Origin: Eubacteriales bacterium
Lineage (GTDB): Bacteria; Bacillota; Clostridia; Lachnospirales; Lachnospiraceae
DNA length: 64,000 nt
Reading direction: 5' to 3'
Assembly: GCA_030533405.1 (NCBI GenBank)
Contig: JAUNJF010000012.1
Coordinates: 1-64,000 of the forward strand
Below, in pieces: positions 1-64,000 of the stretch. Within the stretch, counting starts at the first letter, position 1; every line of letters starts with the position of its first letter. The notes beneath the pieces were generated by a model that ran no database searches, was not told the DNA's origin, and saw only the letters and a list, made by a program, of their open reading frames with translations. Position numbers and translations under genes: made by a program.

Positions 1-90
1 TCGCCCATACCAGCAGGCATTTCAGACATATCGCCCATACCAGCAGGCATCTCTGCGTCATTGCCCATACCAGTTGGTATATTGCTCATG
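1..90 (-). repeat. Three tandem 30-bp repeats coding Met-rich decapeptides
   Basis: Three consecutive 30-base units (1-30, 31-60, 61-90) sharing the core GCCCATACCAG. On the minus strand they code for MSNIPTGMGN, DAEMPAGMGD and MSEMPAGMGD in frame with the efflux transporter. The first two units in + order are nearly identical at the DNA level and the third has drifted. More units may lie beyond the window edge. Confidence 0.85.
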
Positions 91-1802
91 CCTTCGAGTG
101 CTGTTTCCATCTGACTTTTTGCATCCTTCATGCTATCCACGCCAGAGTTAATTCCTTCGATTCCCTTGTTGATTCCATTCGTAATCTTTTCAATAACATC
201 TGGTGTCATTTCATGGAACATGATTTCTGACATTTTCTTTGTATTTTCAACAATTGTAGTGACATCGCTGGATTGTAACATTTCCAGTGTGCCCTCTGGC
301 ATTTCAAAGTTTCCATCGCTCATGCTCATATCCATATTCATGCTACCCATGCTTGAGAATGAAGGCATGCCCTCCATCATATCCGCAAATTGTGGGTTTT
401 CTTTCATGGTTTCCATTTTTTCTTCGAGTTCTTGTGCGTAAGGAATTTCTGGCATTTTTACTTCCTTTGGAAGTAAATCCATTAAGTTGCCTTGTACGCT
501 CATACCTGCGTTTGCAACGAAACCGACCATGATGGCTGGTGCAATTGCAGTACCAATGGAACGAACGAGTGAAAGTGTCGCAATTGCGGAGTTGGATTGT
601 TTTGGATCTGTGTCTGCAAGCATCATGTAATTAACAGGGGTTCCCATTGTAAATCCCATTCCGAGACCAGCCAATGCAAGACCAATCAAAACAGTTAACA
701 TAGAAGGATACTTTGTTGTTACAAACATCATAAATAATGCACCAAGACCAGTACAAAGGAATCCAAATGCAAGGATGACCTTTGGGCCGAATTTATCAAT
801 CAATTTACCAGATACAGGAGCGCCAAATCCTGCAAATAATCCGAGAATGATTACGAGGTATCCGCCAGAACCAGTTGAAAGCTTTAAGCAGTTTTCTGAA
901 AACTGCGGAACGAAAATGACGCCCATCATTAAAAATCCGCTAATTAGAGATAACACGAGAGTAACAATGATATTGCGCTCTGTGAAATAAGTTAAGCTAA
1001 TGACTGGATCCTCTGCCTTTTTCTCTGCAAGGATAAAGATTGGAATCAATACCAAAAAGATTAATAAAAATGGATATACACTTGTTGTTCGAATGGAATT
1101 TACAAAATCAAAGAAGTCCAAATTTTTCAAACCGTAAAGTAGTGATAATACCATGATTGTTAAGGTAAAAATACCAAAAATATCAATCTTTTTATTGTTT
1201 TCTTCGTCTCTGTTATTTTTTAATGCGAAGAAGCCGCAGATGACGATAAACAGTGAAATTGGAATATTAATGTAGAAAATGAATTCCCAGTTATCGACGC
1301 CGAAAAGGTCAAGAATGGCACTACCTGCGGAAGCACCAAACACATTGGCAATACCGTATACACCACCTACAAGACCGAGTGCCATACCACGTTTGTCAGC
1401 AGGAAATGTTGTTCCAAATTCAGCAGTTGCGATTGGTACGATTCCGCCACCACCAATTGCCTGAATAATTCGAGCAGCGATTAGGAGCGGAAAACCTACG
1501 ATAGAACCTGATAATCCACAGAGGAATGATCCGGATCCAAATAAGAAAATACAGATGATGTAGACATATTTTCTTCCGAATTTGTCAGCAAGCTTACCCA
1601 TAATCGGAACACTTGCTGCGTAAGCGAGTGTGTAAATGGTAATCATCCAGATACCATTTTGTGCAGAAACTCCTAATTCATTTTGAATAATGGTTCTTGC
1701 TGGTGTCACGATACCTGTGTCAATCGCACCCATAAAGATACCAGCTAGATACAAGATCATGACTAAAATGTAGTTGTTTTTTTGTTTTGTTTCATTTGAC
1801 AT
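1..1802 (-). CDS. DHA2-family MFS drug efflux transporter, 3' end outside window
   Basis: Drug:proton antiporter of the major facilitator superfamily, 14-helix DHA2 (EmrB/QacA) type. The reading frame is open from the ATG at 1802 to the window edge, at least 600 codons, so the C-terminus is missing. Translating the complement gives an N-terminal MSNETKQ, a helix-1 motif GAIDTGIVTPA and a later GFTMGTPVNYMM stretch, as expected of the family. Helices run to about residue 440. The remaining 160 or so visible residues are hydrophilic and methionine-rich and end in three ten-residue repeats, so they probably form an enlarged loop between helices 13 and 14. The gene starts 3 bases after the marR stop, with an AAAGGA ribosome site inside the marR end, so the two are one operon. 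The substrate is unknown. Confidence 0.88.
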   Translation of the reverse strand, partial: MSNETKQKNNYILVMILYLAGIFMGAIDTGIVTPARTIIQNELGVSAQNGIWMITIYTLAYAASVPIMGKLADKFGRKYVYIICIFLFGSGSFLCGLSGSIVGFPLLIAARIIQAIGGGGIVPIATAEFGTTFPADKRGMALGLVGGVYGIANVFGASAGSAILDLFGVDNWEFIFYINIPISLFIVICGFFALKNNRDEENNKKIDIFGIFTLTIMVLSLLYGLKNLDFFDFVNSIRTTSVYPFLLIFLVLIPIFILAEKKAEDPVISLTYFTERNIIVTLVLSLISGFLMMGVIFVPQFSENCLKLSTGSGGYLVIILGLFAGFGAPVSGKLIDKFGPKVILAFGFLCTGLGALFMMFVTTKYPSMLTVLIGLALAGLGMGFTMGTPVNYMMLADTDPKQSNSAIATLSLVRSIGTAIAPAIMVGFVANAGMSVQGNLMDLLPKEVKMPEIPYAQELEEKMETMKENPQFADMMEGMPSFSSMGSMNMDMSMSDGNFEMPEGTLEMLQSSDVTTIVENTKKMSEIMFHEMTPDVIEKITNGINKGIEGINSGVDSMKDAKSQMETALEGMSNIPTGMGNDAEMPAGMGDMSEMPAGMG

Positions 1803-1805
1803 AAT

Positions 1806-2321
1806 TTAGTTCCTTTCTTTTAATGTATTATGTTTATGTGAAGATTCTTCACAATAGAACGCAGATGTGTTTTTTGCCATGATTTGAAGGGCAGACTCTA
1901 CGACAGAAAGTTGTTCTTCGCTAAGTCCATCGAGAAGTTGTGTATTCCAGCGGCGAAGAATTTCCATCATGGTCTCTTGAAAGGCAATTCCCTGCGAGGT
2001 TAATGAAAAGAGGTAGGAACGGGAATCTGCAGGATTTTGTTCTCTTTCAACAAATCCTTTTTGCTCAAGTTCCTTCATGGTTCTTGTCATGACCCCCTTG
2101 TCATAATGTATTTCTCGGATGAGTTCATCTTGGGTGTTACTTCCAAACATTTCATGATTCCCTGAAATTGACGTATGATTCGAGGTTTTTCGATACATCA
2201 TGAGTAGAACGATTCCTTCTGCTGCATTGAGGTTGTAGGGCAGAAGTGCGTCTCGAAGATACAGTTTAAAATATTTGTCGGCAATCATCATATTTCTACC
2301 AATACTTACAAATTTTTCCAT
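1806..2321 (-). CDS. MarR-family transcriptional regulator of the efflux operon
   Basis: Winged-helix DNA-binding repressor of the MarR family, 171 residues. The wHTH is visible as TQDELIREIHYDKGVMTRT, followed by KELEQKGFVERE and the wing with a DSRSY motif (MarR proteins usually have D-x-R). About fifteen extra residues (NHTSISGNHEMFGS) sit between the second and third helices. I chose the ATG at 2321 because AAGGAG lies 6 bases upstream; a longer in-frame start at 2420 lacks such a site and would overlap the promoter. It is the first gene of an operon with the MFS pump, and an inverted repeat just downstream of its promoter suggests autorepression relieved by a ligand. The ligand cannot be inferred. 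Confidence 0.9.
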   Translation of the reverse strand: MEKFVSIGRNMMIADKYFKLYLRDALLPYNLNAAEGIVLLMMYRKTSNHTSISGNHEMFGSNTQDELIREIHYDKGVMTRTMKELEQKGFVEREQNPADSRSYLFSLTSQGIAFQETMMEILRRWNTQLLDGLSEEQLSVVESALQIMAKNTSAFYCEESSHKHNTLKERN

Positions 2322-2344
2322 TATGTACTCCTTATTTATAAAAG

Positions 2345-2362
2345 TAGTTGCTTTTGCAACTA
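2345..2362. promoter_or_regulatory. Probable MarR operator
   Basis: Perfect inverted repeat TAGTTGC-TTTT-GCAACTA. It lies between the predicted transcription start (near 2370) and the marR ATG. Dyads with TTGC/GCAA half-sites at this location are typical MarR-family operators; binding here would block the marR-efflux operon. Assignment is inferred from symmetry and position. Confidence 0.7.
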
Positions 2363-2376
2363 AAATTCCAAGCGAC

Positions 2377-2405
2377 ATTGTAGCACTTTGTTTTTTTGAT
2401 GTCAA
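2377..2405 (-). promoter_or_regulatory. Sigma-A promoter of the marR-efflux operon
   Basis: On the minus strand, TTGACA (2405-2400) and TACAAT (2382-2377) are separated by exactly 17 bases, almost the vegetative consensus. Transcription would start near 2370, just before the marR operator. Confidence 0.8.
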
Positions 2406-2513
2406 ATATGGATACCACAATAAATATACATTTACTTTACAATCGTAACCATGAGTATGCTATAATGCATTGCAGAATATATTTTTATACAGTAGTCAAT
2501 GATAAGGATAAAA

Positions 2514-3290
2514 ATGCATATGAAAAGAAGCAAACAAAATAAAGGAAAAAAGAATAATCAGATTACTGCAGGTTATTTATGAGCAGAATATTTCTATTGC
2601 GAATATGGTGGGACCAACGCTTGATGCCAATACCATTTTGCCGTATCAAAAAAAGGATATTCGTTTTGTGGATGATCCGAAAGAGAAAAAGATTAGTCGA
2701 AAGACAAAGAAAAAATATGGGTATGAGCCAAAGGAATTAAATGCAGAAACACGGAAAAATGTTGCAAAAGGAATTCGAAAAAGTTCGTCATTTGTACGAA
2801 AAATTTTTGGTATTTTTTTTGTTGTCGTTACTATGGTTATACATATCGTGTTAATGTGTATGATACCACGATTCAAAAGCATCGAATGTTTGAATTCAAA
2901 TGTTCTCAGGCAATTGATGCATATCGCTTTGCAGACTTGAAGAAGATGGAAAAACTGAATGTAGGAGGAAATGTAGGATATATTTTTTCAGGTGCTGAAG
3001 GAATGAATGAGAACGTTACAGAGTTGAACAGTGAAAGCGCCAATGATTATTCTTTTCTCAAACTTTTTCCGAATCTTACAACACTTTCGGTTGCTGGTCA
3101 GGACTTCAGTACGTTAGATGATATTGTTCAATTTGAGTATCTTGAAAATTTGGATATTCGTGATAATTTGTTGCGTGATATTTCAGATTTATCAAAATTG
3201 AAAAATTTGAAAACGGTGAATGTGGATAATAATCCGTTGACGAAGGATGCGGAGCAATTTGGACTGAAGAATGTGGAAATTGTAAAGTGA
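2514..3290 (+). pseudogene. Frameshifted membrane-anchored leucine-rich-repeat protein
   Basis: Three pieces in two frames appear to form one broken gene. Piece 1 starts at ATG 2514 after an AAGGA site, is strongly basic (begins MHMKRSKQNKGKK) and hits TGA at 2580. Piece 2 runs in the +1 frame from about 2581, is charged, and enters a hydrophobic membrane segment (IFGIFFVVVTMVI) near 2810-2840. Piece 3 returns to the first frame and continues to 3290. It contains leucine-rich-repeat signatures such as LFPNLTTLSVAGQ, FEYLENLDIRDN and LKNLKTVNVDNN. A run of eight T at 2813-2820 is a likely slip site for the second shift. The intact protein would have a cytoplasmic basic tail, one membrane helix and an exported LRR domain. 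The shifts could be real decay or sequence error. A weak promoter with TATAAT at 2461 precedes it. Confidence 0.6.
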
Positions 3291-3317
3291 TTCGAAAGAA
3301 ATAGAGAAAACCAAGGA

Positions 3318-3346
3318 TGTACAAATAAAAAAAGAAGTGTTATACT
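3318..3346 (+). promoter_or_regulatory. Promoter of the mgtE leader
   Basis: TGTACA (3318-3323) and TATACT (3341-3346) are separated by 17 bases. Transcription would start near 3353, ahead of the leader ORF's ribosome binding site, giving a leader of roughly 230 bases before mgtE. Confidence 0.55.
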
Positions 3347-3378
3347 AGTCAAAGCGAAAGAATAAAGGAGGCGAGATT

Positions 3379-3471
3379 ATGGACAGTTGTGATAGTCAGA
3401 GTCGAGGTACATACAACGATGGACTAGGCTTGGATTTTATTTCAAGTGTCTGTAAGTACGCCGTTTTGTAA
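3379..3471 (+). CDS. Leader peptide upstream of mgtE
   Basis: A 30-codon ORF with one of the best ribosome binding sites in the window (AAAGGAGG at 3364-3371, 7 bases before ATG 3379). The peptide begins MDSCDSQSRGTYND and ends SSVCKYAVL. It does not match a protein family I know. Its codons 13-15 overlap the first of three RNA segments that can pair alternately (3416-3423), so translating ribosomes would cover that segment. This is the arrangement of an attenuator leader peptide. The early Asp residues recall MgtL-type peptides, whose translation is sensitive to magnesium, but the similarity is only functional inference. Confidence 0.6.
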   Translation: MDSCDSQSRGTYNDGLGLDFISSVCKYAVL

Positions 3472-3550
3472 TACATTTAAGCCCATTCCATCGTTTTAGA
3501 ATGTCACAACCATGTAGGTATTGTGTAGTTTTACACGATGGATTTTTTAT
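3416..3550 (+). promoter_or_regulatory. Candidate attenuator: alternative hairpins before mgtE
   Basis: Segment 1 ACGATGGA (3416-3423, inside the leader ORF), segment 2 TCCATCGT (3487-3494) and segment 3 ACGATGGA (3535-3542) are exact complements in the order 1:2 or 2:3. Pairing 2:3 encloses an inner CACAA/TTGTG stem (3505-3509 with 3521-3525) and is followed at once by six T (3543-3548), so it resembles an intrinsic terminator. Pairing 1:2 would prevent it. Ribosomes moving through segment 1 would favour termination; abortive or absent translation would favour readthrough. No ykoK (M-box) sequence pattern is present. Confidence 0.6.
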
Positions 3551-3580
3551 GCCCTTTTTTAGGGAGAATGGAGGCTTAAA

Positions 3581-4975
3581 GTGGAAAAAGAGATTTTGAA
3601 AGAACCAATGTTTGTAGAAGAGATTGTTTCGGTTATTCGTAGTGGCGCAAGCAATGAAGAAATTGTTGAAAAATTACATGATTATCATGAAAATGATATT
3701 GCGCAGGCATTAGAGGTACTTAGCAAAGAAGAACGTGTACAATTATATGCGTTATTGGGGGCAGAGTGGTTTTCTGAGATTCTTTCTTTTGTGGACGAAC
3801 CGGAACAATATATTGATGAACTCGGAATTGACCAGTTGGCTGCCATTATCAATGAGATGGATTCGGATGATGCAGTAGACTTATTGGAAGAGATTGACGA
3901 ATCTATTATGGATCAGTTGCGTCCGATTTTGGATGAGGATGTAAAAGCGGATATTTGTTTGATTCACTCTTATGAGGATGATGAGATTGGTAGTTTGATT
4001 ACGACAAATTATGTTTGTATCAAGAACGATTTGAATATCAAACAGGCAACGCATGAGCTGATAAAACAAGCTGGTGATAATGATAATATTTCAACAATTT
4101 ATGTGTTAGATGATAAAGACCAGTTTTGTGGTGCAATTGATTTGAAGGATTTGATTATTGCAAGACAAAATGCAGTGCTCGATGATTTGATCATTTATTC
4201 CTATCCGTATTTGCTTGATCATGAAAAGATTTCAGAAAGTATTGAGAAAATTAAGGATTATGCAGAAGATTCGCTTCCAGTATTAAATGATGAGAAAAAG
4301 ATTATTGGAATTATCACTGCGCAGGATGTTATCGAAGCAGTGGATGATGAAATGGGTGAAGATTACGCAAAGTTCGCGGGTTTGACAGCAGAGGAAGATT
4401 TAAAAGAAACGACAACGGAGAGTATGAAGAAGCGTTTGCCATGGCTGATTGTGTTACTATTTCTTGGCATGGGTGTATCAACAGTTGTTGGCGCATTTGA
4501 AGGTGTTGTAGCAGTGTTGCCGATTGTCATTTGTTTTCAGTCTTTAATTTTGGATATGGCGGGTAATGTAGGAACCCAGTCACTTGCTGTTACGATTCGT
4601 GTGTTGATGGATGAAGAATTGACAGCAAAGGATAAATTAACGTTAGTTGTGAAGGAAATCAAGGTAGGATTTAGCAATGGATTACTTCTTGGTATGTTGG
4701 CGTTATTATTCCTTGGATTATATATCAAATTCTTTAAGGGATATGCCTTGACAGCAGCTTTTATGATTTCAGGTTGCGTGGGTGCATCATTGCTGCTTGC
4801 TATGATTATTTCCAGTCTGGTTGGAACTTTAGTACCGCTGTTTTTCCATAAAATTAAGGTGGATCCAGCGGTTGCATCGGGACCACTGATTACAACGGTA
4901 AATGATTTGGTTGCGGTTGTTACGTATTATGGATTATCCTGGGTACTTTTGATTCAGGTTATGCATATGGTTTGA
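3581..4975 (+). CDS. mgtE: Magnesium transporter MgtE
   Basis: Mg2+ channel/transporter of the MgtE family, 464 residues, the usual length. Order of domains: helical MgtE N-domain (about 1-130), two CBS domains (about 135-260, with VLDDKDQFCGAIDLKD and LPVLNDEKKIIGIIT), then a five-helix membrane domain carrying the conserved DMAGNVGTQS and DPAVASGPLITTVND motifs that line the ion pore. The start is GTG at 3581 with GGAGG six bases upstream. In the family the cytoplasmic domains bind Mg2+ and close the pore when cellular Mg2+ is high. Expression here seems to be governed by the leader ORF and alternative hairpins upstream. It stands alone between that leader and a terminator at 5004. Confidence 0.96.
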   Translation: MEKEILKEPMFVEEIVSVIRSGASNEEIVEKLHDYHENDIAQALEVLSKEERVQLYALLGAEWFSEILSFVDEPEQYIDELGIDQLAAIINEMDSDDAVDLLEEIDESIMDQLRPILDEDVKADICLIHSYEDDEIGSLITTNYVCIKNDLNIKQATHELIKQAGDNDNISTIYVLDDKDQFCGAIDLKDLIIARQNAVLDDLIIYSYPYLLDHEKISESIEKIKDYAEDSLPVLNDEKKIIGIITAQDVIEAVDDEMGEDYAKFAGLTAEEDLKETTTESMKKRLPWLIVLLFLGMGVSTVVGAFEGVVAVLPIVICFQSLILDMAGNVGTQSLAVTIRVLMDEELTAKDKLTLVVKEIKVGFSNGLLLGMLALLFLGLYIKFFKGYALTAAFMISGCVGASLLLAMIISSLVGTLVPLFFHKIKVDPAVASGPLITTVNDLVAVVTYYGLSWVLLIQVMHMV

Positions 4976-5003
4976 TTTATGATTTCGTAACTTTGCTTTG
5001 TAA

Positions 5004-5036
5004 ATGGCTACTCACATGGAGGAGTAGTCATTTTTT
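5004..5036 (+). terminator. Terminator of mgtE
   Basis: Stem ATGGCTACTC (5004-5013) with GAGTAGTCAT (5022-5031), one G-U pair, 8-base loop, followed by six T. A clear intrinsic terminator 28 bases after the mgtE stop. Confidence 0.85.
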
Positions 5037-5140
5037 GTTTTATGGTGAAAAACAAATGCGTGTAAAGGAATAAAAATAGTGTAACCAATCAGATAAAAGT
5101 GTGCTTATTATGGTGAAAGGTCTTTCGAAAAGAGGCTGCA

Positions 5141-6142
5141 ATGGAGGTGAACACAATAGAAGATAAAGAAATTGTTGAACTGTTTTTAAAACGGGATGAA
5201 TCCGCTATTGAACAGGTTCAACTGAAATATGGTCAGAGATTGAAAAAAATTGCATACGAGATTACAGAAGATTTTCAGACAGCAGAAGAATGTGAGAATG
5301 ACACATATTTAAAAACATGGGAGTCAATACCACCGCATACACCATATGATTATCTATATCCATTTTTGGTACACATCAATCGTAATGTTGCACTTAATTA
5401 TTGTAGATACAGAAATAGTAAAAAAAGAAAGGTAAGCACGATGGAGTTGTCGACGGAATTAGAACAGATTCTTCCTGGGATGAACGACATTGAAGAGTGG
5501 ATTGATGATTTGCTGGATGGTACATTCGACATTAGTCCAAATATAGAATTAAATGCAGGCTTTAGTTTGTCGATACATCGGGATCAGGAAAATAATGCGA
5601 TTTTAACATGGCGTATGATTGAAGCGACAAGAAGCAGAGATGATAAGATCAGTGCTTTACAAATGGAGGAAAATGAAATGGAAAAAGAATCCGTTGTGAT
5701 TGGAACGTTTCAAGTGCCGCAAAATATGACAACGTTAAAGAATGTGGAACTTGATGTGTCGCAAAGTGTCTTGGTGAAAAGGGTGATTGTTTCTGGAATG
5801 ACCATGCAGATGACGTTTGATGATGCCTATGCAAATGAGCAATTTGAAAAACAATTGAAGGAGTCTGGAGAATGGGATCAGCCAGATTTTGATTTGGAGG
5901 AACATGGATATAGTTTTTATGATAAAGAGCTGTCTTTGGTTATGAAGGATGGAACCAAACATGTGATTTGGCGTGCGGATGGAAATTATGACGAGAAATT
6001 TGCTGTCAATGGTTTTGGAACAGGAAATGATGGAACTGGTTTGGTGGATGAAGTCATAGGTTTTGCAGAATTCATTGATGTAGATGAAATTGATTATTTG
6101 CAAATGGATGATGAGATTTTTAAATTGCAGGAAACAAAATAA
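5141..6142 (+). CDS. Chimera: ECF sigma region 2 fused to anti-sigma-like C-terminal domain
   Basis: A 333-residue protein whose first 110 residues look like region 2 of an ECF sigma factor (KEIVELFLKRDESAIE, TAEECENDTYLKTW, LVHINRNVALNYCRYRNSKK). Where a sigma factor would have its region-4 helix-turn-helix, the chain instead enters a sequence reading NDIEEWIDDLLDGTFDISPN, with no region 4 and no membrane helix. The rest resembles the exported portion of the membrane anti-sigma proteins usually encoded next to such sigma genes. The simplest explanation is an in-frame deletion that removed region 4, the intergenic part and the membrane anchor, fusing the two neighbours. Whether it is made or functional is unknown. 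Start ATG 5141 follows AGAGG; the gene has its own terminator. Confidence 0.7.
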   Translation: MEVNTIEDKEIVELFLKRDESAIEQVQLKYGQRLKKIAYEITEDFQTAEECENDTYLKTWESIPPHTPYDYLYPFLVHINRNVALNYCRYRNSKKRKVSTMELSTELEQILPGMNDIEEWIDDLLDGTFDISPNIELNAGFSLSIHRDQENNAILTWRMIEATRSRDDKISALQMEENEMEKESVVIGTFQVPQNMTTLKNVELDVSQSVLVKRVIVSGMTMQMTFDDAYANEQFEKQLKESGEWDQPDFDLEEHGYSFYDKELSLVMKDGTKHVIWRADGNYDEKFAVNGFGTGNDGTGLVDEVIGFAEFIDVDEIDYLQMDDEIFKLQETK

Positions 6143-6146
6143 AACG

Positions 6147-6188
6147 AACCTGGCAAAGTTCAAGATGTTGGATTTTGCCAGGTTTTTT
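6147..6188 (+). terminator. Terminator after the sigma/anti-sigma chimera
   Basis: Stem AACCTGGCAAA (6147-6157) with TTTGCCAGGTT (6174-6184) and a following T run to 6188. Confidence 0.9.
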
Positions 6189-6243
6189 GTTATAGTTAGG
6201 GAAGGTAATTGAAACAATAACGTATACGAAAGAAGGGATTAAC

Positions 6244-7218
6244 ATGTATCAGTATTCAACGATGCAGTGGGTTTTATTTTTCTACATTTATTGTATGATT
6301 GGATGGATTTGGGAATCTTGCTATGTGTCGGCAAAGAATAGAAAATGGGTAAACCGTGGATTTATGTATGGACCGTTTTTGCCAATTTATGGAACAGGTG
6401 CCATATTCATTTTGCTTGCGACGATTCCGGTGCGGAGTTCGCTTCCGCTTGTTTTTTTGTTTGGTTCGTTGGTCGCAACATTGTTAGAATTTGTGACAGG
6501 TGAAGCAATGCTTCGAATGTTTCATGTTCGATATTGGGATTATTCCATGCGGTTTCTCAATGTGAGAGGACACATTTGTTTGAAGTGTAGTGTTGTGTGG
6601 GGTGCATTCTCTATTTTAATGATTCGATTTTTGCATGTGCCAATTGAAAAAATAGTGTGTGGAATCCCAAGAAATATAGAGGAGCCAGTGACGTTTCTTT
6701 TAACGCTTGTTATTGCATCAGACTTTACGATGTCATTTAGAAATGCTATGAATTTCCGTCAGATGTTGGACAAGCTTTCAGAAAACAACGAGGAATTACG
6801 TCACATTATGAAGCGTATGGAAGTTGTTTCGGCATTTGTTGCAGATGATATGGAGCATTTGAAGGACGAATTTTCTGAGCGTAAAGAACAGACTCGCGAG
6901 ATGTTAGAGTTGACACAAAAAGAGCTAGAGGAATATCTAGATGAGTCTAAGCGACATGGTAAGGAACGTTTGGAAGAGGTGAAACAAAAAGCGCAAGAGA
7001 AACGGGAGAATATCTATGAGAAGATGGATTTCAAGACAGATTTAGCCGAGTTACATGAATTGTTGGATGCACGTAAGAAACAGTTGGAAGTGCAACGCGA
7101 GAATTTGAAAAAATCTAGGATGCTTAAGGATGTTGATAGCATTTTGAAGCGTAACAATGTAGCGGTATCAACACAATATAAAGAGGCGCTTGCACAGATT
7201 AGGGAACATTTGAAATAA
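6244..7218 (+). CDS. CmpB-type (PF06541-like) membrane protein with C-terminal coiled coil
   Basis: A 324-residue protein. Residues 1-165 hold about five membrane helices with the features of the family called putative ABC-transporter type IV (ABC_trans_CmpB): an early YCMIGWIWESCYVS motif, GFMYGPFLPIYGTGA, and the WDYSMRFLNVRGHICLKCS block. The family is common in Clostridia and its function is not established; no ATPase partner is nearby. Residues 185-320 are highly charged with heptad-like spacing (QTREMLELTQKELEEYLDES) and should form a long cytoplasmic coiled coil. Start ATG 6244 follows AAGAAGGGATTAAC. It is probably transcribed alone or with the ankyrin gene downstream. Confidence 0.75.
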   Translation: MYQYSTMQWVLFFYIYCMIGWIWESCYVSAKNRKWVNRGFMYGPFLPIYGTGAIFILLATIPVRSSLPLVFLFGSLVATLLEFVTGEAMLRMFHVRYWDYSMRFLNVRGHICLKCSVVWGAFSILMIRFLHVPIEKIVCGIPRNIEEPVTFLLTLVIASDFTMSFRNAMNFRQMLDKLSENNEELRHIMKRMEVVSAFVADDMEHLKDEFSERKEQTREMLELTQKELEEYLDESKRHGKERLEEVKQKAQEKRENIYEKMDFKTDLAELHELLDARKKQLEVQRENLKKSRMLKDVDSILKRNNVAVSTQYKEALAQIREHLK

Positions 7219-7248
7219 TAACAAAAGGTGAAAAGATTCTCATGACAT

Positions 7249-7320
7249 ATGAGAAAAGTACAGCAGTTAATGGAGCCAGAGTTGAAGGAGAAATATGAGC
7301 AATTAGGAGAAAGTAAATGA
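7249..7320 (+). CDS. Possible 23-residue ORF overlapping the ankyrin gene start
   Basis: ATG 7249 to TGA 7318-7320 encodes a charged peptide starting MRKVQQLMEP and ending YEQLGESK; its stop overlaps the ankyrin ATG (ATGA). No convincing ribosome site precedes it. It could be a coupling peptide, a remnant of a larger gene, or chance. Confidence 0.25.
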   Translation: MRKVQQLMEPELKEKYEQLGESK

Positions 7321-7871
7321 CGATAACGAACATTTTTGATGCAGCAATTGAGGGATCATTTGAACAGTTTCAAGAATTTTATGACGGAGATATAGGAGCT
7401 GTAAATAAATACACGGGTTTGAATTTATTACAAACTGTGGTATGTGGTTGCGAGAATTATGATGAACGTATAGAAATGATTCGATTTTTATTGTCTGAGG
7501 GAATTGATGTAAATTATCTGGACAAGAAAGATCGGATGAATGTATTACATTTGTTGTATAACAATTATCATATTAAAGATGCAAAATACTTTTATGTTGT
7601 AACTAAAATGTTAGTTGAAAAAGGTGTAGAAATTAATCAAAAAGACAAACGTGGCGGAACTCCAATATCTCATTTAATAGGGGCGAAAATTGATACAGAA
7701 GAATTGCTTCCATTGTTTCAATTCTTGACTCAAAATGGAGCAGATATTAATGTTAAAGATAACTATGGAAACACTTGTCTGGATTATGCGAAGCAGTTTT
7801 CTTGGAGACAGGGATTCGTGGAAATGGTAGAGGCATCCCAAAGTCAACAACAAACATATGTCGGGAATTAA
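7317..7871 (+). CDS. Ankyrin-repeat protein
   Basis: A 184-residue protein built from ankyrin-type helix-turn-helix repeats. Recognisable units include RFLLSEGIDVNYLDKKDRMN, KMLVEKGVEINQKDKRGGTP and QFLTQNGADINVKDNYGNTC, so about four repeats, some degenerate, with no signal peptide or membrane helix. Ankyrin proteins bind other proteins; small standalone ones in Clostridia are sometimes immunity or accessory proteins of secreted toxins, but no toxin gene is beside it. The ribosome site AGGAGAAAGTAA lies just upstream of ATG 7317. The gene after it starts 32 bases downstream and is probably cotranscribed. Confidence 0.8.
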   Translation: MTITNIFDAAIEGSFEQFQEFYDGDIGAVNKYTGLNLLQTVVCGCENYDERIEMIRFLLSEGIDVNYLDKKDRMNVLHLLYNNYHIKDAKYFYVVTKMLVEKGVEINQKDKRGGTPISHLIGAKIDTEELLPLFQFLTQNGADINVKDNYGNTCLDYAKQFSWRQGFVEMVEASQSQQQTYVGN

Positions 7872-7903
7872 CAATAGATATTAGTAGAAGGGGGTACATA
7901 ATT

Positions 7904-8380
7904 ATGTATATTGAAAAGTATTGGGAAGTAAGTGTTGGTGGAAGTGATGACTGTTATACTTTCTTGGAGTATTTGGGAGCAAAACAAAAGGAAGAAATAA
8001 CAGTTACAGAGATTTTTGAGGAGTCAGGAATTGTAAAGCTACAAGGTGATTTTCGACAGACAGATGTAGAACTTGGGTTTATGGTTGAGGATTTTGAGAT
8101 GGAGCTTCACTATGCAATCGATATCATTGCGGTTTTAGCGGCGCTTCTTTTGGAATGTAAGGTAAATGGAAGTGTCAATTTGCAGGAGTTAGATGAAATG
8201 AATGACGATTTTGCCATGAAATTAACTGCAACAGAGCAAGAGCATGCAATGATCAACGATGCATTAAAGGATTTTGCTGCAAATGCCAGTGAATACGATA
8301 TTGCAGAAATGATGATGGAAGATGAATTGCAGGAAATGGCAGAAGGCTGCGAGGAATTGAGAAAAGAATTGTATGAATAA
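7904..8380 (+). CDS. Conserved-looking acidic protein of unknown function
   Basis: 158 residues, cytoplasmic, very acidic, no family recognised. The start ATG 7904 (MYIEKYWEVSVGGSDD) follows AAGGGGG; a longer in-frame start at 7775 would overlap the ankyrin gene and lacks a ribosome site. The sequence alternates short hydrophobic blocks (AIDIIAVLAALLLECKVNG) with an acidic C-terminal helix (EMMMEDELQEMAEGCEELR). Its position right after an ankyrin protein and its size suggest a partner or immunity-type role, which is only a guess. Confidence 0.65.
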   Translation: MYIEKYWEVSVGGSDDCYTFLEYLGAKQKEEITVTEIFEESGIVKLQGDFRQTDVELGFMVEDFEMELHYAIDIIAVLAALLLECKVNGSVNLQELDEMNDDFAMKLTATEQEHAMINDALKDFAANASEYDIAEMMMEDELQEMAEGCEELRKELYE

Positions 8381-8397
8381 AACCGAAAGGGGAAGTA

Positions 8398-9096
8398 ATG
8401 ATGTCAGTTAATATTATTAAGATAGATGACCAGACTTGGAGAATTGAGGATGAATTTGTATATTACTATTTATTAGCAGGCGAAAAAAAGGCACTTTTAA
8501 TTGATTCGGGTATGACACAGCCTAATGTGAATGAAATCATTTCAGAGTTGACGGATTTGCCAGTGACACTTGTAAATACCCATGGAGATGGTGATCATGT
8601 GGGAGGAAACGGAAGCTTTGATGGCTATTATATTCACCCGGAGGATTATGTGAAAAATGGATTGAAACAGCGTTTTGCGGATATCAAGCAGTATAACTTG
8701 GCAGAGGGGGACAGCTTTGATCTTGGTAATCGTACTCTGAAGGTGATTGAGATACCAGGACATACCTATGGAAGTGTAGCATTTTTGGATGTTGAGAATC
8801 GTGTGATATATGGTGGTGATACGGTTCAGGATGGTATCATTTATATGTTTGGACCGCACAGATGTCCAGATCAGCTTAAGGGAAGCTTAGAGAAATTAAT
8901 TGCGCTTTGCGATTCTTATGATATCATTCGCCCTGCCCATGGAACACCTGAGCTTGCAAAGAACTATGCAGAATTCGTGTTAGAGGACTGGGATGCAGTT
9001 TTGAATGGTGAATTAGATGGTGTGGATGAGGAATTGTTTGGAAACCCAGTGAAAACCTGTCGTGGAAAGCATTGTGGATTTTATATTCAACGATAA
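8398..9096 (+). CDS. Metallo-beta-lactamase-fold hydrolase
   Basis: 232-residue MBL-fold protein. The metal-binding motif near residues 60-66 reads THGDGDHVGG, so the second histidine of the usual HxHxDH is aspartate. Later ligands are visible: GHTYGS (His), GGDTVQDG (Asp) and PAHGTPE (His). Subfamilies with THGDGDH exist, so the change need not abolish activity, but it sets this protein apart from glyoxalase II types. A C-terminal tail with CRGKHCGFY could add a metal or disulfide site. Start ATG 8398 or 8401, both behind AAAGGGG. The substrate is unknown. It follows the unknown gene by 17 bases, so they may be cotranscribed. Confidence 0.85.
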   Translation: MMSVNIIKIDDQTWRIEDEFVYYYLLAGEKKALLIDSGMTQPNVNEIISELTDLPVTLVNTHGDGDHVGGNGSFDGYYIHPEDYVKNGLKQRFADIKQYNLAEGDSFDLGNRTLKVIEIPGHTYGSVAFLDVENRVIYGGDTVQDGIIYMFGPHRCPDQLKGSLEKLIALCDSYDIIRPAHGTPELAKNYAEFVLEDWDAVLNGELDGVDEELFGNPVKTCRGKHCGFYIQR

Positions 9097-9268
9097 AAAC
9101 AGATACATCCATGTATTAACCAACAGGTCCTAGATAGGATAATAGATAATTGGAAAGAAGAAAATTGAAGATTCATTGCTGAAAAATTTAAAAGTGAATA
9201 AATTCTTAAGAAAATAAACGGAAGTCTAAGATTATCTTAACAATGGTGCTAAGAAAAATAGGATATGC

Positions 9269-9274
9269 TATAAT
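9269..9274 (+). promoter_or_regulatory. Extended -10 promoter of the hydrolase-LytTR operon
   Basis: TGCTATAAT with TATAAT at 9269-9274; the TG extension makes up for the lack of a good -35 box. The start site would fall inside the palindrome that follows. Confidence 0.55.
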
Positions 9275-9278
9275 ATGT

Positions 9279-9312
9279 GCAACTTAGTTATTGTAAAGTG
9301 TAACTAAGTTGC
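9279..9312. promoter_or_regulatory. Perfect 12-bp inverted repeat before the membrane hydrolase gene
   Basis: GCAACTTAGTTA (9279-9290), 10-base spacer, TAACTAAGTTGC (9301-9312), followed by ATTTTTATG. It begins 4 bases after the -10 box. It can be an operator, an early terminator/attenuator, or a stabilising 5' hairpin of the mRNA. The regulator encoded in the same operon is a LytTR protein, whose sites are usually direct repeats, so it may not be the ligand. Confidence 0.6.
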
Positions 9313-9386
9313 ATTTTTATGTTTTTCTTTTTGCAATGTGTTATGGTTTCCATATCAAAGAAAAATACATTGCAAGGAGAACGATG

Positions 9387-10379
9387 ATGAAACATTTAAA
9401 ATCAAATTCTATGAGAAATTCAAAAGGTGTCTGGAAGAAGGTAAAAAAGGTATTTGTCATTATGATTGCCATTTTGCTGGTTGCAATGCTTGCAGCAATT
9501 TTTATCATAGGTAAAATGGTAAATGATGGTGTGCTTTATCAAAATGAGGGAAATGATACAAAGAAGAACAGCATTCTTCAATTGGAAGAGTGGGGATATG
9601 ACCGAGATGCATTTCACAGCAAATATGACGGTGTTGATTTTTCAATAAAATCAGCAGATGGAAATGATGTTCCAGGGACCATTTATTTATCAGATGAAAA
9701 AAATCCATGGGTAATCTTTGTGCATGGAGCTGGAGGGGACCGTGAATTTGGAATTGCTTATGCGGAAGTTTATCTTCAAGAAGGCTATAATGTTTTGACA
9801 TTTGATGAGCGAGGACATGGCGACAATTCAGATCAACGTGTAACATTTGGTATTCATGAGACGCATGATGTGGAAGCATTGGTTGAATATTTGAAATCAG
9901 ATTATCATGCTGAGTCGATTATTTTGCATGGTCAGTCAATGGGAGGTGCGACAGCTGCACTTTATGCTGCAAGTGAACACGGCAATCAAAATTTGGATGC
10001 CTGTATTTTGGATTGTCCTGTGCCAGGAATGAAATTGTTTTTGAAGTTAATGTTTATGGAGGACAATTGTTCAGAAGACACAGCGGATGCGATTGTATGG
10101 TGTGGTGAATTATATTCTAAGTTGTTTAGTCATTTAAATTATTCCGACGGCGACACCATTGAAAAAGCGAAAAACATTAAGGTTCCAACTATGGTTGTTG
10201 TGTCAAAGCAAGACTCCGTATGCCTTCCAGAATACGTTTCTCAGATTTATAATCAAATTCCTGTAAATGAGAAAAAATTGGTAGAATATGATTGTGCACA
10301 TATTAAGGGTGTTTTTGAATACAAAGAACAATATGCAAAAGAAGTATCACAATTTTTAGATAGCATATTGGTAAAATAA
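9387..10379 (+). CDS. Membrane-anchored alpha/beta hydrolase
   Basis: 330 residues: a basic N-terminus, one membrane helix (VFVIMIAILLVAMLAAIFII, about 20-40) and an exported or membrane-tethered alpha/beta-hydrolase domain. The oxyanion-loop HGAGGDREFG, the nucleophile elbow GQSMGG (Ser) and a late YDCAHIKG (His) are visible; the acid is probably the Asp in SKQDSV. Enzymes of this kind (YqkD/BAAT-like in annotations) act as esterases or peptidases with unknown substrates. ATG 9387 is preferred over 9384 because AAGGAG then lies 7 bases away. It is the first gene of a three-gene operon with a LytTR regulator and a four-helix membrane protein. Confidence 0.82.
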   Translation: MKHLKSNSMRNSKGVWKKVKKVFVIMIAILLVAMLAAIFIIGKMVNDGVLYQNEGNDTKKNSILQLEEWGYDRDAFHSKYDGVDFSIKSADGNDVPGTIYLSDEKNPWVIFVHGAGGDREFGIAYAEVYLQEGYNVLTFDERGHGDNSDQRVTFGIHETHDVEALVEYLKSDYHAESIILHGQSMGGATAALYAASEHGNQNLDACILDCPVPGMKLFLKLMFMEDNCSEDTADAIVWCGELYSKLFSHLNYSDGDTIEKAKNIKVPTMVVVSKQDSVCLPEYVSQIYNQIPVNEKKLVEYDCAHIKGVFEYKEQYAKEVSQFLDSILVK

Positions 10380-10390
10380 AGGATGACAAA

Positions 10391-10858
10391 ATGAAACTAA
10401 ATCTCTATCGTGATAAAAATAATACACCTCCGCATGTTGATATTTACTATGCGGAAATGCAACCAGTTATTCAACAGATTATGGAGGTTGTTGCAGAAAA
10501 GCCAGTCGAACTTGTTTCGAAATATGAGGATGAAATGATATATATTCCAATAAAGGATGTTTATTATTTGGATTGTGTAGATAAAAAAGTATTTGCGTAT
10601 ACCAAAGATGCGGTTTATCCGCTGAAAGAAACATTGGCATATTATGAGGAGCATTTGGTTCATTGCGGATATATCAGAGTTAGCAAATCATCCATTTTAA
10701 ATATTTATCGAATCAAGGAAATAAAATCGGATATGAACATGCGAATTTGTGCAACCTTTGATAATTCTGAAAAAATGTATATTAATCGTAGTTATAAAGC
10801 AGCTTTTATGAAATATTTGAGTGAGAAGAGGGGGCGTGCAAAGCATGAAGGAAAGTAA
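10391..10858 (+). CDS. LytTR-domain transcriptional regulator
   Basis: 155-residue DNA-binding protein. Residues about 45-150 form a LytTR domain: YIPIKDVYYLDCVDKKVFAY, then LKETLAYYEEHL and CGYIRVSKSSILNIYRIKEI, the strand-helix pattern of the family. There is no receiver domain, so it is not a classical response regulator. Standalone LytTR proteins followed by a DUF3021 membrane protein form a widespread pair in Firmicutes, in which the membrane partner is thought to modulate the regulator. Its stop overlaps the start of that partner by 14 bases, indicating translational coupling. It begins 11 bases after the hydrolase gene. Confidence 0.9.
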   Translation: MKLNLYRDKNNTPPHVDIYYAEMQPVIQQIMEVVAEKPVELVSKYEDEMIYIPIKDVYYLDCVDKKVFAYTKDAVYPLKETLAYYEEHLVHCGYIRVSKSSILNIYRIKEIKSDMNMRICATFDNSEKMYINRSYKAAFMKYLSEKRGRAKHEGK

Positions 10859-11273
10859 GTGGATAAATCAAATAAAAGAAATTGTTTGTGTAATATGTGT
10901 TTCCTATACGATTATATCGATTGTTTCTGCTACACTGAATGCATTAGCGGGAACGCAGACAAACAATTTCAATACGGTAATGATGTTGGTATTTACTACA
11001 ATTTCAGTATGTGTTTTATATATGTATAAACTATTTTCTGCATGGAGCCCGTTGTTGGTCATTACGCTGCAGTATGTTTTGGCAACAGGACTTGCATTTT
11101 TTGTTGTATTTTTATGTAGTCTGGTTGATGAGATTTCTCCTAATGGATATAGAGACTTATTTTTAAGCTTTACCGTTTTGTATATTTTGGGTGCGATTGT
11201 ATTTTATGTATGGACATATTTTGATGTGAAAAAGATGAATAAGTTATTAGAAGATATTCATATTTCCCAATAA
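10845..11273 (+). CDS. DUF3021-type four-helix membrane protein, LytTR partner
   Basis: 142-residue integral membrane protein with four hydrophobic helices (for example IVCVICVSYTIISIVSATL and VITLQYVLATGLAFFVVFLC) and a charged C-terminus. Length, topology and location overlapping a LytTR gene match the DUF3021 family, members of which accompany LytTR regulators as putative anti-activators or sensors. The start ATG 10845 is used because it overlaps the lytTR end; a longer start at 10821 would add a basic stretch read mostly from the other frame's end. Confidence 0.75.
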   Translation: MKESKWINQIKEIVCVICVSYTIISIVSATLNALAGTQTNNFNTVMMLVFTTISVCVLYMYKLFSAWSPLLVITLQYVLATGLAFFVVFLCSLVDEISPNGYRDLFLSFTVLYILGAIVFYVWTYFDVKKMNKLLEDIHISQ

Positions 11274-11289
11274 AATATATGTTTTGACG

Positions 11290-11322
11290 AAGGTTGACCG
11301 TATGGTCAACCTTTGTTAAAAT
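11290..11322 (+). promoter_or_regulatory. Palindrome overlapping the promoter of the GGDEF gene
   Basis: AAGGTTGACC-GTAT-GGTCAACCTT is a perfect 10-bp dyad (11290-11313). It may terminate the operon upstream, though the T run is short. TTGACC inside it (11294-11299) and TAAAAT (11317-11322) are 17 bases apart and would make a promoter for the diguanylate cyclase, with the dyad as operator. Confidence 0.5.
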
Positions 11323-11351
11323 ATTAATATATGGGGAAAGAGGGGCTACTC

Positions 11352-13568
11352 ATGAAACAAAAGAGTATAAAAAGTAAAATAATGATATATATGGTGCTGT
11401 TTCTTTGTATTGCGATTGTCATTGAAACGGCTATTTTAAGTTATGCAAATAAAAAACAAGTGAAAAGAACATCTCAGATTTTATTAGATCAGGTAGAAAA
11501 TATTTTGATTGCAAATGATCAGAATGAGCAGGATATTTTGGAATCATTAAAAGTAGAATATACAGAGAGCGCAAATACTGTTTCTTATATTTTAGAATAT
11601 AATGAAGAAGCACAGGATGATATCGAAGAACTTCAAAAAATTGCCGATATGATGGGAATCGATGAAATTCATTTGTTCGATGAAAATGGTGTGATATATG
11701 GGGGAACCGTTCCGGCATATTATGGTTTGACATTTGATTCGGGTGAACAGGTCGGATTTTTCAAACCGATGCTTGAAGATAAACATTTGACAATGTGTCA
11801 GGATGTAACTCCGAATACGGCAGCTTCTAAAAGCATGATGTATGCAATTACTTGGAATAAGGCGGGTACCTATATGGTGCAGGTGGGAATAGAGCCTGTG
11901 CGACTTTTAGAGGAATTTAAGCAAAATAGCATTCATGAGGTTGTGAATCAGATGACGGTTTATGATGGCATGAATATTTATATTGCCGATGTTGAAACGG
12001 GTGAAATACTTGGTGCAACAGATAAATCAAGTATTGGACGTACTGCATATGAGATTGGATTTTTAGATGATAAAGATAATTTACAGACGATAGAGAGTAA
12101 GACAGTAAATCTAGTTGGCTATAAACATTTTTGCAATTATAGAATATATGATTCGTATATAATTGCTGTTGTACACTCTACGAGCGCGAATGTGGAAAGT
12201 TTTATAGTATCCATTGGAATCGAGGTTATATGGCTTTTGGTAGCAGGTGCTATTATTACGGTTACACTTTTTAAGCTTGTCAATGCAAATAAAAGAATAA
12301 AAGATCAGATGTCCATTTTGACCTCTGTTTCGGATATTTATTACAGTATGCATTTGATTGACATGAATGATTATAGTATTGAAACATTGGAGGGTAATGA
12401 ATTGATGCAGAATGTCGTGAAACAGGGACAGAATGCAGCGGACATGTTGAATACCATAATCCATGGCGCAATCATAGAAGAATATCTGATTCCTTCATTG
12501 GAATTTGTAGATTTGTCTACATTACAAGAACGATTGAAAAATAAAAAATCCGTTTTTATGGATGCAATTGATAAAAATGTTGGATGGATAAGAATGTCAT
12601 TTATTACGGTGGAAACAGATATAAATCAAGCCCTAACAAAAGTGCTTCTTACAACACAGATTATTGATGATGATAAAAAACGTGAGGAGGAATTGTCATA
12701 TAAAGCGAATAGAGATGAGATGACAGGACTCATGAATCGACAGGCTTATGAGGATGATATGATGAACTTTCCTGATGTTCCGCCAGAACAGAACTTTGTA
12801 TATGCTGCCATTGATATTAATGGACTTAAGGTTGTGAATGATGAATTGGGACATGCTGCAGGTGATGAATTAATAAAAGGTGCAGCTATGTGCTTTAAGC
12901 GGACGATTGGTAATTATGGAAGAATATACAGAACGGGTGGAGACGAATTTGTTGCAATGTTTTTTGTTGATGCAGATCATATTGATGAGGTAATTAATGA
13001 TCTTAACAATGAGGCAATCAATTGGGTTGGAACGCAAGTGGATGCATTGTCATTTTCCATTGGTTATGCAACGAAGCAGGAATTCCCGAATGAAACGGTA
13101 GTTGAGATTGCAAAGATTGCGGATGAAAGAATGTACAAAGATAAGGAACAATACTATTCGAAAAAAGGAGTTGATCGAAGAGGCCAGGCCGCGGCACATA
13201 CCGCATTGTGCAATCTTTATACGAAAATTCTAAAAATCAATCTGACAGAGGATACCTATGGTATTATAAATATGGATATTGCAGAGCAGACAAAAGAGAA
13301 AGGCTTTTCAAACAAAATTTCAGAGTGGTTATATGAATTTGGAAAAACTGGACAAGTTCACGAAGATGATTTAGAAGACTATTTAGAGAAAACGAATATT
13401 GAATATTTGAAAAAATATTTTAAGGACGATAAAACCTCAATTAGTATTCATTACAGAAGAAAATATGAAGATGGATTTAAACAGGTTGTAATGGAATTGA
13501 TTCCAGCAAATGATTATTCGACAGAGAATCAGAGTCTGTTTTTATATGTAAAAAATATTGATAAATAA
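11352..13568 (+). CDS. Membrane diguanylate cyclase (Cache-like sensor, GGDEF, C-terminal extra domain)
   Basis: 738-residue membrane protein predicted to make cyclic di-GMP. Order: helix at about 10-30, extracytoplasmic sensor of Cache/PAS type (about 35-280), second helix (IGIEVIWLLVAGAIITVTLF), a PAS-like segment with LEFVDLSTLQERLKNKKS, then a GGDEF domain with an intact active site, RTGGDEFVAMF (near residue 530), plus DEMTGLMNRQAYEDD and IDINGLKVVNDELGH. No RxxD inhibitory site was evident just before GGDEF. After the cyclase there are about 120 further residues of unknown type. ATG 11352 is chosen for the AGAGGGG upstream; 11331 is possible. A second, broken paralogue lies at 18276. 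Confidence 0.88.
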   Translation: MKQKSIKSKIMIYMVLFLCIAIVIETAILSYANKKQVKRTSQILLDQVENILIANDQNEQDILESLKVEYTESANTVSYILEYNEEAQDDIEELQKIADMMGIDEIHLFDENGVIYGGTVPAYYGLTFDSGEQVGFFKPMLEDKHLTMCQDVTPNTAASKSMMYAITWNKAGTYMVQVGIEPVRLLEEFKQNSIHEVVNQMTVYDGMNIYIADVETGEILGATDKSSIGRTAYEIGFLDDKDNLQTIESKTVNLVGYKHFCNYRIYDSYIIAVVHSTSANVESFIVSIGIEVIWLLVAGAIITVTLFKLVNANKRIKDQMSILTSVSDIYYSMHLIDMNDYSIETLEGNELMQNVVKQGQNAADMLNTIIHGAIIEEYLIPSLEFVDLSTLQERLKNKKSVFMDAIDKNVGWIRMSFITVETDINQALTKVLLTTQIIDDDKKREEELSYKANRDEMTGLMNRQAYEDDMMNFPDVPPEQNFVYAAIDINGLKVVNDELGHAAGDELIKGAAMCFKRTIGNYGRIYRTGGDEFVAMFFVDADHIDEVINDLNNEAINWVGTQVDALSFSIGYATKQEFPNETVVEIAKIADERMYKDKEQYYSKKGVDRRGQAAAHTALCNLYTKILKINLTEDTYGIINMDIAEQTKEKGFSNKISEWLYEFGKTGQVHEDDLEDYLEKTNIEYLKKYFKDDKTSISIHYRRKYEDGFKQVVMELIPANDYSTENQSLFLYVKNIDK

Positions 13569-13578
13569 TATCGTATTC

Positions 13579-13632
13579 ACTTTGAAAAACAGCTTCTGTC
13601 ATGAGGCTGTTTTTAGGGTCAAAGTAAATTTT
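13579..13632 (+). terminator. Terminator-like double hairpin between the GGDEF gene and xpt
   Basis: Inner stem AAAAACAGC (13585-13593) with GCTGTTTTT (13606-13614) and outer arms ACTTTGA (13579-13585) with TCAAAGT (13619-13625), followed by AAATTTTT. Ends the cyclase transcript or attenuates xpt. Confidence 0.7.
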
Positions 13633-13646
13633 TAAGGAGAAGAAAA

Positions 13647-14225
13647 ATGAATTTTTTAGAAGAACGAATTATGAAGGATGGAATTGTAAAAGAGGGAAAT
13701 GTTTTAAAAGTGGACAGTTTTTTAAATCATCAGATGGATATTGGATTGTTTGATGAAATGGGAGCGGAATTTAAGAAACGTTTTGAAGGAAAACCAATCA
13801 ATAAAATAGTGACAATTGAAGCGTCAGGAATTGGAATTGCATGTGTGGTGGCTAGACATTTTAATGTTCCTGTTGTATTTGCGAAGAAATCAAAGAGCAT
13901 CAATATCGATGGGGATATGTATGTTGCAGAGGTGGAATCTTTTACACATAAGTGCAAGAATCAAGTTATTGTGTCAAAAAAGTTTTTGGGCGAAGAGGAT
14001 CATGTGTTAATTATTGATGATTTTCTTGCAAATGGTTGTGCACTGCAAGGTCTCATTTCCATTGTGAATGAGGCGGGTGGAACGGTTGAAGGAATTGGTA
14101 TTGCGATTGAGAAGGGATTTCAGGTAGGTGGACAGGTGATTCGTAATCTGGGTTATCAGTTGGAGTCGCTTGCGATTGTAGATGGAATGGATGCTGCAAC
14201 TGGCAAAATAGAATTTAGGAAGTAA
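13647..14225 (+). CDS. xpt: Xanthine phosphoribosyltransferase
   Basis: Type I phosphoribosyltransferase converting xanthine and PRPP to XMP in purine salvage; 192 residues, the usual Xpt length. The PRPP loop reads [14 protein letters not shown] (near residues 124-137), and the N-terminal hood has [15 protein letters not shown], typical of Xpt. AAGGAG lies 8 bases before ATG 13647. A NCS2 permease gene follows 68 bases downstream, the classic xpt-pbuX order. The leader lacks a recognisable purine riboswitch core; only a terminator-like hairpin is seen. Confidence 0.95.
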
Positions 14226-14293
14226 TTAGGTAATTACAGAACTGAATGTTTCGTAATTCCAAAGTCAATATATTTAACGAAGGAGAGAGGATT

Positions 14294-15595
14294 ATGAAAG
14301 TAGATGCGATATATACGTTAGATGGAAAGGTGCCATTGGTTAAGGCAGTGCCGTTTGGATTGCAACATATTTTAGCGATGTTTGTTGCAAATATTACGCC
14401 GATTATTATTGTTGCGGGAGCATGTGGGTTGTCTGCAAAGGACATGGCAATGATTATTCAGTGTGCGATGATTATTGCTGGAATTGGTACTTTGGTTCAG
14501 CTTTTTCCAATATGGAAAATTGGTTCTAGACTTCCAATTGTCATGGGAATTAGCTTTACATTTGTATCGATTGCTTGTGTGATTGGTGCGCAATATGGGT
14601 ATGGAGCCGTAATGGGTGCTGTGTTAGTTGGTGGTTTGGTAGAAGGTGTACTTGGTTTGTTTGCCAAATATTGGATGAAGCTGGTTGCACCGATTGTTGC
14701 GGCGACTGTGGTGACTGCAATCGGATTTTCGCTTCTTTCAGTTGGAGCAGCTTCTTTTGGTGGTGGAACAGGAGCAGAGGATTTTGGTTCTGTTAAGAAT
14801 TGGATTTTAGGAACAGTAACTTTGATTTGCTGTATTTTGTTTAATATTTTTGCAAAGGGATTTTGGAAGCAGTTATCCGTTTTATTTGGTCTTGTTGTTG
14901 GCTATGTTTTGGCGGTATGCTTAGGTATGGTTGACTTCTCAACACTTAGTGGTACAGGTGTGATTGCACTTCCAAGATTGGTTCCGTTTAAATTAGAATT
15001 CCAACCAAGTGCAATTGTAGCATTTATTCTTGTTTTTTTAGTATCTGCAACAGAGACGATTGGTGATACTTCTGCGCTTGCATCCTCAGGGTTGGGAAGA
15101 GATGTGACCGAGAAGGAAACCTCTGGTTCTATTGCATGTGATGGATTTGTAAGTGCTATTTCTTCTTTGTTTGGTTGTATGCCAATTACATCCTTTAGTC
15201 AAAATGTTGGTTTGGTAGCTATGACAAAGGTGGTTAATCGTTTTGCGATTGCAACTGGTGCGGTCATCATGATTATTGCGGGTGTATTCCCAATTGTAGG
15301 TGCGCTTCTTGCAACACTTCCAAGTGCAGTACTTGGTGGTTGTACGATTATGATGTTTGGTACGATTGTTGTCAGTGGACTTCAGATGATTGGAAAATGT
15401 GGATATAGTCAGCGAAATGTCACAATAGCAGCCCTTTCCTTAAGCATTGGACTTGGATTTACGCAATGTCCAGAAATTTTTAATATTTTTCCGAGCCTTG
15501 TGAAAACGGTATTTGCAGAGAATTGTGTAGCGGTTGTGTTTGTTTCATCTATCATTTTGAATTTGGTTTTACCAAAGAATATGGATGTGCAATAA
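14294..15595 (+). CDS. pbuX: NCS2 xanthine/uracil-type permease
   Basis: 433-residue nucleobase cation symporter (NCS2 family) with about 14 helices. Seen: FGLQHILAMFVANITPI at the N-terminus, the central LVSATETIGDTSALASS motif and the following SFSQNVGLVAMTKVVNR, which carry substrate-binding residues of the family. Its position after xpt makes xanthine the likely substrate. Start ATG 14294 follows AAGGAGAGAGG; an upstream in-frame start at 14246 has no such site. A hairpin at 15654-15688 closes the unit. Confidence 0.9.
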   Translation: MKVDAIYTLDGKVPLVKAVPFGLQHILAMFVANITPIIIVAGACGLSAKDMAMIIQCAMIIAGIGTLVQLFPIWKIGSRLPIVMGISFTFVSIACVIGAQYGYGAVMGAVLVGGLVEGVLGLFAKYWMKLVAPIVAATVVTAIGFSLLSVGAASFGGGTGAEDFGSVKNWILGTVTLICCILFNIFAKGFWKQLSVLFGLVVGYVLAVCLGMVDFSTLSGTGVIALPRLVPFKLEFQPSAIVAFILVFLVSATETIGDTSALASSGLGRDVTEKETSGSIACDGFVSAISSLFGCMPITSFSQNVGLVAMTKVVNRFAIATGAVIMIIAGVFPIVGALLATLPSAVLGGCTIMMFGTIVVSGLQMIGKCGYSQRNVTIAALSLSIGLGFTQCPEIFNIFPSLVKTVFAENCVAVVFVSSIILNLVLPKNMDVQ

Positions 15596-15653
15596 ATATT
15601 ATTGATAGAAAATCAACGATTACAGGAATAATTGGAGAAGATATAATATGTGA

Positions 15654-15688
15654 AATCGGCATGGCATTTTGAAAATGTCATGCCGATT
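15654..15688 (+). terminator. Terminator of the xpt-pbuX unit
   Basis: AATCGGCATGGCATTTT (15654-15670) pairs with AAATGTCATGCCGATT (15673-15688), a 16-bp stem with one G-U pair and a tiny loop. The following T run is weak (ATTATTAT). Confidence 0.7.
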
Positions 15689-15773
15689 ATTATATGAAAC
15701 GTGTTGATAACAAGTATATTGAAAAAGTTTTAAATGATTTGAAAGAAATTGTAGACTTCATGCATATTCTTTA

Positions 15774-15787
15774 TGTAAGCGCTTAAG
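15774..15787. promoter_or_regulatory. Palindrome resembling a catabolite (cre) site before the ECF sigma gene
   Basis: TGTAAGCGCTTAAG matches the pattern TGWAANCGNTTWCA except at the last two positions, and overlaps the TTAAGGAG ribosome site of the sigma gene. A CcpA site here is a possibility, not shown. Confidence 0.3.
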
Positions 15788-15801
15788 GAGAAAACATATA
15801 T

Positions 15802-16269
15802 ATGAAAAAAGAAACATTTGAAAAATTGGCACAAACGTATATGGACATGATTTATCGTGTTGCCTATAGCTGGACAAAGAATGCAGAGGATGCAAATGAT
15901 GTGACACAGGACGTATTAATTCAACTATTCAAGACAGACAAGGAGTTTGAGTCGGACTCCCATTTAAAAAATTGGTTAATTAGAGTGACTGTGAATCAAT
16001 GCAAAATGCTTTTTCGTTCGCCATGGCGTAAAGTGGAAGATATCAACGCATATGCGGAAAGTATTGGTTTCGAAGAGGAAAGCTACATAGACTTATTTCA
16101 GTCAGTGATGCGTTTAGATAAGAAATATCGAGTCCCTCTGATGTTATTTTATATGGAAGGCTATTCAACTGCGGATATTGCATCGTTTCTTGGGATACCA
16201 GAAAAGACGGTGAGTACCAGACTACATCGTGCCAAAGCAAAATTAAAAGGTTTATTGAAGGAGGAGTAA
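15802..16269 (+). CDS. ECF-type RNA polymerase sigma factor
   Basis: 155-residue alternative sigma factor with region 2 (MDMIYRVAYSWTKNAEDAND, LKNWLIRVTVNQCK) and region 4 helix-turn-helix (YSTADIASFLGIPEKTVSTR, LHRAKAKLKGLL). AAGGAG precedes ATG 15802. The next gene, two bases downstream, encodes a membrane protein that is surely its anti-sigma factor, so activity is likely released by an envelope signal. Unlike the damaged copy at 5141, this pair is intact. Confidence 0.93.
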   Translation: MKKETFEKLAQTYMDMIYRVAYSWTKNAEDANDVTQDVLIQLFKTDKEFESDSHLKNWLIRVTVNQCKMLFRSPWRKVEDINAYAESIGFEEESYIDLFQSVMRLDKKYRVPLMLFYMEGYSTADIASFLGIPEKTVSTRLHRAKAKLKGLLKEE

Positions 16270-16271
16270 AA

Positions 16272-17018
16272 ATGACGGATCAGGAAAAATTTCAAAAGGT
16301 ATTTGGAAAACTACATGCTTCTCCGGAAGTGTTAACGGAGGTAATGAAAATGGCAGATTCCAATAAGGTGATTGAGATAAAAAAGAAGTTTTGGATGTCT
16401 AAGGTTGCAGTTGCAGGACTTGCGATTGTGTTAATGGGAACAACTGTATTTGCTGCTGGTAAGATTACAGCAATCAATATGACAACAAATACAGCTAATA
16501 CAATTAAGAAATATGAAAAGATGCTGAAGCAATCGGAACAATTGGACATTGAAAGTAATATTCCAGAATCATTTCAAAATGGATATGCATTTGATCATGC
16601 AAATGTTGGAAATATGACTGCGGTAGATGACAAAAATCATCCAGTGAAAAAAGCAAAGGTTTTAGATGTGACCTATGCTAAAAAAGGTGCAGAAGATATC
16701 TGTTTATCAATCCAACCCCAAATTGACGCAGAGGACGTTATTCAGGAAAATCAGAAAAGAACAATTGAAGGACTCGATGTATTATATTTTGAGGCAACAT
16801 ACAAATTTGTACCAATTGATTATCAGCTGACAGAGGAAGACAAGGAGAATGAAAAGAAAATGGACTATATCATTAGTTATGGCTCTGATCAGGTGGAGGT
16901 AAAACAGAACAAAACCATTTATTTCATTAAAGATGACAAAGCGTATTCGTTGTCTGGTTTTGACTCGAAGTTGTCGGCGAATGAATGGTTTGAGATGGCT
17001 GAAGAATTGATAAACTAA
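16272..17018 (+). CDS. Membrane-anchored anti-sigma factor
   Basis: 248 residues: a short cytoplasmic N-terminus (MTDQEKFQKVFGKLHASPEV), one helix around residues 42-60 (VAVAGLAIVLMGTTVFAAG) and a charged exported domain of about 185 residues. The cytoplasmic part resembles the short sigma-binding regions of this class of anti-sigma factors. It starts two bases after the sigma gene with GGAGG inside the sigma end, so the two are translationally linked. What the exported domain senses is unknown. Confidence 0.8.
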   Translation: MTDQEKFQKVFGKLHASPEVLTEVMKMADSNKVIEIKKKFWMSKVAVAGLAIVLMGTTVFAAGKITAINMTTNTANTIKKYEKMLKQSEQLDIESNIPESFQNGYAFDHANVGNMTAVDDKNHPVKKAKVLDVTYAKKGAEDICLSIQPQIDAEDVIQENQKRTIEGLDVLYFEATYKFVPIDYQLTEEDKENEKKMDYIISYGSDQVEVKQNKTIYFIKDDKAYSLSGFDSKLSANEWFEMAEELIN

Positions 17019-17082
17019 CTACATATGACGAATTAAAAGACAGCATTTGTAGTATTCTAAAGTGTAGAAAAAATATGTATGA

Positions 17083-17126
17083 AATAGAGTAAATGTATAA
17101 TGATTGTTATGCATTTGCTCTATTTT
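17083..17126 (+). terminator. Terminator of the ECF sigma/anti-sigma operon
   Basis: AATAGAGTAAATG (17083-17095) pairs with CATTTGCTCTATT (17112-17124) including one T-G pair, followed by more T. An extended -10 (TGATACAAT, 17130-17138 region) for the next gene comes directly after. Confidence 0.75.
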
Positions 17127-17227
17127 TATGATACAATGGGACTTGGATAAATTCAATTTTGTGAAATGTTGCAAGTGATAAAACCATCGTGGTGAACGGA
17201 GGAGTAAAAATAAAAGGAGGCATTATG

Positions 17228-18217
17228 ATGCAGGAAATATTAAAGGAAAAAATTGATTTATTTGTAGCCAACAAGGAACGTATGCAAAATGCATTCAAGT
17301 GGGACAATGGGTATATGCATGCAGTTTGTAGTTTGATATATACATCTATTAACGAGGAAATTAATATCGACAAAATGAAAGAGGCAGACCAGTTGATTAA
17401 GAGTAAAACCGGAGCATTTTCAGGTTTTCGCGGAAATACTCGTATGGCTATGATGGCGCAGATGGCACTTTCGGGTGATATGAGTGCATATTTTAATGCA
17501 GTGAAAAGCGTTTATGAGAAATTGAATGCGAAGAAATGGTTTGATTCTGAATATCGCATTGTGGCTGCCATGGTAATTGCACAAAACGAAAAAGATGAAA
17601 ACAAGTATGATGATTTGGTTGCAAAGACCAATGAACTTATGGAACGTATGCGAGAGAATCACCCTTGGTTAACAGGAGATGATGATATTAGTTTTGCAGC
17701 ATTACTTGCAGTATCTGGTTTGGAGACTGATTATTTAATTGCAGACATGGAGAAGTGCTATCAGATATTAAAAGATTCGAAGAAATTCGGTAGTGCCAAT
17801 GGAATGCAATCGTTAAGTCATGCATTATCATTAGAACTCGGAAATATCGAGGGAAAGTGCAATCGTGTGATTGGCATTTATGATGGATTGAAAGAGAAGA
17901 AAAAGAAATATGGACAGACCTATGAGTTAAGTACATTAGGAGGACTTGCATTGTCGGATGTCGATGTAAGTGAATTGGTGGAGCAGATTGCAGAAGCGGA
18001 TGATTACTTGATGACTAAAAAAGGATTTGGTGCCTTGGGAATTGGTAGTGCGCAGAGATTGATGTATGCATCTATGTTGGTAATGCAGCAATATACGGCC
18101 AAGGTAAATACAATTGAGGCAGCAACATTAACGGGAGTGGTAGGTCTTATCATTGCCCAAGAGGCGGCTTTGATTGGGGCTATCACGGCAACTACAGTTG
18201 CGACAACAGTGAACTAG
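17228..18217 (+). CDS. DUF4003-like helical protein
   Basis: About 329 residues, mostly alpha-helical, no signal peptide. Seen: MQEILKEKIDLFVANKERMQ at the start, repeated helix pairs, and a hydrophobic C-terminal end (TLTGVVGLIIAQEAALIGAI). Size and pattern fit the DUF4003 family of Firmicutes, whose role is not known; this is recognition by memory rather than search. AAGGAGG lies 7 bases before ATG 17228 (17225 is also possible). It appears to be a single-gene unit. Confidence 0.65.
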   Translation: MQEILKEKIDLFVANKERMQNAFKWDNGYMHAVCSLIYTSINEEINIDKMKEADQLIKSKTGAFSGFRGNTRMAMMAQMALSGDMSAYFNAVKSVYEKLNAKKWFDSEYRIVAAMVIAQNEKDENKYDDLVAKTNELMERMRENHPWLTGDDDISFAALLAVSGLETDYLIADMEKCYQILKDSKKFGSANGMQSLSHALSLELGNIEGKCNRVIGIYDGLKEKKKKYGQTYELSTLGGLALSDVDVSELVEQIAEADDYLMTKKGFGALGIGSAQRLMYASMLVMQQYTAKVNTIEAATLTGVVGLIIAQEAALIGAITATTVATTVN

Positions 18218-18275
18218 ATATCAAATTCAGATTTTGGTGTAATTAACATTTCGTCATAAGCTGTCGATATATTGA

Positions 18276-18806
18276 TTGAGAAGTGTATTCGCATTTGATG
18301 GAAATTTGATTATGGAATTTAGTGATTTATCAACACTCGAAGAAAGAATTGGTGATAAGAAAGATGTTTCTACCGTATTTATGGGAAAGATTAACGGCTG
18401 GTGCCGTGCAAGGTTTATTGTTCTTGATCGTGATGAGGCTGGTAGATTATCGCATGTTTTACATACAGTTGAGTGTATTCATGAAGAAAAAATTAAAGAA
18501 AATCATTTATTGTATTTGTCACAAACAGATTTGCTTACCAATATTTACAATAGAGGTCATGGCGAAAAAGCGATTAGCGATCTAATTGATGACAAACAGC
18601 TTGGTATGTTCATCCTGTTTGATGTAGATAAGTTTAAGCTTGTGAACGATAGATATGGTCATCATATAGGTGATGAGGTATTAATTAAGGTTGCGGATGC
18701 ACTTACGAAGGTTGTTGGTTCTGGCGATATTGCGATGAGACTTGGTGGAGATGAGATTGCATTTGCAGTCTCTTTTTTTTATAGAAATCCATTGGATTTC
18801 CTATAG
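18276..18806 (+). pseudogene. Truncated GGDEF protein, interrupted by a dispersed repeat
   Basis: Remnant of a diguanylate cyclase. It starts abruptly in the PAS-like linker (MEFSDLSTLEERIGDKKDVS), which is closely similar to the matching part of the intact cyclase at 11352, and continues into GGDEF sequence (TDLLTNIYNRGHGEKAISDL, DVDKFKLVNDRYGHHIGDEV, RLGGDEIAF). The sensor, both membrane helices and the last third of the GGDEF domain are missing. After AVSFF the frame runs into a copy of the dispersed repeat at 18778 and stops. The motif GGDEI plus truncation makes activity unlikely. No good ribosome site was seen. Confidence 0.75.
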
Positions 18807-18833
18807 GTCTCGCCCACAAGGCATGCTTTGTTC
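18778..18833 (-). repeat. Dispersed structured repeat, copy A
   Basis: Read on the minus strand: GAACAAAGCATG, CCTTGTGGGCGAGACC, then hairpin arms TATAGGAAATCC and GGATTTCTAT ending in AAA. Same ends as copies B (37369) and C (33406), opposite orientation, with the middle missing. It lies at the broken end of the GGDEF remnant. Relative to copy B the arm changed from AAATTC/GAATTT to AAATCC/GGATTT, a paired change that keeps the stem. Confidence 0.75.
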
Positions 18834-18837
18834 TGAA

Positions 18838-19016
18838 AACATGACTTTTGTCATGTTGAAAACAGTTCTTTTTTCACTATTATTCATTTTACATTTTTCC
18901 TATAATGAGCCCATAACCGTTGTATCATGTTTTTTATGAAAATATGATATGTACCGTCAGCGCCTTCTCCAAAGGCGAAATTGTAATGCGCTGATGTTTA
19001 ATTAATAGAGAGACAG
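18838..19016 (+). promoter_or_regulatory. Leader of the ABC transporter operon: promoter and hairpins
   Basis: A dyad AACATGAC-TTTT-GTCATGTT (about 18838-18857) may end upstream transcription. TATAAT at 18901-18906 is the likely -10 box, with no clear -35. Downstream, TCAGCGC (18957-18963) can pair with GCGCTGA (18988-18994), while the overlapping CGCCTT (18961-18966) can pair with AAGGCG (18972-18977); the two are mutually exclusive. An 18-codon ORF (18949-19005, MYRQRLLQRR...) spans these hairpins but lacks a ribosome site. Confidence 0.4.
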
Positions 19017-19055
19017 GTGAATGTAGCACCTCAAATGAAGAAAGTGAGAGTTGAA

Positions 19056-19817
19056 ATGGGAGATATTATTTTAAAAACAACGGACCTAATGAAAAAATAT
19101 GACAACAAAACTGTGGTAGACAATTTGAATATCGAGATTCATAAAGGAGAAATCTTTGGGTTGCTTGGTCCAAACGGTGCAGGAAAAAGTACAACTATGA
19201 ATATGATTTGTTCCATTGTTCGACCAACTGCTGGAACCGTAGAATTGTTTGATAAAAATGTTTGGAAGAAGAAAAAAGAGGTTATCCATAAAATTGGTTA
19301 CATTCCTCAGGAGCTTGCCATTCATGGAAACTTAAAGGCTTGGGAAAATGTTGAATTGTTCACTTCATTATATGGAATCAAAGGAGCAGAGTTGAAAAAG
19401 GCAGTAGATGATTCCTTAGCGTATGTTGGACTCATTGAACGTCGTCAGGATTTTGCAAAGAACTTTTCAGGTGGTATGAAACGAAGATTGAACATTGCCT
19501 GTGCCATTGGACATAATCCAGAGTTGTTGATTTTTGATGAGCCTACCGTTGGAATTGATCCGCAGTCAAGAAACTTCATTTTGGATAAAATCAAGGAATC
19601 CAATCAAAAGGGGGCAACCGTCATTTATACCAGCCATTACATGGAAGAGGTGGAAGCAATCTGTACACGAATTGCTATTATGGATAATGGTAAGATTATT
19701 GCAAGCGGAACTAGTGAGGAGTTAAAGAAAATGGTAACAGACGATGTTAAAAACATCTCATTGGAAGAGGTGTTCCTCACTATGACAGGTAAAAAGCTAC
19801 GAGACTACGCAGAGTAA
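19056..19817 (+). CDS. ABC transporter ATP-binding protein
   Basis: 253-residue ATPase of the drug/polyketide-exporter (DrrA/CcmA) class. Walker A LLGPNGAGKSTT, Q-loop GYIPQELAIH, signature NFSGGMKRR, Walker B LLIFDEPTVGID and the H-loop TSHYMEEVE are all intact. Start is uncertain: ATG 19056 (MGDIILKT) gives the family's usual beginning, but ATG 19035 and GTG 19017 are in frame and no strong ribosome site marks any of them. First gene of an operon with two permeases, a sensor kinase and a response regulator, an arrangement typical of antibiotic or envelope-stress exporters. Confidence 0.92.
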   Translation: MGDIILKTTDLMKKYDNKTVVDNLNIEIHKGEIFGLLGPNGAGKSTTMNMICSIVRPTAGTVELFDKNVWKKKKEVIHKIGYIPQELAIHGNLKAWENVELFTSLYGIKGAELKKAVDDSLAYVGLIERRQDFAKNFSGGMKRRLNIACAIGHNPELLIFDEPTVGIDPQSRNFILDKIKESNQKGATVIYTSHYMEEVEAICTRIAIMDNGKIIASGTSEELKKMVTDDVKNISLEEVFLTMTGKKLRDYAE

Positions 19818-19886
19818 TAAGAGGTTGTGAAACATTAAAGATTGATAGAGTTTTGTAATGTTTTAAAGAAAAAAAGGAGAATCACA

Positions 19887-20972
19887 ATGATTTTTTATTT
19901 GATGAAAAATAATTTTAAATTGATGTTCCGAAATGTCTGGAGTATTGTGCTGATGACGGTGGTGCCTGTTATTGTTATCGCGATTTTATCCAGTGCATTT
20001 TCGGAGCAGATGAAATCCTACCAGGGAATAGACGAATTTACCGTTGGCTATCGATTAGCCTCTGACAGCGTTTTGCAGGATGCTATGAAGACAGTAAAAG
20101 AAATCGGAATAGATAATGGAATAACATTTCATGAGTATAAGGATGGTAATCCAGAGGACCTTATGAAAAACAATGAGCTGGCAGCATTTGTTGAATTTTC
20201 AAAGGACAAATATACGCTTTATCAAAGTTCAGAACACAAGCTTGAAGGTATTACCATAGATTACTTTTTGAATCGCGTTATGCAGGAAGGTGTAAATGCT
20301 GCTTTGCAGACACAGGGCGCGAAGGAGCAAAGCATAACACTGCCGATCAAGCAGATTGACTTTATGCCTGCGGTGGATTCTACAGATTACTACGGAATCA
20401 TTTATATTGTGTATTTTGCATGGTGCGGATTAGTCTGCGCAACCGGTGTGTTAAGTAATGAGAAAAAATACGGCATAGAGCGAAAATATCAGGTTACTTC
20501 GCTAGGAAATATAGAGATGTATTTGGCTAAGTTTCTTCCTGTTACGTTAATTGTATGCTTGGGAATGGCGATTGGAGCGGGAATATCCATTTGCATGTAC
20601 GATATTCATTGGGGGAATCCAGTGCTATCTGCTGTGATAATGATATGTTCTATCATGGCAGCCTGCGCAATGGGACTGATGATCTATAGTTTCTTTAAGA
20701 ATATAGTAATTACAATCATTTCGGTATTTACCATTGTATGGTTTATGGGATTTGCAGGAGGAAGTTTTGAAACCTATCTGTTCTCATCCATTCCAGATTT
20801 GTTTAAGAAGATATCACCAATTTATCACTGCAACCGCGCATTGGTAGAATTATCCTGCATGGGACATAGCGACTATGTGAGCAGCACAATCCTTTATTCA
20901 CTAGCTATGGCTTTAATTTGTTCGATGATTGCAATTGTAGTTGAAACAATAAGAAGGAGGGGAAAAGCATGA
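19887..20972 (+). CDS. ABC-2 type permease
   Basis: 361-residue membrane subunit of the exporter: one N-terminal helix (WSIVLMTVVPVIVIAILSSA), a large extracytoplasmic loop of about 130 residues, then five C-terminal helices ending in a basic tail RRRGKA. This is the ABC2_membrane_3 layout. AAGGAG lies upstream of ATG 19887. Its last codons overlap the next permease by four bases (ATGA), indicating coupled synthesis of the two halves. Confidence 0.88.
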   Translation: MIFYLMKNNFKLMFRNVWSIVLMTVVPVIVIAILSSAFSEQMKSYQGIDEFTVGYRLASDSVLQDAMKTVKEIGIDNGITFHEYKDGNPEDLMKNNELAAFVEFSKDKYTLYQSSEHKLEGITIDYFLNRVMQEGVNAALQTQGAKEQSITLPIKQIDFMPAVDSTDYYGIIYIVYFAWCGLVCATGVLSNEKKYGIERKYQVTSLGNIEMYLAKFLPVTLIVCLGMAIGAGISICMYDIHWGNPVLSAVIMICSIMAACAMGLMIYSFFKNIVITIISVFTIVWFMGFAGGSFETYLFSSIPDLFKKISPIYHCNRALVELSCMGHSDYVSSTILYSLAMALICSMIAIVVETIRRRGKA

Positions 20973-22225
20973 TTGCACTCGTGAAAATGAATATAAGATT
21001 GTTGTTGAGAAATAAAGGATTTTTGTTTTTCCTTTTAGTTCCACCAATTGTATCCGCTTTTATTTTAAACATTCAGGCAGAGTTTCAAACAATTAAAAAG
21101 GGAAGTAATGAATATGTTATTGTAGAACGCGAGTCGCAAAGAGATAAGGCAATATACGGTGGAGATCCGACCTCATTTATTATAAAGGTTTATGATGGCT
21201 CCAAGACGGAATTATCAGAATATATGCTAAAGCAAATGGCAGCTACAGGAATGTTTTCCGTTTGTCGTTATGATGTAACAGAAATGAGTGAGCAAGAGAT
21301 TGAGGAGCAGGCGCGATATGATGCGTTTAATGATCGATCTGGTGCGTTGTTATATTTGAAGGCGGATTTTGATCAGGCAATATTAAATGCAGATTATGAT
21401 GCTGCTATGCAAATCTATGACGTTTCGGATGACGAGCGTCAGGAATTATTTGATCAGGAATTAACAAGTGTGTTAACCCGAATTGCTCAGGTGCAGCAGA
21501 TGGTAGGAGAGGATACAGACGCCATTTTGGAAGTACTTGATAATATCCAGGCGGAAATGCCAGACAAAGAGGTAAGTGTAGTTGCAACAGGTAAGCAAAA
21601 GAATCTGACAACCAAGCAGATGTCGCAAAAAAGCTTGATGGGATATGCGCTATCGATTATCACCCTTGGATTTTTGTTTTGCGGTGTTAGTGTGGCACAC
21701 ACCTGTATTGAGGAGAAGAATAACAAGGTATATACAAGAATCTTGCTGACAAAGAAAAGTGAGAGAGATTATGTGCTTTCTAAGATTATAGTCACCCTGT
21801 TGATTGCAGTGATGCAGACCTTTGTGGTAATGGGCTGTCTTATGTTTTCGCACAATATGGATTTGGGAATTGGCTATGGTGATTTATTGGTTATTATCTT
21901 GTTGATTGGTATTATTTTTGCAACCCTAAGTCTGGTAACAGGTATGCTTATGGGTGATGTCATGAATTCCAACTATGCGGTGTTTAGTATTTGGAGTATT
22001 TCGGCATTGTTAGCAGGTATGTATTTCCCGATTGACGATACATCCGCATTTATTCATGCTTTATCCAATCTTATGCCACAATATTGGTTTTTAAATGCCT
22101 CAGAAATGCTAATTGTAGGGGACAATGGAGCCTATTCTATGTTATTATATGTTACAGTAGCATATTTGATTGTAATCATTAGTCTTGGCTGTGTAGGATT
22201 GAAACTTCAAAAGCAGGAGAATTAG
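20969..22225 (+). CDS. ABC-2 type permease, second subunit
   Basis: 418 residues with the same architecture as the preceding permease: a first helix (GFLFFLLVPPIVSAFIL), a loop of about 200 residues containing a helical acidic stretch, and five or six C-terminal helices, with SLMGYALSIITLGFLFCGV opening the membrane half. The two subunits and the ATPase would assemble as a heterodimeric exporter. Overlaps the previous gene by ATGA. Confidence 0.88.
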   Translation: MIALVKMNIRLLLRNKGFLFFLLVPPIVSAFILNIQAEFQTIKKGSNEYVIVERESQRDKAIYGGDPTSFIIKVYDGSKTELSEYMLKQMAATGMFSVCRYDVTEMSEQEIEEQARYDAFNDRSGALLYLKADFDQAILNADYDAAMQIYDVSDDERQELFDQELTSVLTRIAQVQQMVGEDTDAILEVLDNIQAEMPDKEVSVVATGKQKNLTTKQMSQKSLMGYALSIITLGFLFCGVSVAHTCIEEKNNKVYTRILLTKKSERDYVLSKIIVTLLIAVMQTFVVMGCLMFSHNMDLGIGYGDLLVIILLIGIIFATLSLVTGMLMGDVMNSNYAVFSIWSISALLAGMYFPIDDTSAFIHALSNLMPQYWFLNASEMLIVGDNGAYSMLLYVTVAYLIVIISLGCVGLKLQKQEN

Positions 22226-22272
22226 TGTAGCATATGTACTATTAATGACAGAATGGAAATAGGTGGTGTAGG

Positions 22273-23400
22273 ATGGGAGAATCCGTGAAGGAAAATTATT
22301 TTCTGGGTATGCGAATAGGCATACTGCTGATTTTAGAAATCTATATTGCCATGACACAGTGGGAGGAGACAGAGGCATCCGTGAAGATGCTTCTGTTTCT
22401 TGCGCTATTTCTTGGGAGCACAGTATTGAGGGAAATGCTTCCTAAGTGGAAGTGGATATGGATAGTAGGGTCTGTTGTCTTGCTTGGTGGAATGTATTAT
22501 TTCTATGGTAGTCATATGATTTTACTGGGGATTTTTCTTGCCTATGAAGTTCTTTCATCGTTTAAGCCGAGAATACTGATGTACTTCCTGCCTGTTTTAA
22601 TTGCAATGATATCAGTAACGAATCATAATTGGATTCAGATTATGATTACGCCATTGCTTGCATTCATTTACATTCAGCATGACTTTGTAGTTGCGCCATA
22701 TCAGGAACAGACAAAGGAAGATATTGTAACAGAGCAGAATTTGAAGCATGCCATGCATCGAAGAGAGAGTGAGCTGCAGGAGGAAATACACCGTGGATTG
22801 CTAAAAGCGGAGAATCAGGTATTGGAAGAACGTGCGCAGCTATCACAGACATTGCATGATAAATTGGGACACAATATAAATGGTTCCGTGTATCAGTTAG
22901 AGGCTATCAAGGTGTTAATGGAAAAGGATCCAGAGCGCTCAAAACAAATGACGCAGGCGGTAATTGATCAGCTTCGAACCGGAATGGATGAGATTCGTGC
23001 GATCCTTCGTAAGGAGCGACCTAAGAAATATAAGCTGGCAATTCTTCAGCTACAAAAGCTTTGTGAGGAATGCTGTGATAAGGGTGTAGAGGCAAGCCTT
23101 CAGGTTGAGGGAGACTTGCAGGAGGTTCCAGAGAAGTATCTGGAGATTATTCTGGACAATGCCTATGAGGCGGTTTCCAATTCCATGAAGTATGCAAAAT
23201 GTACGCAAATTGTTATACAGATTCATGTGTTGAATCAAATGCTTCGCTGTAGTATCTCGGATAACGGAGTTGGCTGTAGTGAGGTGAATGATGGCATGGG
23301 AATAGCAGGAATGCGTCGAAGAGTGCGAGAAGTAAATGGTGTTCTTAGTTTTGAAACAGAAGCGGGATTTACCATTAATATGCTTCTTCCGTTACAGTAG
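22273..23400 (+). CDS. NarL-type sensor histidine kinase
   Basis: 375 residues: about five membrane helices (residues 10-135), a coiled linker, a HisKA_3 phosphoacceptor with LSQTLHDKLGHNINGSVYQL (His near residue 199) and a HATPase domain with the N box NAYEAVSNSMKYAKC and G boxes ISDNGVGC and GMGIAGMRRRV. No extracytoplasmic sensor domain is visible, so it resembles intramembrane-sensing kinases such as LiaS or DesK. Encoded directly after the ABC permeases and before a LuxR-type regulator, which it should phosphorylate. Confidence 0.92.
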   Translation: MGESVKENYFLGMRIGILLILEIYIAMTQWEETEASVKMLLFLALFLGSTVLREMLPKWKWIWIVGSVVLLGGMYYFYGSHMILLGIFLAYEVLSSFKPRILMYFLPVLIAMISVTNHNWIQIMITPLLAFIYIQHDFVVAPYQEQTKEDIVTEQNLKHAMHRRESELQEEIHRGLLKAENQVLEERAQLSQTLHDKLGHNINGSVYQLEAIKVLMEKDPERSKQMTQAVIDQLRTGMDEIRAILRKERPKKYKLAILQLQKLCEECCDKGVEASLQVEGDLQEVPEKYLEIILDNAYEAVSNSMKYAKCTQIVIQIHVLNQMLRCSISDNGVGCSEVNDGMGIAGMRRRVREVNGVLSFETEAGFTINMLLPLQ

Positions 23401-23406
23401 GAGAAA

Positions 23407-23478
23407 ATGCGGCATGTGAAAAATCAGCTTTGGGGCTGTAAAAAGAAGCATTCATATAAGTTGTATCATGAAAATTAG
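23407..23478 (+). CDS. Possible 23-residue basic ORF between kinase and regulator
   Basis: ATG 23407 to TAG 23476-23478, with GGAG at 23400-23403 only 3 bases upstream. The peptide begins MRHVKNQLWGCKKKHS and is strongly basic. The space between the kinase and regulator is filled by it. It may be a real small protein, a coupling ORF or chance. Confidence 0.25.
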   Translation: MRHVKNQLWGCKKKHSYKLYHEN

Positions 23479-23489
23479 GAGAGGGAATC

Positions 23490-24119
23490 ATGGAGAAGAT
23501 TAAGATTATTATTGCGGATGATAGTGATTTTGTACGAGATGGTATGCGTATCATTTTAGAGGTAGATGATGCATTTGAAGTGATTGGATGTGCATCCAAT
23601 GGTCGAGAGGCAATTGAAATTGCAGAGAAGACACCACCTGATATTTTTTTGATGGATATTCAAATGCCAGAGATGGATGGAATTGAGGCAACGAAATATA
23701 TTGTAGAACATCAGCTGGGCAAGGTGCTGATTCTTACAACCTTTGATGATGATGAGCTTGTTCAAAGTGCGCTTAAAAATGGTGCCAAGGGTTATTTGAT
23801 TAAAAATCATACGCCTGAACATTTAAAGCAGATGATACAGTCTGTTTATCATGGAACGGGTGTGATGGAGGAGAATATCTTAGAGAATTTAGCAAAGAAC
23901 ACAGAAGTCAAAAATACAGGATTTAATGAGGAGGGCTACACGGAACGCGAACTAGAGATTATTCAAGCTGTTGCAGAAGGACTATCCAATAAGGAGATTG
24001 CTAATCGCTTGTTTATTTCAGAGGGAACTGTGAAGAATTATATTAGCAACATTTTGGCGAAAGAGAATTTGTCACATCGTACAGCGCTTGCTGTTTACTA
24101 TTTGACTGGAAAAAAATAA
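23490..24119 (+). CDS. LuxR/NarL-family response regulator
   Basis: 209 residues: receiver domain (IIIADDSDFVRDGMRII with the acidic pocket, phosphoacceptor in FLMDIQMPEMDG near residue 54, GYLIKNHTPE with the conserved Lys) and a C-terminal LuxR helix-turn-helix (YTERELEIIQAVAEGLSNKE, EGTVKNYISNILAK). Ribosome site GGAGAGGG precedes ATG 23490. Partner of the kinase upstream; probably controls the ABC exporter operon it belongs to. Confidence 0.94.
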   Translation: MEKIKIIIADDSDFVRDGMRIILEVDDAFEVIGCASNGREAIEIAEKTPPDIFLMDIQMPEMDGIEATKYIVEHQLGKVLILTTFDDDELVQSALKNGAKGYLIKNHTPEHLKQMIQSVYHGTGVMEENILENLAKNTEVKNTGFNEEGYTERELEIIQAVAEGLSNKEIANRLFISEGTVKNYISNILAKENLSHRTALAVYYLTGKK

Positions 24120-24167
24120 GAAGAACGGAGAAAAGGGAGTTGTGCCAGTGTGCGAGTTAGATTCGTA

Positions 24168-24196
24168 TTGACATTGGATTTTGTTGGTTTTATAGT
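24168..24196 (+). promoter_or_regulatory. Promoter of the rubrerythrin gene
   Basis: TTGACA (24168-24173), 17 bases, TATAGT (24191-24196). A leader of about 80 bases follows. Confidence 0.7.
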
Positions 24197-24281
24197 TGGT
24201 TTATAATAATGTATATGGTTTTGGAACATAAGAAAATCATATCTAATTATAATTTATATGATAAAAAAGGAGAATAGGGTT

Positions 24282-24821
24282 ATGGCAAACAAGTATGCAG
24301 GAACACAGACAGAAAAAAATCTTGAGGCAGCATTTGCAGGTGAATCTCAGGCAAGAAATAAGTACACATATTTTGCTTCGAAAGCGAAAAAAGAAGGATA
24401 TGAGCAGATTGCATCTATTTTTTTAAAAACAGCAGATAATGAGAAAGAACATGCAAAAATGTGGTTCAAGGAGTTAAATGGCATTGGTGATACAAAGGAG
24501 AATCTTGGTGCTGCAGCAGATGGTGAGAATTTTGAATGGACAGATATGTATGAGGAATTTGCGAAGACTGCAGAGGAAGAAGGTTTTCCTGAATTGGCTG
24601 CAAAATTCCGCGGTGTTGGAGCAATTGAAAAGGCGCATGAAGAAAGATATCGCAAGCTTCTTCAGAACATTGAGATGCAGGAAGTATTTGCAAAGAGCGA
24701 AGTAAAGGTATGGGAGTGCCGCAATTGTGGTCACATTGTAGTGGGAACAAATGCACCAGAAGTATGTCCTGTATGTGCACATCCTCAGAGCTATTTTGAG
24801 GTGCGAGAAGAGAATTACTAG
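24282..24821 (+). CDS. rbr: Rubrerythrin
   Basis: Non-heme iron peroxidase that reduces H2O2 in anaerobes; 179 residues. The ferritin-like diiron domain has the ligand motifs [12 protein letters not shown] and [10 protein letters not shown] in the first half and [10 protein letters not shown] in the second; the C-terminal rubredoxin-like domain has the four cysteines in [10 protein letters not shown] and [16 protein letters not shown] lies 9 bases before ATG 24282. It has its own promoter and terminator, so it is monocistronic. Confidence 0.95.
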
Positions 24822-24847
24822 AATATCATCGTGCGCTAGTATGAAAG

Positions 24848-24884
24848 AAGAAAGGCAACGGAATTGTGTTGTCTTTCTTTTTTT
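24848..24884 (+). terminator. Terminator of the rubrerythrin gene
   Basis: AAGAAAGGCAAC (24848-24859) pairs with GTTGTCTTTCTT (24868-24879) with one G-U pair, then a T run. Confidence 0.9.
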
Positions 24885-24998
24885 GATTGCTAACATATAA
24901 AACCTATTGACATAGTAGGAAATAAGATGTAATATAATCCCATCGAATACAATTTGAAAATAATAGCGAACGATATAGAAAGAAAAGAGGGATTGAAT

Positions 24999-26282
24999 AT
25001 GGGAGATTACAAATTTGAAACATTACAGTTACATGTTGGTCAGGAACAACCAGATCCAGTATCGGATGCACGCGCAGTGCCAATTTATGCAACAACAAGT
25101 TATGTGTTTCATAATAGTCAGCATGCAGCAGATCGTTTTGGTTTAGCAGATGCAGGTAATATTTATGGTCGTTTGACAAACAGTACACAGGGGGTATTTG
25201 AGGAAAGAATTGCTGCCTTAGAAGGTGGTGTGGCAGGTCTTGCGGTTGCGTCAGGTGCAGCAGCAATCACTTATACCATTCAGGCACTTGCAACACAGGG
25301 AGAACATATTGTAGCACAGAAAACGATTTATGGTGGAACAAACAATTTATTAGCGCACACATTGCCTCTTTATGGGATTGATGCTACTTTTGTAGATGCA
25401 CACAATTTGGAGGAAGTGGAGCAGGCGATTCAACCAAATACAAAAGCAATTTATATTGAAACACTTGGAAATCCGAATAGTGATATTCCAGATATTGATG
25501 CACTTGCAGAACTTGCGCATAAGCATCAGTTGCCATTGGTAATTGATAATACATTTGGAACACCTTATTTTATTCGCCCAATTGAGCATGGAGCAGACAT
25601 TGTCATTCACTCTGCAACAAAATTTATTGGCGGACATGGAACAACATTGGGTGGAGTGATTGTAGATGCTGGTACTTATGATTGGACAATTGGTAAAAGA
25701 TATCCATGGATTTCAGAGCCTAATCCTAGTTATCACGGCGTAAAGTTTGTTGAAGCAGCAGGAAAGGCAGCGTTTGTAACATATATTCGAGCTATTTTAT
25801 TAAGAGATACAGGAGCAACCATTTCTCCGTTTGCAGCATTTTTGTTACTTCAGGGAACAGAAACATTAAGCTTACGATTAGAAAGACATGCGGAAAATGC
25901 AAAAAAGGTCGTGGAATATTTGAAGAATCATCCATTGGTAGAAAAGGTAAATCATCCAAGTTTACCAGATCATCCAGACCATGCGTTATATGAGAAGTAT
26001 TTTCCAAATGGTGGCGCATCCATTTTTACATTCCAAATAAAAGGTGGAAGAGAAGAGGCATTTGCATTTATTGATCATTTAGAAATCTTCTCATTACTTG
26101 CGAATGTTGCAGATGTTAAGAGCTTGGTTATTCATCCAGCGTCAACAACACACAGCCAGATGACAGATGAAGAATTAGCGGATGTTGGCATTTATCAAAA
26201 TACCATTCGTTTGTCAATTGGTACAGAACATATAGACGATATTATTGCTGATTTAGAAAAAGGATTTTCGGCTGTAAAATAA
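24999..26282 (+). CDS. metY: O-acetylhomoserine sulfhydrylase (aminocarboxypropyltransferase)
   Basis: PLP enzyme of the Cys/Met metabolism family making homocysteine from O-acetylhomoserine and sulfide; 427 residues, the MetY length (cystathionine synthases are near 390). Seen: FETLQLHVGQEQPD, YGRLTNSTQGVFEERIAALE, the PLP-lysine motif HSATKFIGGHGTTLGG (Lys near residue 210) and the C-terminal HPASTTHSQMTDEE. Promoter TTGACA at 24907 with an AT-rich -10 near 24930-24938. No SAM riboswitch fits in the roughly 60-base leader. Single-gene unit. Confidence 0.94.
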   Translation: MGDYKFETLQLHVGQEQPDPVSDARAVPIYATTSYVFHNSQHAADRFGLADAGNIYGRLTNSTQGVFEERIAALEGGVAGLAVASGAAAITYTIQALATQGEHIVAQKTIYGGTNNLLAHTLPLYGIDATFVDAHNLEEVEQAIQPNTKAIYIETLGNPNSDIPDIDALAELAHKHQLPLVIDNTFGTPYFIRPIEHGADIVIHSATKFIGGHGTTLGGVIVDAGTYDWTIGKRYPWISEPNPSYHGVKFVEAAGKAAFVTYIRAILLRDTGATISPFAAFLLLQGTETLSLRLERHAENAKKVVEYLKNHPLVEKVNHPSLPDHPDHALYEKYFPNGGASIFTFQIKGGREEAFAFIDHLEIFSLLANVADVKSLVIHPASTTHSQMTDEELADVGIYQNTIRLSIGTEHIDDIIADLEKGFSAVK

Positions 26283-26326
26283 TAAAAAAAATAGGGAATT
26301 CTCTTTTATTACTCTCTCCTTCGTGG

Positions 26327-26332
26327 TATAAT
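26327..26332 (+). promoter_or_regulatory. Extended -10 promoter of the chemotaxis receptor
   Basis: TGGTATAAT with TATAAT at 26327-26332, about 47 bases ahead of the start codon. No clear -35 box. Confidence 0.45.
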
Positions 26333-26378
26333 AATACCTAGCAGTAAGGAGGGGGTATTTTTTCATTACTGGAGTATT

Positions 26379-28097
26379 ATGCAGAAGGGCGGGAAGCAAA
26401 TGAAGAAAAAGTTTAGAATCACAAATGTTAAGTCATTGGTTGTAGTCATGATTGTTGTAATATCATTGGTTATAACAGCAGCTAGTATGATTACCACATA
26501 TGTGGAATTTGGTGGGGATGTAGATGATATTCTACAGGAGTATATGGAGAACATGGCATCCAGTGGAGGAGAGATTGTTCAGACTCTATATACGGAATTT
26601 GAAGGTGAAGTGCCGGCAGAGAAGTGGACAGAGTATTTTGCAGATATGCATATTGGAGAACTTCCATCGAGTTATGCATATATTGTGGATTTGAATACCA
26701 CAAATATGTTATTCCATCCAACTGCTGATAAGATTGGACAGCCTGTATCGAATGAAGTTATTCTTGGATTGTGCGAGAAGGTGACAAGTGGAGCATCTTT
26801 CGATAAGAAAAAATATGTTGAGTATGAGTTTAAAGGCGAAATGAAGATGGCTGCTTACTCAGTTGTTGCAGATAATAATTGTGTATTGGTTATATCAGCA
26901 GACAAGAAGGACATTACTTCAAGTGTTAGTACAATTATGATTAAGACGCTTGTTATTACACTTCTTTGTTTAGCAATTGCATTAGTAGTTGTTATCATTG
27001 TTAACAATAAGGTCATGAAAGAGTTGGAAGAAGTGACAGGGGTTGTTCAGAAGCTTGGTCAGATGGAATTGGTTGATGATGAGAAGCAGACAGCAAGATT
27101 ATGTGGCAGACAGAGTGAAATTGGTGATATTGCCAGAGCTGTTCGCGATTTGAGAAGTAATCTCCGAGACATCGTTTCTAATTTGAAAGAAAACTCAGAA
27201 AAACTTGCTAATTATTCTAGTGATTTGACCAATCAGTCAGAGTATGTAACAGATTCCATGAACAGTATTGATGGAGCATGTAATGAGATTGCAATTGGTG
27301 CAACAAGTCAGGCACATTCAACTGAGGAGGCAATTGGAGCTTCTGTTAAGATGGGTTCATTGATTGATTTATCCATTGCAGCAGTTGCTAATTTGGAGAA
27401 TGTATCACAGGAAGTGAAGGATGCAACTTACTCTGCGGGAGACAAGTTAGAGGAAGTAAGAGAGTCCAATAGAAAGGTTACAGAAGTAACAGAGCAGATT
27501 AAGACAAGTATTTTGGAGACATCAGATTCAGCAGAACATATTCGTCAGGCAGCAGATGTTATTACTGGTATCGCAAGTCAGACAAACTTGTTAGCTTTGA
27601 ATGCGTCTATTGAGGCAGCAAGAGCTGGTGAGAGTGGACGTGGATTTGCAGTTGTTGCATCAGAGATTTCTCAGTTGGCAGAGCAGTCGAATCAGGCAGC
27701 TGTTGAAATTCAGGGAATTATTAATGAGTTGATTAACAATTCTAACAAGTCAGTTGGTGATATTGAGGCTGCAAAAGATATTACAGAAGAGCAGACTGTT
27801 CGTCTTGTAGACGCAATTGGTGAGTTTAACAAGGCAAAAGATGGATTGGATCGTTCATTGGTTGAGATTGATCGTGTGAAAGAGTCGACTGTTGAGATGA
27901 CAACATCTAAGAATCAAGTGATTGATTTGATTGAATCCTTGTCAGCAATCAGTGAAGAAAATGCTGCATCGACAGAAGAAACAGCAGCGTCTGTAACACA
28001 GGCAAAGAGTATTGTGGATAATGTTGCAGAAAGAGCATCTAGTGTAAGTGCTGTTGCAGGTATTCTTGAACAGGATGCTGGTAAGTGGTTATTATAA
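26379..28097 (+). CDS. Methyl-accepting chemotaxis protein
   Basis: 572-residue chemoreceptor: helix 1 ([20 protein letters not shown]), a Cache-type extracytoplasmic ligand domain of about 150 residues, helix 2 ([18 protein letters not shown]), a HAMP linker, and the signalling hairpin with its highly conserved tip [20 protein letters not shown] and [18 protein letters not shown]. It would signal to CheA/CheW encoded elsewhere, so the organism is probably motile. ATG 26379 has GGAG six bases upstream; 26400 is an alternative. Flanked by its own promoter and a strong terminator. Confidence 0.93.
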
Positions 28098-28139
28098 AAG
28101 ATAACTCGGATTTGTAGAAATATATAATGTGAATGAATA

Positions 28140-28202
28140 AAACCATCAGATTAGAAGGGGATTTGTGTATATACAGACTCTGAATAATCTGATGGTTTTT
28201 TG
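28140..28202 (+). terminator. Terminator of the chemotaxis receptor gene
   Basis: Perfect 14-bp stem AAACCATCAGATTA (28140-28153) with TAATCTGATGGTTT (28185-28198) and a T run. The loop is long (31 bases). Confidence 0.9.
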
Positions 28203-28268
28203 ATGTATTTTTATATTAGATTTGCTATAATATGTAGCGATAAAATATGATTGGAGTACGATAGAGAA

Positions 28269-29198
28269 ATGAACGAAAAAGTAATGCAAAAGACAATTGT
28301 TGTCTGGGTTGGAGCACTGATTTGTTGTGCATTGTGGGGAAGTGCATTTCCGTGTATTAAGATTGGATATGCGTGGATGCATATAGCAAGCAGTGATACT
28401 TGGACACAAATATTGTATGCAGGAACGCGATTTACATTGGCAGGTTTGTTGGTAATACTATTGGGTTCTATAATGCAGAGACGACTTTTGCTTCCTCAAA
28501 AGCAGACAATTCCTAAAGTTTTTCGTCTTTGCATGTTGCAAACTGTGTTGCAATACTTGTTTTTTTATATTGGGTTAGCACACACAGACGGAACAAAGGC
28601 ATCGATTATTGAAGGAATGAATGTATTTGTTGCGATATTGATTGCTAGTATTCTCTTTAGGCAGGAAAAGTTAACACTAAGAAAAACAATTGGTTGTATG
28701 ATAGGATTTATTGGCGTATTATTGGTGAATGTTTCGGGAAAGAGTGTAGATTTACATATGAGTATGTTAGGGGAAGGTTTTATCTTTTTTTCGACTGTTT
28801 CCTATGCTTTTTCTTCTGTCTTGATTAAGAAATATTCTAAAGAAGAGAATCCAGTTTTGTTAAGTGGATGGCAGTTTTTGACAGGTGGATTGATTATGGC
28901 AATTAGCGGGTTTGCAATGGGTGGTAGACTGGAGACGTTTACATGGAAAAGTGGAGGTATGTTATTATATCTTGCTATGGTAAGTGCGGTAGCATATACG
29001 TTATGGAGTTTATTACTTACCTATAATTCCGTTTCTCGAGTTGCGGTATTTGGATTTATGAATCCAGTATTCGGATTTATTCTGTCAGCTATTTTGCTAA
29101 AAGAATCACAAGCGTTTAGTTTAATCGCAATTGCATCTCTTGTTTTGGTTTGTATTGGGATATATATTGTGAATAAAAATGAAAAAAATGTTTTGTAG
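28269..29198 (+). CDS. EamA/DMT-family transporter
   Basis: 309-residue ten-helix membrane protein of the drug/metabolite transporter superfamily, with two EamA repeats: the first starts WVGALICCALWGSAFPCIK, the second around GFIFFSTVSYAFSSVLIKKY; the PxxxEGMNVF and FMNPVFGFILSAI segments are typical. Substrates of such proteins are often amino acids or metabolites and cannot be predicted here. Start ATG 28269 is most likely; no perfect ribosome site. An extended -10 (TGCTATAAT, near 28222-28231) lies upstream. Its stop faces the AraC gene on the other strand. Confidence 0.88.
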   Translation: MNEKVMQKTIVVWVGALICCALWGSAFPCIKIGYAWMHIASSDTWTQILYAGTRFTLAGLLVILLGSIMQRRLLLPQKQTIPKVFRLCMLQTVLQYLFFYIGLAHTDGTKASIIEGMNVFVAILIASILFRQEKLTLRKTIGCMIGFIGVLLVNVSGKSVDLHMSMLGEGFIFFSTVSYAFSSVLIKKYSKEENPVLLSGWQFLTGGLIMAISGFAMGGRLETFTWKSGGMLLYLAMVSAVAYTLWSLLLTYNSVSRVAVFGFMNPVFGFILSAILLKESQAFSLIAIASLVLVCIGIYIVNKNEKNVL

Positions 29199-29234
29199 GA
29201 AGAAGATAAGAATGCCAGCTAGTATGCTTTATGA

Positions 29235-30017
29235 TTAAGCATACTGACTGGCATATTCTGATGGTGTCATACCACAGTGTTTTTTGAAGTATCTTGTGAA
29301 ATTTGAAAAACTCTGAAAACCTGCACTGATTGCGACATACCCGACTGGTGCATGGTCGACTCGAAGCATATATTTTGCACGTTCAATTCGTGCGTCTAAC
29401 AATTCTGCTTTGGGTGAAATAGAAAAAAATTCTTGATAGTAGTGATAAAACTGACTAATTCCTAAGTGCGTTAGGGCAGCCATGGATTCACTGGTCCACT
29501 CTCGGTCGATATGGGTCAGAATTTCTGTTCGCGCATCGCGAAATACTTCGTATAGTTCTTGATTCCAACCACTGTATGCCGTTTGTGTGGTTAGTTGTCT
29601 GGAAAAATGAATAAATAATAAATGCATAAGATAATCTATACGTTCTTCATAAAATTCCTGTTTTGCATTATATTCCATGTGAATATCTCGCAGCAAATCA
29701 GCGATGGATTGTGGGTTTGGGAGATATACAATTTGGTTTACTGGAATGCGATAATGGTCTGTAAAGCCTGGATCTTTAACTGAAAAATGAATGAATCCAT
29801 TTTGGAATTTGTTTTCTGCCTCATAGATTTGTGGAGCATCCTTTGGAAATAATAAAAAGGAATTGGGTAGTGCAGTAACGATGGTTTCGCCAAAGGTCAC
29901 TTTCATTTTCGTCATAAAATATAAGAAAAGATAATCGCCACTTCCATAAGGTCGGATAATCTGGTCTTTATCTACATTATGCCTGTTAGAATCGCAATAA
30001 TTCACTGTGAACATCAT
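29235..30017 (-). CDS. AraC-family transcriptional regulator
   Basis: 260 residues: N-terminal cupin-like sensor (about 1-150; LPNSFLLFPKDAPQIYE, FIHFSVKDPG) and C-terminal double helix-turn-helix of AraC type (MAALTHLGISQFYHYYQEFF, then RAKYMLRV, ISAGFQSFSNFTRYFKKHCG, MTPSEY). ATG 30017 is chosen because AGGAG lies 7 bases upstream; 30074 lacks one. It is divergent from the GH51 arabinofuranosidase gene, the common arrangement for AraC activators of plant-sugar genes, so arabinose or arabino-oligosaccharides are likely effectors. Confidence 0.92.
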   Translation of the reverse strand: MMFTVNYCDSNRHNVDKDQIIRPYGSGDYLFLYFMTKMKVTFGETIVTALPNSFLLFPKDAPQIYEAENKFQNGFIHFSVKDPGFTDHYRIPVNQIVYLPNPQSIADLLRDIHMEYNAKQEFYEERIDYLMHLLFIHFSRQLTTQTAYSGWNQELYEVFRDARTEILTHIDREWTSESMAALTHLGISQFYHYYQEFFSISPKAELLDARIERAKYMLRVDHAPVGYVAISAGFQSFSNFTRYFKKHCGMTPSEYASQYA

Positions 30018-30097
30018 ATCAATACTCCTATCTGTTTTAAAAAACATCATAAGCATAATCGGAAAAAATGTCAAATGAAACGGAAGGAAAGATATAG

Positions 30098-31657
<1,560 letters not shown>

Positions 31658-31767
31658 TCCGTGATTTGAACTGATACAAAGTATTATAGGTTTCCTGAAC
31701 ATGAATCGAAGCGGAATGTGAAGAAGCCGATTTACGCACAAAGATAGAATAGAGAATTAGAGAGTAG

Positions 31768-31851
31768 ACGCATTTCTTGAAAGATGTTATAGTAGTACGC
31801 GAAATAATATCAGACAGGAAATGCGTTTTATCTTTATTGGAGATAAAGATA
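31768..31851 (+). promoter_or_regulatory. Hairpins in the leader of the HAD phosphatase gene
   Basis: ACGCATTTC (31768-31776) is complementary to GAAATGCGT (31818-31826), with an extended -10-like TGTTATAGT between them. A second perfect dyad TATCTTTAT (31829-31837) with ATAAAGATA (31843-31851) follows. The first may be the terminator of the GH51 gene; the role of the second is unclear. Confidence 0.4.
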
Positions 31852-31897
31852 TAGAGATATCGAAACAAAGAGATATCGCATAAATGGAGGAAGTAAG

Positions 31898-32695
31898 ATG
31901 CAGGATATTCGATTAATCGCATCCGACATGGATCACACATTGCTGACAGAACAGGGACAATTGCCACCTGGATTTGCCGATTATATTAATCGTTTAGATG
32001 AAAAAGGAATTCGTTTTGTTGTTGCCAGCGGAAGGCCGATGTACACATTGAAGGCGATGTTTAGTGAGCAATGGGATAAGTTAGCGGTCATTAGTGATAA
32101 TGGTGCAGCGATTGTAAATCAGGGCGATATGATATATAAGAGTTTGATGCGCGTAGAAGATTATCAGGAAATGATTCGTTTTGTGGAAGATGAGACCGAG
32201 GGTGTATCGGTTTTGTGTGCGCTAGAGGGAGCCTATGTACTCAAAAAGTATGAGCGATATTCTGAATACTTCCGTGCTTTTTTAAAGGATTTGGTGTTTG
32301 TAGATGACATGCGAAGCTTAGATGTTGAAGCGAATAAGTTTACGGTCTTTTTGCCAGAGGCAGGAAGTAAACAGGCATATGATACTATTTATGCTCCTAG
32401 ATATCAGGATCGTTTTTCTGTCACCATTGGTGGTGATGTCTGGATCGATATCATGAATAAGGGTGTAGATAAGGGCATGGCAATGGAGAAAATTGGTGAA
32501 GTTCTTGGTGTTGATACAAAGCAGATGATGGCATTTGGGGATAACTACAATGACGCAGAGATGCTTAAGACGGTGTATCATAGTTATATTGTAGCGAATG
32601 CGCAGCCAGGAATGGAGCAATTTGCGAGATTCCGTGCGCCATCAAATGAGGAATATGGAGTGCTTCAGATTATGGAGCAGGTGTTATCGAATTAA
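31898..32695 (+). CDS. HAD-superfamily (Cof-type) phosphatase
   Basis: 265-residue haloacid dehalogenase-type phosphatase of the Cof/YbiV group, acting on sugar phosphates, FMN or similar small substrates. Motif I DMDHTLL (nucleophile Asp near residue 10; usually DxDGTLL, here His replaces Gly), motif II VVASGRP, motif III Lys in NKGVDKGMAM and motif IV AFGDNYNDAEML are present, with a C2 cap between. Strong ribosome site TGGAGGAAG before ATG 31898. Confidence 0.92.
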   Translation: MQDIRLIASDMDHTLLTEQGQLPPGFADYINRLDEKGIRFVVASGRPMYTLKAMFSEQWDKLAVISDNGAAIVNQGDMIYKSLMRVEDYQEMIRFVEDETEGVSVLCALEGAYVLKKYERYSEYFRAFLKDLVFVDDMRSLDVEANKFTVFLPEAGSKQAYDTIYAPRYQDRFSVTIGGDVWIDIMNKGVDKGMAMEKIGEVLGVDTKQMMAFGDNYNDAEMLKTVYHSYIVANAQPGMEQFARFRAPSNEEYGVLQIMEQVLSN

Positions 32696-32744
32696 GGGTC
32701 GTAGAATTCGAACTGTAGAGAAGAAGTTGTAAAGGATTAGAAAG

Positions 32745-33395
32745 ATGAGTATTGATTGGAAAAAGAATATAGAACAAATGCAGGAAAATTATCAAAGAAA
32801 ACCATTGCGATTTAAGCATCTTCCAAAGCCAAAATGGATGAGAGAGACAGATCCAATCTATCAGGTGTATCGAGATAAAAAGATGTTGATGAAATATGGT
32901 AAAGTGTATTATGCAGCTGTGGTACAGGCAAATCAACTTTTGTTTGAAAAAGATTCTAAAGAGAATTGTCCGGGGAATATTGTTTATTCCACGCATCCGT
33001 TTATGAAGGAGAATCCACTTTTGCTAAGTCAGCTTGCGCATGAGTTATTTGCATATAAAGGGATGCCGTTAGAGAAGGTACCTGCACAATATAGAGAAAT
33101 TGTAAGAATTATAACAGATGAAATGGACAGGTCAGGTGTGAATTTTCATACTTATCTTGATAAATATACAAGCATAGATCAAATGCAAAATAGTGATATT
33201 GGAAATATGGAGGATTGGAGAGAATTAACGATTAAATTTTTGGCACTTATGGTGTTTCGAAATGATTTACCCCAAAATTATTTAGGCTGTAATCTTCTCC
33301 CGATTTTGGCAGCTCCGAATGTATGTCAATCAGTTTTAATTCTTCCAAAACAATATTGGACAGATGAATTTTTGAAGTGGTCATATGGTTTATAA
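32745..33395 (+). CDS. Protein of unknown function
   Basis: 216 residues, soluble, no family recognised. Begins MSIDWKKNIEQMQENYQRKP; has a central STHPFMKENPLLLSQLAHEL and a C-terminal LPQNYLGCNLLPILAAPNVC segment. The composition is ordinary and the frame is clean, so it is probably a real gene. It follows the HAD gene by 49 bases and may be cotranscribed; it is followed by a copy of the dispersed repeat and a strong terminator. Confidence 0.65.
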   Translation: MSIDWKKNIEQMQENYQRKPLRFKHLPKPKWMRETDPIYQVYRDKKMLMKYGKVYYAAVVQANQLLFEKDSKENCPGNIVYSTHPFMKENPLLLSQLAHELFAYKGMPLEKVPAQYREIVRIITDEMDRSGVNFHTYLDKYTSIDQMQNSDIGNMEDWRELTIKFLALMVFRNDLPQNYLGCNLLPILAAPNVCQSVLILPKQYWTDEFLKWSYGL

Positions 33396-33405
33396 TTGTA
33401 TGTAG

Positions 33406-33441
33406 GAACAAAGCGTGTTTTGCATGCTAGCTCCTATAAAA
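33406..33441 (+). repeat. Dispersed structured repeat, copy C (short)
   Basis: GAACAAAGCGTG, loop TTTTG, CATGCTAGC, then TCCTATAAAA. It has the two ends of copy B (37369) and its first hairpin, with the whole middle missing. In the hairpin the pair that is G-C in copy B is G-U here. It starts 11 bases after the preceding stop codon. Confidence 0.7.
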
Positions 33442-33443
33442 CA

Positions 33444-33486
33444 AAGAAGAGGCATATCACATAAATGTGAATGCCTCTTCTTCGTT
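33444..33486. terminator. Bidirectional terminator between convergent genes
   Basis: Perfect stem AAGAAGAGGCAT (33444-33455) with ATGCCTCTTCTT (33471-33482), extended inside by TCACAT/ATGTGA. Serves the unknown gene on + and paaK on -. Confidence 0.9.
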
Positions 33487-33501
33487 ATAATCAAGTATAT
33501 A

Positions 33502-34821
33502 TTATTTTAAATTACTCTCTTCATAAAGGTTACGCTTATCGATGACACGAACCGCCTTACCTTCACTTCTTGGTACACTCTTAGGTGCAACTAAGTGAAC
33601 CTCAACGACAATACCAAGCATTGATTTCAAATCTGCTACTAACTTCTTCTCGCGAGATGCCTTATCATTTGCATCCTTTGGTGGATTTTCTGGTAACCAT
33701 TCTACATCACATGCGATGGTATCACCATTACCGATACGGTCAACAACTAACTGGTAGTTTGCTTCATAGCCGTCATTTAATAATACAGTTTCAATCTGTG
33801 AAGGGAATACGTTAACGCCCTTAACAACCATCATATCATCACTACGTCCAAGTGGCTTACTCATACGGATATGTGTACGTCCGCAAGAACACTGCTTACG
33901 TGATAATACACAGATATCACGTGTACGATAACGAATAAGAGGAAATGCCTTCTTTGTGATACATGTGAATACTAACTCACCCTTCTCACCTTCAGGAAGC
34001 ACTTCACCAGTTTTTGGATTAATAATCTCTGGAATGAAATGATCCTCATTTACATGCATACCTTTTTGCTCAGAACACTCAAATGATACACCAGGACCAG
34101 AAATCTCTGTTAATCCGTAAATATCATATGCTTTGATACCCAATGATTCCTCGATGTTATGTCTCATTTCTTCAGTCCATGCCTCTGCACCGAAGATACC
34201 AGCTTTTAACTTAATCTGATCTTTGATTCCTTTTTCTTTGATTGCCTCACCAAGGTATGCAGCATAAGATGGTGTACAGCAAAGGATTGTAGAACCCAAA
34301 TCTGTCATAAACTGTAACTGACGATCTGTGTTACCTGATGACATTGGAAGCGTTAAGGAACCAACCTTGTGTGATCCACCATTTAATCCAGGACCACCAG
34401 TGAAAAGTCCATATCCATAACATACATGTACGACATCTTCATTGGTACCACCTGCAGCCACGATAGCACGTGCACAACAAGTATCCCATAAATCAATATC
34501 TTCCTGTGTATAGAATGCAACAACACGACGACCAGTTGTACCACTTGTTGACTGAATACGTACACATTCTGAAAGAGGTACACCAAGCAAGCCATATGGG
34601 TACTGATCTCTTAAATCATCTTTCTCAATAAATGGAAGCTTTGCAAGATCCTCAACTGTCTTGATATCCTCTGGTTTTACACCTGCTTCGTCCATTTTGT
34701 TGCGATAAAATTCTACGTTTTTGTAAACGTGCTTTACCTGTTCTGCTAAGCGCTCACCCTGAAGCTTCTTAATCTCTTCAACAGGCATTGTTTCAATTTC
34801 TGGGTTAAAATAATTTGCCAT
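33502..34821 (-). CDS. paaK: Phenylacetate-CoA ligase family protein
   Basis: 439-residue AMP-forming ligase of the PaaK type, activating phenylacetate or a related aryl acid as its CoA thioester. Seen: P-loop-like QSTSGTTGRRV, CYGYGLFTGGPGLNGG, IYGLTEISGPG with the acyl-binding region, IRYRTRDI and the C-terminal GRSDDMMVVKGVNVFPSQIE. Length is right for the family. In gut Clostridia such enzymes often stand alone, as here, in anaerobic amino-acid or aryl-acid metabolism rather than in an aerobic paa cluster; the exact substrate is not determinable. ATG 34821 follows AGGAGAAGG. Confidence 0.93.
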   Translation of the reverse strand: MANYFNPEIETMPVEEIKKLQGERLAEQVKHVYKNVEFYRNKMDEAGVKPEDIKTVEDLAKLPFIEKDDLRDQYPYGLLGVPLSECVRIQSTSGTTGRRVVAFYTQEDIDLWDTCCARAIVAAGGTNEDVVHVCYGYGLFTGGPGLNGGSHKVGSLTLPMSSGNTDRQLQFMTDLGSTILCCTPSYAAYLGEAIKEKGIKDQIKLKAGIFGAEAWTEEMRHNIEESLGIKAYDIYGLTEISGPGVSFECSEQKGMHVNEDHFIPEIINPKTGEVLPEGEKGELVFTCITKKAFPLIRYRTRDICVLSRKQCSCGRTHIRMSKPLGRSDDMMVVKGVNVFPSQIETVLLNDGYEANYQLVVDRIGNGDTIACDVEWLPENPPKDANDKASREKKLVADLKSMLGIVVEVHLVAPKSVPRSEGKAVRVIDKRNLYEESNLK

Positions 34822-34913
34822 TTTCCTTCTCCTGTTCTTCTATTTTTGCGTGTAATTTGGAACAAAGAAATCCCCCCGAATCTCTTAATCTGTCACTTTA
34901 CACCGTTAAATCG

Positions 34914-34942
34914 ATTATACCATGAAAACACTATTCTAACAA
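34914..34942 (-). promoter_or_regulatory. Promoter of paaK
   Basis: On the minus strand TTGTTA (34942-34937), 17 bases, TATAAT (34919-34914). Leader about 85 bases. Confidence 0.6.
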
Positions 34943-35079
34943 CACAAAATATGTTCTGATTATAGGGAAAAGATATCATATTTTGAGTATCGTGTAATAC
35001 GATTGTATGGTACAATTATTTATTGATTGATAATGTGAAATTGGAAATGTGACAAGTAAGTTGCGGAAAGGAAATAAAA

Positions 35080-36057
35080 ATGAAAAAAGTAAAATGGGGT
35101 GTGTTAGGAACTGCATCGATTGCGAGAGGTTGTACAATTCCGGGAATGCAACAGGCAGATAATTGTGAGTTGTATGGTGTTGCAGGAAGAGATTTGAAGA
35201 AGGCAGAAGACTTCAAGGAGACATTTGGATTTGAAAAGGCATATGGAGATTATGATGCACTTTTGGCTGATTCGGAGGTAGAAGCAGTTTATATTCCGCT
35301 TCCAAATCATTTGCATTACGAATGGTGTATGAAGGCAATTGCAGCGGGAAAGCATGTGCTTTGCGAAAAGCCATTGGCACCGACAAAAAAACAGGCTGAG
35401 GAGTTGTTTCAGGCAGCGGCTGAAAAAGGTGTTGTATTGATGGAGGCATTTGCGTATTTGCACAGCCCATATGTTGCTGCATTGAAGGAAGAACTGGATC
35501 AAGAAACAATTGGTGAGATTTCCTATATCGAATCTGCATTTATGGTACAAAGCTGTAAGCCAGATGATATTAGAATGTATAAAGAAATGTACGGTGGCGC
35601 GCTTTATGATTTAGGTTGTTACTGTGTTAGCTTGATGGTGTGGTTATTAGGAAATGTTCCTGAAAAAGCACAGGCAATTGCAGAATATTCAGAGCGAAAT
35701 ATTGACTTGTTTACAACGGGTTATATGATGTTCCCAGGTGAGATTCGAGCATCCTTTAACTGTGGAATGATTTTTGGTAATGCAAGAGATAGTCGAATGG
35801 ATCGTTTGTATATTCATGGATCCAAGGGATATATCAAGTCGGATGTAGAATTTAATCAGGCAGGAGAACTGTCGTATACCATTTGTGTAGATGGAGTAAA
35901 AGAAACGAAGACTGTATCTGCAAAACAGAATTATAGTTTGGAAGTCGAACAGCTTGGAAAGTGTATTACAGAAGAAGAACAACCACATGTATCAAGTACA
36001 TTCTCTGTTAAAAATGCAGAAGTGATGGATCTTGTATTGGAAGCAATTGGATACTAG
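35080..36057 (+). CDS. Gfo/Idh/MocA-family oxidoreductase
   Basis: 325-residue NAD(P)-dependent dehydrogenase. The Rossmann start reads VKWGVLGTASIARGCTIPGM (G-x-G-x-x-A variant), followed by YIPLPNHLHYEWCMKAIAAG and the catalytic HVLCEKPLAPTKKQAEEL (Lys of EKP). The C-terminal half is the usual Gfo/Idh sheet with LYDLGCYCVSLMVWLLG. Substrates in this family are sugars, inositols or related polyols; none can be named here. GGAAAGG lies before ATG 35080 and an extended -10 (TGGTACAAT, near 35008) upstream. Confidence 0.9.
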   Translation: MKKVKWGVLGTASIARGCTIPGMQQADNCELYGVAGRDLKKAEDFKETFGFEKAYGDYDALLADSEVEAVYIPLPNHLHYEWCMKAIAAGKHVLCEKPLAPTKKQAEELFQAAAEKGVVLMEAFAYLHSPYVAALKEELDQETIGEISYIESAFMVQSCKPDDIRMYKEMYGGALYDLGCYCVSLMVWLLGNVPEKAQAIAEYSERNIDLFTTGYMMFPGEIRASFNCGMIFGNARDSRMDRLYIHGSKGYIKSDVEFNQAGELSYTICVDGVKETKTVSAKQNYSLEVEQLGKCITEEEQPHVSSTFSVKNAEVMDLVLEAIGY

Positions 36058-36078
36058 ATTTTGGAAGTCGTTTGTAGA

Positions 36079-36174
36079 ATGTGTGGAGCTGAAAAAGTTC
36101 GTTTGTTTGATGTGTATTCTGAAGCAAAATTGCATGGAATGTTCTTGGAGGATTTGACAAAGTTGCGTAAATAG
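36079..36174 (+). CDS. Possible 31-residue ORF following the oxidoreductase
   Basis: ATG 36079 to TAG 36172-36174 gives a peptide starting MCGAEKVRLFDVYSEAKLHG. It is in the same frame as the oxidoreductase, and the frame stays open from the oxidoreductase TAG (36055) to here, so it could be translated only by readthrough or independently. Ribosome site is weak. Possibly a gene remnant or chance. Confidence 0.22.
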   Translation: MCGAEKVRLFDVYSEAKLHGMFLEDLTKLRK

Positions 36175-36255
36175 GGGAAAATGGGAAAAGTGACAGAAGA
36201 AATGCGTGAACGAAAGAATAGATGAGTAGTCTGTTTGGAAAGAAAGGGTAAACAA

Positions 36256-37368
36256 ATGAGTACATTTCAGGTAGAGTTAAAAAAAGTTGTAGATGATAGT
36301 TATGAGATTGAAATTGGATACGAACTTCAGAAGAAGTTGATTGCAGATATTCAAAATGGATTAGTTGGGAAAATAAAGAAGTTTGCAGTTGTAACAGATA
36401 GCACCGTGAAGGGGTTATATGCGGATGCAATTGTAGATTTGTTAAAAGAGGCAGGTTATCAGGCAGATTTGTTTGTGTTCCCAGCAGGCGAAAAGAGCAA
36501 AACACGTAAGACAAAAGAGGACGTGGAGGACGCAATGCTAGCAAAAGGTTACCGAAGAGACTGCTGTATTCTTGCAGTTGGTGGTGGCGTTGTGACAGAT
36601 TTGGCTGGCTTTGTGGCAGGTACGTTTGGACGTGGCGTTCCATTTATCAATTATGCGACAACATTATTAGCGGCAGCAGATGCATCAGTTGGTGGTAAGA
36701 CTGCTGTAGATACACCACTTGCTACGAATTTAATTGGTTTGTTTAATCAGCCAGAAAAGGTATATATAGATATTGCGACCTGGAAAACGTTGCCAGAACG
36801 TCAGGTGATTAGTGGATTGGCAGAGACGATTAAGCATGCATGTCTTGCAAGAAAGGACTTTTTCGAGTATTTGACAGAGAATATGGATGCCGTGTTGAAC
36901 TTGGAGCGAGAAGCCTGTGAGCATATTGCGGAAGTGAACTGTGCAGTCAAATACGAAGTTGTTATGAAGGATGAGCGCGAAAGTGGTCTGCGTGAGGTGT
37001 TAAATCTTGGTCATACAGTAGGTAGAGCGATTGAAACGGTAAGTGATTATCAGTTGTTACACGGTGAAGCAGTTTCGATTGGAATTGTGGCAGAAGTATT
37101 ATTGGCATATAAGCTTGGATATGTGAAAGAGCAGGAGAGAGATGCTGTAATCGCATTGTTAAAACAGGCGAAGTTACCAACAGAGATTCCAGAATATATT
37201 GATCGTGAGATGTTGGTTCAGAAGTTATATACGGACAAGAAAGTGCGTGATGGTAAATTGCGTTTTGTTGTACAAAAGGGAATTGGAGATGTGGTTGAGT
37301 TTTCAGAAGGTGTGTTTGCAACACCGATTGAAGAAGCGGTCGCAAGAGAGATTATTATGAATATGTAA
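36256..37368 (+). CDS. aroB: 3-dehydroquinate synthase
   Basis: Second enzyme of the shikimate pathway, cyclising DAHP to 3-dehydroquinate with NAD and a divalent metal; 370 residues. Signature LAVGGGVVTDLAGFVAGTFG, then YATTLLAAADASVGGKTAVD, and metal ligands in the ISGLAETIKHA (Glu), NLGHTVGRAIE and LLHGEAVSIG (His) blocks. The protein begins MSTFQVELKKV at ATG 36256 behind AAAGAAAGGG. The other aro genes are not adjacent. A copy of the dispersed repeat begins at the base following its stop codon. Confidence 0.96.
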   Translation: MSTFQVELKKVVDDSYEIEIGYELQKKLIADIQNGLVGKIKKFAVVTDSTVKGLYADAIVDLLKEAGYQADLFVFPAGEKSKTRKTKEDVEDAMLAKGYRRDCCILAVGGGVVTDLAGFVAGTFGRGVPFINYATTLLAAADASVGGKTAVDTPLATNLIGLFNQPEKVYIDIATWKTLPERQVISGLAETIKHACLARKDFFEYLTENMDAVLNLEREACEHIAEVNCAVKYEVVMKDERESGLREVLNLGHTVGRAIETVSDYQLLHGEAVSIGIVAEVLLAYKLGYVKEQERDAVIALLKQAKLPTEIPEYIDREMLVQKLYTDKKVRDGKLRFVVQKGIGDVVEFSEGVFATPIEEAVAREIIMNM

Positions 37369-37473
37369 GAACAAAGCGTGCTTTGCACGCTAGCCGCAAT
37401 GCGGCGTATGTTCGGATCTTGTCTCGCGCCTTGCGGGCGAGACCTATAGGAAATTCGAGGAATTTCCTATAAA
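37369..37473 (+). repeat. Dispersed structured repeat, copy B (full length)
   Basis: 105 bases made of four successive hairpins: AGCGTG/CACGCT (loop CTTTG), GCCGC/GCGGC (loop AAT), GTCTCGC/GCGAGAC, and TATAGGAAATTC/GAATTTCCTATA (loop GAG). Begins GAACAAAGC and ends CTATAAAG, the ends shared with copies A and C. It is far richer in GC than its surroundings and starts directly after the aroB stop. No transposase or coding sequence inside. Reads as a small non-autonomous mobile or REP-like element. Confidence 0.75.
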
Positions 37474-37478
37474 GTGAG

Positions 37479-37521
37479 AAAATGTCTGAGTTTATGAAAT
37501 GCATAGACTCGGGCATTTTGT
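37479..37521 (+). terminator. Terminator downstream of aroB and the repeat
   Basis: AAAATGTCTGAGTTTATG (37479-37496) pairs over all 18 positions (several G-U) with CATAGACTCGGGCATTTT (37502-37519), loop AAATG. Confidence 0.75.
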
Positions 37522-37565
37522 GTATACTATGAAAAAGGCAATGAATGGATAGAAAGGAAAAGAAA

Positions 37566-38441
37566 ATGCCAGCAGCGTATACACACTACAAATTTGGACA
37601 GGATGTTTTATATTGTTTATCTGATAAAAAGGTACGAGAAGTGATTGCACATTATCCTAAAATGTTTGATTTAGGACTTTATGGACCGGATTTATTATTT
37701 TATTATGGAATTCCAAGTCGAGCAGATTTGCATCATTTGGGATTTGTATTGCATAGACAGGAAGCGGCCGCTTTTTTTGGAGACGCAAAGGATATTATAT
37801 TAGGGAAAAATGTGATTTTGAATCATGAAGGAAATGAAAAAGCGGGGTATGCACGAGGTGCAGGCTTGTCTTATATATTGGGAATGATTTGTCATTTTGT
37901 GTTGGATTGCAAATGTCATGATTATATTGATCATTTTATTAAAAATGAAGGATTAGGACATGCTGAGGTGGAGATGGATTTGGAACGTGAGTTGTTGGCT
38001 AGGGATGGCTATAGTCCAATTCATTATAATCCAGTTAACATTCAGTTGTCTCGAAAGGAAGCAGCGCAGATTGCAAGATTTTATCCTGGTGTAACAGCAA
38101 GAGAAATTGGGATTTCTTTGCAGCATATGCGAAAAGTTACAGGATGGTTATTGCCATCGAATCGAATCAAAAAGGGAACCCTGCATTCTTTGTTTGGATT
38201 ATCAGGTCATTATCACATTTTAAAGGGCTTGTTAATTCGTGCGCATGCAAATGAAGCATGTGAGACAACAACAGTGGGGCTCTTGGATTGCTATGAAACG
38301 GCAATTCTAGTTGCCTGTGATTTGATGGTTCATTATTGTCGTTATGTGATGGGATTAGAGGAATTAAGTCCATTTTTTTATCGCACATATGGGGCAAAGC
38401 TAGAGGAAATAGAAGAAAAAGAGGAACGAGACAAATCTTGA
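37566..38441 (+). CDS. Zinc-dependent phospholipase C-like protein
   Basis: 291 residues. The start MPAAYTHYKFGQDVL and later histidine/aspartate-rich blocks (GPDLLFYYG, LGMICHFVLDCKCHDYIDHF, GLGHAEVEMDLERE) match the zinc-dependent phospholipase C / S1-P1 nuclease-like fold, whose metal ligands are such His, Asp and Glu. No signal peptide, so in Clostridia these proteins are probably intracellular hydrolases of unknown substrate rather than toxins. ATG 37566 with AAAGGA seven bases upstream is chosen over 37545. Confidence 0.82.
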   Translation: MPAAYTHYKFGQDVLYCLSDKKVREVIAHYPKMFDLGLYGPDLLFYYGIPSRADLHHLGFVLHRQEAAAFFGDAKDIILGKNVILNHEGNEKAGYARGAGLSYILGMICHFVLDCKCHDYIDHFIKNEGLGHAEVEMDLERELLARDGYSPIHYNPVNIQLSRKEAAQIARFYPGVTAREIGISLQHMRKVTGWLLPSNRIKKGTLHSLFGLSGHYHILKGLLIRAHANEACETTTVGLLDCYETAILVACDLMVHYCRYVMGLEELSPFFYRTYGAKLEEIEEKEERDKS

Positions 38442-38501
38442 TAGCATAGAATAAACATGATAAAATCATGAAAATGTCGAAAGAAAAATGAGAGGAAAAC
38501 A

Positions 38502-39293
38502 ATGACAGAATTAGAAAAACACTATAATAAATTTAATGAAGATAAACGTTTGCTGCGTCGCCATGGACAGGTGGAATTTATTACGTCTATGAAGTATATT
38601 CATCGCTATTTGGAGCAGTTTGAAAAGTGCAAGGAAGAGATTCAAATTCTTGATGTGGGAGCGGGAACAGGAAGATATTCTGTTGCACTTTCAGAAGAGG
38701 GATATGATGTGACGGCGGTAGAATTGGTGAAATACAATCTTGGTATTTTGAAAAAGAAGGGTAGTAATGTAAAAGCATATCAGGGAAATGCAATGAATTT
38801 GAAGCGGTTTGCGGATGAGAGTTTTGATGTGACATTGGTATTTGGTCCGATGTATCATTTATACACATTTGAGGATAAATGCAAAGCATTGTCTGAGGCA
38901 AAACGCGTGACTCGGACAGGTGGTATCATTTTGGTTGCTTATTGTATGAATGAATATGGCGTGCTTACATATGGATTTAAGGAAAACAATGTAAAAGCTT
39001 GTTTAGAGGATGGTAGATTAAATGACCAGTTTCATTGTGTGGCAGAGGAAAAGGATTTGTATGATTATATGCGGTTAGAGGATATTGCTGCCTTGAATGA
39101 AGCTGTAGGGTTGTCGCGTGTACAAATTATTTCTGCAGATGGACCGGCAGATTATTTGCGACCTGTTTTAAATGCGATGGATGAGGAAACATTTGATTTG
39201 TTTGTACAGTATCATTTATCTACATGTGAGCGTCCAGAATTGTTAGGTGCAGGTGCACATACATTAGATATTCTAAAAAAGGAAAGTAAATAA
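38502..39293 (+). CDS. Class I SAM-dependent methyltransferase
   Basis: 263-residue methyltransferase. Motif I ILDVGAGTGRYSVALSEEGY binds SAM (near residues 46-65), followed by VTAVELVKYN (acidic end of strand 2), SFDVTLVFGPMYHLYTF (motif IV) and EAKRVTRTGGIILVAYCMNE. Substrate unknown; small-molecule type. GAGGAAAAC precedes ATG 38502. It lies 61 bases after the phospholipase-like gene and may be cotranscribed with it. Confidence 0.88.
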   Translation: MTELEKHYNKFNEDKRLLRRHGQVEFITSMKYIHRYLEQFEKCKEEIQILDVGAGTGRYSVALSEEGYDVTAVELVKYNLGILKKKGSNVKAYQGNAMNLKRFADESFDVTLVFGPMYHLYTFEDKCKALSEAKRVTRTGGIILVAYCMNEYGVLTYGFKENNVKACLEDGRLNDQFHCVAEEKDLYDYMRLEDIAALNEAVGLSRVQIISADGPADYLRPVLNAMDEETFDLFVQYHLSTCERPELLGAGAHTLDILKKESK

Positions 39294-39585
39294 TCATAGG
39301 AATTATTGAAAATATGCTTAATTTTATTAGCAAAATATTGCGATTATGTTTATTATATTAAATAAAATGCAAAAATAGTTAATAAAATTTAGTGAAAATA
39401 ATAAAAAATACATTTTCTCTTTCCATGAATCGAGATTTATGGTATCCTAGTAAAGATTATGACGATGTTTTTTAACTTAAAAGTAGGACTTTATTTTATT
39501 AACCAAGGTACAGCGTGAATGCTGTCCTGCGAGTGTAGACATCCCATTCTCAATGAGATTAGTCACAAATAACAGGAGGACATTT
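39294..39585 (+). promoter_or_regulatory. AT-rich intergenic region and leader of the aminotransferase gene
   Basis: The first 130 bases are extremely AT-rich with no structure I can name. An extended -10-like TGGTATCCT lies near 39440-39448. The following leader of about 130 bases holds a small hairpin ACAGC/GCTGT (near 39511-39526) and a weaker TCTC/GAGA one, then AGGAGG. No T-box or known riboswitch motif was recognised. Confidence 0.35.
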
Positions 39586-40869
39586 ATGAAACCATTGAAA
39601 GAAATGACAAAAGAAGAATTATTGGCAATGAAGGAATCTTTATCTGCAGAATATAAAGAGGCGCAGAGTAAAGGATTGAAGTTGGATATGTCAAGAGGTA
39701 AACCTGGAAAGGCACAGTTAGACCTTTCATTACCTTTATTGGAGGCATTATCTGCAAAAGATGAGATGATGGCAAGTAACGGCATGGATGTTCGTAACTA
39801 TGGTGTGTTGGACGGAATTCCAGAAGCGAAGCTGCTTATGGCTGAGATGATGGATACAACTCCAGAGCATATTGTTGTATTTGGTAATGCAAGTCTGAAT
39901 ATTATGTATGATACAGTTGCAAGAGGTATGATTACAGGTTTCTTAGGGGAAACACCATGGTGTAAGTTAGATAAAGTGAAGTTTTTATGTCCAGTTCCAG
40001 GATATGATCGTCACTTCGCCATTACAGAGCATTTTGGAATTGAAATGATTAACATTCCATTAAACAGCGATGGACCAGATATGGATATGGTTGAGGAATA
40101 TGTAAATAATGACCCAGCTGTAAAGGGTATTTGGTGTGTTCCAAAGTATGCAAACCCAACAGGTATTTCATACTCAGATGAGGTAGTAAAGCGTTTTGCA
40201 AATTTAAAGCCGGCTGCAAAGGATTTCCGTATTTTCTGGGATAATGCATATTGCATTCATCATTTATATGAGAATCAGCAGGATGAAATCCTGGATATTA
40301 TTTCAGAGTGTGAAAAAGCAGGCAATCCAGATATGGTATTTGAGTTTGGTTCTACTTCAAAGGTTTCATTCCCAGGTGCTGGTATTGCTGCATTTGCAAG
40401 TTCAGTTGCAAATATTGAAGATATGAAGAAGTCTATGACTGTTCAGACAATTGGTCATGATAAAATGAATCAGTTAAGACATGTGAAGTTCTTTAAGAAC
40501 CGTGCTGGTTTAGATGCACATATGATGAAGCATGCAGCTTTGATGCGTCCGAAGTTTGAGGCAGTTTTGAAAGTTTTAAATGATGAATTAGGCGAGCTTG
40601 AGATTGGTACATGGATTGTACCTCGTGGTGGATATTTCATCTCATTCAATGCGATGGAAGGTTGCGCAAAGGCAATCGTGCAGAAATGTAAAGAGGCTGG
40701 TGTCGTTATGACAGGCGCAGGTGCAACATATCCATATAAGAATGATCCAATGGATAGCAATATTCGTATTGCACCATCATTCCCAACACCAGAGGAAATG
40801 GCTGAGGCTGCAAAATTGTTTGTGCTCTGCGTAAAATTAGTAAGTGTAGAGAAATTACTTGAGGCGTAA
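39586..40869 (+). CDS. Class I/II aminotransferase (aspartate aminotransferase-like)
   Basis: 427-residue PLP-dependent enzyme. It belongs to a distinct group of aspartate aminotransferase-like proteins with the early DMSRGKPGKAQLDLS block; also seen are NYGVLDGIPEAKLLMAEMM, VPKYANPTGISYSDE, WDNAYCIHHL and the PLP-lysine region EFGSTSKVSFPGAGIAAFAS. The C-terminal RGGYFISFNAMEG is typical. Likely reaction: transfer between aspartate (or another amino acid) and 2-oxoglutarate. ATG 39586 follows AGGAGG. Single-gene unit with its own terminator. Confidence 0.9.
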   Translation: MKPLKEMTKEELLAMKESLSAEYKEAQSKGLKLDMSRGKPGKAQLDLSLPLLEALSAKDEMMASNGMDVRNYGVLDGIPEAKLLMAEMMDTTPEHIVVFGNASLNIMYDTVARGMITGFLGETPWCKLDKVKFLCPVPGYDRHFAITEHFGIEMINIPLNSDGPDMDMVEEYVNNDPAVKGIWCVPKYANPTGISYSDEVVKRFANLKPAAKDFRIFWDNAYCIHHLYENQQDEILDIISECEKAGNPDMVFEFGSTSKVSFPGAGIAAFASSVANIEDMKKSMTVQTIGHDKMNQLRHVKFFKNRAGLDAHMMKHAALMRPKFEAVLKVLNDELGELEIGTWIVPRGGYFISFNAMEGCAKAIVQKCKEAGVVMTGAGATYPYKNDPMDSNIRIAPSFPTPEEMAEAAKLFVLCVKLVSVEKLLEA

Positions 40870-40916
40870 GCTTATATATTTGCATATGAATGCAGGGTAA
40901 CGTGATAGTAAATAGA

Positions 40917-40952
40917 ATCCCGAATTCTTTTCAAAGAGTTCGGGAATTTTTA
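40917..40952 (+). terminator. Terminator of the aminotransferase gene
   Basis: ATTCCCGAA-type stem: TCCCGAATTCTTT (40918-40930) with AAAGAGTTCGGGA (40933-40945), then TTTTTAT. Confidence 0.9.
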
Positions 40953-41035
40953 TATCAATTGCCCCGATCCTCCCCATCTCTTAGTTGTAGAGATATAGAT
41001 GGATGGGAGTATTCTTGAAAGGACGGAAATTTAGG

Positions 41036-42004
41036 ATGAGAAAGAAAATTGTGATGTTTACTGTTGGAACAATGGTGATGGCATCGATGATGTTTGGCTG
41101 TGGTTCTAATACAGATTTGAAAACAACAGAAGTAGAAGAAAGTGCTAGCGTGGAGGAATCTGTCGAAGACGATCATACAGAGGGAAAGACAAAACAGCCA
41201 GAGATCGTGCAAACTTCGAATAAGGCACCAGAAATTGAAGATGTATCAGATACAGAAAAAAATATATTTTTTTATCGAGACGATTTAAAGATATTTGGGA
41301 AGTTGCATTTGCCGGATGGAGAGGGACCATTTCCACTTGTTATTTTAGCACATGGGTCAGGTGGGTTCTATACGGTGACCGAGGATTATGCTAGAAATCT
41401 GGCAAAAGAAGGAATTGCCGGATTATCATTTGATTATATTGGAACGGAAAAAGGTTCAAAAAGTGATGGATTGATTATTGAAAATTCTGTGTTGACGCAG
41501 GCTGCAGACATCGAAGCAATTCTTGATAGTTTAGATGCACTTTCCTATATTGATCAGAAGCATGTGTTTTTGTGGGGACACAGCATGGGAGGACTTGCTT
41601 CTACATACGTTGCAACACAACGACCAGACAGTATTCAGGGCTTGATTGCATTAGAACCGTCTTATCAAATGAGAGATCAGATAACAGAACAATTTGGAAA
41701 TCCAGATGAGTTGCCAGATGTGATTTACGAACCACTATATTGTGGAAAGTGTTTTGTGACTGATGCTTTGTCATTTGATATTTACGAAGGGATGCCTGAT
41801 TATCACAATGATGTGCTGATTATAGAGGGTACGGTAGCGCCTTCTATTGGTGCAGAAGGAAAGGCGTATTTAGATCGTGCGGAAGAGACATTTCCTTCAG
41901 CTAAGCAGGTTGCTGTGGAAGGCGCAAATCATTTATTTAGTGGTGATGCAGCGGTGGAAATGCAAGAGCTTATGATTCGGTTTGTGAAGGAACATTTAGA
42001 ATAG
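41036..42004 (+). CDS. Lipoprotein alpha/beta hydrolase
   Basis: 322 residues: signal sequence (KKIVMFTVGTMVMASMMFGC) with a lipobox MFGC, an acidic Ser/Glu/Thr-rich linker of about 45 residues, then an alpha/beta-hydrolase domain. Catalytic Ser is in LWGHSMGGLAS; the oxyanion region is LAHGSGGFYT and the His is in EGANHLFSG. It should be anchored outside the membrane and act as an esterase or peptidase on unknown substrates. ATG 41036 gives a proper signal peptide; ribosome site weak. The large inverted repeat follows directly. Confidence 0.85.
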   Translation: MRKKIVMFTVGTMVMASMMFGCGSNTDLKTTEVEESASVEESVEDDHTEGKTKQPEIVQTSNKAPEIEDVSDTEKNIFFYRDDLKIFGKLHLPDGEGPFPLVILAHGSGGFYTVTEDYARNLAKEGIAGLSFDYIGTEKGSKSDGLIIENSVLTQAADIEAILDSLDALSYIDQKHVFLWGHSMGGLASTYVATQRPDSIQGLIALEPSYQMRDQITEQFGNPDELPDVIYEPLYCGKCFVTDALSFDIYEGMPDYHNDVLIIEGTVAPSIGAEGKAYLDRAEETFPSAKQVAVEGANHLFSGDAAVEMQELMIRFVKEHLE

Positions 42005-42008
42005 GAGT

Positions 42009-42223
42009 ATTTCGATAATTGCTAAACTCAATTTAGGTAATGTATGTTGTTCCATATGAACAAATCCAAGTTGGGGCGTTTTCACTTAGTTTTGTATGTA
42101 ATGGTACATAAGGTCACAGAGTACGTGACCTAAGTACCAACATACAAAAATATCCCAACTTAGATAGTTGTTTATATGGAACAACATCATATAATAGATT
42201 GAGAGTTTAGCGATTACCGAAAT
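42009..42223. repeat. 215-bp interrupted inverted repeat (MITE-like or giant hairpin)
   Basis: Nested complementary blocks from edge to centre: ATTTCG/CGAAAT (42009, 42218), GCTAAACTCAAT/ATTGAGAGTTTAGC, GTTGTTCCATAT/ATATGGAACAAC (42046-42057, 42174-42185), AAGTTGGG/CCCAACTT (42068-42075, 42154-42161), TTGTATGT/ACATACAA, GGTAC/GTACC and AGGTCAC/GTGACCT around a 7-base centre (42118-42124). It encodes no protein. No target-site duplication or transposase is evident. It could be a mobile miniature element, or fold in RNA as a very long hairpin between the lipoprotein gene and ybaK. Confidence 0.8.
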
Positions 42224-42251
42224 GTTTATGTATGAGTAGGAAGGAAAAAAC

Positions 42252-42746
42252 ATGGCAAAGAAAGAAAAAGAAAATAAGACAAATGCAATGCGAATACTTG
42301 ATAAAAATAAAATCAATTATCGCGTGAATACCTATGAGTGTGATGAATTTATAGATGGAATTCATGTTGCGGATTTGAATGGAGACCCATATGATCAATC
42401 CTTTAAGACATTAGTTACAGTTGGAAAGACTGGTAATTATTATGTGTGCGTGATACCAATTGATCAGGAGATTGATTTTAAGAAGGCGGCGAAGCATTTT
42501 GGTGAGAAATCTTTAGAGATGATTCATGTGAAGGATATCAATGCCATAACAGGCTATATTCGTGGTGGATGTACACCGCTTGGAATGAAAAAATTATACC
42601 CAACTGTGGTACATGAGAGTGCACAAAATTTTGATGAAATTATTATCAGTGGCGGAAAACTTGGAATGCAGATTATTTTAAATCCAAAGGATTTGGTGAA
42701 GGTTGTAAATGGAAAGTTTGCGAATGTTATTCGGACGGAAGAGTAG
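42252..42746 (+). CDS. ybaK: YbaK-type aminoacyl-tRNA deacylase
   Basis: 164-residue trans-editing protein that hydrolyses mischarged Cys-tRNA(Pro) in the YbaK family. Seen: TNAMRILDKNKINYRVNTYE at the N-terminus, the catalytic-lysine segment SFKTLVTVG, and C-terminal GYIRGGCTPLGMKKLYPTVV typical of YbaK. ATG 42252 follows AAGGAAAAAAC. It is just downstream of the 215-bp inverted repeat, which may hold its promoter (a TATAAT lies at 42190-42195). Confidence 0.93.
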   Translation: MAKKEKENKTNAMRILDKNKINYRVNTYECDEFIDGIHVADLNGDPYDQSFKTLVTVGKTGNYYVCVIPIDQEIDFKKAAKHFGEKSLEMIHVKDINAITGYIRGGCTPLGMKKLYPTVVHESAQNFDEIIISGGKLGMQIILNPKDLVKVVNGKFANVIRTEE

Positions 42747-42809
42747 TTTTTACAGAAAATTAGAGTATAAGCAGTGTAGTAATGAAACAGAGATAAATGG
42801 AGTTTTCGA

Positions 42810-43373
42810 ATGTATAAAAATGAGAAAGACAATCGAATAGCGCAGTTGTTTACAACCTTTTTTAAGATTGGTGCGTTTACCTTTGGTGGAGGCTATGCAA
42901 TGATTCCTCTCATTCAAAAGGAGATTATTGAGAATAGAAAATGGATAACTGATGAGGATATGTCGGATATTGTTGCAATTGCAGAAACTACACCAGGGCC
43001 TATTGCAATAAATGTTGCAACTTTTGTAGGATATAAGACAAAAGGTTTGAAGGGAGCAATTGCTTCAACGGTAGGAGTGGTGTTGCCATCATTTGTTATT
43101 ATTATGTTGATTGCCCTTGCGTTTCAGAAGTACATGCATTATGAGGTGGTAGCCAATGCATTTTGGGGAATTCGAATTGCAGTAATTGCACTTATGATAA
43201 AAGCATTTATTTCTATGTTAAAACAGTGCCCGAGAAATGCGGTGTCCTATGGTGTGGCAGTATTAGCCCTATGTTTGGTAGGTATCCTGAATTTGAATGC
43301 TTTGTTCGTGATTTTTGGGGCTGCAATAGTAGGAATGATATATCATTTGAGGAAGGTAGGTAAGCAAAAATGA
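42810..43373 (+). CDS. chrA: Chromate transporter, first half (short CHR protein)
   Basis: 187-residue membrane protein of the CHR family, short-chain type: one CHR domain with FFKIGAFTFGGGYAMIPLIQ and AIAETTPGPIAINVATFVGY. Short CHR proteins work as pairs encoded side by side with opposite membrane orientation. Members are annotated as chromate/sulfate transporters, but in anaerobes the true anion is often unknown. Its last codons overlap the second half by four bases (ATGA). Confidence 0.9.
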   Translation: MYKNEKDNRIAQLFTTFFKIGAFTFGGGYAMIPLIQKEIIENRKWITDEDMSDIVAIAETTPGPIAINVATFVGYKTKGLKGAIASTVGVVLPSFVIIMLIALAFQKYMHYEVVANAFWGIRIAVIALMIKAFISMLKQCPRNAVSYGVAVLALCLVGILNLNALFVIFGAAIVGMIYHLRKVGKQK

Positions 43374-43915
43374 TATATTTAAAATTGTTTTTGACTTTTT
43401 TTAAAATTGGTGCATTTACCTTTGGTGGAGGCTATGCAATGATTCCGCTGATTCAACAGGAAGTGCTAACCAACGAGTGGTTGAGTGGAGAAGAGTTGAT
43501 TGATGTAATTGCAATCAGCGAGAGTACGCCAGGTCCTCTTGCGGTAAATGCTTCCACCTTTGTGGGGATGCAAACGGCGGGTGTGTTTGGTGCATTTTGT
43601 GCAACACTTGGCGTTGTATTGCCATCATTTATAATCATTTTGATTGTTGCAAGAGTGTTTGATAAATTTCAAAAGAGTAAGGTTGTAAATGGTGCTATGC
43701 TTGGGCTAAAAGGTGCGGTAGTAGGTTTGATTGGGGCGGCAGTTCTAACCACAGGCGTAACCATATTTGGTAGTGCGATTCATAATGGAAGAGAGCTGTT
43801 TGCTATCATTTTTCTGCTGGCAGGATTGGCTTTTGGGCTGAAGAAAAAGATGAATCCTATTTTGTTGATTGTTATTTCAGCAGTGGTGGGAATTATTGTG
43901 AAACCATTGTTATAA
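43370..43915 (+). CDS. chrA: Chromate transporter, second half
   Basis: 181-residue partner of the preceding CHR protein with the same motifs (FFKIGAFTFGGGYAMIPLIQ, AISESTPGPLAVNASTFVGM). The two halves are clear duplicates, sharing the first motif exactly apart from flanking residues. Coupled to the first half by an ATGA overlap; the pair forms the transporter. Confidence 0.9.
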   Translation: MIYLKLFLTFFKIGAFTFGGGYAMIPLIQQEVLTNEWLSGEELIDVIAISESTPGPLAVNASTFVGMQTAGVFGAFCATLGVVLPSFIIILIVARVFDKFQKSKVVNGAMLGLKGAVVGLIGAAVLTTGVTIFGSAIHNGRELFAIIFLLAGLAFGLKKKMNPILLIVISAVVGIIVKPLL

Positions 43916-43940
43916 CAAATTTACTGCTTACACCGCTATA

Positions 43941-43969
43941 TTGTGACGTAAGCAAGAAAGTGTTATAAT
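43941..43969 (+). promoter_or_regulatory. Promoter of the SCP2-expansin region
   Basis: TTGTGA (43941-43946), 17 bases, TATAAT (43964-43969). Overlaps an inverted repeat TGCTTAC (43924-43930) / GTAAGCA (43947-43953), which could be an operator or the end of the chr transcript. Confidence 0.6.
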
Positions 43970-44007
43970 GTCAGATATATCATGATTAGACAAGGGGGTA
44001 TTTTGTT

Positions 44008-44328
44008 ATGACATACGAAGAATTAGTTAAGACAGTTAAAGATGCAGCTGCAAAGGCAGATGCTAGTAGCATTCAGGAGCATGTCGCATTTCAGTTTAAT
44101 GTTACGGGTGAGGCAGCGGGAGCTTTCTATTTGGAAATTAAAGATGGCAAAGTGAATGTAGAGCCATATGAGTATTATGATCGCAACGTGCTTGTAACAA
44201 GTTCTGCGGAGAATATTATTAAGATTATGAATGGACAGTTAGATCCAGTGCTTGCATTTACACTTCACAAGATTAAGGTTGAGGGAGATCTTGGAAAAGC
44301 ACTGGTGTTGAAAGAAGTAATTAAATAG
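44008..44328 (+). CDS. SCP2 sterol-binding-domain protein
   Basis: 106-residue protein consisting of a single SCP2-type lipid-binding domain: HVAFQFNVTGEAAGAFYLEI, then NVLVTSSAENIIKIMNGQLD and the closing LHKIKVEGDLGKALVLKEVI, the standard pattern of such domains. Bacterial members bind hydrophobic ligands such as fatty acyl groups; the ligand is not known. AGGGGG lies before ATG 44008. An expansin gene begins 42 bases after it. Confidence 0.88.
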   Translation: MTYEELVKTVKDAAAKADASSIQEHVAFQFNVTGEAAGAFYLEIKDGKVNVEPYEYYDRNVLVTSSAENIIKIMNGQLDPVLAFTLHKIKVEGDLGKALVLKEVIK

Positions 44329-44370
44329 GCAGAAATTGTGAATGAATTAGAAGATTTGGGAGAAAAACAG

Positions 44371-45348
44371 ATGAAGAAAATAATCACGGTGCTTTTTGCT
44401 CTGGTTTTGATTTTGGGTGTACTTGGTGGAAATGAACAGGTAAATGCAGCTACCAAAGTGAGACTGAATAAAACGAAAGTGACGCTGGCAGTTGGGAAAA
44501 AAGTCACTTTGAAAATGAAGGGGACGAAGAAGAAGGTAAAGTGGTCTTCTTCAAACAAGAAGGTAGCGACTGTGAGCTCCAAAGGTGCGGTAAGGGCTAA
44601 AAAAGAAGGTAAAGCAACTGTTACAGCGAAAGTTGGAACCAAAAAATATAAATGCAAAGTGAATGTTAAAAAAGCATATGTGCCGCAGAATGTAAAGCCA
44701 GGGGAACCTAGCCAGAAAACGGTGAATTATGATGCTGGTGAATATTCGATTCGTAAGGTACATAAAGGTGAGGCAACTTTTTATGAATTTGGCGGTGGTG
44801 GAGCTGCCAATCTGGATTATTTGTCTGAGTCGTTTTATACTGCGGCAATGAATCATGAGGATTATATGAATGGTCTGGCCGGTGCATATGTTGAGGTTAC
44901 AGACAAGGATGGTGACAAGATTTATGTTGTCATTACAGATCGTTTACCAGAGGGAAAAAAGGGAGATATCGATTTAGATCGAAAAGCATTTAAAGCAATT
45001 GAACCTGAGGTGACAGGTCGTATGCAGATTACCTGGAAAATTGTTCCGTTTCCGACAAAGGAGCCAATTTCGTATGTCTTTAAACCAACCAGTACAAAAT
45101 GGTGGGCAGAGGTTCAGGTGCGAAATGGACGTTATCCAATCAAGAAGCTCGAATACAAAAATGCAAAAGGAAATTTCGTGGAGTTAGAACGTCAGGAATA
45201 CAATTATTTTACAGCGCCTTCAGGAATGGGGGATGGACCGTATACATTTCGTGTGACCGATTTTTATGGACATGTGTTGGAGGATTCTGGAATTACAATA
45301 CATGCAAATGGAACCCCAGTTGCAGGAAGTGCGAATTTTCCTTATTAA
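44371..45348 (+). CDS. Secreted bacterial expansin with N-terminal Ig-like (BIG2) domain
   Basis: 325 residues. Signal peptide (KKIITVLFALVLILGVLGG, cleavage near VNAA), a BIG2 bacterial Ig-like domain (about 28-108; VKWSSSNKKVATVSSKGAV), then the two expansin domains. The double-psi beta-barrel has GEATFYEFGG (conserved Thr), AAMNHEDYMNG and VVITDRLPEGKKGDIDLDRK with the two catalytic-site Asp equivalents. The second domain (from about 225; STKWWAEVQVRNGRYPIKKL) matches CBM63. Expansins loosen cellulose-hemicellulose contacts without hydrolysis. Together with the GH51 enzyme it points to growth on plant walls. ATG 44371 has GGGAG upstream. Confidence 0.88.
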   Translation: MKKIITVLFALVLILGVLGGNEQVNAATKVRLNKTKVTLAVGKKVTLKMKGTKKKVKWSSSNKKVATVSSKGAVRAKKEGKATVTAKVGTKKYKCKVNVKKAYVPQNVKPGEPSQKTVNYDAGEYSIRKVHKGEATFYEFGGGGAANLDYLSESFYTAAMNHEDYMNGLAGAYVEVTDKDGDKIYVVITDRLPEGKKGDIDLDRKAFKAIEPEVTGRMQITWKIVPFPTKEPISYVFKPTSTKWWAEVQVRNGRYPIKKLEYKNAKGNFVELERQEYNYFTAPSGMGDGPYTFRVTDFYGHVLEDSGITIHANGTPVAGSANFPY

Positions 45349-45366
45349 AAATGAAAAATATGTCAG

Positions 45367-45395
45367 TTGACAAATACCCCTGTCGGGTATATGCT
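45367..45395 (+). promoter_or_regulatory. Promoter of the copper operon
   Basis: TTGACA (45367-45372), 17 bases, TATGCT (45390-45395). The spacer is almost entirely filled by a CsoR-type operator. Confidence 0.8.
45374..45390. promoter_or_regulatory. CsoR-type operator 1 (promoter spacer)
   Basis: ATACCCCTGTCGGGTAT fits the ATACCC-n-GGGTAT pattern of Firmicutes CsoR sites. Bound repressor would sit between the -35 and -10 boxes. Confidence 0.75.
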
Positions 45396-45401
45396 TGATG
45401 C

Positions 45402-45418
45402 ATACCCGATGGGGGTAT
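45402..45418. promoter_or_regulatory. CsoR-type operator 2 (start site)
   Basis: ATACCCGATGGGGGTAT, close to the known B. subtilis copZA operator pattern. Lies at the expected transcription start, 11 bases after operator 1. The two sites are also complementary to each other and could form a hairpin (AATACCCC to GGGGTATT). Confidence 0.75.
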
Positions 45419-45536
45419 TTGTTGGTTGGAGCTGTTTTTTTCTCTAACTGAGATAAAAGACTCTGGCGGATTGCAGAAATGCGAAGAATTCATTTTGTAT
45501 GAAATAGATTATCTTATAGTGATGGAGGAAAAGAGC

Positions 45537-47885
45537 ATGCGGACAGAACAGTATGTAATAAGTGGAATGATGTGTGCAGCCTGTAGTGCTTCTGTTGAAC
45601 GTGTGACCAGTAAGCTAGAAGGTGTGCAGGAAAGTAATGTCAACCTTACTACAGAGCGTATGCGAATTGTTTACGATGAGAATCTTGTCAGTTCTGAAAT
45701 GATTATTGAGAAAGTACAAAAGGCTGGATTTGGATGTATATGGGAAGAGACGTTTGAAACAGAGGGCGCAGGGGAGAACAGTGCATTGGATGCGATGGAG
45801 CGAAACAAGGAAGAAGCGGTTGCTCAGGTTCACAATAGAAATAAGCGGCAGGAAAAACGCAAACTGGAGCAGGAAAAGCATAAAAAGGAATTGATGCAAA
45901 AACGAAATCGCTTGATTGTAACAATGGTTTTTGCGGTGGTGCTACTTTATGTATCGATGGGGCATATGTTGCCAATTCCGTTGCCATTGCCTCCGATTAT
46001 GGATATGCATCATTACCCAGTGAATTTTGCGCTGACACAGATGCTTTTGACGATTCCGATTTTGGTGTTGAATTATGAGTTGTTTGTATCAGGTGTGAAG
46101 TCCTTGATGAAAAGGCATCCGAATATGAATGCATTAGTTACGATTGGCTGTGGAACGTCGTTTACCTACAGTTTGGTTGCTACGTACTTAATTTCTTTGA
46201 ATCATGAATATGTACACAAGCTTTATTTTGAGTCTGCAGCTGTTGTAGTTGCATTTATTAGTCTCGGTAAATTTTTAGAAAAGAATAATAAGGAAAAGAC
46301 AAAGGGCGCCATTTATGAATTAATGGCTTTGGTTCCGGATACAGCATTTCGTGTAAGTGAAAAGGAAGAAGTGTTTGAAATACCGATTGAAGATGTTTGC
46401 CTTGGGGACGTATTGATGGTGAAGCCGGGAAGTAAAATTCCAATCGATGGAGAGTTGATCAGGGGACAGACCAGTATTGATGAATCGATGTTGACTGGGG
46501 AAAGTATTCCGGTGGAGAAGCAGATTGGCGATACTTTGATCGGTGGAAGCATCAACGGAAATGGTATGATTTACATGAAGGTGACAAAGGTAGGAGAAGA
46601 TACCACACTCGCCAAGATTATTCAGTTTGTAGAGGAAGCGCAGGGAAAGAAAGCACCGATTTCGAAGGTGGCAGATCGCGTGGCAGGCATATTCGTGCCA
46701 GTTGTGATTGTGATAGCGTTTTTGGCGGCATTTATTTGGGTATTGTTTGGACAGGAAACTTCGTTTGTGCTTACTATTTTTACTTCTGTATTGGTAATTG
46801 CCTGTCCATGTGCATTAGGTCTTGCGACACCGACAGCCATTATGGTTGGAACAGGTGTTGGAGCAAAAAACGGTATTCTGGTTCGAAGCGGAGAAGCACT
46901 AGAAGCCATTCACAAGGTTACGGCTGTGGTTTTGGATAAAACGGGAACGATTACAAATGGAACACCAGAAGTTGTGGCGGTGGTTGGCGAAGAGAAACGA
47001 CATGTGTTGCGGGTAGCTGCATCTGTTGAGAAGGGTTCTACACACCCACTTGCTGATGCGGTGGTTCGTTGTTGGGAACAGGAACAAAAACAATCCGACA
47101 AAACATTGTATGTTGTAGAACAGTTTGAAAATATACCAGGTAAGGGTATTGTTGCGAAATTTGATGGGAAAGAAGTATTGGTAGGAAATGAGAGATTATT
47201 AGAAGAACATGCGGTGGATTATATGGCTTGGGAACAGAAAGAAGTTGCTGAATCGTTTGCGAGTGCGACACATGTTTATGTTGCAGAAGATGGAAAGATG
47301 CTGGGGGTGTTGTTGATTGAAGATTGTTTGAAGGATTCCTCAAAGCAGGCAATTGCGCAGCTTAAGGATAAAAATATTTCTGTTTATATGATTACAGGGG
47401 ATCAGGAGCAGGCAGCAAAGGCGGTAGCTACGCAGGTTGGAATTGACAATGTGTTTGCTGGTGTTTTGCCAGAGCAAAAAGCAAAGTATATTGAGAAATT
47501 GCAGAAGCAAGGTGAGAATGTATTGATGGTAGGTGATGGCATCAATGATGCGCCTGCATTGATTCAGGCAGATGTTGGATGTGCCATTGGAAATGGTAGT
47601 GATATTGCGTTAGAATCAGGAGATATTGTGTTGATGAAATCTGACTTGTTGGACGTATCAAAAGCCATTGAATTATCAAAACGAACGATTCGAAATGTGA
47701 AGCAGAATTTATTTTGGGCGTTTTGTTATAATACCATTGGGATTCCGCTTGCTGCGGGTTTGCTATACCCGATTTCAAGACATTTGTTAGAGCCTCAGTT
47801 TGCAGGACTTGCCATGGCACTAAGTTCTGTGTGTGTGGTTGGAAATGCGCTGCGATTAAGAAATGCGTTGAAGCATGGGCGTTGA
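45537..47885 (+). CDS. copA: Copper-exporting P1B-type ATPase
   Basis: 782-residue Cu+ export pump. One N-terminal heavy-metal domain with GMMCAACSASVERV (metal Cys pair), a charged linker, eight membrane helices with the CPC metal site (ACPCALGLATP, near residue 423), actuator motif LTGES, phosphorylation motif DKTGTIT (Asp near 467), the HP motif in GSTHPLADAV and MVGDGINDAPAL. GGAGG lies 8 bases before ATG 45537; a longer in-frame start at 45426 has no site and would begin in the operator leader. First gene of copA-csoR-copZ. Confidence 0.96.
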   Translation: MRTEQYVISGMMCAACSASVERVTSKLEGVQESNVNLTTERMRIVYDENLVSSEMIIEKVQKAGFGCIWEETFETEGAGENSALDAMERNKEEAVAQVHNRNKRQEKRKLEQEKHKKELMQKRNRLIVTMVFAVVLLYVSMGHMLPIPLPLPPIMDMHHYPVNFALTQMLLTIPILVLNYELFVSGVKSLMKRHPNMNALVTIGCGTSFTYSLVATYLISLNHEYVHKLYFESAAVVVAFISLGKFLEKNNKEKTKGAIYELMALVPDTAFRVSEKEEVFEIPIEDVCLGDVLMVKPGSKIPIDGELIRGQTSIDESMLTGESIPVEKQIGDTLIGGSINGNGMIYMKVTKVGEDTTLAKIIQFVEEAQGKKAPISKVADRVAGIFVPVVIVIAFLAAFIWVLFGQETSFVLTIFTSVLVIACPCALGLATPTAIMVGTGVGAKNGILVRSGEALEAIHKVTAVVLDKTGTITNGTPEVVAVVGEEKRHVLRVAASVEKGSTHPLADAVVRCWEQEQKQSDKTLYVVEQFENIPGKGIVAKFDGKEVLVGNERLLEEHAVDYMAWEQKEVAESFASATHVYVAEDGKMLGVLLIEDCLKDSSKQAIAQLKDKNISVYMITGDQEQAAKAVATQVGIDNVFAGVLPEQKAKYIEKLQKQGENVLMVGDGINDAPALIQADVGCAIGNGSDIALESGDIVLMKSDLLDVSKAIELSKRTIRNVKQNLFWAFCYNTIGIPLAAGLLYPISRHLLEPQFAGLAMALSSVCVVGNALRLRNALKHGR

Positions 47886-47899
47886 TAAGGAGGAAAAAT

Positions 47900-48205
47900 A
47901 TGGATTCGTGTCATAAGGAGTGTGCAGGATGCCAAAAGAAGCACCGAGAAGATGAGCAGCTTAAAAAATTGATGAATCGTTTAAATCGAATAGAAGGACA
48001 GGTGCGTGGAATCAAGGGAATGCTGGAAAAGGATGCATATTGCATTGATATCATAACGCAGGTATCCGCTATACAATCTGCACTAGGTGGATTTAATAAG
48101 GAATTGTTAAAAGAGCATATTGCAACCTGTGTTGTAGAAGATGTAAAATTAGGAAAAGAAGAGAAGGTGGATGAATTAATTCATACACTTCAAAAATTAA
48201 TATAA
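47900..48205 (+). CDS. csoR: Copper-sensing repressor CsoR
   Basis: 101-residue all-helical repressor of the CsoR/RcnR family. LMNRLNRIEGQVRGIKGMLE and the copper ligands in DAYCIDIIT (Cys) and EHIATCVV (His, Cys) are present, the C-H-C set of true CsoR. The N-terminus carries extra Cys/His (SCHKECAGCQKKH) which could add metal affinity. Copper binding should release it from the two operators before copA, so the operon is autoregulated. AAGGAGG precedes ATG 47900; 14 bases separate it from copA. Confidence 0.95.
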   Translation: MDSCHKECAGCQKKHREDEQLKKLMNRLNRIEGQVRGIKGMLEKDAYCIDIITQVSAIQSALGGFNKELLKEHIATCVVEDVKLGKEEKVDELIHTLQKLI

Positions 48206-48227
48206 GAAAGAAAGGATGGATAGGAGT

Positions 48228-48419
48228 ATGACTACATTGAAAGTGGAAGGAATGATGTGTGAGGGATGTGTAAAGCGTGTCACAAATGCGCTTACAGAGT
48301 TAGGACTGGATGCAAACGTGTCTCTTGCTGAAAAAACAGTTTCTTACGAAAGTGATGCTGTAGAGACTGCAAAGGTTCAGGAAGCTATTGAGGATTTAGG
48401 TTTTTCTGTTGTAGGATAA
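48228..48419 (+). CDS. copZ: Copper chaperone CopZ
   Basis: 63-residue heavy-metal-associated domain protein with the ferredoxin-like fold and metal motif GMMCEGCVKRV (Cys pair near residues 11 and 14). It carries Cu+ in the cytoplasm to CopA. ATG 48228 follows GGAG. Last gene of the copper operon; its stop lies one base from the end of the convergent cardiolipin synthase gene, with no obvious terminator between them. Confidence 0.95.
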   Translation: MTTLKVEGMMCEGCVKRVTNALTELGLDANVSLAEKTVSYESDAVETAKVQEAIEDLGFSVVG

Positions 48420-48420
48420 A

Positions 48421-50001
48421 CTAAAGCAGTGGTGCATAGAGTCGTAATAGACTTTGCCACAAACGATATGGACGATTGAGGTTGAGGCAGTATTCGTATG
48501 TGATTTCCTGAGATACTGCGATGGTGTCTTCAATATCCTCTTTGATGTCTTCGATTACCTCACAATGGTATAAAAAGGCAGCACATTCAAAGTGAAGATA
48601 AAGACTTCGGAAGTCCATATTAATGGAACCGACAACTGCATAGTTGTCGTCTACAACCATCATTTTGGCATGAATGAAGCCTGGTGTGTATTCGTAGATT
48701 TTTACCCCTGCTTTTAAAAGTGGTTCGTAGAAGGAACGAGACATCATAAAGACAGCTTTTTTGTCAGGAACGCCAGGTGTGATGATGCGAACATCGATGC
48801 CGCTTTGCGCTGCAAGTGTGAGGGCGGTAATCATTTCGTTATCTACAATTAAATATGGAGTTGTAATGTAAATGTATTTTGTTGCACGATGAATCATATT
48901 CAGATATACATTTTCAGCCACAACTTCGGAAAAGAGTGGATTATCTGCATAAGGTTGCACGAAGCCATTTCCGTTTTGAGGAAAATGTTTTGGATATTTT
49001 GAAACAGGCGTATGGAATCTTTCATAATCCACTTTTTCATTTGCCAGGTATTGCCAAAGCTGTAAAAACATATTGGTAAAATTCCAGGTTGCTTCTCCTT
49101 TTAACATGATACCAGTGTCCTTCCAATAGCCGTTCATTTCCAAATGATTGATATATTCGTCTGCTAAATTAATGCCTCCAGTAAAGGATGTATGTCCATC
49201 AATTACCAGTATCTTTCTATGGTCGCGATTATTAAGACGTAGGGATAAAATAGGACGAAACGGATTAAAGGCATAACATTTAATACCGTAGTCACGTAAC
49301 ATGGCATCATAGCCTTCTGGTAGTGTGCTGATGCTTCCCATATCATCGTAGATGATGCGAATATCTACACCTTGCATTGCCTTCTTTTTCAAAATGGTTA
49401 AAACACTATCCCAAAAGACACCTTCGTGAATGATAAAATATTCTAAAAAGATAAAGTGTTTTGCTTTTTCGAGTTCCGCCAGCATAGAAAAATACATAGC
49501 TTCACCAGAGGAAAAATATTCAACATAAGTGTTTTCGTAAACAGGATATTTAGTTAGGTTTTGAATGTATTCTGCTTGTGGAATTGCATGTCTGCTAATT
49601 GTTTCGATATGATTTAGAACACTTGGATCTTGTTTTAAATGATGTTTTGCACGTTGTACACTACTACGGATACCATTTCTGAATTTACGACGATAGGTGT
49701 TGACAGATAATAGAATATAAAATAGTCCACCAAAAATAGGAATGAATAAGATTGTGACACTCCAGGCGAGCTTGTATGATGGATTGATTGGCTGATTGAT
49801 GATATACCAAACAACAAGCGCACTTAAAACAGACATGATTGTCTGTAGCTCCAGATACTTCTCTCGAAGAGAAATGGAGGTGATTACGATAAACCATGCC
49901 TGAATAAGTACTAATAATGCCACCCATATTAATTTATCCAAAAAGAGTGGATAATTTTTCTGATTTCGTTTTAAGGTTTTGATTGTGTTGTTTTTGTTCA
50001 T
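48421..50001 (-). CDS. cls: Cardiolipin synthase
   Basis: 526-residue phospholipase D-type enzyme condensing two phosphatidylglycerols to cardiolipin. Two N-terminal membrane helices plus two HKD motifs: HRKILVIDGHTSFTGGINLA and HAKMMVVDDNYAVVGSINMD. Length fits the bacterial ClsA-type enzyme. ATG 50001, with a weak ribosome site, is about 42 bases after the methyltransferase gene on the same strand, so the two may be cotranscribed. Confidence 0.94.
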   Translation of the reverse strand: MNKNNTIKTLKRNQKNYPLFLDKLIWVALLVLIQAWFIVITSISLREKYLELQTIMSVLSALVVWYIINQPINPSYKLAWSVTILFIPIFGGLFYILLSVNTYRRKFRNGIRSSVQRAKHHLKQDPSVLNHIETISRHAIPQAEYIQNLTKYPVYENTYVEYFSSGEAMYFSMLAELEKAKHFIFLEYFIIHEGVFWDSVLTILKKKAMQGVDIRIIYDDMGSISTLPEGYDAMLRDYGIKCYAFNPFRPILSLRLNNRDHRKILVIDGHTSFTGGINLADEYINHLEMNGYWKDTGIMLKGEATWNFTNMFLQLWQYLANEKVDYERFHTPVSKYPKHFPQNGNGFVQPYADNPLFSEVVAENVYLNMIHRATKYIYITTPYLIVDNEMITALTLAAQSGIDVRIITPGVPDKKAVFMMSRSFYEPLLKAGVKIYEYTPGFIHAKMMVVDDNYAVVGSINMDFRSLYLHFECAAFLYHCEVIEDIKEDIEDTIAVSQEITYEYCLNLNRPYRLWQSLLRLYAPLL

Positions 50002-50043
50002 ACCAATGTTCCTGTTGTTGAAATAATAAGTTATTTGGTAATA

Positions 50044-50904
50044 TTATGCTTCCCATCTTCCTGCTGCACCGCATGGTAAAATAAGTCCGTTATCGGATAC
50101 AGGTAAACCGATTTCATCTGATATAACATGTCCACCATGTTTTTTAACCACTTCTGTGGAGATTAAGTAAGTTAACACGGCTGGCGCTAAACCAGTTGTA
50201 TAGGAATTGACAAGGAAAAAGAGTGGATTGTCACTTAGTAATTGCTCGCAAAGCGCAATAAATGGATGTATTTTTTCCTCAATTTTCCATATCTCGCCTT
50301 TGGGTCCGCGTCCATAGGATGGTGGATCCATGATGATGGCATCATAATGATTACCTCTTCGGATTTCGCGTTCTACAAATTTGACACAGTCATCCACAAT
50401 CCATCGGATTGGAGCATCGGCAAGACCGGATGCCTGTGCATTTTCTTTTGCCCATGTAACCATACCCTTAGAGGCATCAACATGCGTTACAGATGCACCT
50501 GCTTTTGCTGCTGCGCAGGTCGCTCCTCCGGTATAGGCGAATAGATTTAAGACTTTGATTGGACGGTTGGCATTTTTAATTAAAGAAGAAAACCAGTCCC
50601 AGTTAGCAGCCTGTTCTGGAAATAATCCAGTATGTTTGAAACTAAATGGTTTTAAGTGAAAGGTTAACTCCTTGTAATGAATGGACCATTGTTCTGGTAA
50701 ATCAAAAAATTCCCATTCCCCGCCACCTTTTTTACTTCTATGATAATGTGCATTTAATTGTTTCCAGTTTTTGTTTTCCTTAGGTGTATCCCAAAGCACC
50801 TGTGGATCTGGACGAAGCAGGATATATTTACCCCAACGCTCTAATTTCTCTCCGTTTGAAGTGTCAATTACTTCATAATCTTTCCAATTTTCTGCTACCC
50901 ACAT
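50044..50904 (-). CDS. Class I SAM-dependent rRNA-type methyltransferase
   Basis: 286 residues related to RlmI/RlmK-like RNA methyltransferases (Methyltrans_SAM). Motif I VLNLFAYTGGATCAAAKAGA, then THVDASKGMVTWAKENAQAS, and the catalytic motif IIMDPPSYGRGPKGEIW. Substrate position unknown, probably an RNA base. There is no PUA domain in front, unlike RlmI. AGGAG precedes ATG 50904. Confidence 0.85.
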   Translation of the reverse strand: MWVAENWKDYEVIDTSNGEKLERWGKYILLRPDPQVLWDTPKENKNWKQLNAHYHRSKKGGGEWEFFDLPEQWSIHYKELTFHLKPFSFKHTGLFPEQAANWDWFSSLIKNANRPIKVLNLFAYTGGATCAAAKAGASVTHVDASKGMVTWAKENAQASGLADAPIRWIVDDCVKFVEREIRRGNHYDAIIMDPPSYGRGPKGEIWKIEEKIHPFIALCEQLLSDNPLFFLVNSYTTGLAPAVLTYLISTEVVKKHGGHVISDEIGLPVSDNGLILPCGAAGRWEA

Positions 50905-51014
50905 AAAGATTCTCCTTATATCGAAAATGTCTGAATAGTTATATTAATACTCTATTATATTAGTAGCAAATGTTTTCGTCAAATGCTTTGTTTAATCCGG
51001 TTATGGAATAGTAT

Positions 51015-51054
51015 ATGCTGAATTTGAAAATTGTTTTCATTTTCGGCATTTTTT
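51015..51054 (+). terminator. Intrinsic terminator in the 50905-51197 intergenic region
   Basis: ATGCTGAATTTGAAAA (51015-51030) pairs with TTTTCATTTTCGGCAT (51034-51049) except two T-T mismatches, followed by six T. No annotated + strand gene ends here, so it belongs to an unrecognised short transcript or acts as an attenuator for the gene at 51198. The rest of this 293-base gap shows no other structure. Confidence 0.6.
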
Positions 51055-51197
51055 GGCTGTGTGTTTTGGTGTAATGTATGCATCGAATATTGTAAAGTTG
51101 TACGAATGTCGATAATAAGTGTTAACCCTTGCAAAGTCAGTGGTGAAAGGGTATAGTTAGTAAAATAAAGTTAGATATTATACGAGAGGAATGCGGA

Positions 51198-52403
51198 ATG
51201 GAATTAAAGAACGAAGAACGACAACAGATTGCATCTGTATTAGAAATAAATCCTCAAAAAATTGTATTGAGCAATTTAAAGGATAAAACATATCCATATC
51301 AAAAAACGGTGATTTCGCAAGTGTCCGTAAAGGGTCGGGTTATGTATCAGTTTGAACGGTTTACGCAAAAACAAGCATTTCATGATAATGTTGAACCGAG
51401 CCAGCTAAACGATTCTATATTTCAACTTTTTCCAAACACATATAGTCAGATGAATATATTTGATGCGCAGGCACAATGGGATTATAAGGTGACAAAAAAG
51501 GGGAAATTATTGTCTCATACGCAGGGGAGCGTGTTAAAAAAAGCGAGTGTGGATGGAGTAAAGAAAATTGTACCAGATGTATCAATGGAATTGGCATCCC
51601 ATAATCGAAAGAAAAATTATTTGTTAAAAGAAGGAACGGTAATTCCGCCATTGGTGGATTTGGGAGTATTTACGAAAGAAGGAAAAATTGTTCGTACGAT
51701 GTATGACAAATACCGTCAGATTAATCGTTTTCTTGAATTAGTGGAGGATGTTGTAAAGGACTATCCAAATAAAAATTTACATATCGTGGATTTTGGATGC
51801 GGTAAATCTTACCTTACGTTTATTTTGTACTACTATTTGGTAGAAGTAAAAGGGTACGCAGTACAGATGACTGGTCTGGATTTAAAGGAAGATGTTATAA
51901 AAAAATGTAATGCGACAGCGCAAAAATATGGATATTCGAATCTTAAATTTGAAATGGGTGATATAAATGGTTACCAGACGGATCAGCCGATTGATATGGT
52001 TGTAACATTGCATGCATGTGATACCGCTACGGACTATGCACTTTATAATGCAATTAGTTGGAAAGCTGGAATCATTTTGTCAGTTCCTTGTTGTCAGCAT
52101 GAGATAAATAGTCAGATTCGGAGTGAGGATTTTTCTATACTTACGAAGTACGGAATTGTAAAGGAACGTGTATCAGCATTGATGACGGATGCGATTCGTG
52201 CGAATGTGTTGACGATGTGTGGATATCGCACACAGATTTTGGAGTTTGTGGATTTTGCGGCATCTCCAAAGAATTTGCTGATTCGTGCGGTGAGAGGTCA
52301 GGTATCTGGTCAGAAAAAAGAGCAGGCGAAAAAGGAAATAGATGCGATTTGCAAAGAGTTTTCGATTTCGCAAACCCTGGTAAAACTGCTTGAAGAAAAA
52401 TAA
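51198..52403 (+). CDS. Class I SAM-dependent methyltransferase (Methyltransf_32-like)
   Basis: 401 residues. The first 170 form an uncharacterised N-terminal domain; the C-terminal half is a Rossmann methyltransferase with motif I NLHIVDFGCGKSYLTFILYY and the unusual VVTLHACDTATDYAL and SVPCCQHEIN blocks found in the Methyltransf_32 family. Members are predicted RNA or protein methylases without known substrate. The SVPCCQ cysteines might be catalytic. Ribosome site GAGAGGAATGCGG before ATG 51198. Confidence 0.82.
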   Translation: MELKNEERQQIASVLEINPQKIVLSNLKDKTYPYQKTVISQVSVKGRVMYQFERFTQKQAFHDNVEPSQLNDSIFQLFPNTYSQMNIFDAQAQWDYKVTKKGKLLSHTQGSVLKKASVDGVKKIVPDVSMELASHNRKKNYLLKEGTVIPPLVDLGVFTKEGKIVRTMYDKYRQINRFLELVEDVVKDYPNKNLHIVDFGCGKSYLTFILYYYLVEVKGYAVQMTGLDLKEDVIKKCNATAQKYGYSNLKFEMGDINGYQTDQPIDMVVTLHACDTATDYALYNAISWKAGIILSVPCCQHEINSQIRSEDFSILTKYGIVKERVSALMTDAIRANVLTMCGYRTQILEFVDFAASPKNLLIRAVRGQVSGQKKEQAKKEIDAICKEFSISQTLVKLLEEK

Positions 52404-52491
52404 GGTGAATGAATATGTAGTGAAGTGAAATGTGAAGAATCCACTTTGCAAAAATACGAAAGATAAAAAAGAGAGAAACGGGAGAGAAAAG

Positions 52492-53811
52492 ATGAGAAAT
52501 GTGAAAAGTCGTATGGTAATGGTGCTGTTACTAGTGGTAGGCGTGATGCTTTGTTCTCCGATGAAGGTATATGCGGAAACATCTGCGGTAATTGACGATC
52601 AAGATGGGGATTCATTTGTTGTATTTAAAAAGATATGTTTGAAACTGGGGAAAAGTGATGTTGTAGGATTGGGGAAATTTGCAAATCAGGAAAACACAAT
52701 CTATACATATCGTGTGGGTTCTTATGATGATTATGAGGACTATTATAATGGTGAAGCGGAATATAATAATGTGCTTACTGTCAGTGAAAATGGAAAGGTA
52801 AAGGCTGTGGGAATTGGATGCGCAACCATTCATGTATTTTTAAGTGATTTAGAGGGAAACTTGAAGTCTGAAATCGTCATTCCTGTTGTTGTGTCAAAAC
52901 CGAAATTGGTAAAATCCAAAATTGCATGGAAAGTGAAATCTTATGCCTCGGTTGGAATTCAGGGGTTATCATTAGAAAGTGATGTGGAACTTTATGATGA
53001 AAATGGTAAAAAATTGAAGACGATGTACCTTTATGATGACTATGATTATGATGAAGACGATGCGGGAATTCAATATTGCAACATTTCTACTGGTAAGAAG
53101 TGTGGAACCAAAAAATATGTATTGCGAATAGATGGAATGGATTATCCACTTGAAATTACTGCTACAAAGCCGAAATTAAAAGAGAAGGATAAAATTGTTG
53201 TGGTAAAGCTTGGCGGTAAGACATCCTTGCATTTTACAGGTATTGATAAAAAATTATCAAAAGTGGAATATGAAACATATGATACGGATTTGTTTACAGG
53301 TAGCAAAGCAACCATAAAGGGTAAAAAGGTAGGAACGACATATGCGTACGTTACGGTGGATGGAGAACAGTTTCAGATAATCGTTTCAGTACAAAAGGGA
53401 AAGGTTTACAAAGCGGTTTCCTATGCTGCAAAGCAGGTAGGTGTTGCGAAATATAGTCAGGCAAAGAGAGCGCGAAAGGGATATTATGATTGTAGTTCCC
53501 TTGTATGGCGTTCGTATGAGGCAGCGGGAATTCGAATTGGAAATTCAAGCTGGGCGCTTAATTCTGATGGTTTGGCAGCTGCCTACTATAAGAAAAAGGG
53601 ACATTTTATTGGAACGAACATAACAAATATGAAAAAAGTGAGAAGTGGAGATATTATTATTAGAGGAACGATTAACAAGGGAATTCCTAGTACGACACAT
53701 GCGGCATTGTATATTGGAAATGGCTATACAATTGAGGCGAAAAATGAGGAAATGGGTATTGCATTAGGATATGCAGATTACGCGCCGATTGTTGTTCGTC
53801 CAGTTAAGTAA
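52492..53811 (+). CDS. Secreted NlpC/P60 peptidase with Ig-like domains
   Basis: 439 residues. Signal peptide (MVMVLLLVVGVMLCSPMKVYA), a central region with BIG2-like sheets (NVLTVSENGKVKAVGIGCAT; VEYETYDTDLFTGSKATIKG) and an acidic, Tyr/Asp-rich loop (DDYDYDEDD), then a C-terminal NlpC/P60 domain. Catalytic Cys is in YYDCSSLVWRSYEAAG, the His in TTHAALYIGNGY. It should cleave peptide stems of peptidoglycan. ATG 52492 is chosen because it begins the signal peptide and has GGGAG upstream. It opens the envelope block that continues to 63231. Confidence 0.88.
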   Translation: MRNVKSRMVMVLLLVVGVMLCSPMKVYAETSAVIDDQDGDSFVVFKKICLKLGKSDVVGLGKFANQENTIYTYRVGSYDDYEDYYNGEAEYNNVLTVSENGKVKAVGIGCATIHVFLSDLEGNLKSEIVIPVVVSKPKLVKSKIAWKVKSYASVGIQGLSLESDVELYDENGKKLKTMYLYDDYDYDEDDAGIQYCNISTGKKCGTKKYVLRIDGMDYPLEITATKPKLKEKDKIVVVKLGGKTSLHFTGIDKKLSKVEYETYDTDLFTGSKATIKGKKVGTTYAYVTVDGEQFQIIVSVQKGKVYKAVSYAAKQVGVAKYSQAKRARKGYYDCSSLVWRSYEAAGIRIGNSSWALNSDGLAAAYYKKKGHFIGTNITNMKKVRSGDIIIRGTINKGIPSTTHAALYIGNGYTIEAKNEEMGIALGYADYAPIVVRPVK

Positions 53812-53836
53812 AAAATGCTGATTTTTTCAGTGTTTT
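53812..53836 (+). terminator. Weak terminator after the NlpC/P60 gene
   Basis: AAAATGCTGA and TCAGTGTTTTC can pair with G-U positions around a T-rich loop immediately after the stop codon. Confidence 0.45.
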
Positions 53837-53852
53837 CTAGCAATTCTTTGTA

Positions 53853-53880
53853 TTGACAAAATGTGGGCAAATGATACAAT
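53853..53880 (+). promoter_or_regulatory. Promoter of the first wall-binding transglutaminase gene
   Basis: TTGACA (53853-53858), 16 bases, TACAAT (53875-53880). Confidence 0.7.
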
Positions 53881-53933
53881 TATTTATAGAAGTTTATCTT
53901 TGAACGACAAGTTTTTACAAAAGAGGTATGAGG

Positions 53934-54818
53934 ATGAAAAGAGAATCATGGAAGAATGCAAGTTGCGTAGCAAAGCTTAGTTTGGTTGCTGTTGCAATGA
54001 TGGTATCAGGTGCAAAGGTACAGGCAAAGGAGTTGCCACAGTTTGGTGAAACGACACAGGAAAGCACGACAACAGAGTCTGAGAAAACACAGAAGAAAGA
54101 GACTACAAAGAAAAAAGCAAAATTTGTCAAGAAGAATGGTATTACATATTATTTGAATGCTGACGGTAAGAAAGTAAAAAGTAAGTTTGTTACTGTGAAG
54201 AAGAAAACATATTACCTGAATAAAAAGGGTGCTGTACAAAAAGGATGGATGAAAAAAGGTGGAGAATATTATTTCTTTGATCGTTCAACTGGCGTACAAA
54301 AGAAAAGTGGCAAAGCAGATGATATTGTGATTAAAAATGGTAAGGCAAAGAAAACTGCTTATAACACAAAAAAGATAGAGGCTATGATGAAAGCTGCAGC
54401 TTTAGTAGAGAAGAATACAAAGGCAACAGACAGCAAGGAAGAAAAGTTGAAAAAGATGTTTTACTGGGTTGCACAGGGTCCGTATAAGCGTTTTCGCAGA
54501 TTGCGTGAAGTACGAAGTAATAAGGGATGGGAAATCGATTACGCAAACGATATGCTAAAGGGAAGCAAGCGAGAAGGTTGTTGTGTGTCGAATGCTTGCA
54601 CGTTGGCGTACTTTGCAAGAGAATGTGGGTATAAGACAGTTTATGTATGTGATGATACAGAACACGCATGGGTAGAAATTGATGGAAAGGTATATGATAC
54701 ATTATTTGCTGAGATGACCGCACATGGTGGATCAACAAAGAATCCGAATTATAAAGATTATTTCAAATCGACTTATCAGAAGACAAAGCTAGTATGTGTG
54801 AATAAATTGAAAGTATAA
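53934..54818 (+). CDS. Secreted wall-binding transglutaminase-like protein
   Basis: 294 residues. Signal peptide (LSLVAVAMMVSGAKVQAKE), a Thr/Glu/Lys linker, two to three choline-binding/cell-wall-binding type repeats (GITYYLNADGKKVKSKF, KTYYLNKKGAVQKGWMKKGG, GEYYFFDRSTGVQ), then a transglutaminase-like cysteine domain. Its triad is visible: Cys in KREGCCVSNACTLAYF, His in DTEHAWVEIDG, Asp in KVYDTLF. Such domains act as peptidases or cross-linkers on the cell surface. ATG 53934 has AAGAGG 7 bases away. A paralogue of the same design lies at 60702, in the operon that follows. Confidence 0.85.
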   Translation: MKRESWKNASCVAKLSLVAVAMMVSGAKVQAKELPQFGETTQESTTTESEKTQKKETTKKKAKFVKKNGITYYLNADGKKVKSKFVTVKKKTYYLNKKGAVQKGWMKKGGEYYFFDRSTGVQKKSGKADDIVIKNGKAKKTAYNTKKIEAMMKAAALVEKNTKATDSKEEKLKKMFYWVAQGPYKRFRRLREVRSNKGWEIDYANDMLKGSKREGCCVSNACTLAYFARECGYKTVYVCDDTEHAWVEIDGKVYDTLFAEMTAHGGSTKNPNYKDYFKSTYQKTKLVCVNKLKV

Positions 54819-54837
54819 TCGAGAATATGATTTCATC

Positions 54838-54876
54838 AAACAGGGTTGTGGTGTGAAGTACCGCAGCCCTGTTTTG
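54838..54876 (+). terminator. Terminator between the transglutaminase gene and algI
   Basis: AAACAGGGTTGTGGT (54838-54852) pairs with ACCGCAGCCCTGTTT (54860-54874), mostly Watson-Crick. Confidence 0.85.
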
Positions 54877-54927
54877 TGGGAAATGAAGGATAAACGACTG
54901 ATAAATGAGAGGTAGGAGAGCCCAAAG

Positions 54928-56349
54928 ATGATTTTTAGTTCACTTGAATTTATATGTGTATTTTTACCAATAGTATTTTTGCTGTATTGTATTGTGCCGA
55001 CTATTCGATTAAAGAATGCGTTGTTAATTATTGCAAGTTTGATTTTTTATGCATATGGAGAACCAGTTTATGTATTACTAATGCTTGCAAGTGCGTTAGT
55101 AAATTATTTGTTTGCTCGTGCAATTGCAGCAATGGAAAAGGGAAGAAAGCCTATTTTAGCTGGAGCGGTTATTGCGAATTTAGGTATTTTAGCAGTGTTT
55201 AAGTATGCAGATTTTTTTGTAGATACATGTAATCGTGTTTTTTCTATGCAGATTGCAAAACCAGGAATAGTGCTTCCTGTAGGTATTTCATTTTTTACAT
55301 TTCAGGCACTTTCCTATGTGATTGATGTGTATGCAAAGCGTGTAGATGTACAAAAGAGTTTCTTTAAAGTACTGTTATATATTTCGTTTTTCCCGCAATT
55401 GATTGCAGGACCGATTGTAAAATACAGAGACATCAGCGAAATGATGCAGGAGCGTAAGATGGATTCTAAAATGATTGCATCTGGTTTTCGCCGTTTTACA
55501 TGTGGTTTAGGAAAAAAAGTGTTGATTGCCAATACTATGGGATATGTTGCAGATCAGGTGTTTGCAGCGCAGTCGTCTGATGTAAATGCCTGTGTGGCAT
55601 GGCTTGGTGCGATTACCTATATGTTTCAGATTTACTATGACTTTAGCGGTTATAGTGATATGGCGATTGGTCTTGGAAAGATGTTCGGATTTCAGTTCAA
55701 GGAAAACTTCCAATATCCATATGGGGCTGTTACGGTACAGGACTTTTGGCATAAATGGCACATTTCGTTATCTACCTGGTTTAAGGAATATTTGTATATT
55801 CCGTTAGGTGGTAACCGCAAGGGTACAGCGAGAACCTGTTTGAATCGTTTGATTGTATTTTTCTGTACAGGTCTTTGGCATGGTGCCAATTGGACATTTG
55901 TTCTTTGGGGATTATGGCATGGTATGTTTTTGTTGTTTGAAACATATGTACCAGTTATTAAGAAAATGCCGAAGGTGGTTACGAGACTTTACACTTTGTT
56001 GGAGGTGTGTGTTGGTTTTGTGATGTTCCGTGCGGATACATTGTCACAGGGAGCGTTTATGATAAAGCAAATGTTTAGTGGTTTTGTGACCAATCAGGCG
56101 GCTACAAGTTTGGCATGGCAACAGTTAACACCTTGGTTTATTGTGATGATCGTGTTGGCTGTGGTTGGAGCAGCTCCGATTCGTGTGATTGCGGATAAGG
56201 TGCGAGAACAGGTTGTAAAGGAAGAGGTAACTGGAACATGGAGAACGGTTGATATTTTGTTGTATGTTCTTTCTGTTTTATTGCTGGCTTGGTGCGTGAT
56301 TCGATTGTCAGGTAGTACCTATAATCCGTTTATTTATTTCCGTTTTTAG
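54928..56349 (+). CDS. algI: MBOAT acyltransferase, AlgI/DltB-like
   Basis: 473-residue membrane-bound O-acyltransferase with about 11 helices. Seen: MIFSSLEFICVFLPIVFLLY, ASLIFYAYGEP, LPVGISFFTFQALSYVIDVY, YDFSGYSDMAIGLGKMFGF and the catalytic-His block FCTGLWHGANWTFVLWGLWH. Proteins like this pass acetyl groups across the membrane to polysaccharides (alginate, peptidoglycan or other surface polymers). It is followed by an AlgJ/DHHW-type gene 13 bases later, the usual MBOAT partner. First gene of an eight-gene run to 63231 with gaps of at most 26 bases. Confidence 0.93.
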   Translation: MIFSSLEFICVFLPIVFLLYCIVPTIRLKNALLIIASLIFYAYGEPVYVLLMLASALVNYLFARAIAAMEKGRKPILAGAVIANLGILAVFKYADFFVDTCNRVFSMQIAKPGIVLPVGISFFTFQALSYVIDVYAKRVDVQKSFFKVLLYISFFPQLIAGPIVKYRDISEMMQERKMDSKMIASGFRRFTCGLGKKVLIANTMGYVADQVFAAQSSDVNACVAWLGAITYMFQIYYDFSGYSDMAIGLGKMFGFQFKENFQYPYGAVTVQDFWHKWHISLSTWFKEYLYIPLGGNRKGTARTCLNRLIVFFCTGLWHGANWTFVLWGLWHGMFLLFETYVPVIKKMPKVVTRLYTLLEVCVGFVMFRADTLSQGAFMIKQMFSGFVTNQAATSLAWQQLTPWFIVMIVLAVVGAAPIRVIADKVREQVVKEEVTGTWRTVDILLYVLSVLLLAWCVIRLSGSTYNPFIYFRF

Positions 56350-56362
56350 GGAGGTGGGGCAA

Positions 56363-57808
56363 ATGAAAAAATTAGGAAATTCCGTTTATATGATTGTTTG
56401 TAGGATTGTTTGTTTGCTTCCGCTCGTTGGAATGATTTTTTACAAAACAGACAGTACAACCGAAAATCGTACTTTGGCATCTATGCCAAGTGTGATGAAA
56501 GATGATAAGGTGAACGTTTCGTTTTTGAAGGAATTAGGTGGTTATTTTGAAGATCATTTTGCCTTTCGACAGGAACTGGTATCGGCAGATGCGGAAATTC
56601 AAAGTAAGGTATTTCACGTTTCTAATGTGGATACAGTTATGGTGGGAGAGGATGATTGGCTGTATTATACAGATACATTGGATGACTTTTTGGGAAGAAA
56701 TGTCATGTCGGAACGTCAGTTGTATTGTACGGCACATAATCTTTCGTTGTTGCAAAGGTACGTAAATGCACAAGGGGTACCATTTGTATTTACAGTGGCT
56801 CCAAATAAAAATACATTGTATCCAGAGCATATGCCATATTATACAGAGCGCAAAGCAGATACCAATAAGAATATTGATTTGTTAAAACCAGTGTTAGAGA
56901 ACTGTGGCGTGGAATACGTGGATTTGTTTCCGTTATTTGAAGAACAAAATGAGACTTTGTATTTAAAAAGAGATTCGCACTGGAATAACAAAGGCGCGGT
57001 GTTAGCGTATGATGTTTTATTGGATGAATTGCAAAGAGAACATGAAACATATGAAAGTGTTAAGGCGATTCGTACAAAAACTGCGTATGGCGATTTGAAT
57101 AAGATGATTTATCCGCTGACTGCAAAACCGGAATGGGATTATTATTATCAGAATGAGAAGCAATGGACGTACACATCAGAAGAGGAAAATGTAGAGGCTG
57201 CTTGGATTCAGACAAAGAATGAAGATGGTTCGGGTTCGTTATTGATGTTTCGTGATTCGTTTGGTAATACTTTGTTGCCATTGATGGCGCAGGAGTTCTC
57301 GGATGCAGCATTCTCAAAAGGTGTTCCGTATCGTATTGAAGAATACATGAAGAAATGTGAACCGGAATTTGTGATTGTGGAAAAGGTTGAGAGAAACTTA
57401 GATGAATATATGCATACACCACCAGTTATGCATGCGTTAGAGGTGGACTTGTCGGATGCGCATGCGGATGTGCAGGATGGTGCAACCCTTGATGTACAGG
57501 TGGCGGATGAGGATGTGCAATATTATTGTCTGTCGGGAGAATTAAGTGAATCTGTCGCAAATTCAAATGACAATATTTATATTCGTTTGCAGATAGGTGA
57601 TACTGCGAAGGTATATGAAGCGTTTACAACAGTGGATGAGAACACAGATTATTGTTATCGTATGTACCTTTCGAAAACACAGTTGGTAAGTGATGGATTG
57701 GGTACTGGCGAAGTAAGTGTGAATGTATTTGTGGGTGCTGATGCGTTAGAGAAAAAGGTTTGTACAAAACAAGTGAACTGGGATGATTTTTCGTTGAGCG
57801 ATGAATAG
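56363..57808 (+). CDS. AlgJ/AlgX-like SGNH acetyltransferase (DHHW family)
   Basis: 481 residues. One N-terminal membrane helix (IVCRIVCLLPLVGMIFY), then an exported SGNH-type domain. Motifs: TVAPNKNTLYPEHMPYY, the signature KRDSHWNNKGAVLAYD (Asp-x-His) and LLMFRDSFGNTLLPLMAQ (Ser), as in AlgJ/AlgX and DHHW proteins that transfer acetyl from the MBOAT to a polymer. A C-terminal beta-rich region (about 370-480) with no known family may bind the polymer. ATG 56363 follows GGGAGGTGGGG. Confidence 0.85.
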   Translation: MKKLGNSVYMIVCRIVCLLPLVGMIFYKTDSTTENRTLASMPSVMKDDKVNVSFLKELGGYFEDHFAFRQELVSADAEIQSKVFHVSNVDTVMVGEDDWLYYTDTLDDFLGRNVMSERQLYCTAHNLSLLQRYVNAQGVPFVFTVAPNKNTLYPEHMPYYTERKADTNKNIDLLKPVLENCGVEYVDLFPLFEEQNETLYLKRDSHWNNKGAVLAYDVLLDELQREHETYESVKAIRTKTAYGDLNKMIYPLTAKPEWDYYYQNEKQWTYTSEEENVEAAWIQTKNEDGSGSLLMFRDSFGNTLLPLMAQEFSDAAFSKGVPYRIEEYMKKCEPEFVIVEKVERNLDEYMHTPPVMHALEVDLSDAHADVQDGATLDVQVADEDVQYYCLSGELSESVANSNDNIYIRLQIGDTAKVYEAFTTVDENTDYCYRMYLSKTQLVSDGLGTGEVSVNVFVGADALEKKVCTKQVNWDDFSLSDE

Positions 57809-57818
57809 GGTGAGAAGT

Positions 57819-58763
57819 ATGAAAGAAAGATTACAAAAGATGCGATGGCTGTTTGGTGCGGGAATGTTATGTGCGATTGCGCTAACCGGTTGTAATAAGA
57901 CAATGATAAATGTAACAGTGTTAGATGGCAATACAGAGACACAGATGCAAATTGCAGATGGCGCTACGGTTGCGCAGGCTATGCAGGAGGCAGAAATAAT
58001 TGTCGGTGAAAAAGATGAGATACAGCCTGCGATGGGAGAACTTGTAACGGAATCGGATGCTGTGATTACAATTCGTCGGTATGCTAAGATTCAATTGGTA
58101 GAAGATGATGTAACAACTGAGGTGGAAGCTCAGGGTGAGACGGTAGAGGATTTGATTAACCGTGAGGGGATTGTGATTGGTGAACACGATTATGTGGATC
58201 ACGATTTTGCTGCGTATTTGCAAGATGGTATGACGCTACAAGTAGTACATCGTTTAGAGGTTTTTGTCAATGTGGATGGAGAAACCAATACATATTTAAC
58301 GAGAGCGAAAAATGTTGAGGAGTTATTGGCAGAGCAAAAGATTACAATTGATAAGAAGGATAGGGTCAAACCGGAGTTGTCGCAGCCACTAGAAGAAGGA
58401 GATAAAGTGACGATTGAGCGTGTTTCTGTGAAGGAAATTGTCGAAAAGGAGCCCGTTGACTTCGGTACAAAGATTGAGTATTCTAATACTATGTATACGG
58501 ATCAGACCTCTGAAAAAACACCTGGTGTAAAAGGTGAGAAGGAAGTAACATATAAGGTTACTTATGTGGATGGAAAAGAGGAAAAACGAAAGTTTAAGAG
58601 TGAAAAAATAACAAAAGAACCAGTGGCACAGGTGATTGTTCAGGGAACGAAAAAAAGAAGAACGGTTGTTTCAAGAGAGAATGTACCGGATTGTGATGGT
58701 TCTGGACATGGATACTATGTAATAACATGGTCAGATGGTACAGTAGAGTATCAGGATTATTGA
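57819..58763 (+). CDS. Lipoprotein with DUF348 repeats and a G5 domain
   Basis: 314 residues. Signal with lipobox LTGC, so lipid-anchored outside. Two to three DUF348 modules (for example GETVEDLINREGIVIGEHD, TRAKNVEELLAEQKITIDKK) and a G5 domain (VEKEPVDFGTKIEYSN ... VKGEKEVTYKVTYVDGKEE). In Firmicutes these modules normally precede a 3D (MltA-like) or Rpf catalytic domain; here there is none, only a short basic tail ending with GYYVITWSDGTVEYQDY. It may be a wall-binding anchor or regulatory subunit. Start ATG 57819 is used with GGTGAG; an earlier ATG 57801 overlaps the previous gene. Confidence 0.8.
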   Translation: MKERLQKMRWLFGAGMLCAIALTGCNKTMINVTVLDGNTETQMQIADGATVAQAMQEAEIIVGEKDEIQPAMGELVTESDAVITIRRYAKIQLVEDDVTTEVEAQGETVEDLINREGIVIGEHDYVDHDFAAYLQDGMTLQVVHRLEVFVNVDGETNTYLTRAKNVEELLAEQKITIDKKDRVKPELSQPLEEGDKVTIERVSVKEIVEKEPVDFGTKIEYSNTMYTDQTSEKTPGVKGEKEVTYKVTYVDGKEEKRKFKSEKITKEPVAQVIVQGTKKRRTVVSRENVPDCDGSGHGYYVITWSDGTVEYQDY

Positions 58764-58789
58764 TGTAGAAATGAAACGGAGGGGTGTGT

Positions 58790-59704
58790 ATGAAGCGTAA
58801 GTGTATTTGGTTATTGATGTTGGTGACACTTGTATTATCTACGTCGTCTATTTCGGAGGCGGCGACAAAACTTGGGAAACCGATGTTGGTGAATGTGTTA
58901 GCAACAGAAAAGTCGGAAATTAAGCTAATGTGGATGCCAGCACAGGGTGCACAGAAGTATAAGGTGTATCGCGCGACTTCTAAAAAGGGGAAGTATAAGC
59001 TGATTACGACAACAAAGAAGACAAAATACGTGGACAAAAAAGGAACCCCGCTAAAAACATATTACTACAAAGTAAGGGCCATGAAAAAAGACAGCAAAAC
59101 AAAAAAATGGACCTATGGTGCATACAGTAATATTATGAAGAAAAAAGTGCGCAAAAAGGTTAAGAAGATTGCATATGCAGGAGATTCTCTGACGGTAGGT
59201 CTTTTGAATTATGGGAAGGTAAAAGAGAGCAGTAATTTGAAAGTGTATGCGCAGGTCGGAATTGGGGTGGCTGCGTATTACAATAGTGATTTGTTGACCT
59301 CGTTGTTGGACTATAATCCGGACCGTTTATATATTATGTTGGGTGTAAATGATTTGGCAGGGAAGCCGACAGAGGCATCTATGAATCAATCTCTAGCAAA
59401 TTATAAAGCAATTATCCAATCATGTTTGAAAAAGAATCCGGATATGGAAATTGTAGTGACGGAGGTTTGCCCGGTTGGTAGACTTGCAACGGTTCGTATG
59501 GATTCTGTCACATTGTACAATCGAAAATTAGAAGACACATTTATGGACAACGACAATGTGTATTTTTGTGAATTGTATTGGGATGTTGTGGATGAAAATG
59601 GATATTTGAGGAAAGAGTATTCTGCGGGAGATGGTTTACATTGGAATTCCGTAATATATGATGTAATGATGATTCGTCATGCAGAATTGGTAAAAGAATA
59701 TTAG
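58790..59704 (+). CDS. Secreted SGNH hydrolase with Fn3-like domain (1)
   Basis: 304 residues: signal peptide (LLMLVTLVLSTSSISEA), a fibronectin-III-like domain (about 28-115; KLMWMPAQGAQKYKVYRATS), then an SGNH hydrolase with intact catalytic blocks: AGDSLTVG (Ser), GVNDLAG (Asn) and GDGLHWN (Asp and His). Such enzymes add or remove acyl groups on polymers. CGGAGGGG lies 5 bases before ATG 58790. A close paralogue follows immediately. Confidence 0.88.
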   Translation: MKRKCIWLLMLVTLVLSTSSISEAATKLGKPMLVNVLATEKSEIKLMWMPAQGAQKYKVYRATSKKGKYKLITTTKKTKYVDKKGTPLKTYYYKVRAMKKDSKTKKWTYGAYSNIMKKKVRKKVKKIAYAGDSLTVGLLNYGKVKESSNLKVYAQVGIGVAAYYNSDLLTSLLDYNPDRLYIMLGVNDLAGKPTEASMNQSLANYKAIIQSCLKKNPDMEIVVTEVCPVGRLATVRMDSVTLYNRKLEDTFMDNDNVYFCELYWDVVDENGYLRKEYSAGDGLHWNSVIYDVMMIRHAELVKEY

Positions 59705-59719
59705 AAATGAGATGGCGAA

Positions 59720-60694
59720 ATGAGTAAGGACCGACAGGTGATATGTTTTAGATATGTTGTAATATATATTCTTTGTTTGGTTGGTGTGATGTGTTGCAAT
59801 GTGTGTAATGCGGAAGCAAAGAAGATGCCGCTGTATCGAAAAACGATTAAGGATGTATATTTGACAAGACCGGAAATTAATTATGTAGGAGCAACTTCAA
59901 AGGGCGCGATTAGAATCAAATGGGATAAGGTATCACCTAAAAACTATTATGTTGTTTATCGTGCCAAAAAGAAAAAAGGTACTTACAAAAGAATTGCGGT
60001 TACGATGAAGGATACCTATTGTGATCGCACAGGAAAAGCGAATGTAACCTATTATTATAAGGTGACTGCATTAAAATGGAGAGAAGCTGAACATAAATGG
60101 CATGAAAGTAAATTAAGTAAACCGAAAAAAGCGAAGGTGCGTAAGCAGGCAAAGAAAATTGCGTATGTTGGAGATTCCATTACAACAGGATATTCTATTT
60201 ATCATATTGTGGGCAAGGATACCAGGGTGTTTGCGCAAATTGGTCTTCATGCCAGTCGGTTTTATGGAAGCTCTTTGTATCAGAGTCTGTTGCAATATAA
60301 TCCAGATAGAATGGTCATGATGTTTGGTATGAATTCGTTGCCAGGTAATCCGAGTGATGCAGGAATGGATGTACAGACACGTGCAATCTGTTCTGTGATT
60401 AAGCAATGTAAAAAGAAAAATCCAAACATGGAAATTGTGATTATGGGTGTAAGTCCAGTTGGAAGAACAGCTTCTGTGCGTTTGGCAAGTGTAAGACGTT
60501 TCAATGCAAAACTGAAAAAATCCATAAAAGCTTATAAGAATGTGCATTATTTTGAACCTGCAAATGTATTAGCAGATGGAGCCGGCTATTTAAGTCGGGA
60601 GTATGGCGGAGGAGATGGTATTCATTGGAGTCCGAATGCTTATAAGAAAGTATATCAGGCAGTAAATGAATTTGTTTTGGAATGGGAGCAGTGA
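59720..60694 (+). CDS. Secreted SGNH hydrolase with Fn3-like domain (2)
   Basis: 324 residues, clear duplicate of the previous gene: signal sequence ending NAEA, Fn3-like domain (RIKWDKVSPKNYYVVYRAKK), SGNH blocks GDSITTG, GMNSLPG and GDGIHWS. The block-III motif is GMNSL instead of GVNDL. 15 bases after the first copy, so a recent tandem duplication within the operon that has diverged at the sequence level. Likely different substrate or site preference. Confidence 0.87.
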   Translation: MSKDRQVICFRYVVIYILCLVGVMCCNVCNAEAKKMPLYRKTIKDVYLTRPEINYVGATSKGAIRIKWDKVSPKNYYVVYRAKKKKGTYKRIAVTMKDTYCDRTGKANVTYYYKVTALKWREAEHKWHESKLSKPKKAKVRKQAKKIAYVGDSITTGYSIYHIVGKDTRVFAQIGLHASRFYGSSLYQSLLQYNPDRMVMMFGMNSLPGNPSDAGMDVQTRAICSVIKQCKKKNPNMEIVIMGVSPVGRTASVRLASVRRFNAKLKKSIKAYKNVHYFEPANVLADGAGYLSREYGGGDGIHWSPNAYKKVYQAVNEFVLEWEQ

Positions 60695-60701
60695 GAAGGG
60701 T

Positions 60702-61565
60702 ATGAGAAAACATTTAAAAATACATTTTTATTTAATTGCTATGGTACTGTTGGTTTTGATTGGCGCGCAGACGGTATATGCAAAAGATGATTGTGGTGCG
60801 GCTGTAACTACAAAACAGGAAGTGATGCAGATGAAAGCATCAAAAAAGAAAAAGCCAGAGTATCGAATTAAAAAGAAAAATGGAAGAAAGATTTGTTATA
60901 ACAGAAAAGGGAAACGAGTAAGAAAACAATTTGTTACAATCCATGAGAAAACATTCTATTTTGGTGCCAACAGTGTGATGCAAAAGGGTTGGATAAAAGT
61001 AAAGGGTGAGTATTATTATCTTGATCGTAGCAGTGGACAACTACAGAAGAATTGTAAGGTAGATGGTATCAAACTTAGAAAAAGTGGTAAGGCGGTTAAA
61101 ACGGAATACAATGTCAAAAAAATCACTACGATGATGACTGCAAGAGAGATTATGACAAAGAATACAAAGTTTACAGATACAAAGCAGCAGAAGCTGATGA
61201 AGATGTTTATGTGGGTTATGAAGCATCCGTATAAGCGATATCGCACGATTCGTAGTGCACGTGTGAATAAAGGCTGGGAAATGGTGTTTGCCAATGATGT
61301 ATATAAAAGCGGACAGGGATGCTGTGTTTCTGAGGCGTGTGCGTTTGCATTTTTAGCACATGAGTGTGGGTATAAAGATGTTTATGTGTGTGATGACACT
61401 GGACATGCATGGACAGAGATAAACGGAAAGGTTTATGATACCTTGTTTGCGGAGGCGAAGAATGGCGGTTCTTATGAGCATCCGGATTTTAAACATTATT
61501 ATGGGGCTAGTTATAGTGTTGCAAAATTGTATCATGGACCATTGATGGGGAAGAAGAAAATATGA
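60702..61565 (+). CDS. Secreted wall-binding transglutaminase-like protein, paralogue
   Basis: 287 residues with the same design as the protein at 53934: signal (HFYLIAMVLLVLIGAQTVYA), wall-binding repeats (KICYNRKGKRVRKQFVTIHE, KTFYFGANSVMQKGWIKVKG, YYYLDRSSGQLQ) and a transglutaminase-like domain with Cys in GQGCCVSEACAFAF, His in DTGHAWTEING and Asp in KVYDTLFAEA. ATG 60702; the stop overlaps the next start (ATGA). Being embedded in the MBOAT operon links its activity to the acylated polymer. Confidence 0.85.
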   Translation: MRKHLKIHFYLIAMVLLVLIGAQTVYAKDDCGAAVTTKQEVMQMKASKKKKPEYRIKKKNGRKICYNRKGKRVRKQFVTIHEKTFYFGANSVMQKGWIKVKGEYYYLDRSSGQLQKNCKVDGIKLRKSGKAVKTEYNVKKITTMMTAREIMTKNTKFTDTKQQKLMKMFMWVMKHPYKRYRTIRSARVNKGWEMVFANDVYKSGQGCCVSEACAFAFLAHECGYKDVYVCDDTGHAWTEINGKVYDTLFAEAKNGGSYEHPDFKHYYGASYSVAKLYHGPLMGKKKI

Positions 61566-62503
61566 GTATGCGTATGGAGAGTGTGAAAAAAATAATTGTG
61601 AGCTGTAGTTTGATTGGAATGGTGTGCGGAGTGATGCCGGCTCAAACGGTATACGGAAGTAGTAAAACGGTTTCGGCGACTACAATCACATATAAAATGG
61701 ATGCAGTTTGTAAGAGAGAAGATGTTAGCAAAGAAACAATAAATGCACTTTTTGCAAAATCAGCTTTTATTGGGAATTCTGTTGGTGTGGGACAGAAAAT
61801 GTATTTTAATTCCAAGGGAAGAGGATTTCTTGGTAATCCCAAGATGTTGGTACAAGGCTGTTATTCGTTTTCAAATGACAAAAGCTTGCACTCGCAGTTT
61901 AGTTTGCAGTATGGAGGAAGACGTTGTCATGCAAAAGATGCCATTGCATATGCAAAGGTAAAATATGTGTTTATTAATATGGGAACGAACGATTTGTGGA
62001 AAGAAGCAGATAGCACATATCTGGATTATGTGGAATATATTAAGGGCATACAAAAACGTAATCCAAATGTTGTCATTTTTATTGAAAGCACAACGCCGAT
62101 GTGCAGTTCAAGAAATGGGCGATATTTAAACAATCATGCAATTAATCGGTTGAATTCTCTTATAGAGCAATATTGTAAAAAACACAAGGATTTATATTAT
62201 GTCGATATTACAAAAGGAATGAGAGATGCAACAGGTGGCTTGAAGAGTGCGTATGCAAGTGATGGATATGTGCATATGACAATGGCTGGTTATGAGGTGT
62301 GGACAAACAATTTGGTGGAATATGTTGAAAATTTGATTGCACAGGAAACAACTGCGAAAAACTTGGTGTTTAAAGTAAAATATACAAAACATATGGATGA
62401 TTATATAAAAGCAAAAAAAGCAGTTGATCAGTTAGAGAAAAGTACAAAAAAAATGAAGCTCGTGAAGCAATTGAAAAAGGTTAAAAAGAAGATTGTGTAC
62501 TAG
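61562..62503 (+). CDS. Secreted SGNH-like hydrolase with altered block I
   Basis: 313 residues: signal peptide (IIVSCSLIGMVCGVMPAQTV), then an SGNH domain whose first block is FIGNSVGVG, Asn replacing the usual Asp before the nucleophile Ser, a normal GTNDL block III, and SDGYVHMTMAGY at the end with Asp and His one residue further apart than usual. A lysine-rich C-terminal tail (KSTKKMKLVKQLKKVKKK) could bind acidic polymers. Coupled to the previous gene by ATGA. Confidence 0.8.
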   Translation: MSMRMESVKKIIVSCSLIGMVCGVMPAQTVYGSSKTVSATTITYKMDAVCKREDVSKETINALFAKSAFIGNSVGVGQKMYFNSKGRGFLGNPKMLVQGCYSFSNDKSLHSQFSLQYGGRRCHAKDAIAYAKVKYVFINMGTNDLWKEADSTYLDYVEYIKGIQKRNPNVVIFIESTTPMCSSRNGRYLNNHAINRLNSLIEQYCKKHKDLYYVDITKGMRDATGGLKSAYASDGYVHMTMAGYEVWTNNLVEYVENLIAQETTAKNLVFKVKYTKHMDDYIKAKKAVDQLEKSTKKMKLVKQLKKVKKKIVY

Positions 62504-62514
62504 AGGAAAGTGAA

Positions 62515-63231
62515 ATGATGTACAAGTGGATAACGTTACCTGATGAATTTCTTTTTATTCAAAATGGAACAACGGGATTTCGAGGTGGAAATCAAGGCTG
62601 GTGGAAAGATAAAAATGATGTTTTGTGCCGATATGGTTGTGGTGTGATTGCAGTATGTGATTTGGAAAGCTATTTATATAGAAGAAACACATCAAAATCT
62701 ATGGAGTATAAAACGTATTATGCCTATGTAGAAGGAAGATTTGCAGGACACTATTCGATTTGGAATCTGCCGATAATCCGTACAATAGGATTATTACCTA
62801 TTAAAATGGAAAAAGGAATCCGTACTTATATGAAAGAACATCTTGGTATGCGGTGTGATGTGCGGTGGGCGAGGCGTTGGAATGCGAAGCATGTGTTGCG
62901 TGATATAATTAAGATGTTATGTCAGGATATACCAGTGGTGGCATCCTATGATTGTTCGTTGCGCGGAACACCATTAGATTATTATATGTATGATGAGGAA
63001 AAACAGGAACTTGTGAAAGATGCTGCTATGCGATCGCATTATTTTACGATTATAGGAGTTTGGACGACAGAGCAGAATGTATATAATAGAAATGATAGTG
63101 TGCAAATACCAGCGGTTCATACTATTTATTTAGAGATAGCCACATATGGTTTAAAGAGATTTATTTCTTTTGAAAGTTGGGCGAAACAACTTGGATGCTT
63201 TACGAATATATTAACAATAGAGGTAAAATAG
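62515..63231 (+). CDS. C39-like cysteine peptidase-fold protein
   Basis: 238 residues without a clear signal peptide. The block NQGWWKDKNDVLCRYGCGVI with a Cys resembles the start of papain-like C39 domains (normally Q...CGxA), and SHYFTIIGVW supplies a His; an Asn/Asp downstream is not certain. Function unknown; by context it may process a surface protein or be a non-enzymatic member. GAGGAAAG before ATG 62515. Last gene of the envelope operon, ended by the hairpin at 63297. Confidence 0.55.
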   Translation: MMYKWITLPDEFLFIQNGTTGFRGGNQGWWKDKNDVLCRYGCGVIAVCDLESYLYRRNTSKSMEYKTYYAYVEGRFAGHYSIWNLPIIRTIGLLPIKMEKGIRTYMKEHLGMRCDVRWARRWNAKHVLRDIIKMLCQDIPVVASYDCSLRGTPLDYYMYDEEKQELVKDAAMRSHYFTIIGVWTTEQNVYNRNDSVQIPAVHTIYLEIATYGLKRFISFESWAKQLGCFTNILTIEVK

Positions 63232-63296
63232 TGCTTTTTTACTAGAAAATCCCCCATATATGGTGGGTATATGTTATAAATGATAGAAGATGAAAA

Positions 63297-63324
63297 ATTG
63301 TACATAAAAAAGTACAATCTTTTT
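63297..63324 (+). terminator. Terminator of the envelope operon
   Basis: ATTGTAC (63297-63303) with GTACAAT (63312-63318) and a T run CTTTTT. Confidence 0.8.
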
Positions 63325-63334
63325 GAAATAACGC

Positions 63335-63363
63335 TTGCAATACCATGAAAACTAGGTTATACT
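63335..63363 (+). promoter_or_regulatory. Promoter of the S10 operon
   Basis: TTGCAA (63335-63340), 17 bases, TATACT (63358-63363). Confidence 0.85.
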
Positions 63364-63369
63364 AGCACT

Positions 63370-63626
63370 TGCTGTGACATTGATAGCGAAGAAGCGTGAG
63401 GTTGCTACTGATTCAGTAGGTTTTCCGTGGAGCGAATGTCAAGTTAAGAAACTGACGGCAAGTCACTGTACCATAACCATCCGGGAAGTCATGGGATTTC
63501 AAAATACGGAGATGACGTGTGAAAGAGCGAATCAGTACATTCTAATTTGCGACACACACGGGAGAGTGTGCAGTCACCACTTGTCGTACAAGAACCAATA
63601 AGTACGAAAAGGAGGCGGCTTTTTTT
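63370..63626 (+). ncRNA. Structured leader RNA of the S10 ribosomal protein operon
   Basis: About 257 untranslated bases between the promoter and rpsJ, GC-richer than nearby intergenic DNA. Domain 1: TGACATT (63375-63381) pairs with AATGTCA (63435-63441), enclosing CTACTG/CAGTAG (63405-63410, 63414-63419). A TGAC-GGCAA-GTCA hairpin follows near 63453-63465. Domain 3: CGACA (63550-63554) with TGTCG (63582-63586), enclosing CACAC/GTGTG (63555-63559, 63566-63570). The last arm ends about 20 bases before the GGAGG. This is the place for autogenous control by a ribosomal protein (L4 in E. coli), but the fold is not one I can name. Confidence 0.65.
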
Positions 63627-63944
63627 ATGGCAAACCAGGTAATGAGAATTACACTTAAGGCTTATGATCACAAGTTAATCGATCAGGCTGCAGCAAACAT
63701 CATTGATACTGTTAAGAAGACAGGTGCAAAGGTTTCAGGTCCTGTACCAATGCCAACTAAGATTGAAAGAGTAACAATTCTTAGAGCGGTTCATAAGTAC
63801 AAAGACTCTAGAGAGCAGTTTGAGCAGAGAACACATAAGAGATTGATCGACGTGATTCAGCCAACACAGAAGACTATCGATGCATTACAGAAGTTAGATA
63901 TGTCAGCTGGTGTTTACATCGATGTTAAGATGAAAACAAAATAA
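63627..63944 (+). CDS. rpsJ: Small ribosomal subunit protein uS10
   Basis: 105-residue 30S protein, also NusE in transcription antitermination. Typical uS10 blocks: [40 protein letters not shown] and [25 protein letters not shown] lies 11 bases before ATG 63627. First gene of the S10-spc cluster; rplC should follow outside the window, and the last 56 bases hold no complete gene (only an AGGAAG-ATG that could open a short leader). Confidence 0.98.
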
Positions 63945-64000
63945 TCGGTGGAACAAAAATGCTTCAATATAGGAAGCGAAAATGAAACAATTTAATACAG

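Follow-up and report, generated by a model that had tools for sequence, protein, structure and literature searches.

The M-box riboswitch is the textbook control of mgtE in Firmicutes; it senses Mg2+ by direct binding, without a leader peptide. Control by Mg2+ through the translation of a leader peptide is known from enteric bacteria. In attenuators of the trp and his type, the position of a ribosome on a short open reading frame (ORF) selects between an antiterminator and an intrinsic terminator. For Bacillus subtilis, PMC12288461 describes attenuation of mgtE by the M-box (ykoK, RF00380). In Escherichia coli, according to PMC11282234, the leader peptide MgtL stands before the Mg2+ transporter gene mgtA and has early acidic residues (EPDP) of the kind that destabilise ribosomes; low Mg2+ promotes ribosome loss on MgtL and releases mgtA, such that full translation leads to Rho-dependent termination and aborted translation to expression. 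In Salmonella, PMC8092293 describes the 8-codon ORF mgtQ, a short ORF before the Mg2+ transporter gene mgtB, with acidic codons exactly at positions 2 and 5 (Asp2 and Glu5) that hinder translation there and raise MgtB. Alternative stem-loops overlap this ORF, and mgtQ lies inside an operon and governs the translation of mgtB rather than termination (PMC8092293).

In this work, we analyzed the leader of mgtE in a window of 64,000 nucleotides (the whole stretch of DNA considered here; features in Table 1) and compared it with its homologues. The encoded protein matches Pfam MgtE, MgtE_N, and CBS, as well as NCBIfam TIGR00400. A preliminary description of this DNA had listed a 30-codon ORF with a ribosome site, three segments, six T, and then mgtE, and all of these were found in place. 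The sequence AAAGGAGG stands 5' of the leader ORF start. The 8-nt core of segment 1, ACGATGGA, lies within this ORF at 3416-3423, that of segment 2 is TCCATCGT (3487-3494), and that of segment 3 is again ACGATGGA (3535-3542), followed by TTTTTT at 3543-3548. The promoter claimed in the same description fared less evenly: a consensus scan gave a plausible match with an extended -10, TGTTATACT, at 3338-3346, but the region has 8 such matches where shuffled sequences lead one to expect 10.4, and hence no excess.

Table 1. Features of the mgtE leader and of mgtE, with positions in the window.
Feature	Position	Strand	Basis
mgtE leader	3353-3580	+	Sequence and ORF list
Putative vegetative promoter: TGTACA, 17 nt, TATACT, extended -10 (TG 3338-3339)	3318-3346	+	9/12 consensus matches
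Leader-ORF ribosome-binding site region, AATAAAGGAGGCGAGATT	3361-3378	+	Sequence; similar sites in relatives
Leader ORF, ATG start, 30 codons (30 aa), MDSCDSQSRGTYNDGLGLDFISSVCKYAVL	3379-3471	+	ORF list, homologue comparison
Codons 2-5 with conserved acidic residues Asp2 (3382-3384) and Asp5 (3391-3393)	3382-3393	+	Changes on tree
CGA arginine codon (codon 9), proposed decision point	3403-3405	+	Codon counts, spacing, folding model
Segment 1, AACGATGGA, antiterminator 5' arm, within ORF	3415-3423	+	Triple search, pair tables, covariation
Flank 2', TTTAAGCC, complementary to mgtE ribosome-site region	3476-3483	+	Sequence, folding
Segment 2, TCCATCGTT, shared arm	3487-3495	+	Triple search, pair tables, covariation
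Intrinsic terminator: segment 2, structured loop, segment 3, T6	3487-3548	+	Folding vs. shuffles, terminator test
Segment 3, CACGATGGA, terminator 3' arm	3534-3542	+	Triple search, pair tables, covariation
Conserved post-terminator box, ATGCCCTTTTTTAGGG	3549-3564	+	Alignment of 10 loci
GGCTTAAA at mgtE ribosome site, possible 2' partner	3573-3580	+	Folding, complementarity test
mgtE, Mg2+ transporter, 464 aa, GTG start	3581-4975	+	ORF list, Pfam, NCBIfam

We propose, with a probability of roughly 0.65, that this leader is a transcription attenuator controlled by a ribosome, which turns mgtE on when translation of codons 2-9 is slow or breaks off, probably under low Mg2+. The proposal builds on traits established by sequence comparison, namely, a conserved ORF and peptide start, the CGA codon and its spacing, alternative covarying pairings, and the link to mgtE. 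RNA polymerase would start near 3353, and a ribosome would begin the leader ORF. As long as this ribosome is still initiating, moves slowly, or is repeatedly lost within codons 2-9 (Asp2, Asp5, and then CGA at codon 9, probably a slow codon, as it is in a bacterial his-leader assay, PMC4046918), segment 1 would stay bare and pair with segment 2 once the latter is made, and transcription would continue into mgtE. Upon prompt passage of CGA, the ribosome would instead cover segment 1, and the 2:3 hairpin with its T6 would end transcription around 3548. In any transcript that reads through, flank 2' may in addition mask the mgtE ribosome site. The preliminary description passed over the invariant CGA, its fixed distance to segment 1, and this possible masking.

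Set against the known systems, the present leader differs from mgtQ in its intrinsic terminator, its fixed CGA, its longer ORF (20-54 aa across the relatives), and the type of transporter (MgtE). The transporter type also separates it from MgtL; furthermore, the EPDP N-terminus is absent from the 59 leaders scored, and the terminator is intrinsic with a T run. As in trp/his attenuators, the ribosome position would choose the helix, here according to a folding model. Unlike in those attenuators, no run of codons for one amino acid was found in the leader peptides, the controlled gene encodes an ion transporter, and segment 1 lies in the ORF just past the proposed waiting codon.

The whole leader is more stable than 200 of 200 dinucleotide shuffles (z = -4.94), and the same holds for the leader cut just past the T run (z = -3.72, 200/200) and for the terminator part alone (z = -4.08, 200/200). 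A generic terminator scan made no call on the leader hairpin and found no excess in the region; the hairpin was missed because the loop between its arms (3495-3534) is longer than the scanner's limit of 8. Within this loop, CACAAC and TTGTG can make an inner hairpin (window 3505-3525), and CACAAC or CACGAC occurs in the terminator loop of most close-group members. Searched against Rfam at E <= 10, the leader gave only two irrelevant matches far under the cut-offs, by which an M-box or another known RNA is ruled out as its identity. The RF00380 covariance model found no M-box in the window or, under strict filters, in its own genome; the sole above-threshold Rfam match in the window is an S10-Clostridia ribosomal protein leader at 63381-63461. 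Four leader peptides compared with Pfam and NCBIfam had no match at E <= 1, which rules out a known leader-peptide or protein family.

MgtE homologues were detected by protein search in 62 of 98 genomes, and a second collection provided at least 80 further mgtE loci (435 candidates). A close MgtE clade (at least 51% identity over nearly the whole protein) is distinct from a clade with ~30% identity. The set comprised 102 close homologues with a recognizable start, reduced to 99 by removal of near-duplicates (L022, L050, and L051); one locus without a start codon (L106) and seven from the ~30% clade (L024-L030) were left out. Short ORFs in the 600 nt upstream were scored with a leave-one-out profile of nine residues plus the ribosome site, and 297 stretches (reverse complement, inside mgtE, and shuffled; three per locus) served as controls. 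An MDSCDSxGRS-like ORF with a score above 4 was found within 600 nt upstream in 59 of the 99 non-redundant homologues, the window included, compared with 1 of the 297 controls; 43 of the homologues had also been used to train the profile, and close neighbors therefore raise each other's scores. Inspection by eye added 14 shortened or lengthened variants (MDGDSHYRS, MANGDSYGSDGRS, etc.), which brings the leader to 73 of 99. No leader was found by script in 26 of the 99; in L077, L108, and perhaps L080, a variant missed by the script is visible by eye. Diverged forms also exist (e.g., L023, L056, and L071). The nearest relative (L002, 83% identity), one of these 26, has no leader ORF and retains the terminator and the box that follows.

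Independently of mgtE, we searched 299 genomes drawn from the family with a 30-nt DNA motif, allowing up to three mismatches. One site was found in each of 21 genomes, the window's own included, and none with a reversed-motif control. An mgtE gene lies downstream of 20 of these 21 sites (own window included), with a product 52-100% identical to that of the window; the site L122 is inside an unrelated gene and has no start codon. Seven of the 20 mgtE-linked sites repeat loci already in the set and 13 are new. Among 391 genomes of the class, the strict motif occurred in three (the window's own, G052, and one without mgtE, L143), as did the reversed motif; a wider spread by this motif was rejected, since matches beyond the family are at chance level. 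It looks as if many Lachnospiraceae gut bacteria have a conserved leader before mgtE that represents an unrecognized family of Mg2+-responsive switches. In open-licence PubMed Central, no description of such an mgtE leader was found, judged by title and abstract among the matches listed. Two loci have peculiarities of gene content: in L118, the mgtE match after the leader starts at query residue 108, as if the N-terminal domain were missing, and genomes G011 and G037 have two close-clade mgtE copies each, of which the copy on G037:C1 has the leader (L117).

The M-box has a different distribution. RF00380 was found in 11 of 96 relatives and in none of the 23 genomes holding a close-clade mgtE, with the reservation that the search of more than 40 genomes used stricter filters that lose weak matches. 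Seven of the 11 M-boxes lie within 600 nt upstream of an mgtE with ~30% identity, and one more is ~1.1 kb upstream. Each kind of MgtE thus seems to have its own kind of control.

In each of the 73 leaders, we searched for a triple made up of segment 1 (between nt 31 and 57 of the ORF), segment 2, and a segment 3 next to a T run, and compared its score with those of 100 shuffles. Of the 73, 64 have a triple; it reaches p <= 0.05 in 30 leaders and p <= 0.01 in 26 of them (L084 is among the triples; it was removed from the pair tables by eye as spurious). The same procedure applied to fake anchors reached these levels in 7 and 1 of 99, respectively. Among the 13 new loci, used as a hold-out, 6 had p <= 0.05, 3 had p <= 0.01, and 4 had no triple. 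The joint test at 0.05 was failed by 43 of the 73 leaders and 7 of the 13 hold-outs. Blautia-type leaders and the SYRR group mostly fail it; therefore, other arrangements must exist. By a cruder earlier test, 51 of 59 leaders have a terminator and 23 have a significant segment 1.

Within the 27 triples with p <= 0.02 (L084 excluded), the pairs are standard in 219 (1:2) and 206 (2:3) of the 243 cells per helix. The central 1:2 column alternates between A-U (13) and G-C (10), and 2:3 changes to match (U-A 12, C-G 13). Covariation was measured in a MAFFT alignment of 21 of the 27 triples (A1; L034, L062, L082, L095, L105, and L060 left out); L011 and L048 align incorrectly at segment 2, and some rows are close relatives of each other. 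In this alignment, helix 1:2 scores 0.301, where shuffles average 0.174 (sd 0.022), and helix 2:3 scores 0.253, where they average 0.167 (sd 0.022), with 0 of 500 shuffles as high in either case, and every slid version of the two helices scores lower. By weaker measures, shuffles reach the doubly changed pairs of 1:2 in 26 of 500 and its further pair types in 21 of 500; for 2:3, doubly changed pairs (reached by 164/500) and pair types (488/500) are not above shuffles. The leader thus has mutually exclusive antiterminator and intrinsic terminator helices. The preliminary description regarded it as a translation-coupled attenuator unlike the M-box and named a short ORF conserved in relatives, covarying segments, and the lack of a ykoK match in Rfam as support; all three were found, and the anatomy agrees.

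The claim that segments 1, 2, and 3 pair as 1:2 or 2:3 also holds, but that these are the only pairings does not, for flank 2' (TTTAAGCC) can pair with GGCTTAAA. In addition, the AAGCC of flank 2' could alternatively pair with the GGCTT adjoining segment 1. Complementarity between 2' and the mgtE ribosome site has p <= 0.05 in 8 of 27 leaders (200 single-base shuffles), and in an alignment of 10 loci (A2), 2' is shifted between rows. Masking of the ribosome site by 2' as a second layer of control is therefore possible, and the evidence is suggestive only.

The position of segment 1 is tied to CGA. From the first base of CGA to the segment 1 core (searched at nt 32-52), the distance is 14 nt in 21 of the 23 measurable leaders among the 27; the exceptions are L081 (13 nt) and L038 (20 nt). 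The 14 nt are preserved even in L003, L011, and L036, which have two codons fewer ahead of CGA; this identifies CGA rather than the start codon as the anchor. The distance from segment 1 to segment 2 is variable (66 to 291 nt), and the stop of the leader ORF precedes segment 2 in 26 of 26.

To model the effect of a ribosome, we computed partition functions for leader RNA that ends short of segment 3. A 28-nt footprint was assumed, which extends to CGA+12 at its leading edge for a ribosome with CGA in the A site, and the CGA codon was located by the 14-nt rule. The 26 modeled leaders were picked for their pairings, and several are near-identical (L033/L034 and L055/L059). With the ribosome at least two codons short of CGA, 1:2 forms (P > 0.5) in 24-26 of 26 leaders, and with the ribosome one codon short in 20. 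With CGA in the A site, it forms in 16 (window 0.87), one codon beyond in 2, and further on in none. In this model, the loss of 1:2 beyond CGA would make this codon, or its neighbor, the last waiting place that leaves the antiterminator free. A ribosome covering segment 1 leads to 2:3 (P > 0.5) in all 26, and the idle full-length leader favors 2:3 in 21 of 26. Adding segment 3 to the model with the ribosome at CGA leaves 1:2 dominant at equilibrium (P > 0.5) in no more than 13 of the 26 leaders (window 0.92). This speaks against the simple picture, as antitermination in that state would require kinetics by which 1:2 forms ahead of 2:3.

The alternative that survives best holds that any failure of translation, including a lack of initiation, leads to antitermination, as in the usual picture of MgtL. 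Its logic equals that of MgtL in E. coli (PMC11282234), and 14 of the 26 leaders form 1:2 without a ribosome before segment 3 is made. Nevertheless, the other 12 idle leaders, including the window (0.00), do not, whereas 1:2 forms in 26 of 26 once the RNA is masked as far as the edge of a ribosome at CGA (CGA+11). The count for CGA in the A site is thus 16 or 26 of 26, according to the footprint chosen. We consider this reading unlikely, although it is the strongest competitor. The preliminary description had antitermination follow from disturbed translation; a ribosome delayed or aborting near the start would be in keeping with this, and judging from the modeled folding of idle leaders and those with a waiting ribosome, a simple lack of translation fits less well.

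Changes in codons 2-10 were reconstructed by parsimony on the MgtE tree for 54 of the 59 leaders (L003, L011, L036, L041, and L102 omitted for length changes), which gave 36 changes at first, 38 at second, and 63 at third codon positions. Asp2 has no amino-acid change and 6 third-position changes, and Asp5 has 1 and 9. The third-position excess comes from codons 2, 4, 5, 7, and 8; codons 3, 6, 9, and 10 show none on this tree. Codons 11-17 are variable, with 13 to 28 amino-acid changes each. Stops within codons 2-20 occur in 0 of 59 leaders in frame 0, 18 in frame +1, and 59 in frame +2, the ORF selection by itself ensuring only the first ten stop-free codons. Asp2 is found in 59 of 59 leaders and Asp5 in 56, early acidic residues as in peptides of the MgtL/mgtQ type, and these frequencies are partly circular because both residues helped select the leaders. 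Some codons are also fixed. Where Arg9 is present, it is always the rare CGA (48/48), compared with 7% of the Arg codons in the same mgtE genes; Ser3 is AGT in 48 of 50 leaders, and Ser10 is AGT in 33 of 33 compared with a background of 14%. In L041, one nucleotide fewer shifts the frame just ahead of CGAAGT. Given the fixed Ser codons and the lack of a third-position excess at codons 6, 9, and 10, some of this conservation may reflect selection on the RNA or on codons, and both the peptide and the codons or RNA seem to matter. The picture is that of a short leader ORF with a ribosome site, selected as a peptide, on a transcript whose 5' end is predicted. As to a possible tRNA basis for the proposed pause at CGA, we found 25 tRNA places in the draft assembly of the window's genome, with Arg anticodons TCT, CCG, and CCT and no ACG or TCG.

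Low Mg2+ as the most likely signal turning mgtE on would follow from the controlled gene (mgtE, at 20 of 21 sites) and the early acidic residues. A less favored alternative, which we regard as improbable, retains the same attenuator with another signal, in which mgtE is turned on by generally slow translation, by low ATP, or by a lack of charged tRNA for Arg, Ser, or Cys. CGA is slowly read in the his-leader assay (PMC4046918), conservation at AGT and CGA extends from the amino acid to the codon itself, and the Salmonella mgtCBR leader responds to ATP and charged tRNA-Pro (PMC3641672). This signal is harder to reconcile with the lack of a single-amino-acid run like that of classical attenuators, with the position of the leader before mgtE at nearly all motif sites, and with Asp2 and Asp5 being the most constant residues, at the positions that count in mgtQ.

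A quite improbable alternative takes the RNA itself as the ion sensor, that is, a new riboswitch in which the ORF is incidental. The nucleotides of CGAAGT and AGT are fixed, L041 retains CGAAGT out of frame, and the ORF region of the window is stably structured. However, third positions are the most variable ones at Asp2, Cys4, and Asp5, length changes in L003, L011, and L036 are of whole codons, and only frame 0 is stop-free to codon 20 in all 59 leaders (frame +1 is open in 41). Moreover, the leader ORF has a good ribosome site, and A1 is poorly conserved outside the alternative helices (mean column identity 32%). Finally, chance repeats at an ordinary constitutive terminator, for which only the lack of an excess in the generic terminator scan speaks, are extremely improbable given the fixed spacing and the shuffle and fake-anchor tests and, most strongly, the covariation and hold-out tests.

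A broader reading of the attenuator proposed above, to which we give even odds, is that MDSCDSxGRS defines a new family of Mg2+-sensing leader peptides in Lachnospiraceae and related Clostridia, in which the first nine codons would act as a sensor: the Asp pair would loosen the ribosome under Mg2+ scarcity, and the invariant CGA would be a fixed waiting point one step before the antiterminator arm. Such a family would be independent of MgtL and mgtQ, with the same acidic positions by convergence, and would replace the M-box in this MgtE clade. A conserved leader before at least 59 mgtE genes would be an independent solution that uses the acidic positions of Salmonella mgtQ. It would offer a natural data set of many species for the way in which early acidic residues and a slow codon time a ribosome. 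It also yields a prediction as to the gut bacteria in which Mg2+ uptake is raised through sensing translation.

In the post-terminator box, GCCC and GGG could make a small hairpin, as could GCTC and GAGC in L035, and a similar box is retained in L002, in which the leader ORF is absent. Among the neighboring genes, an ORF with leucine-rich repeats lies immediately 5' of the leader (window 2856-3290), and a MarR-type regulator is encoded on the minus strand (window 1806-2420). Downstream of mgtE, a 333-aa ORF (window 5141-6142) has a sigma-70 region 2 at its N-terminus and no further Pfam match.
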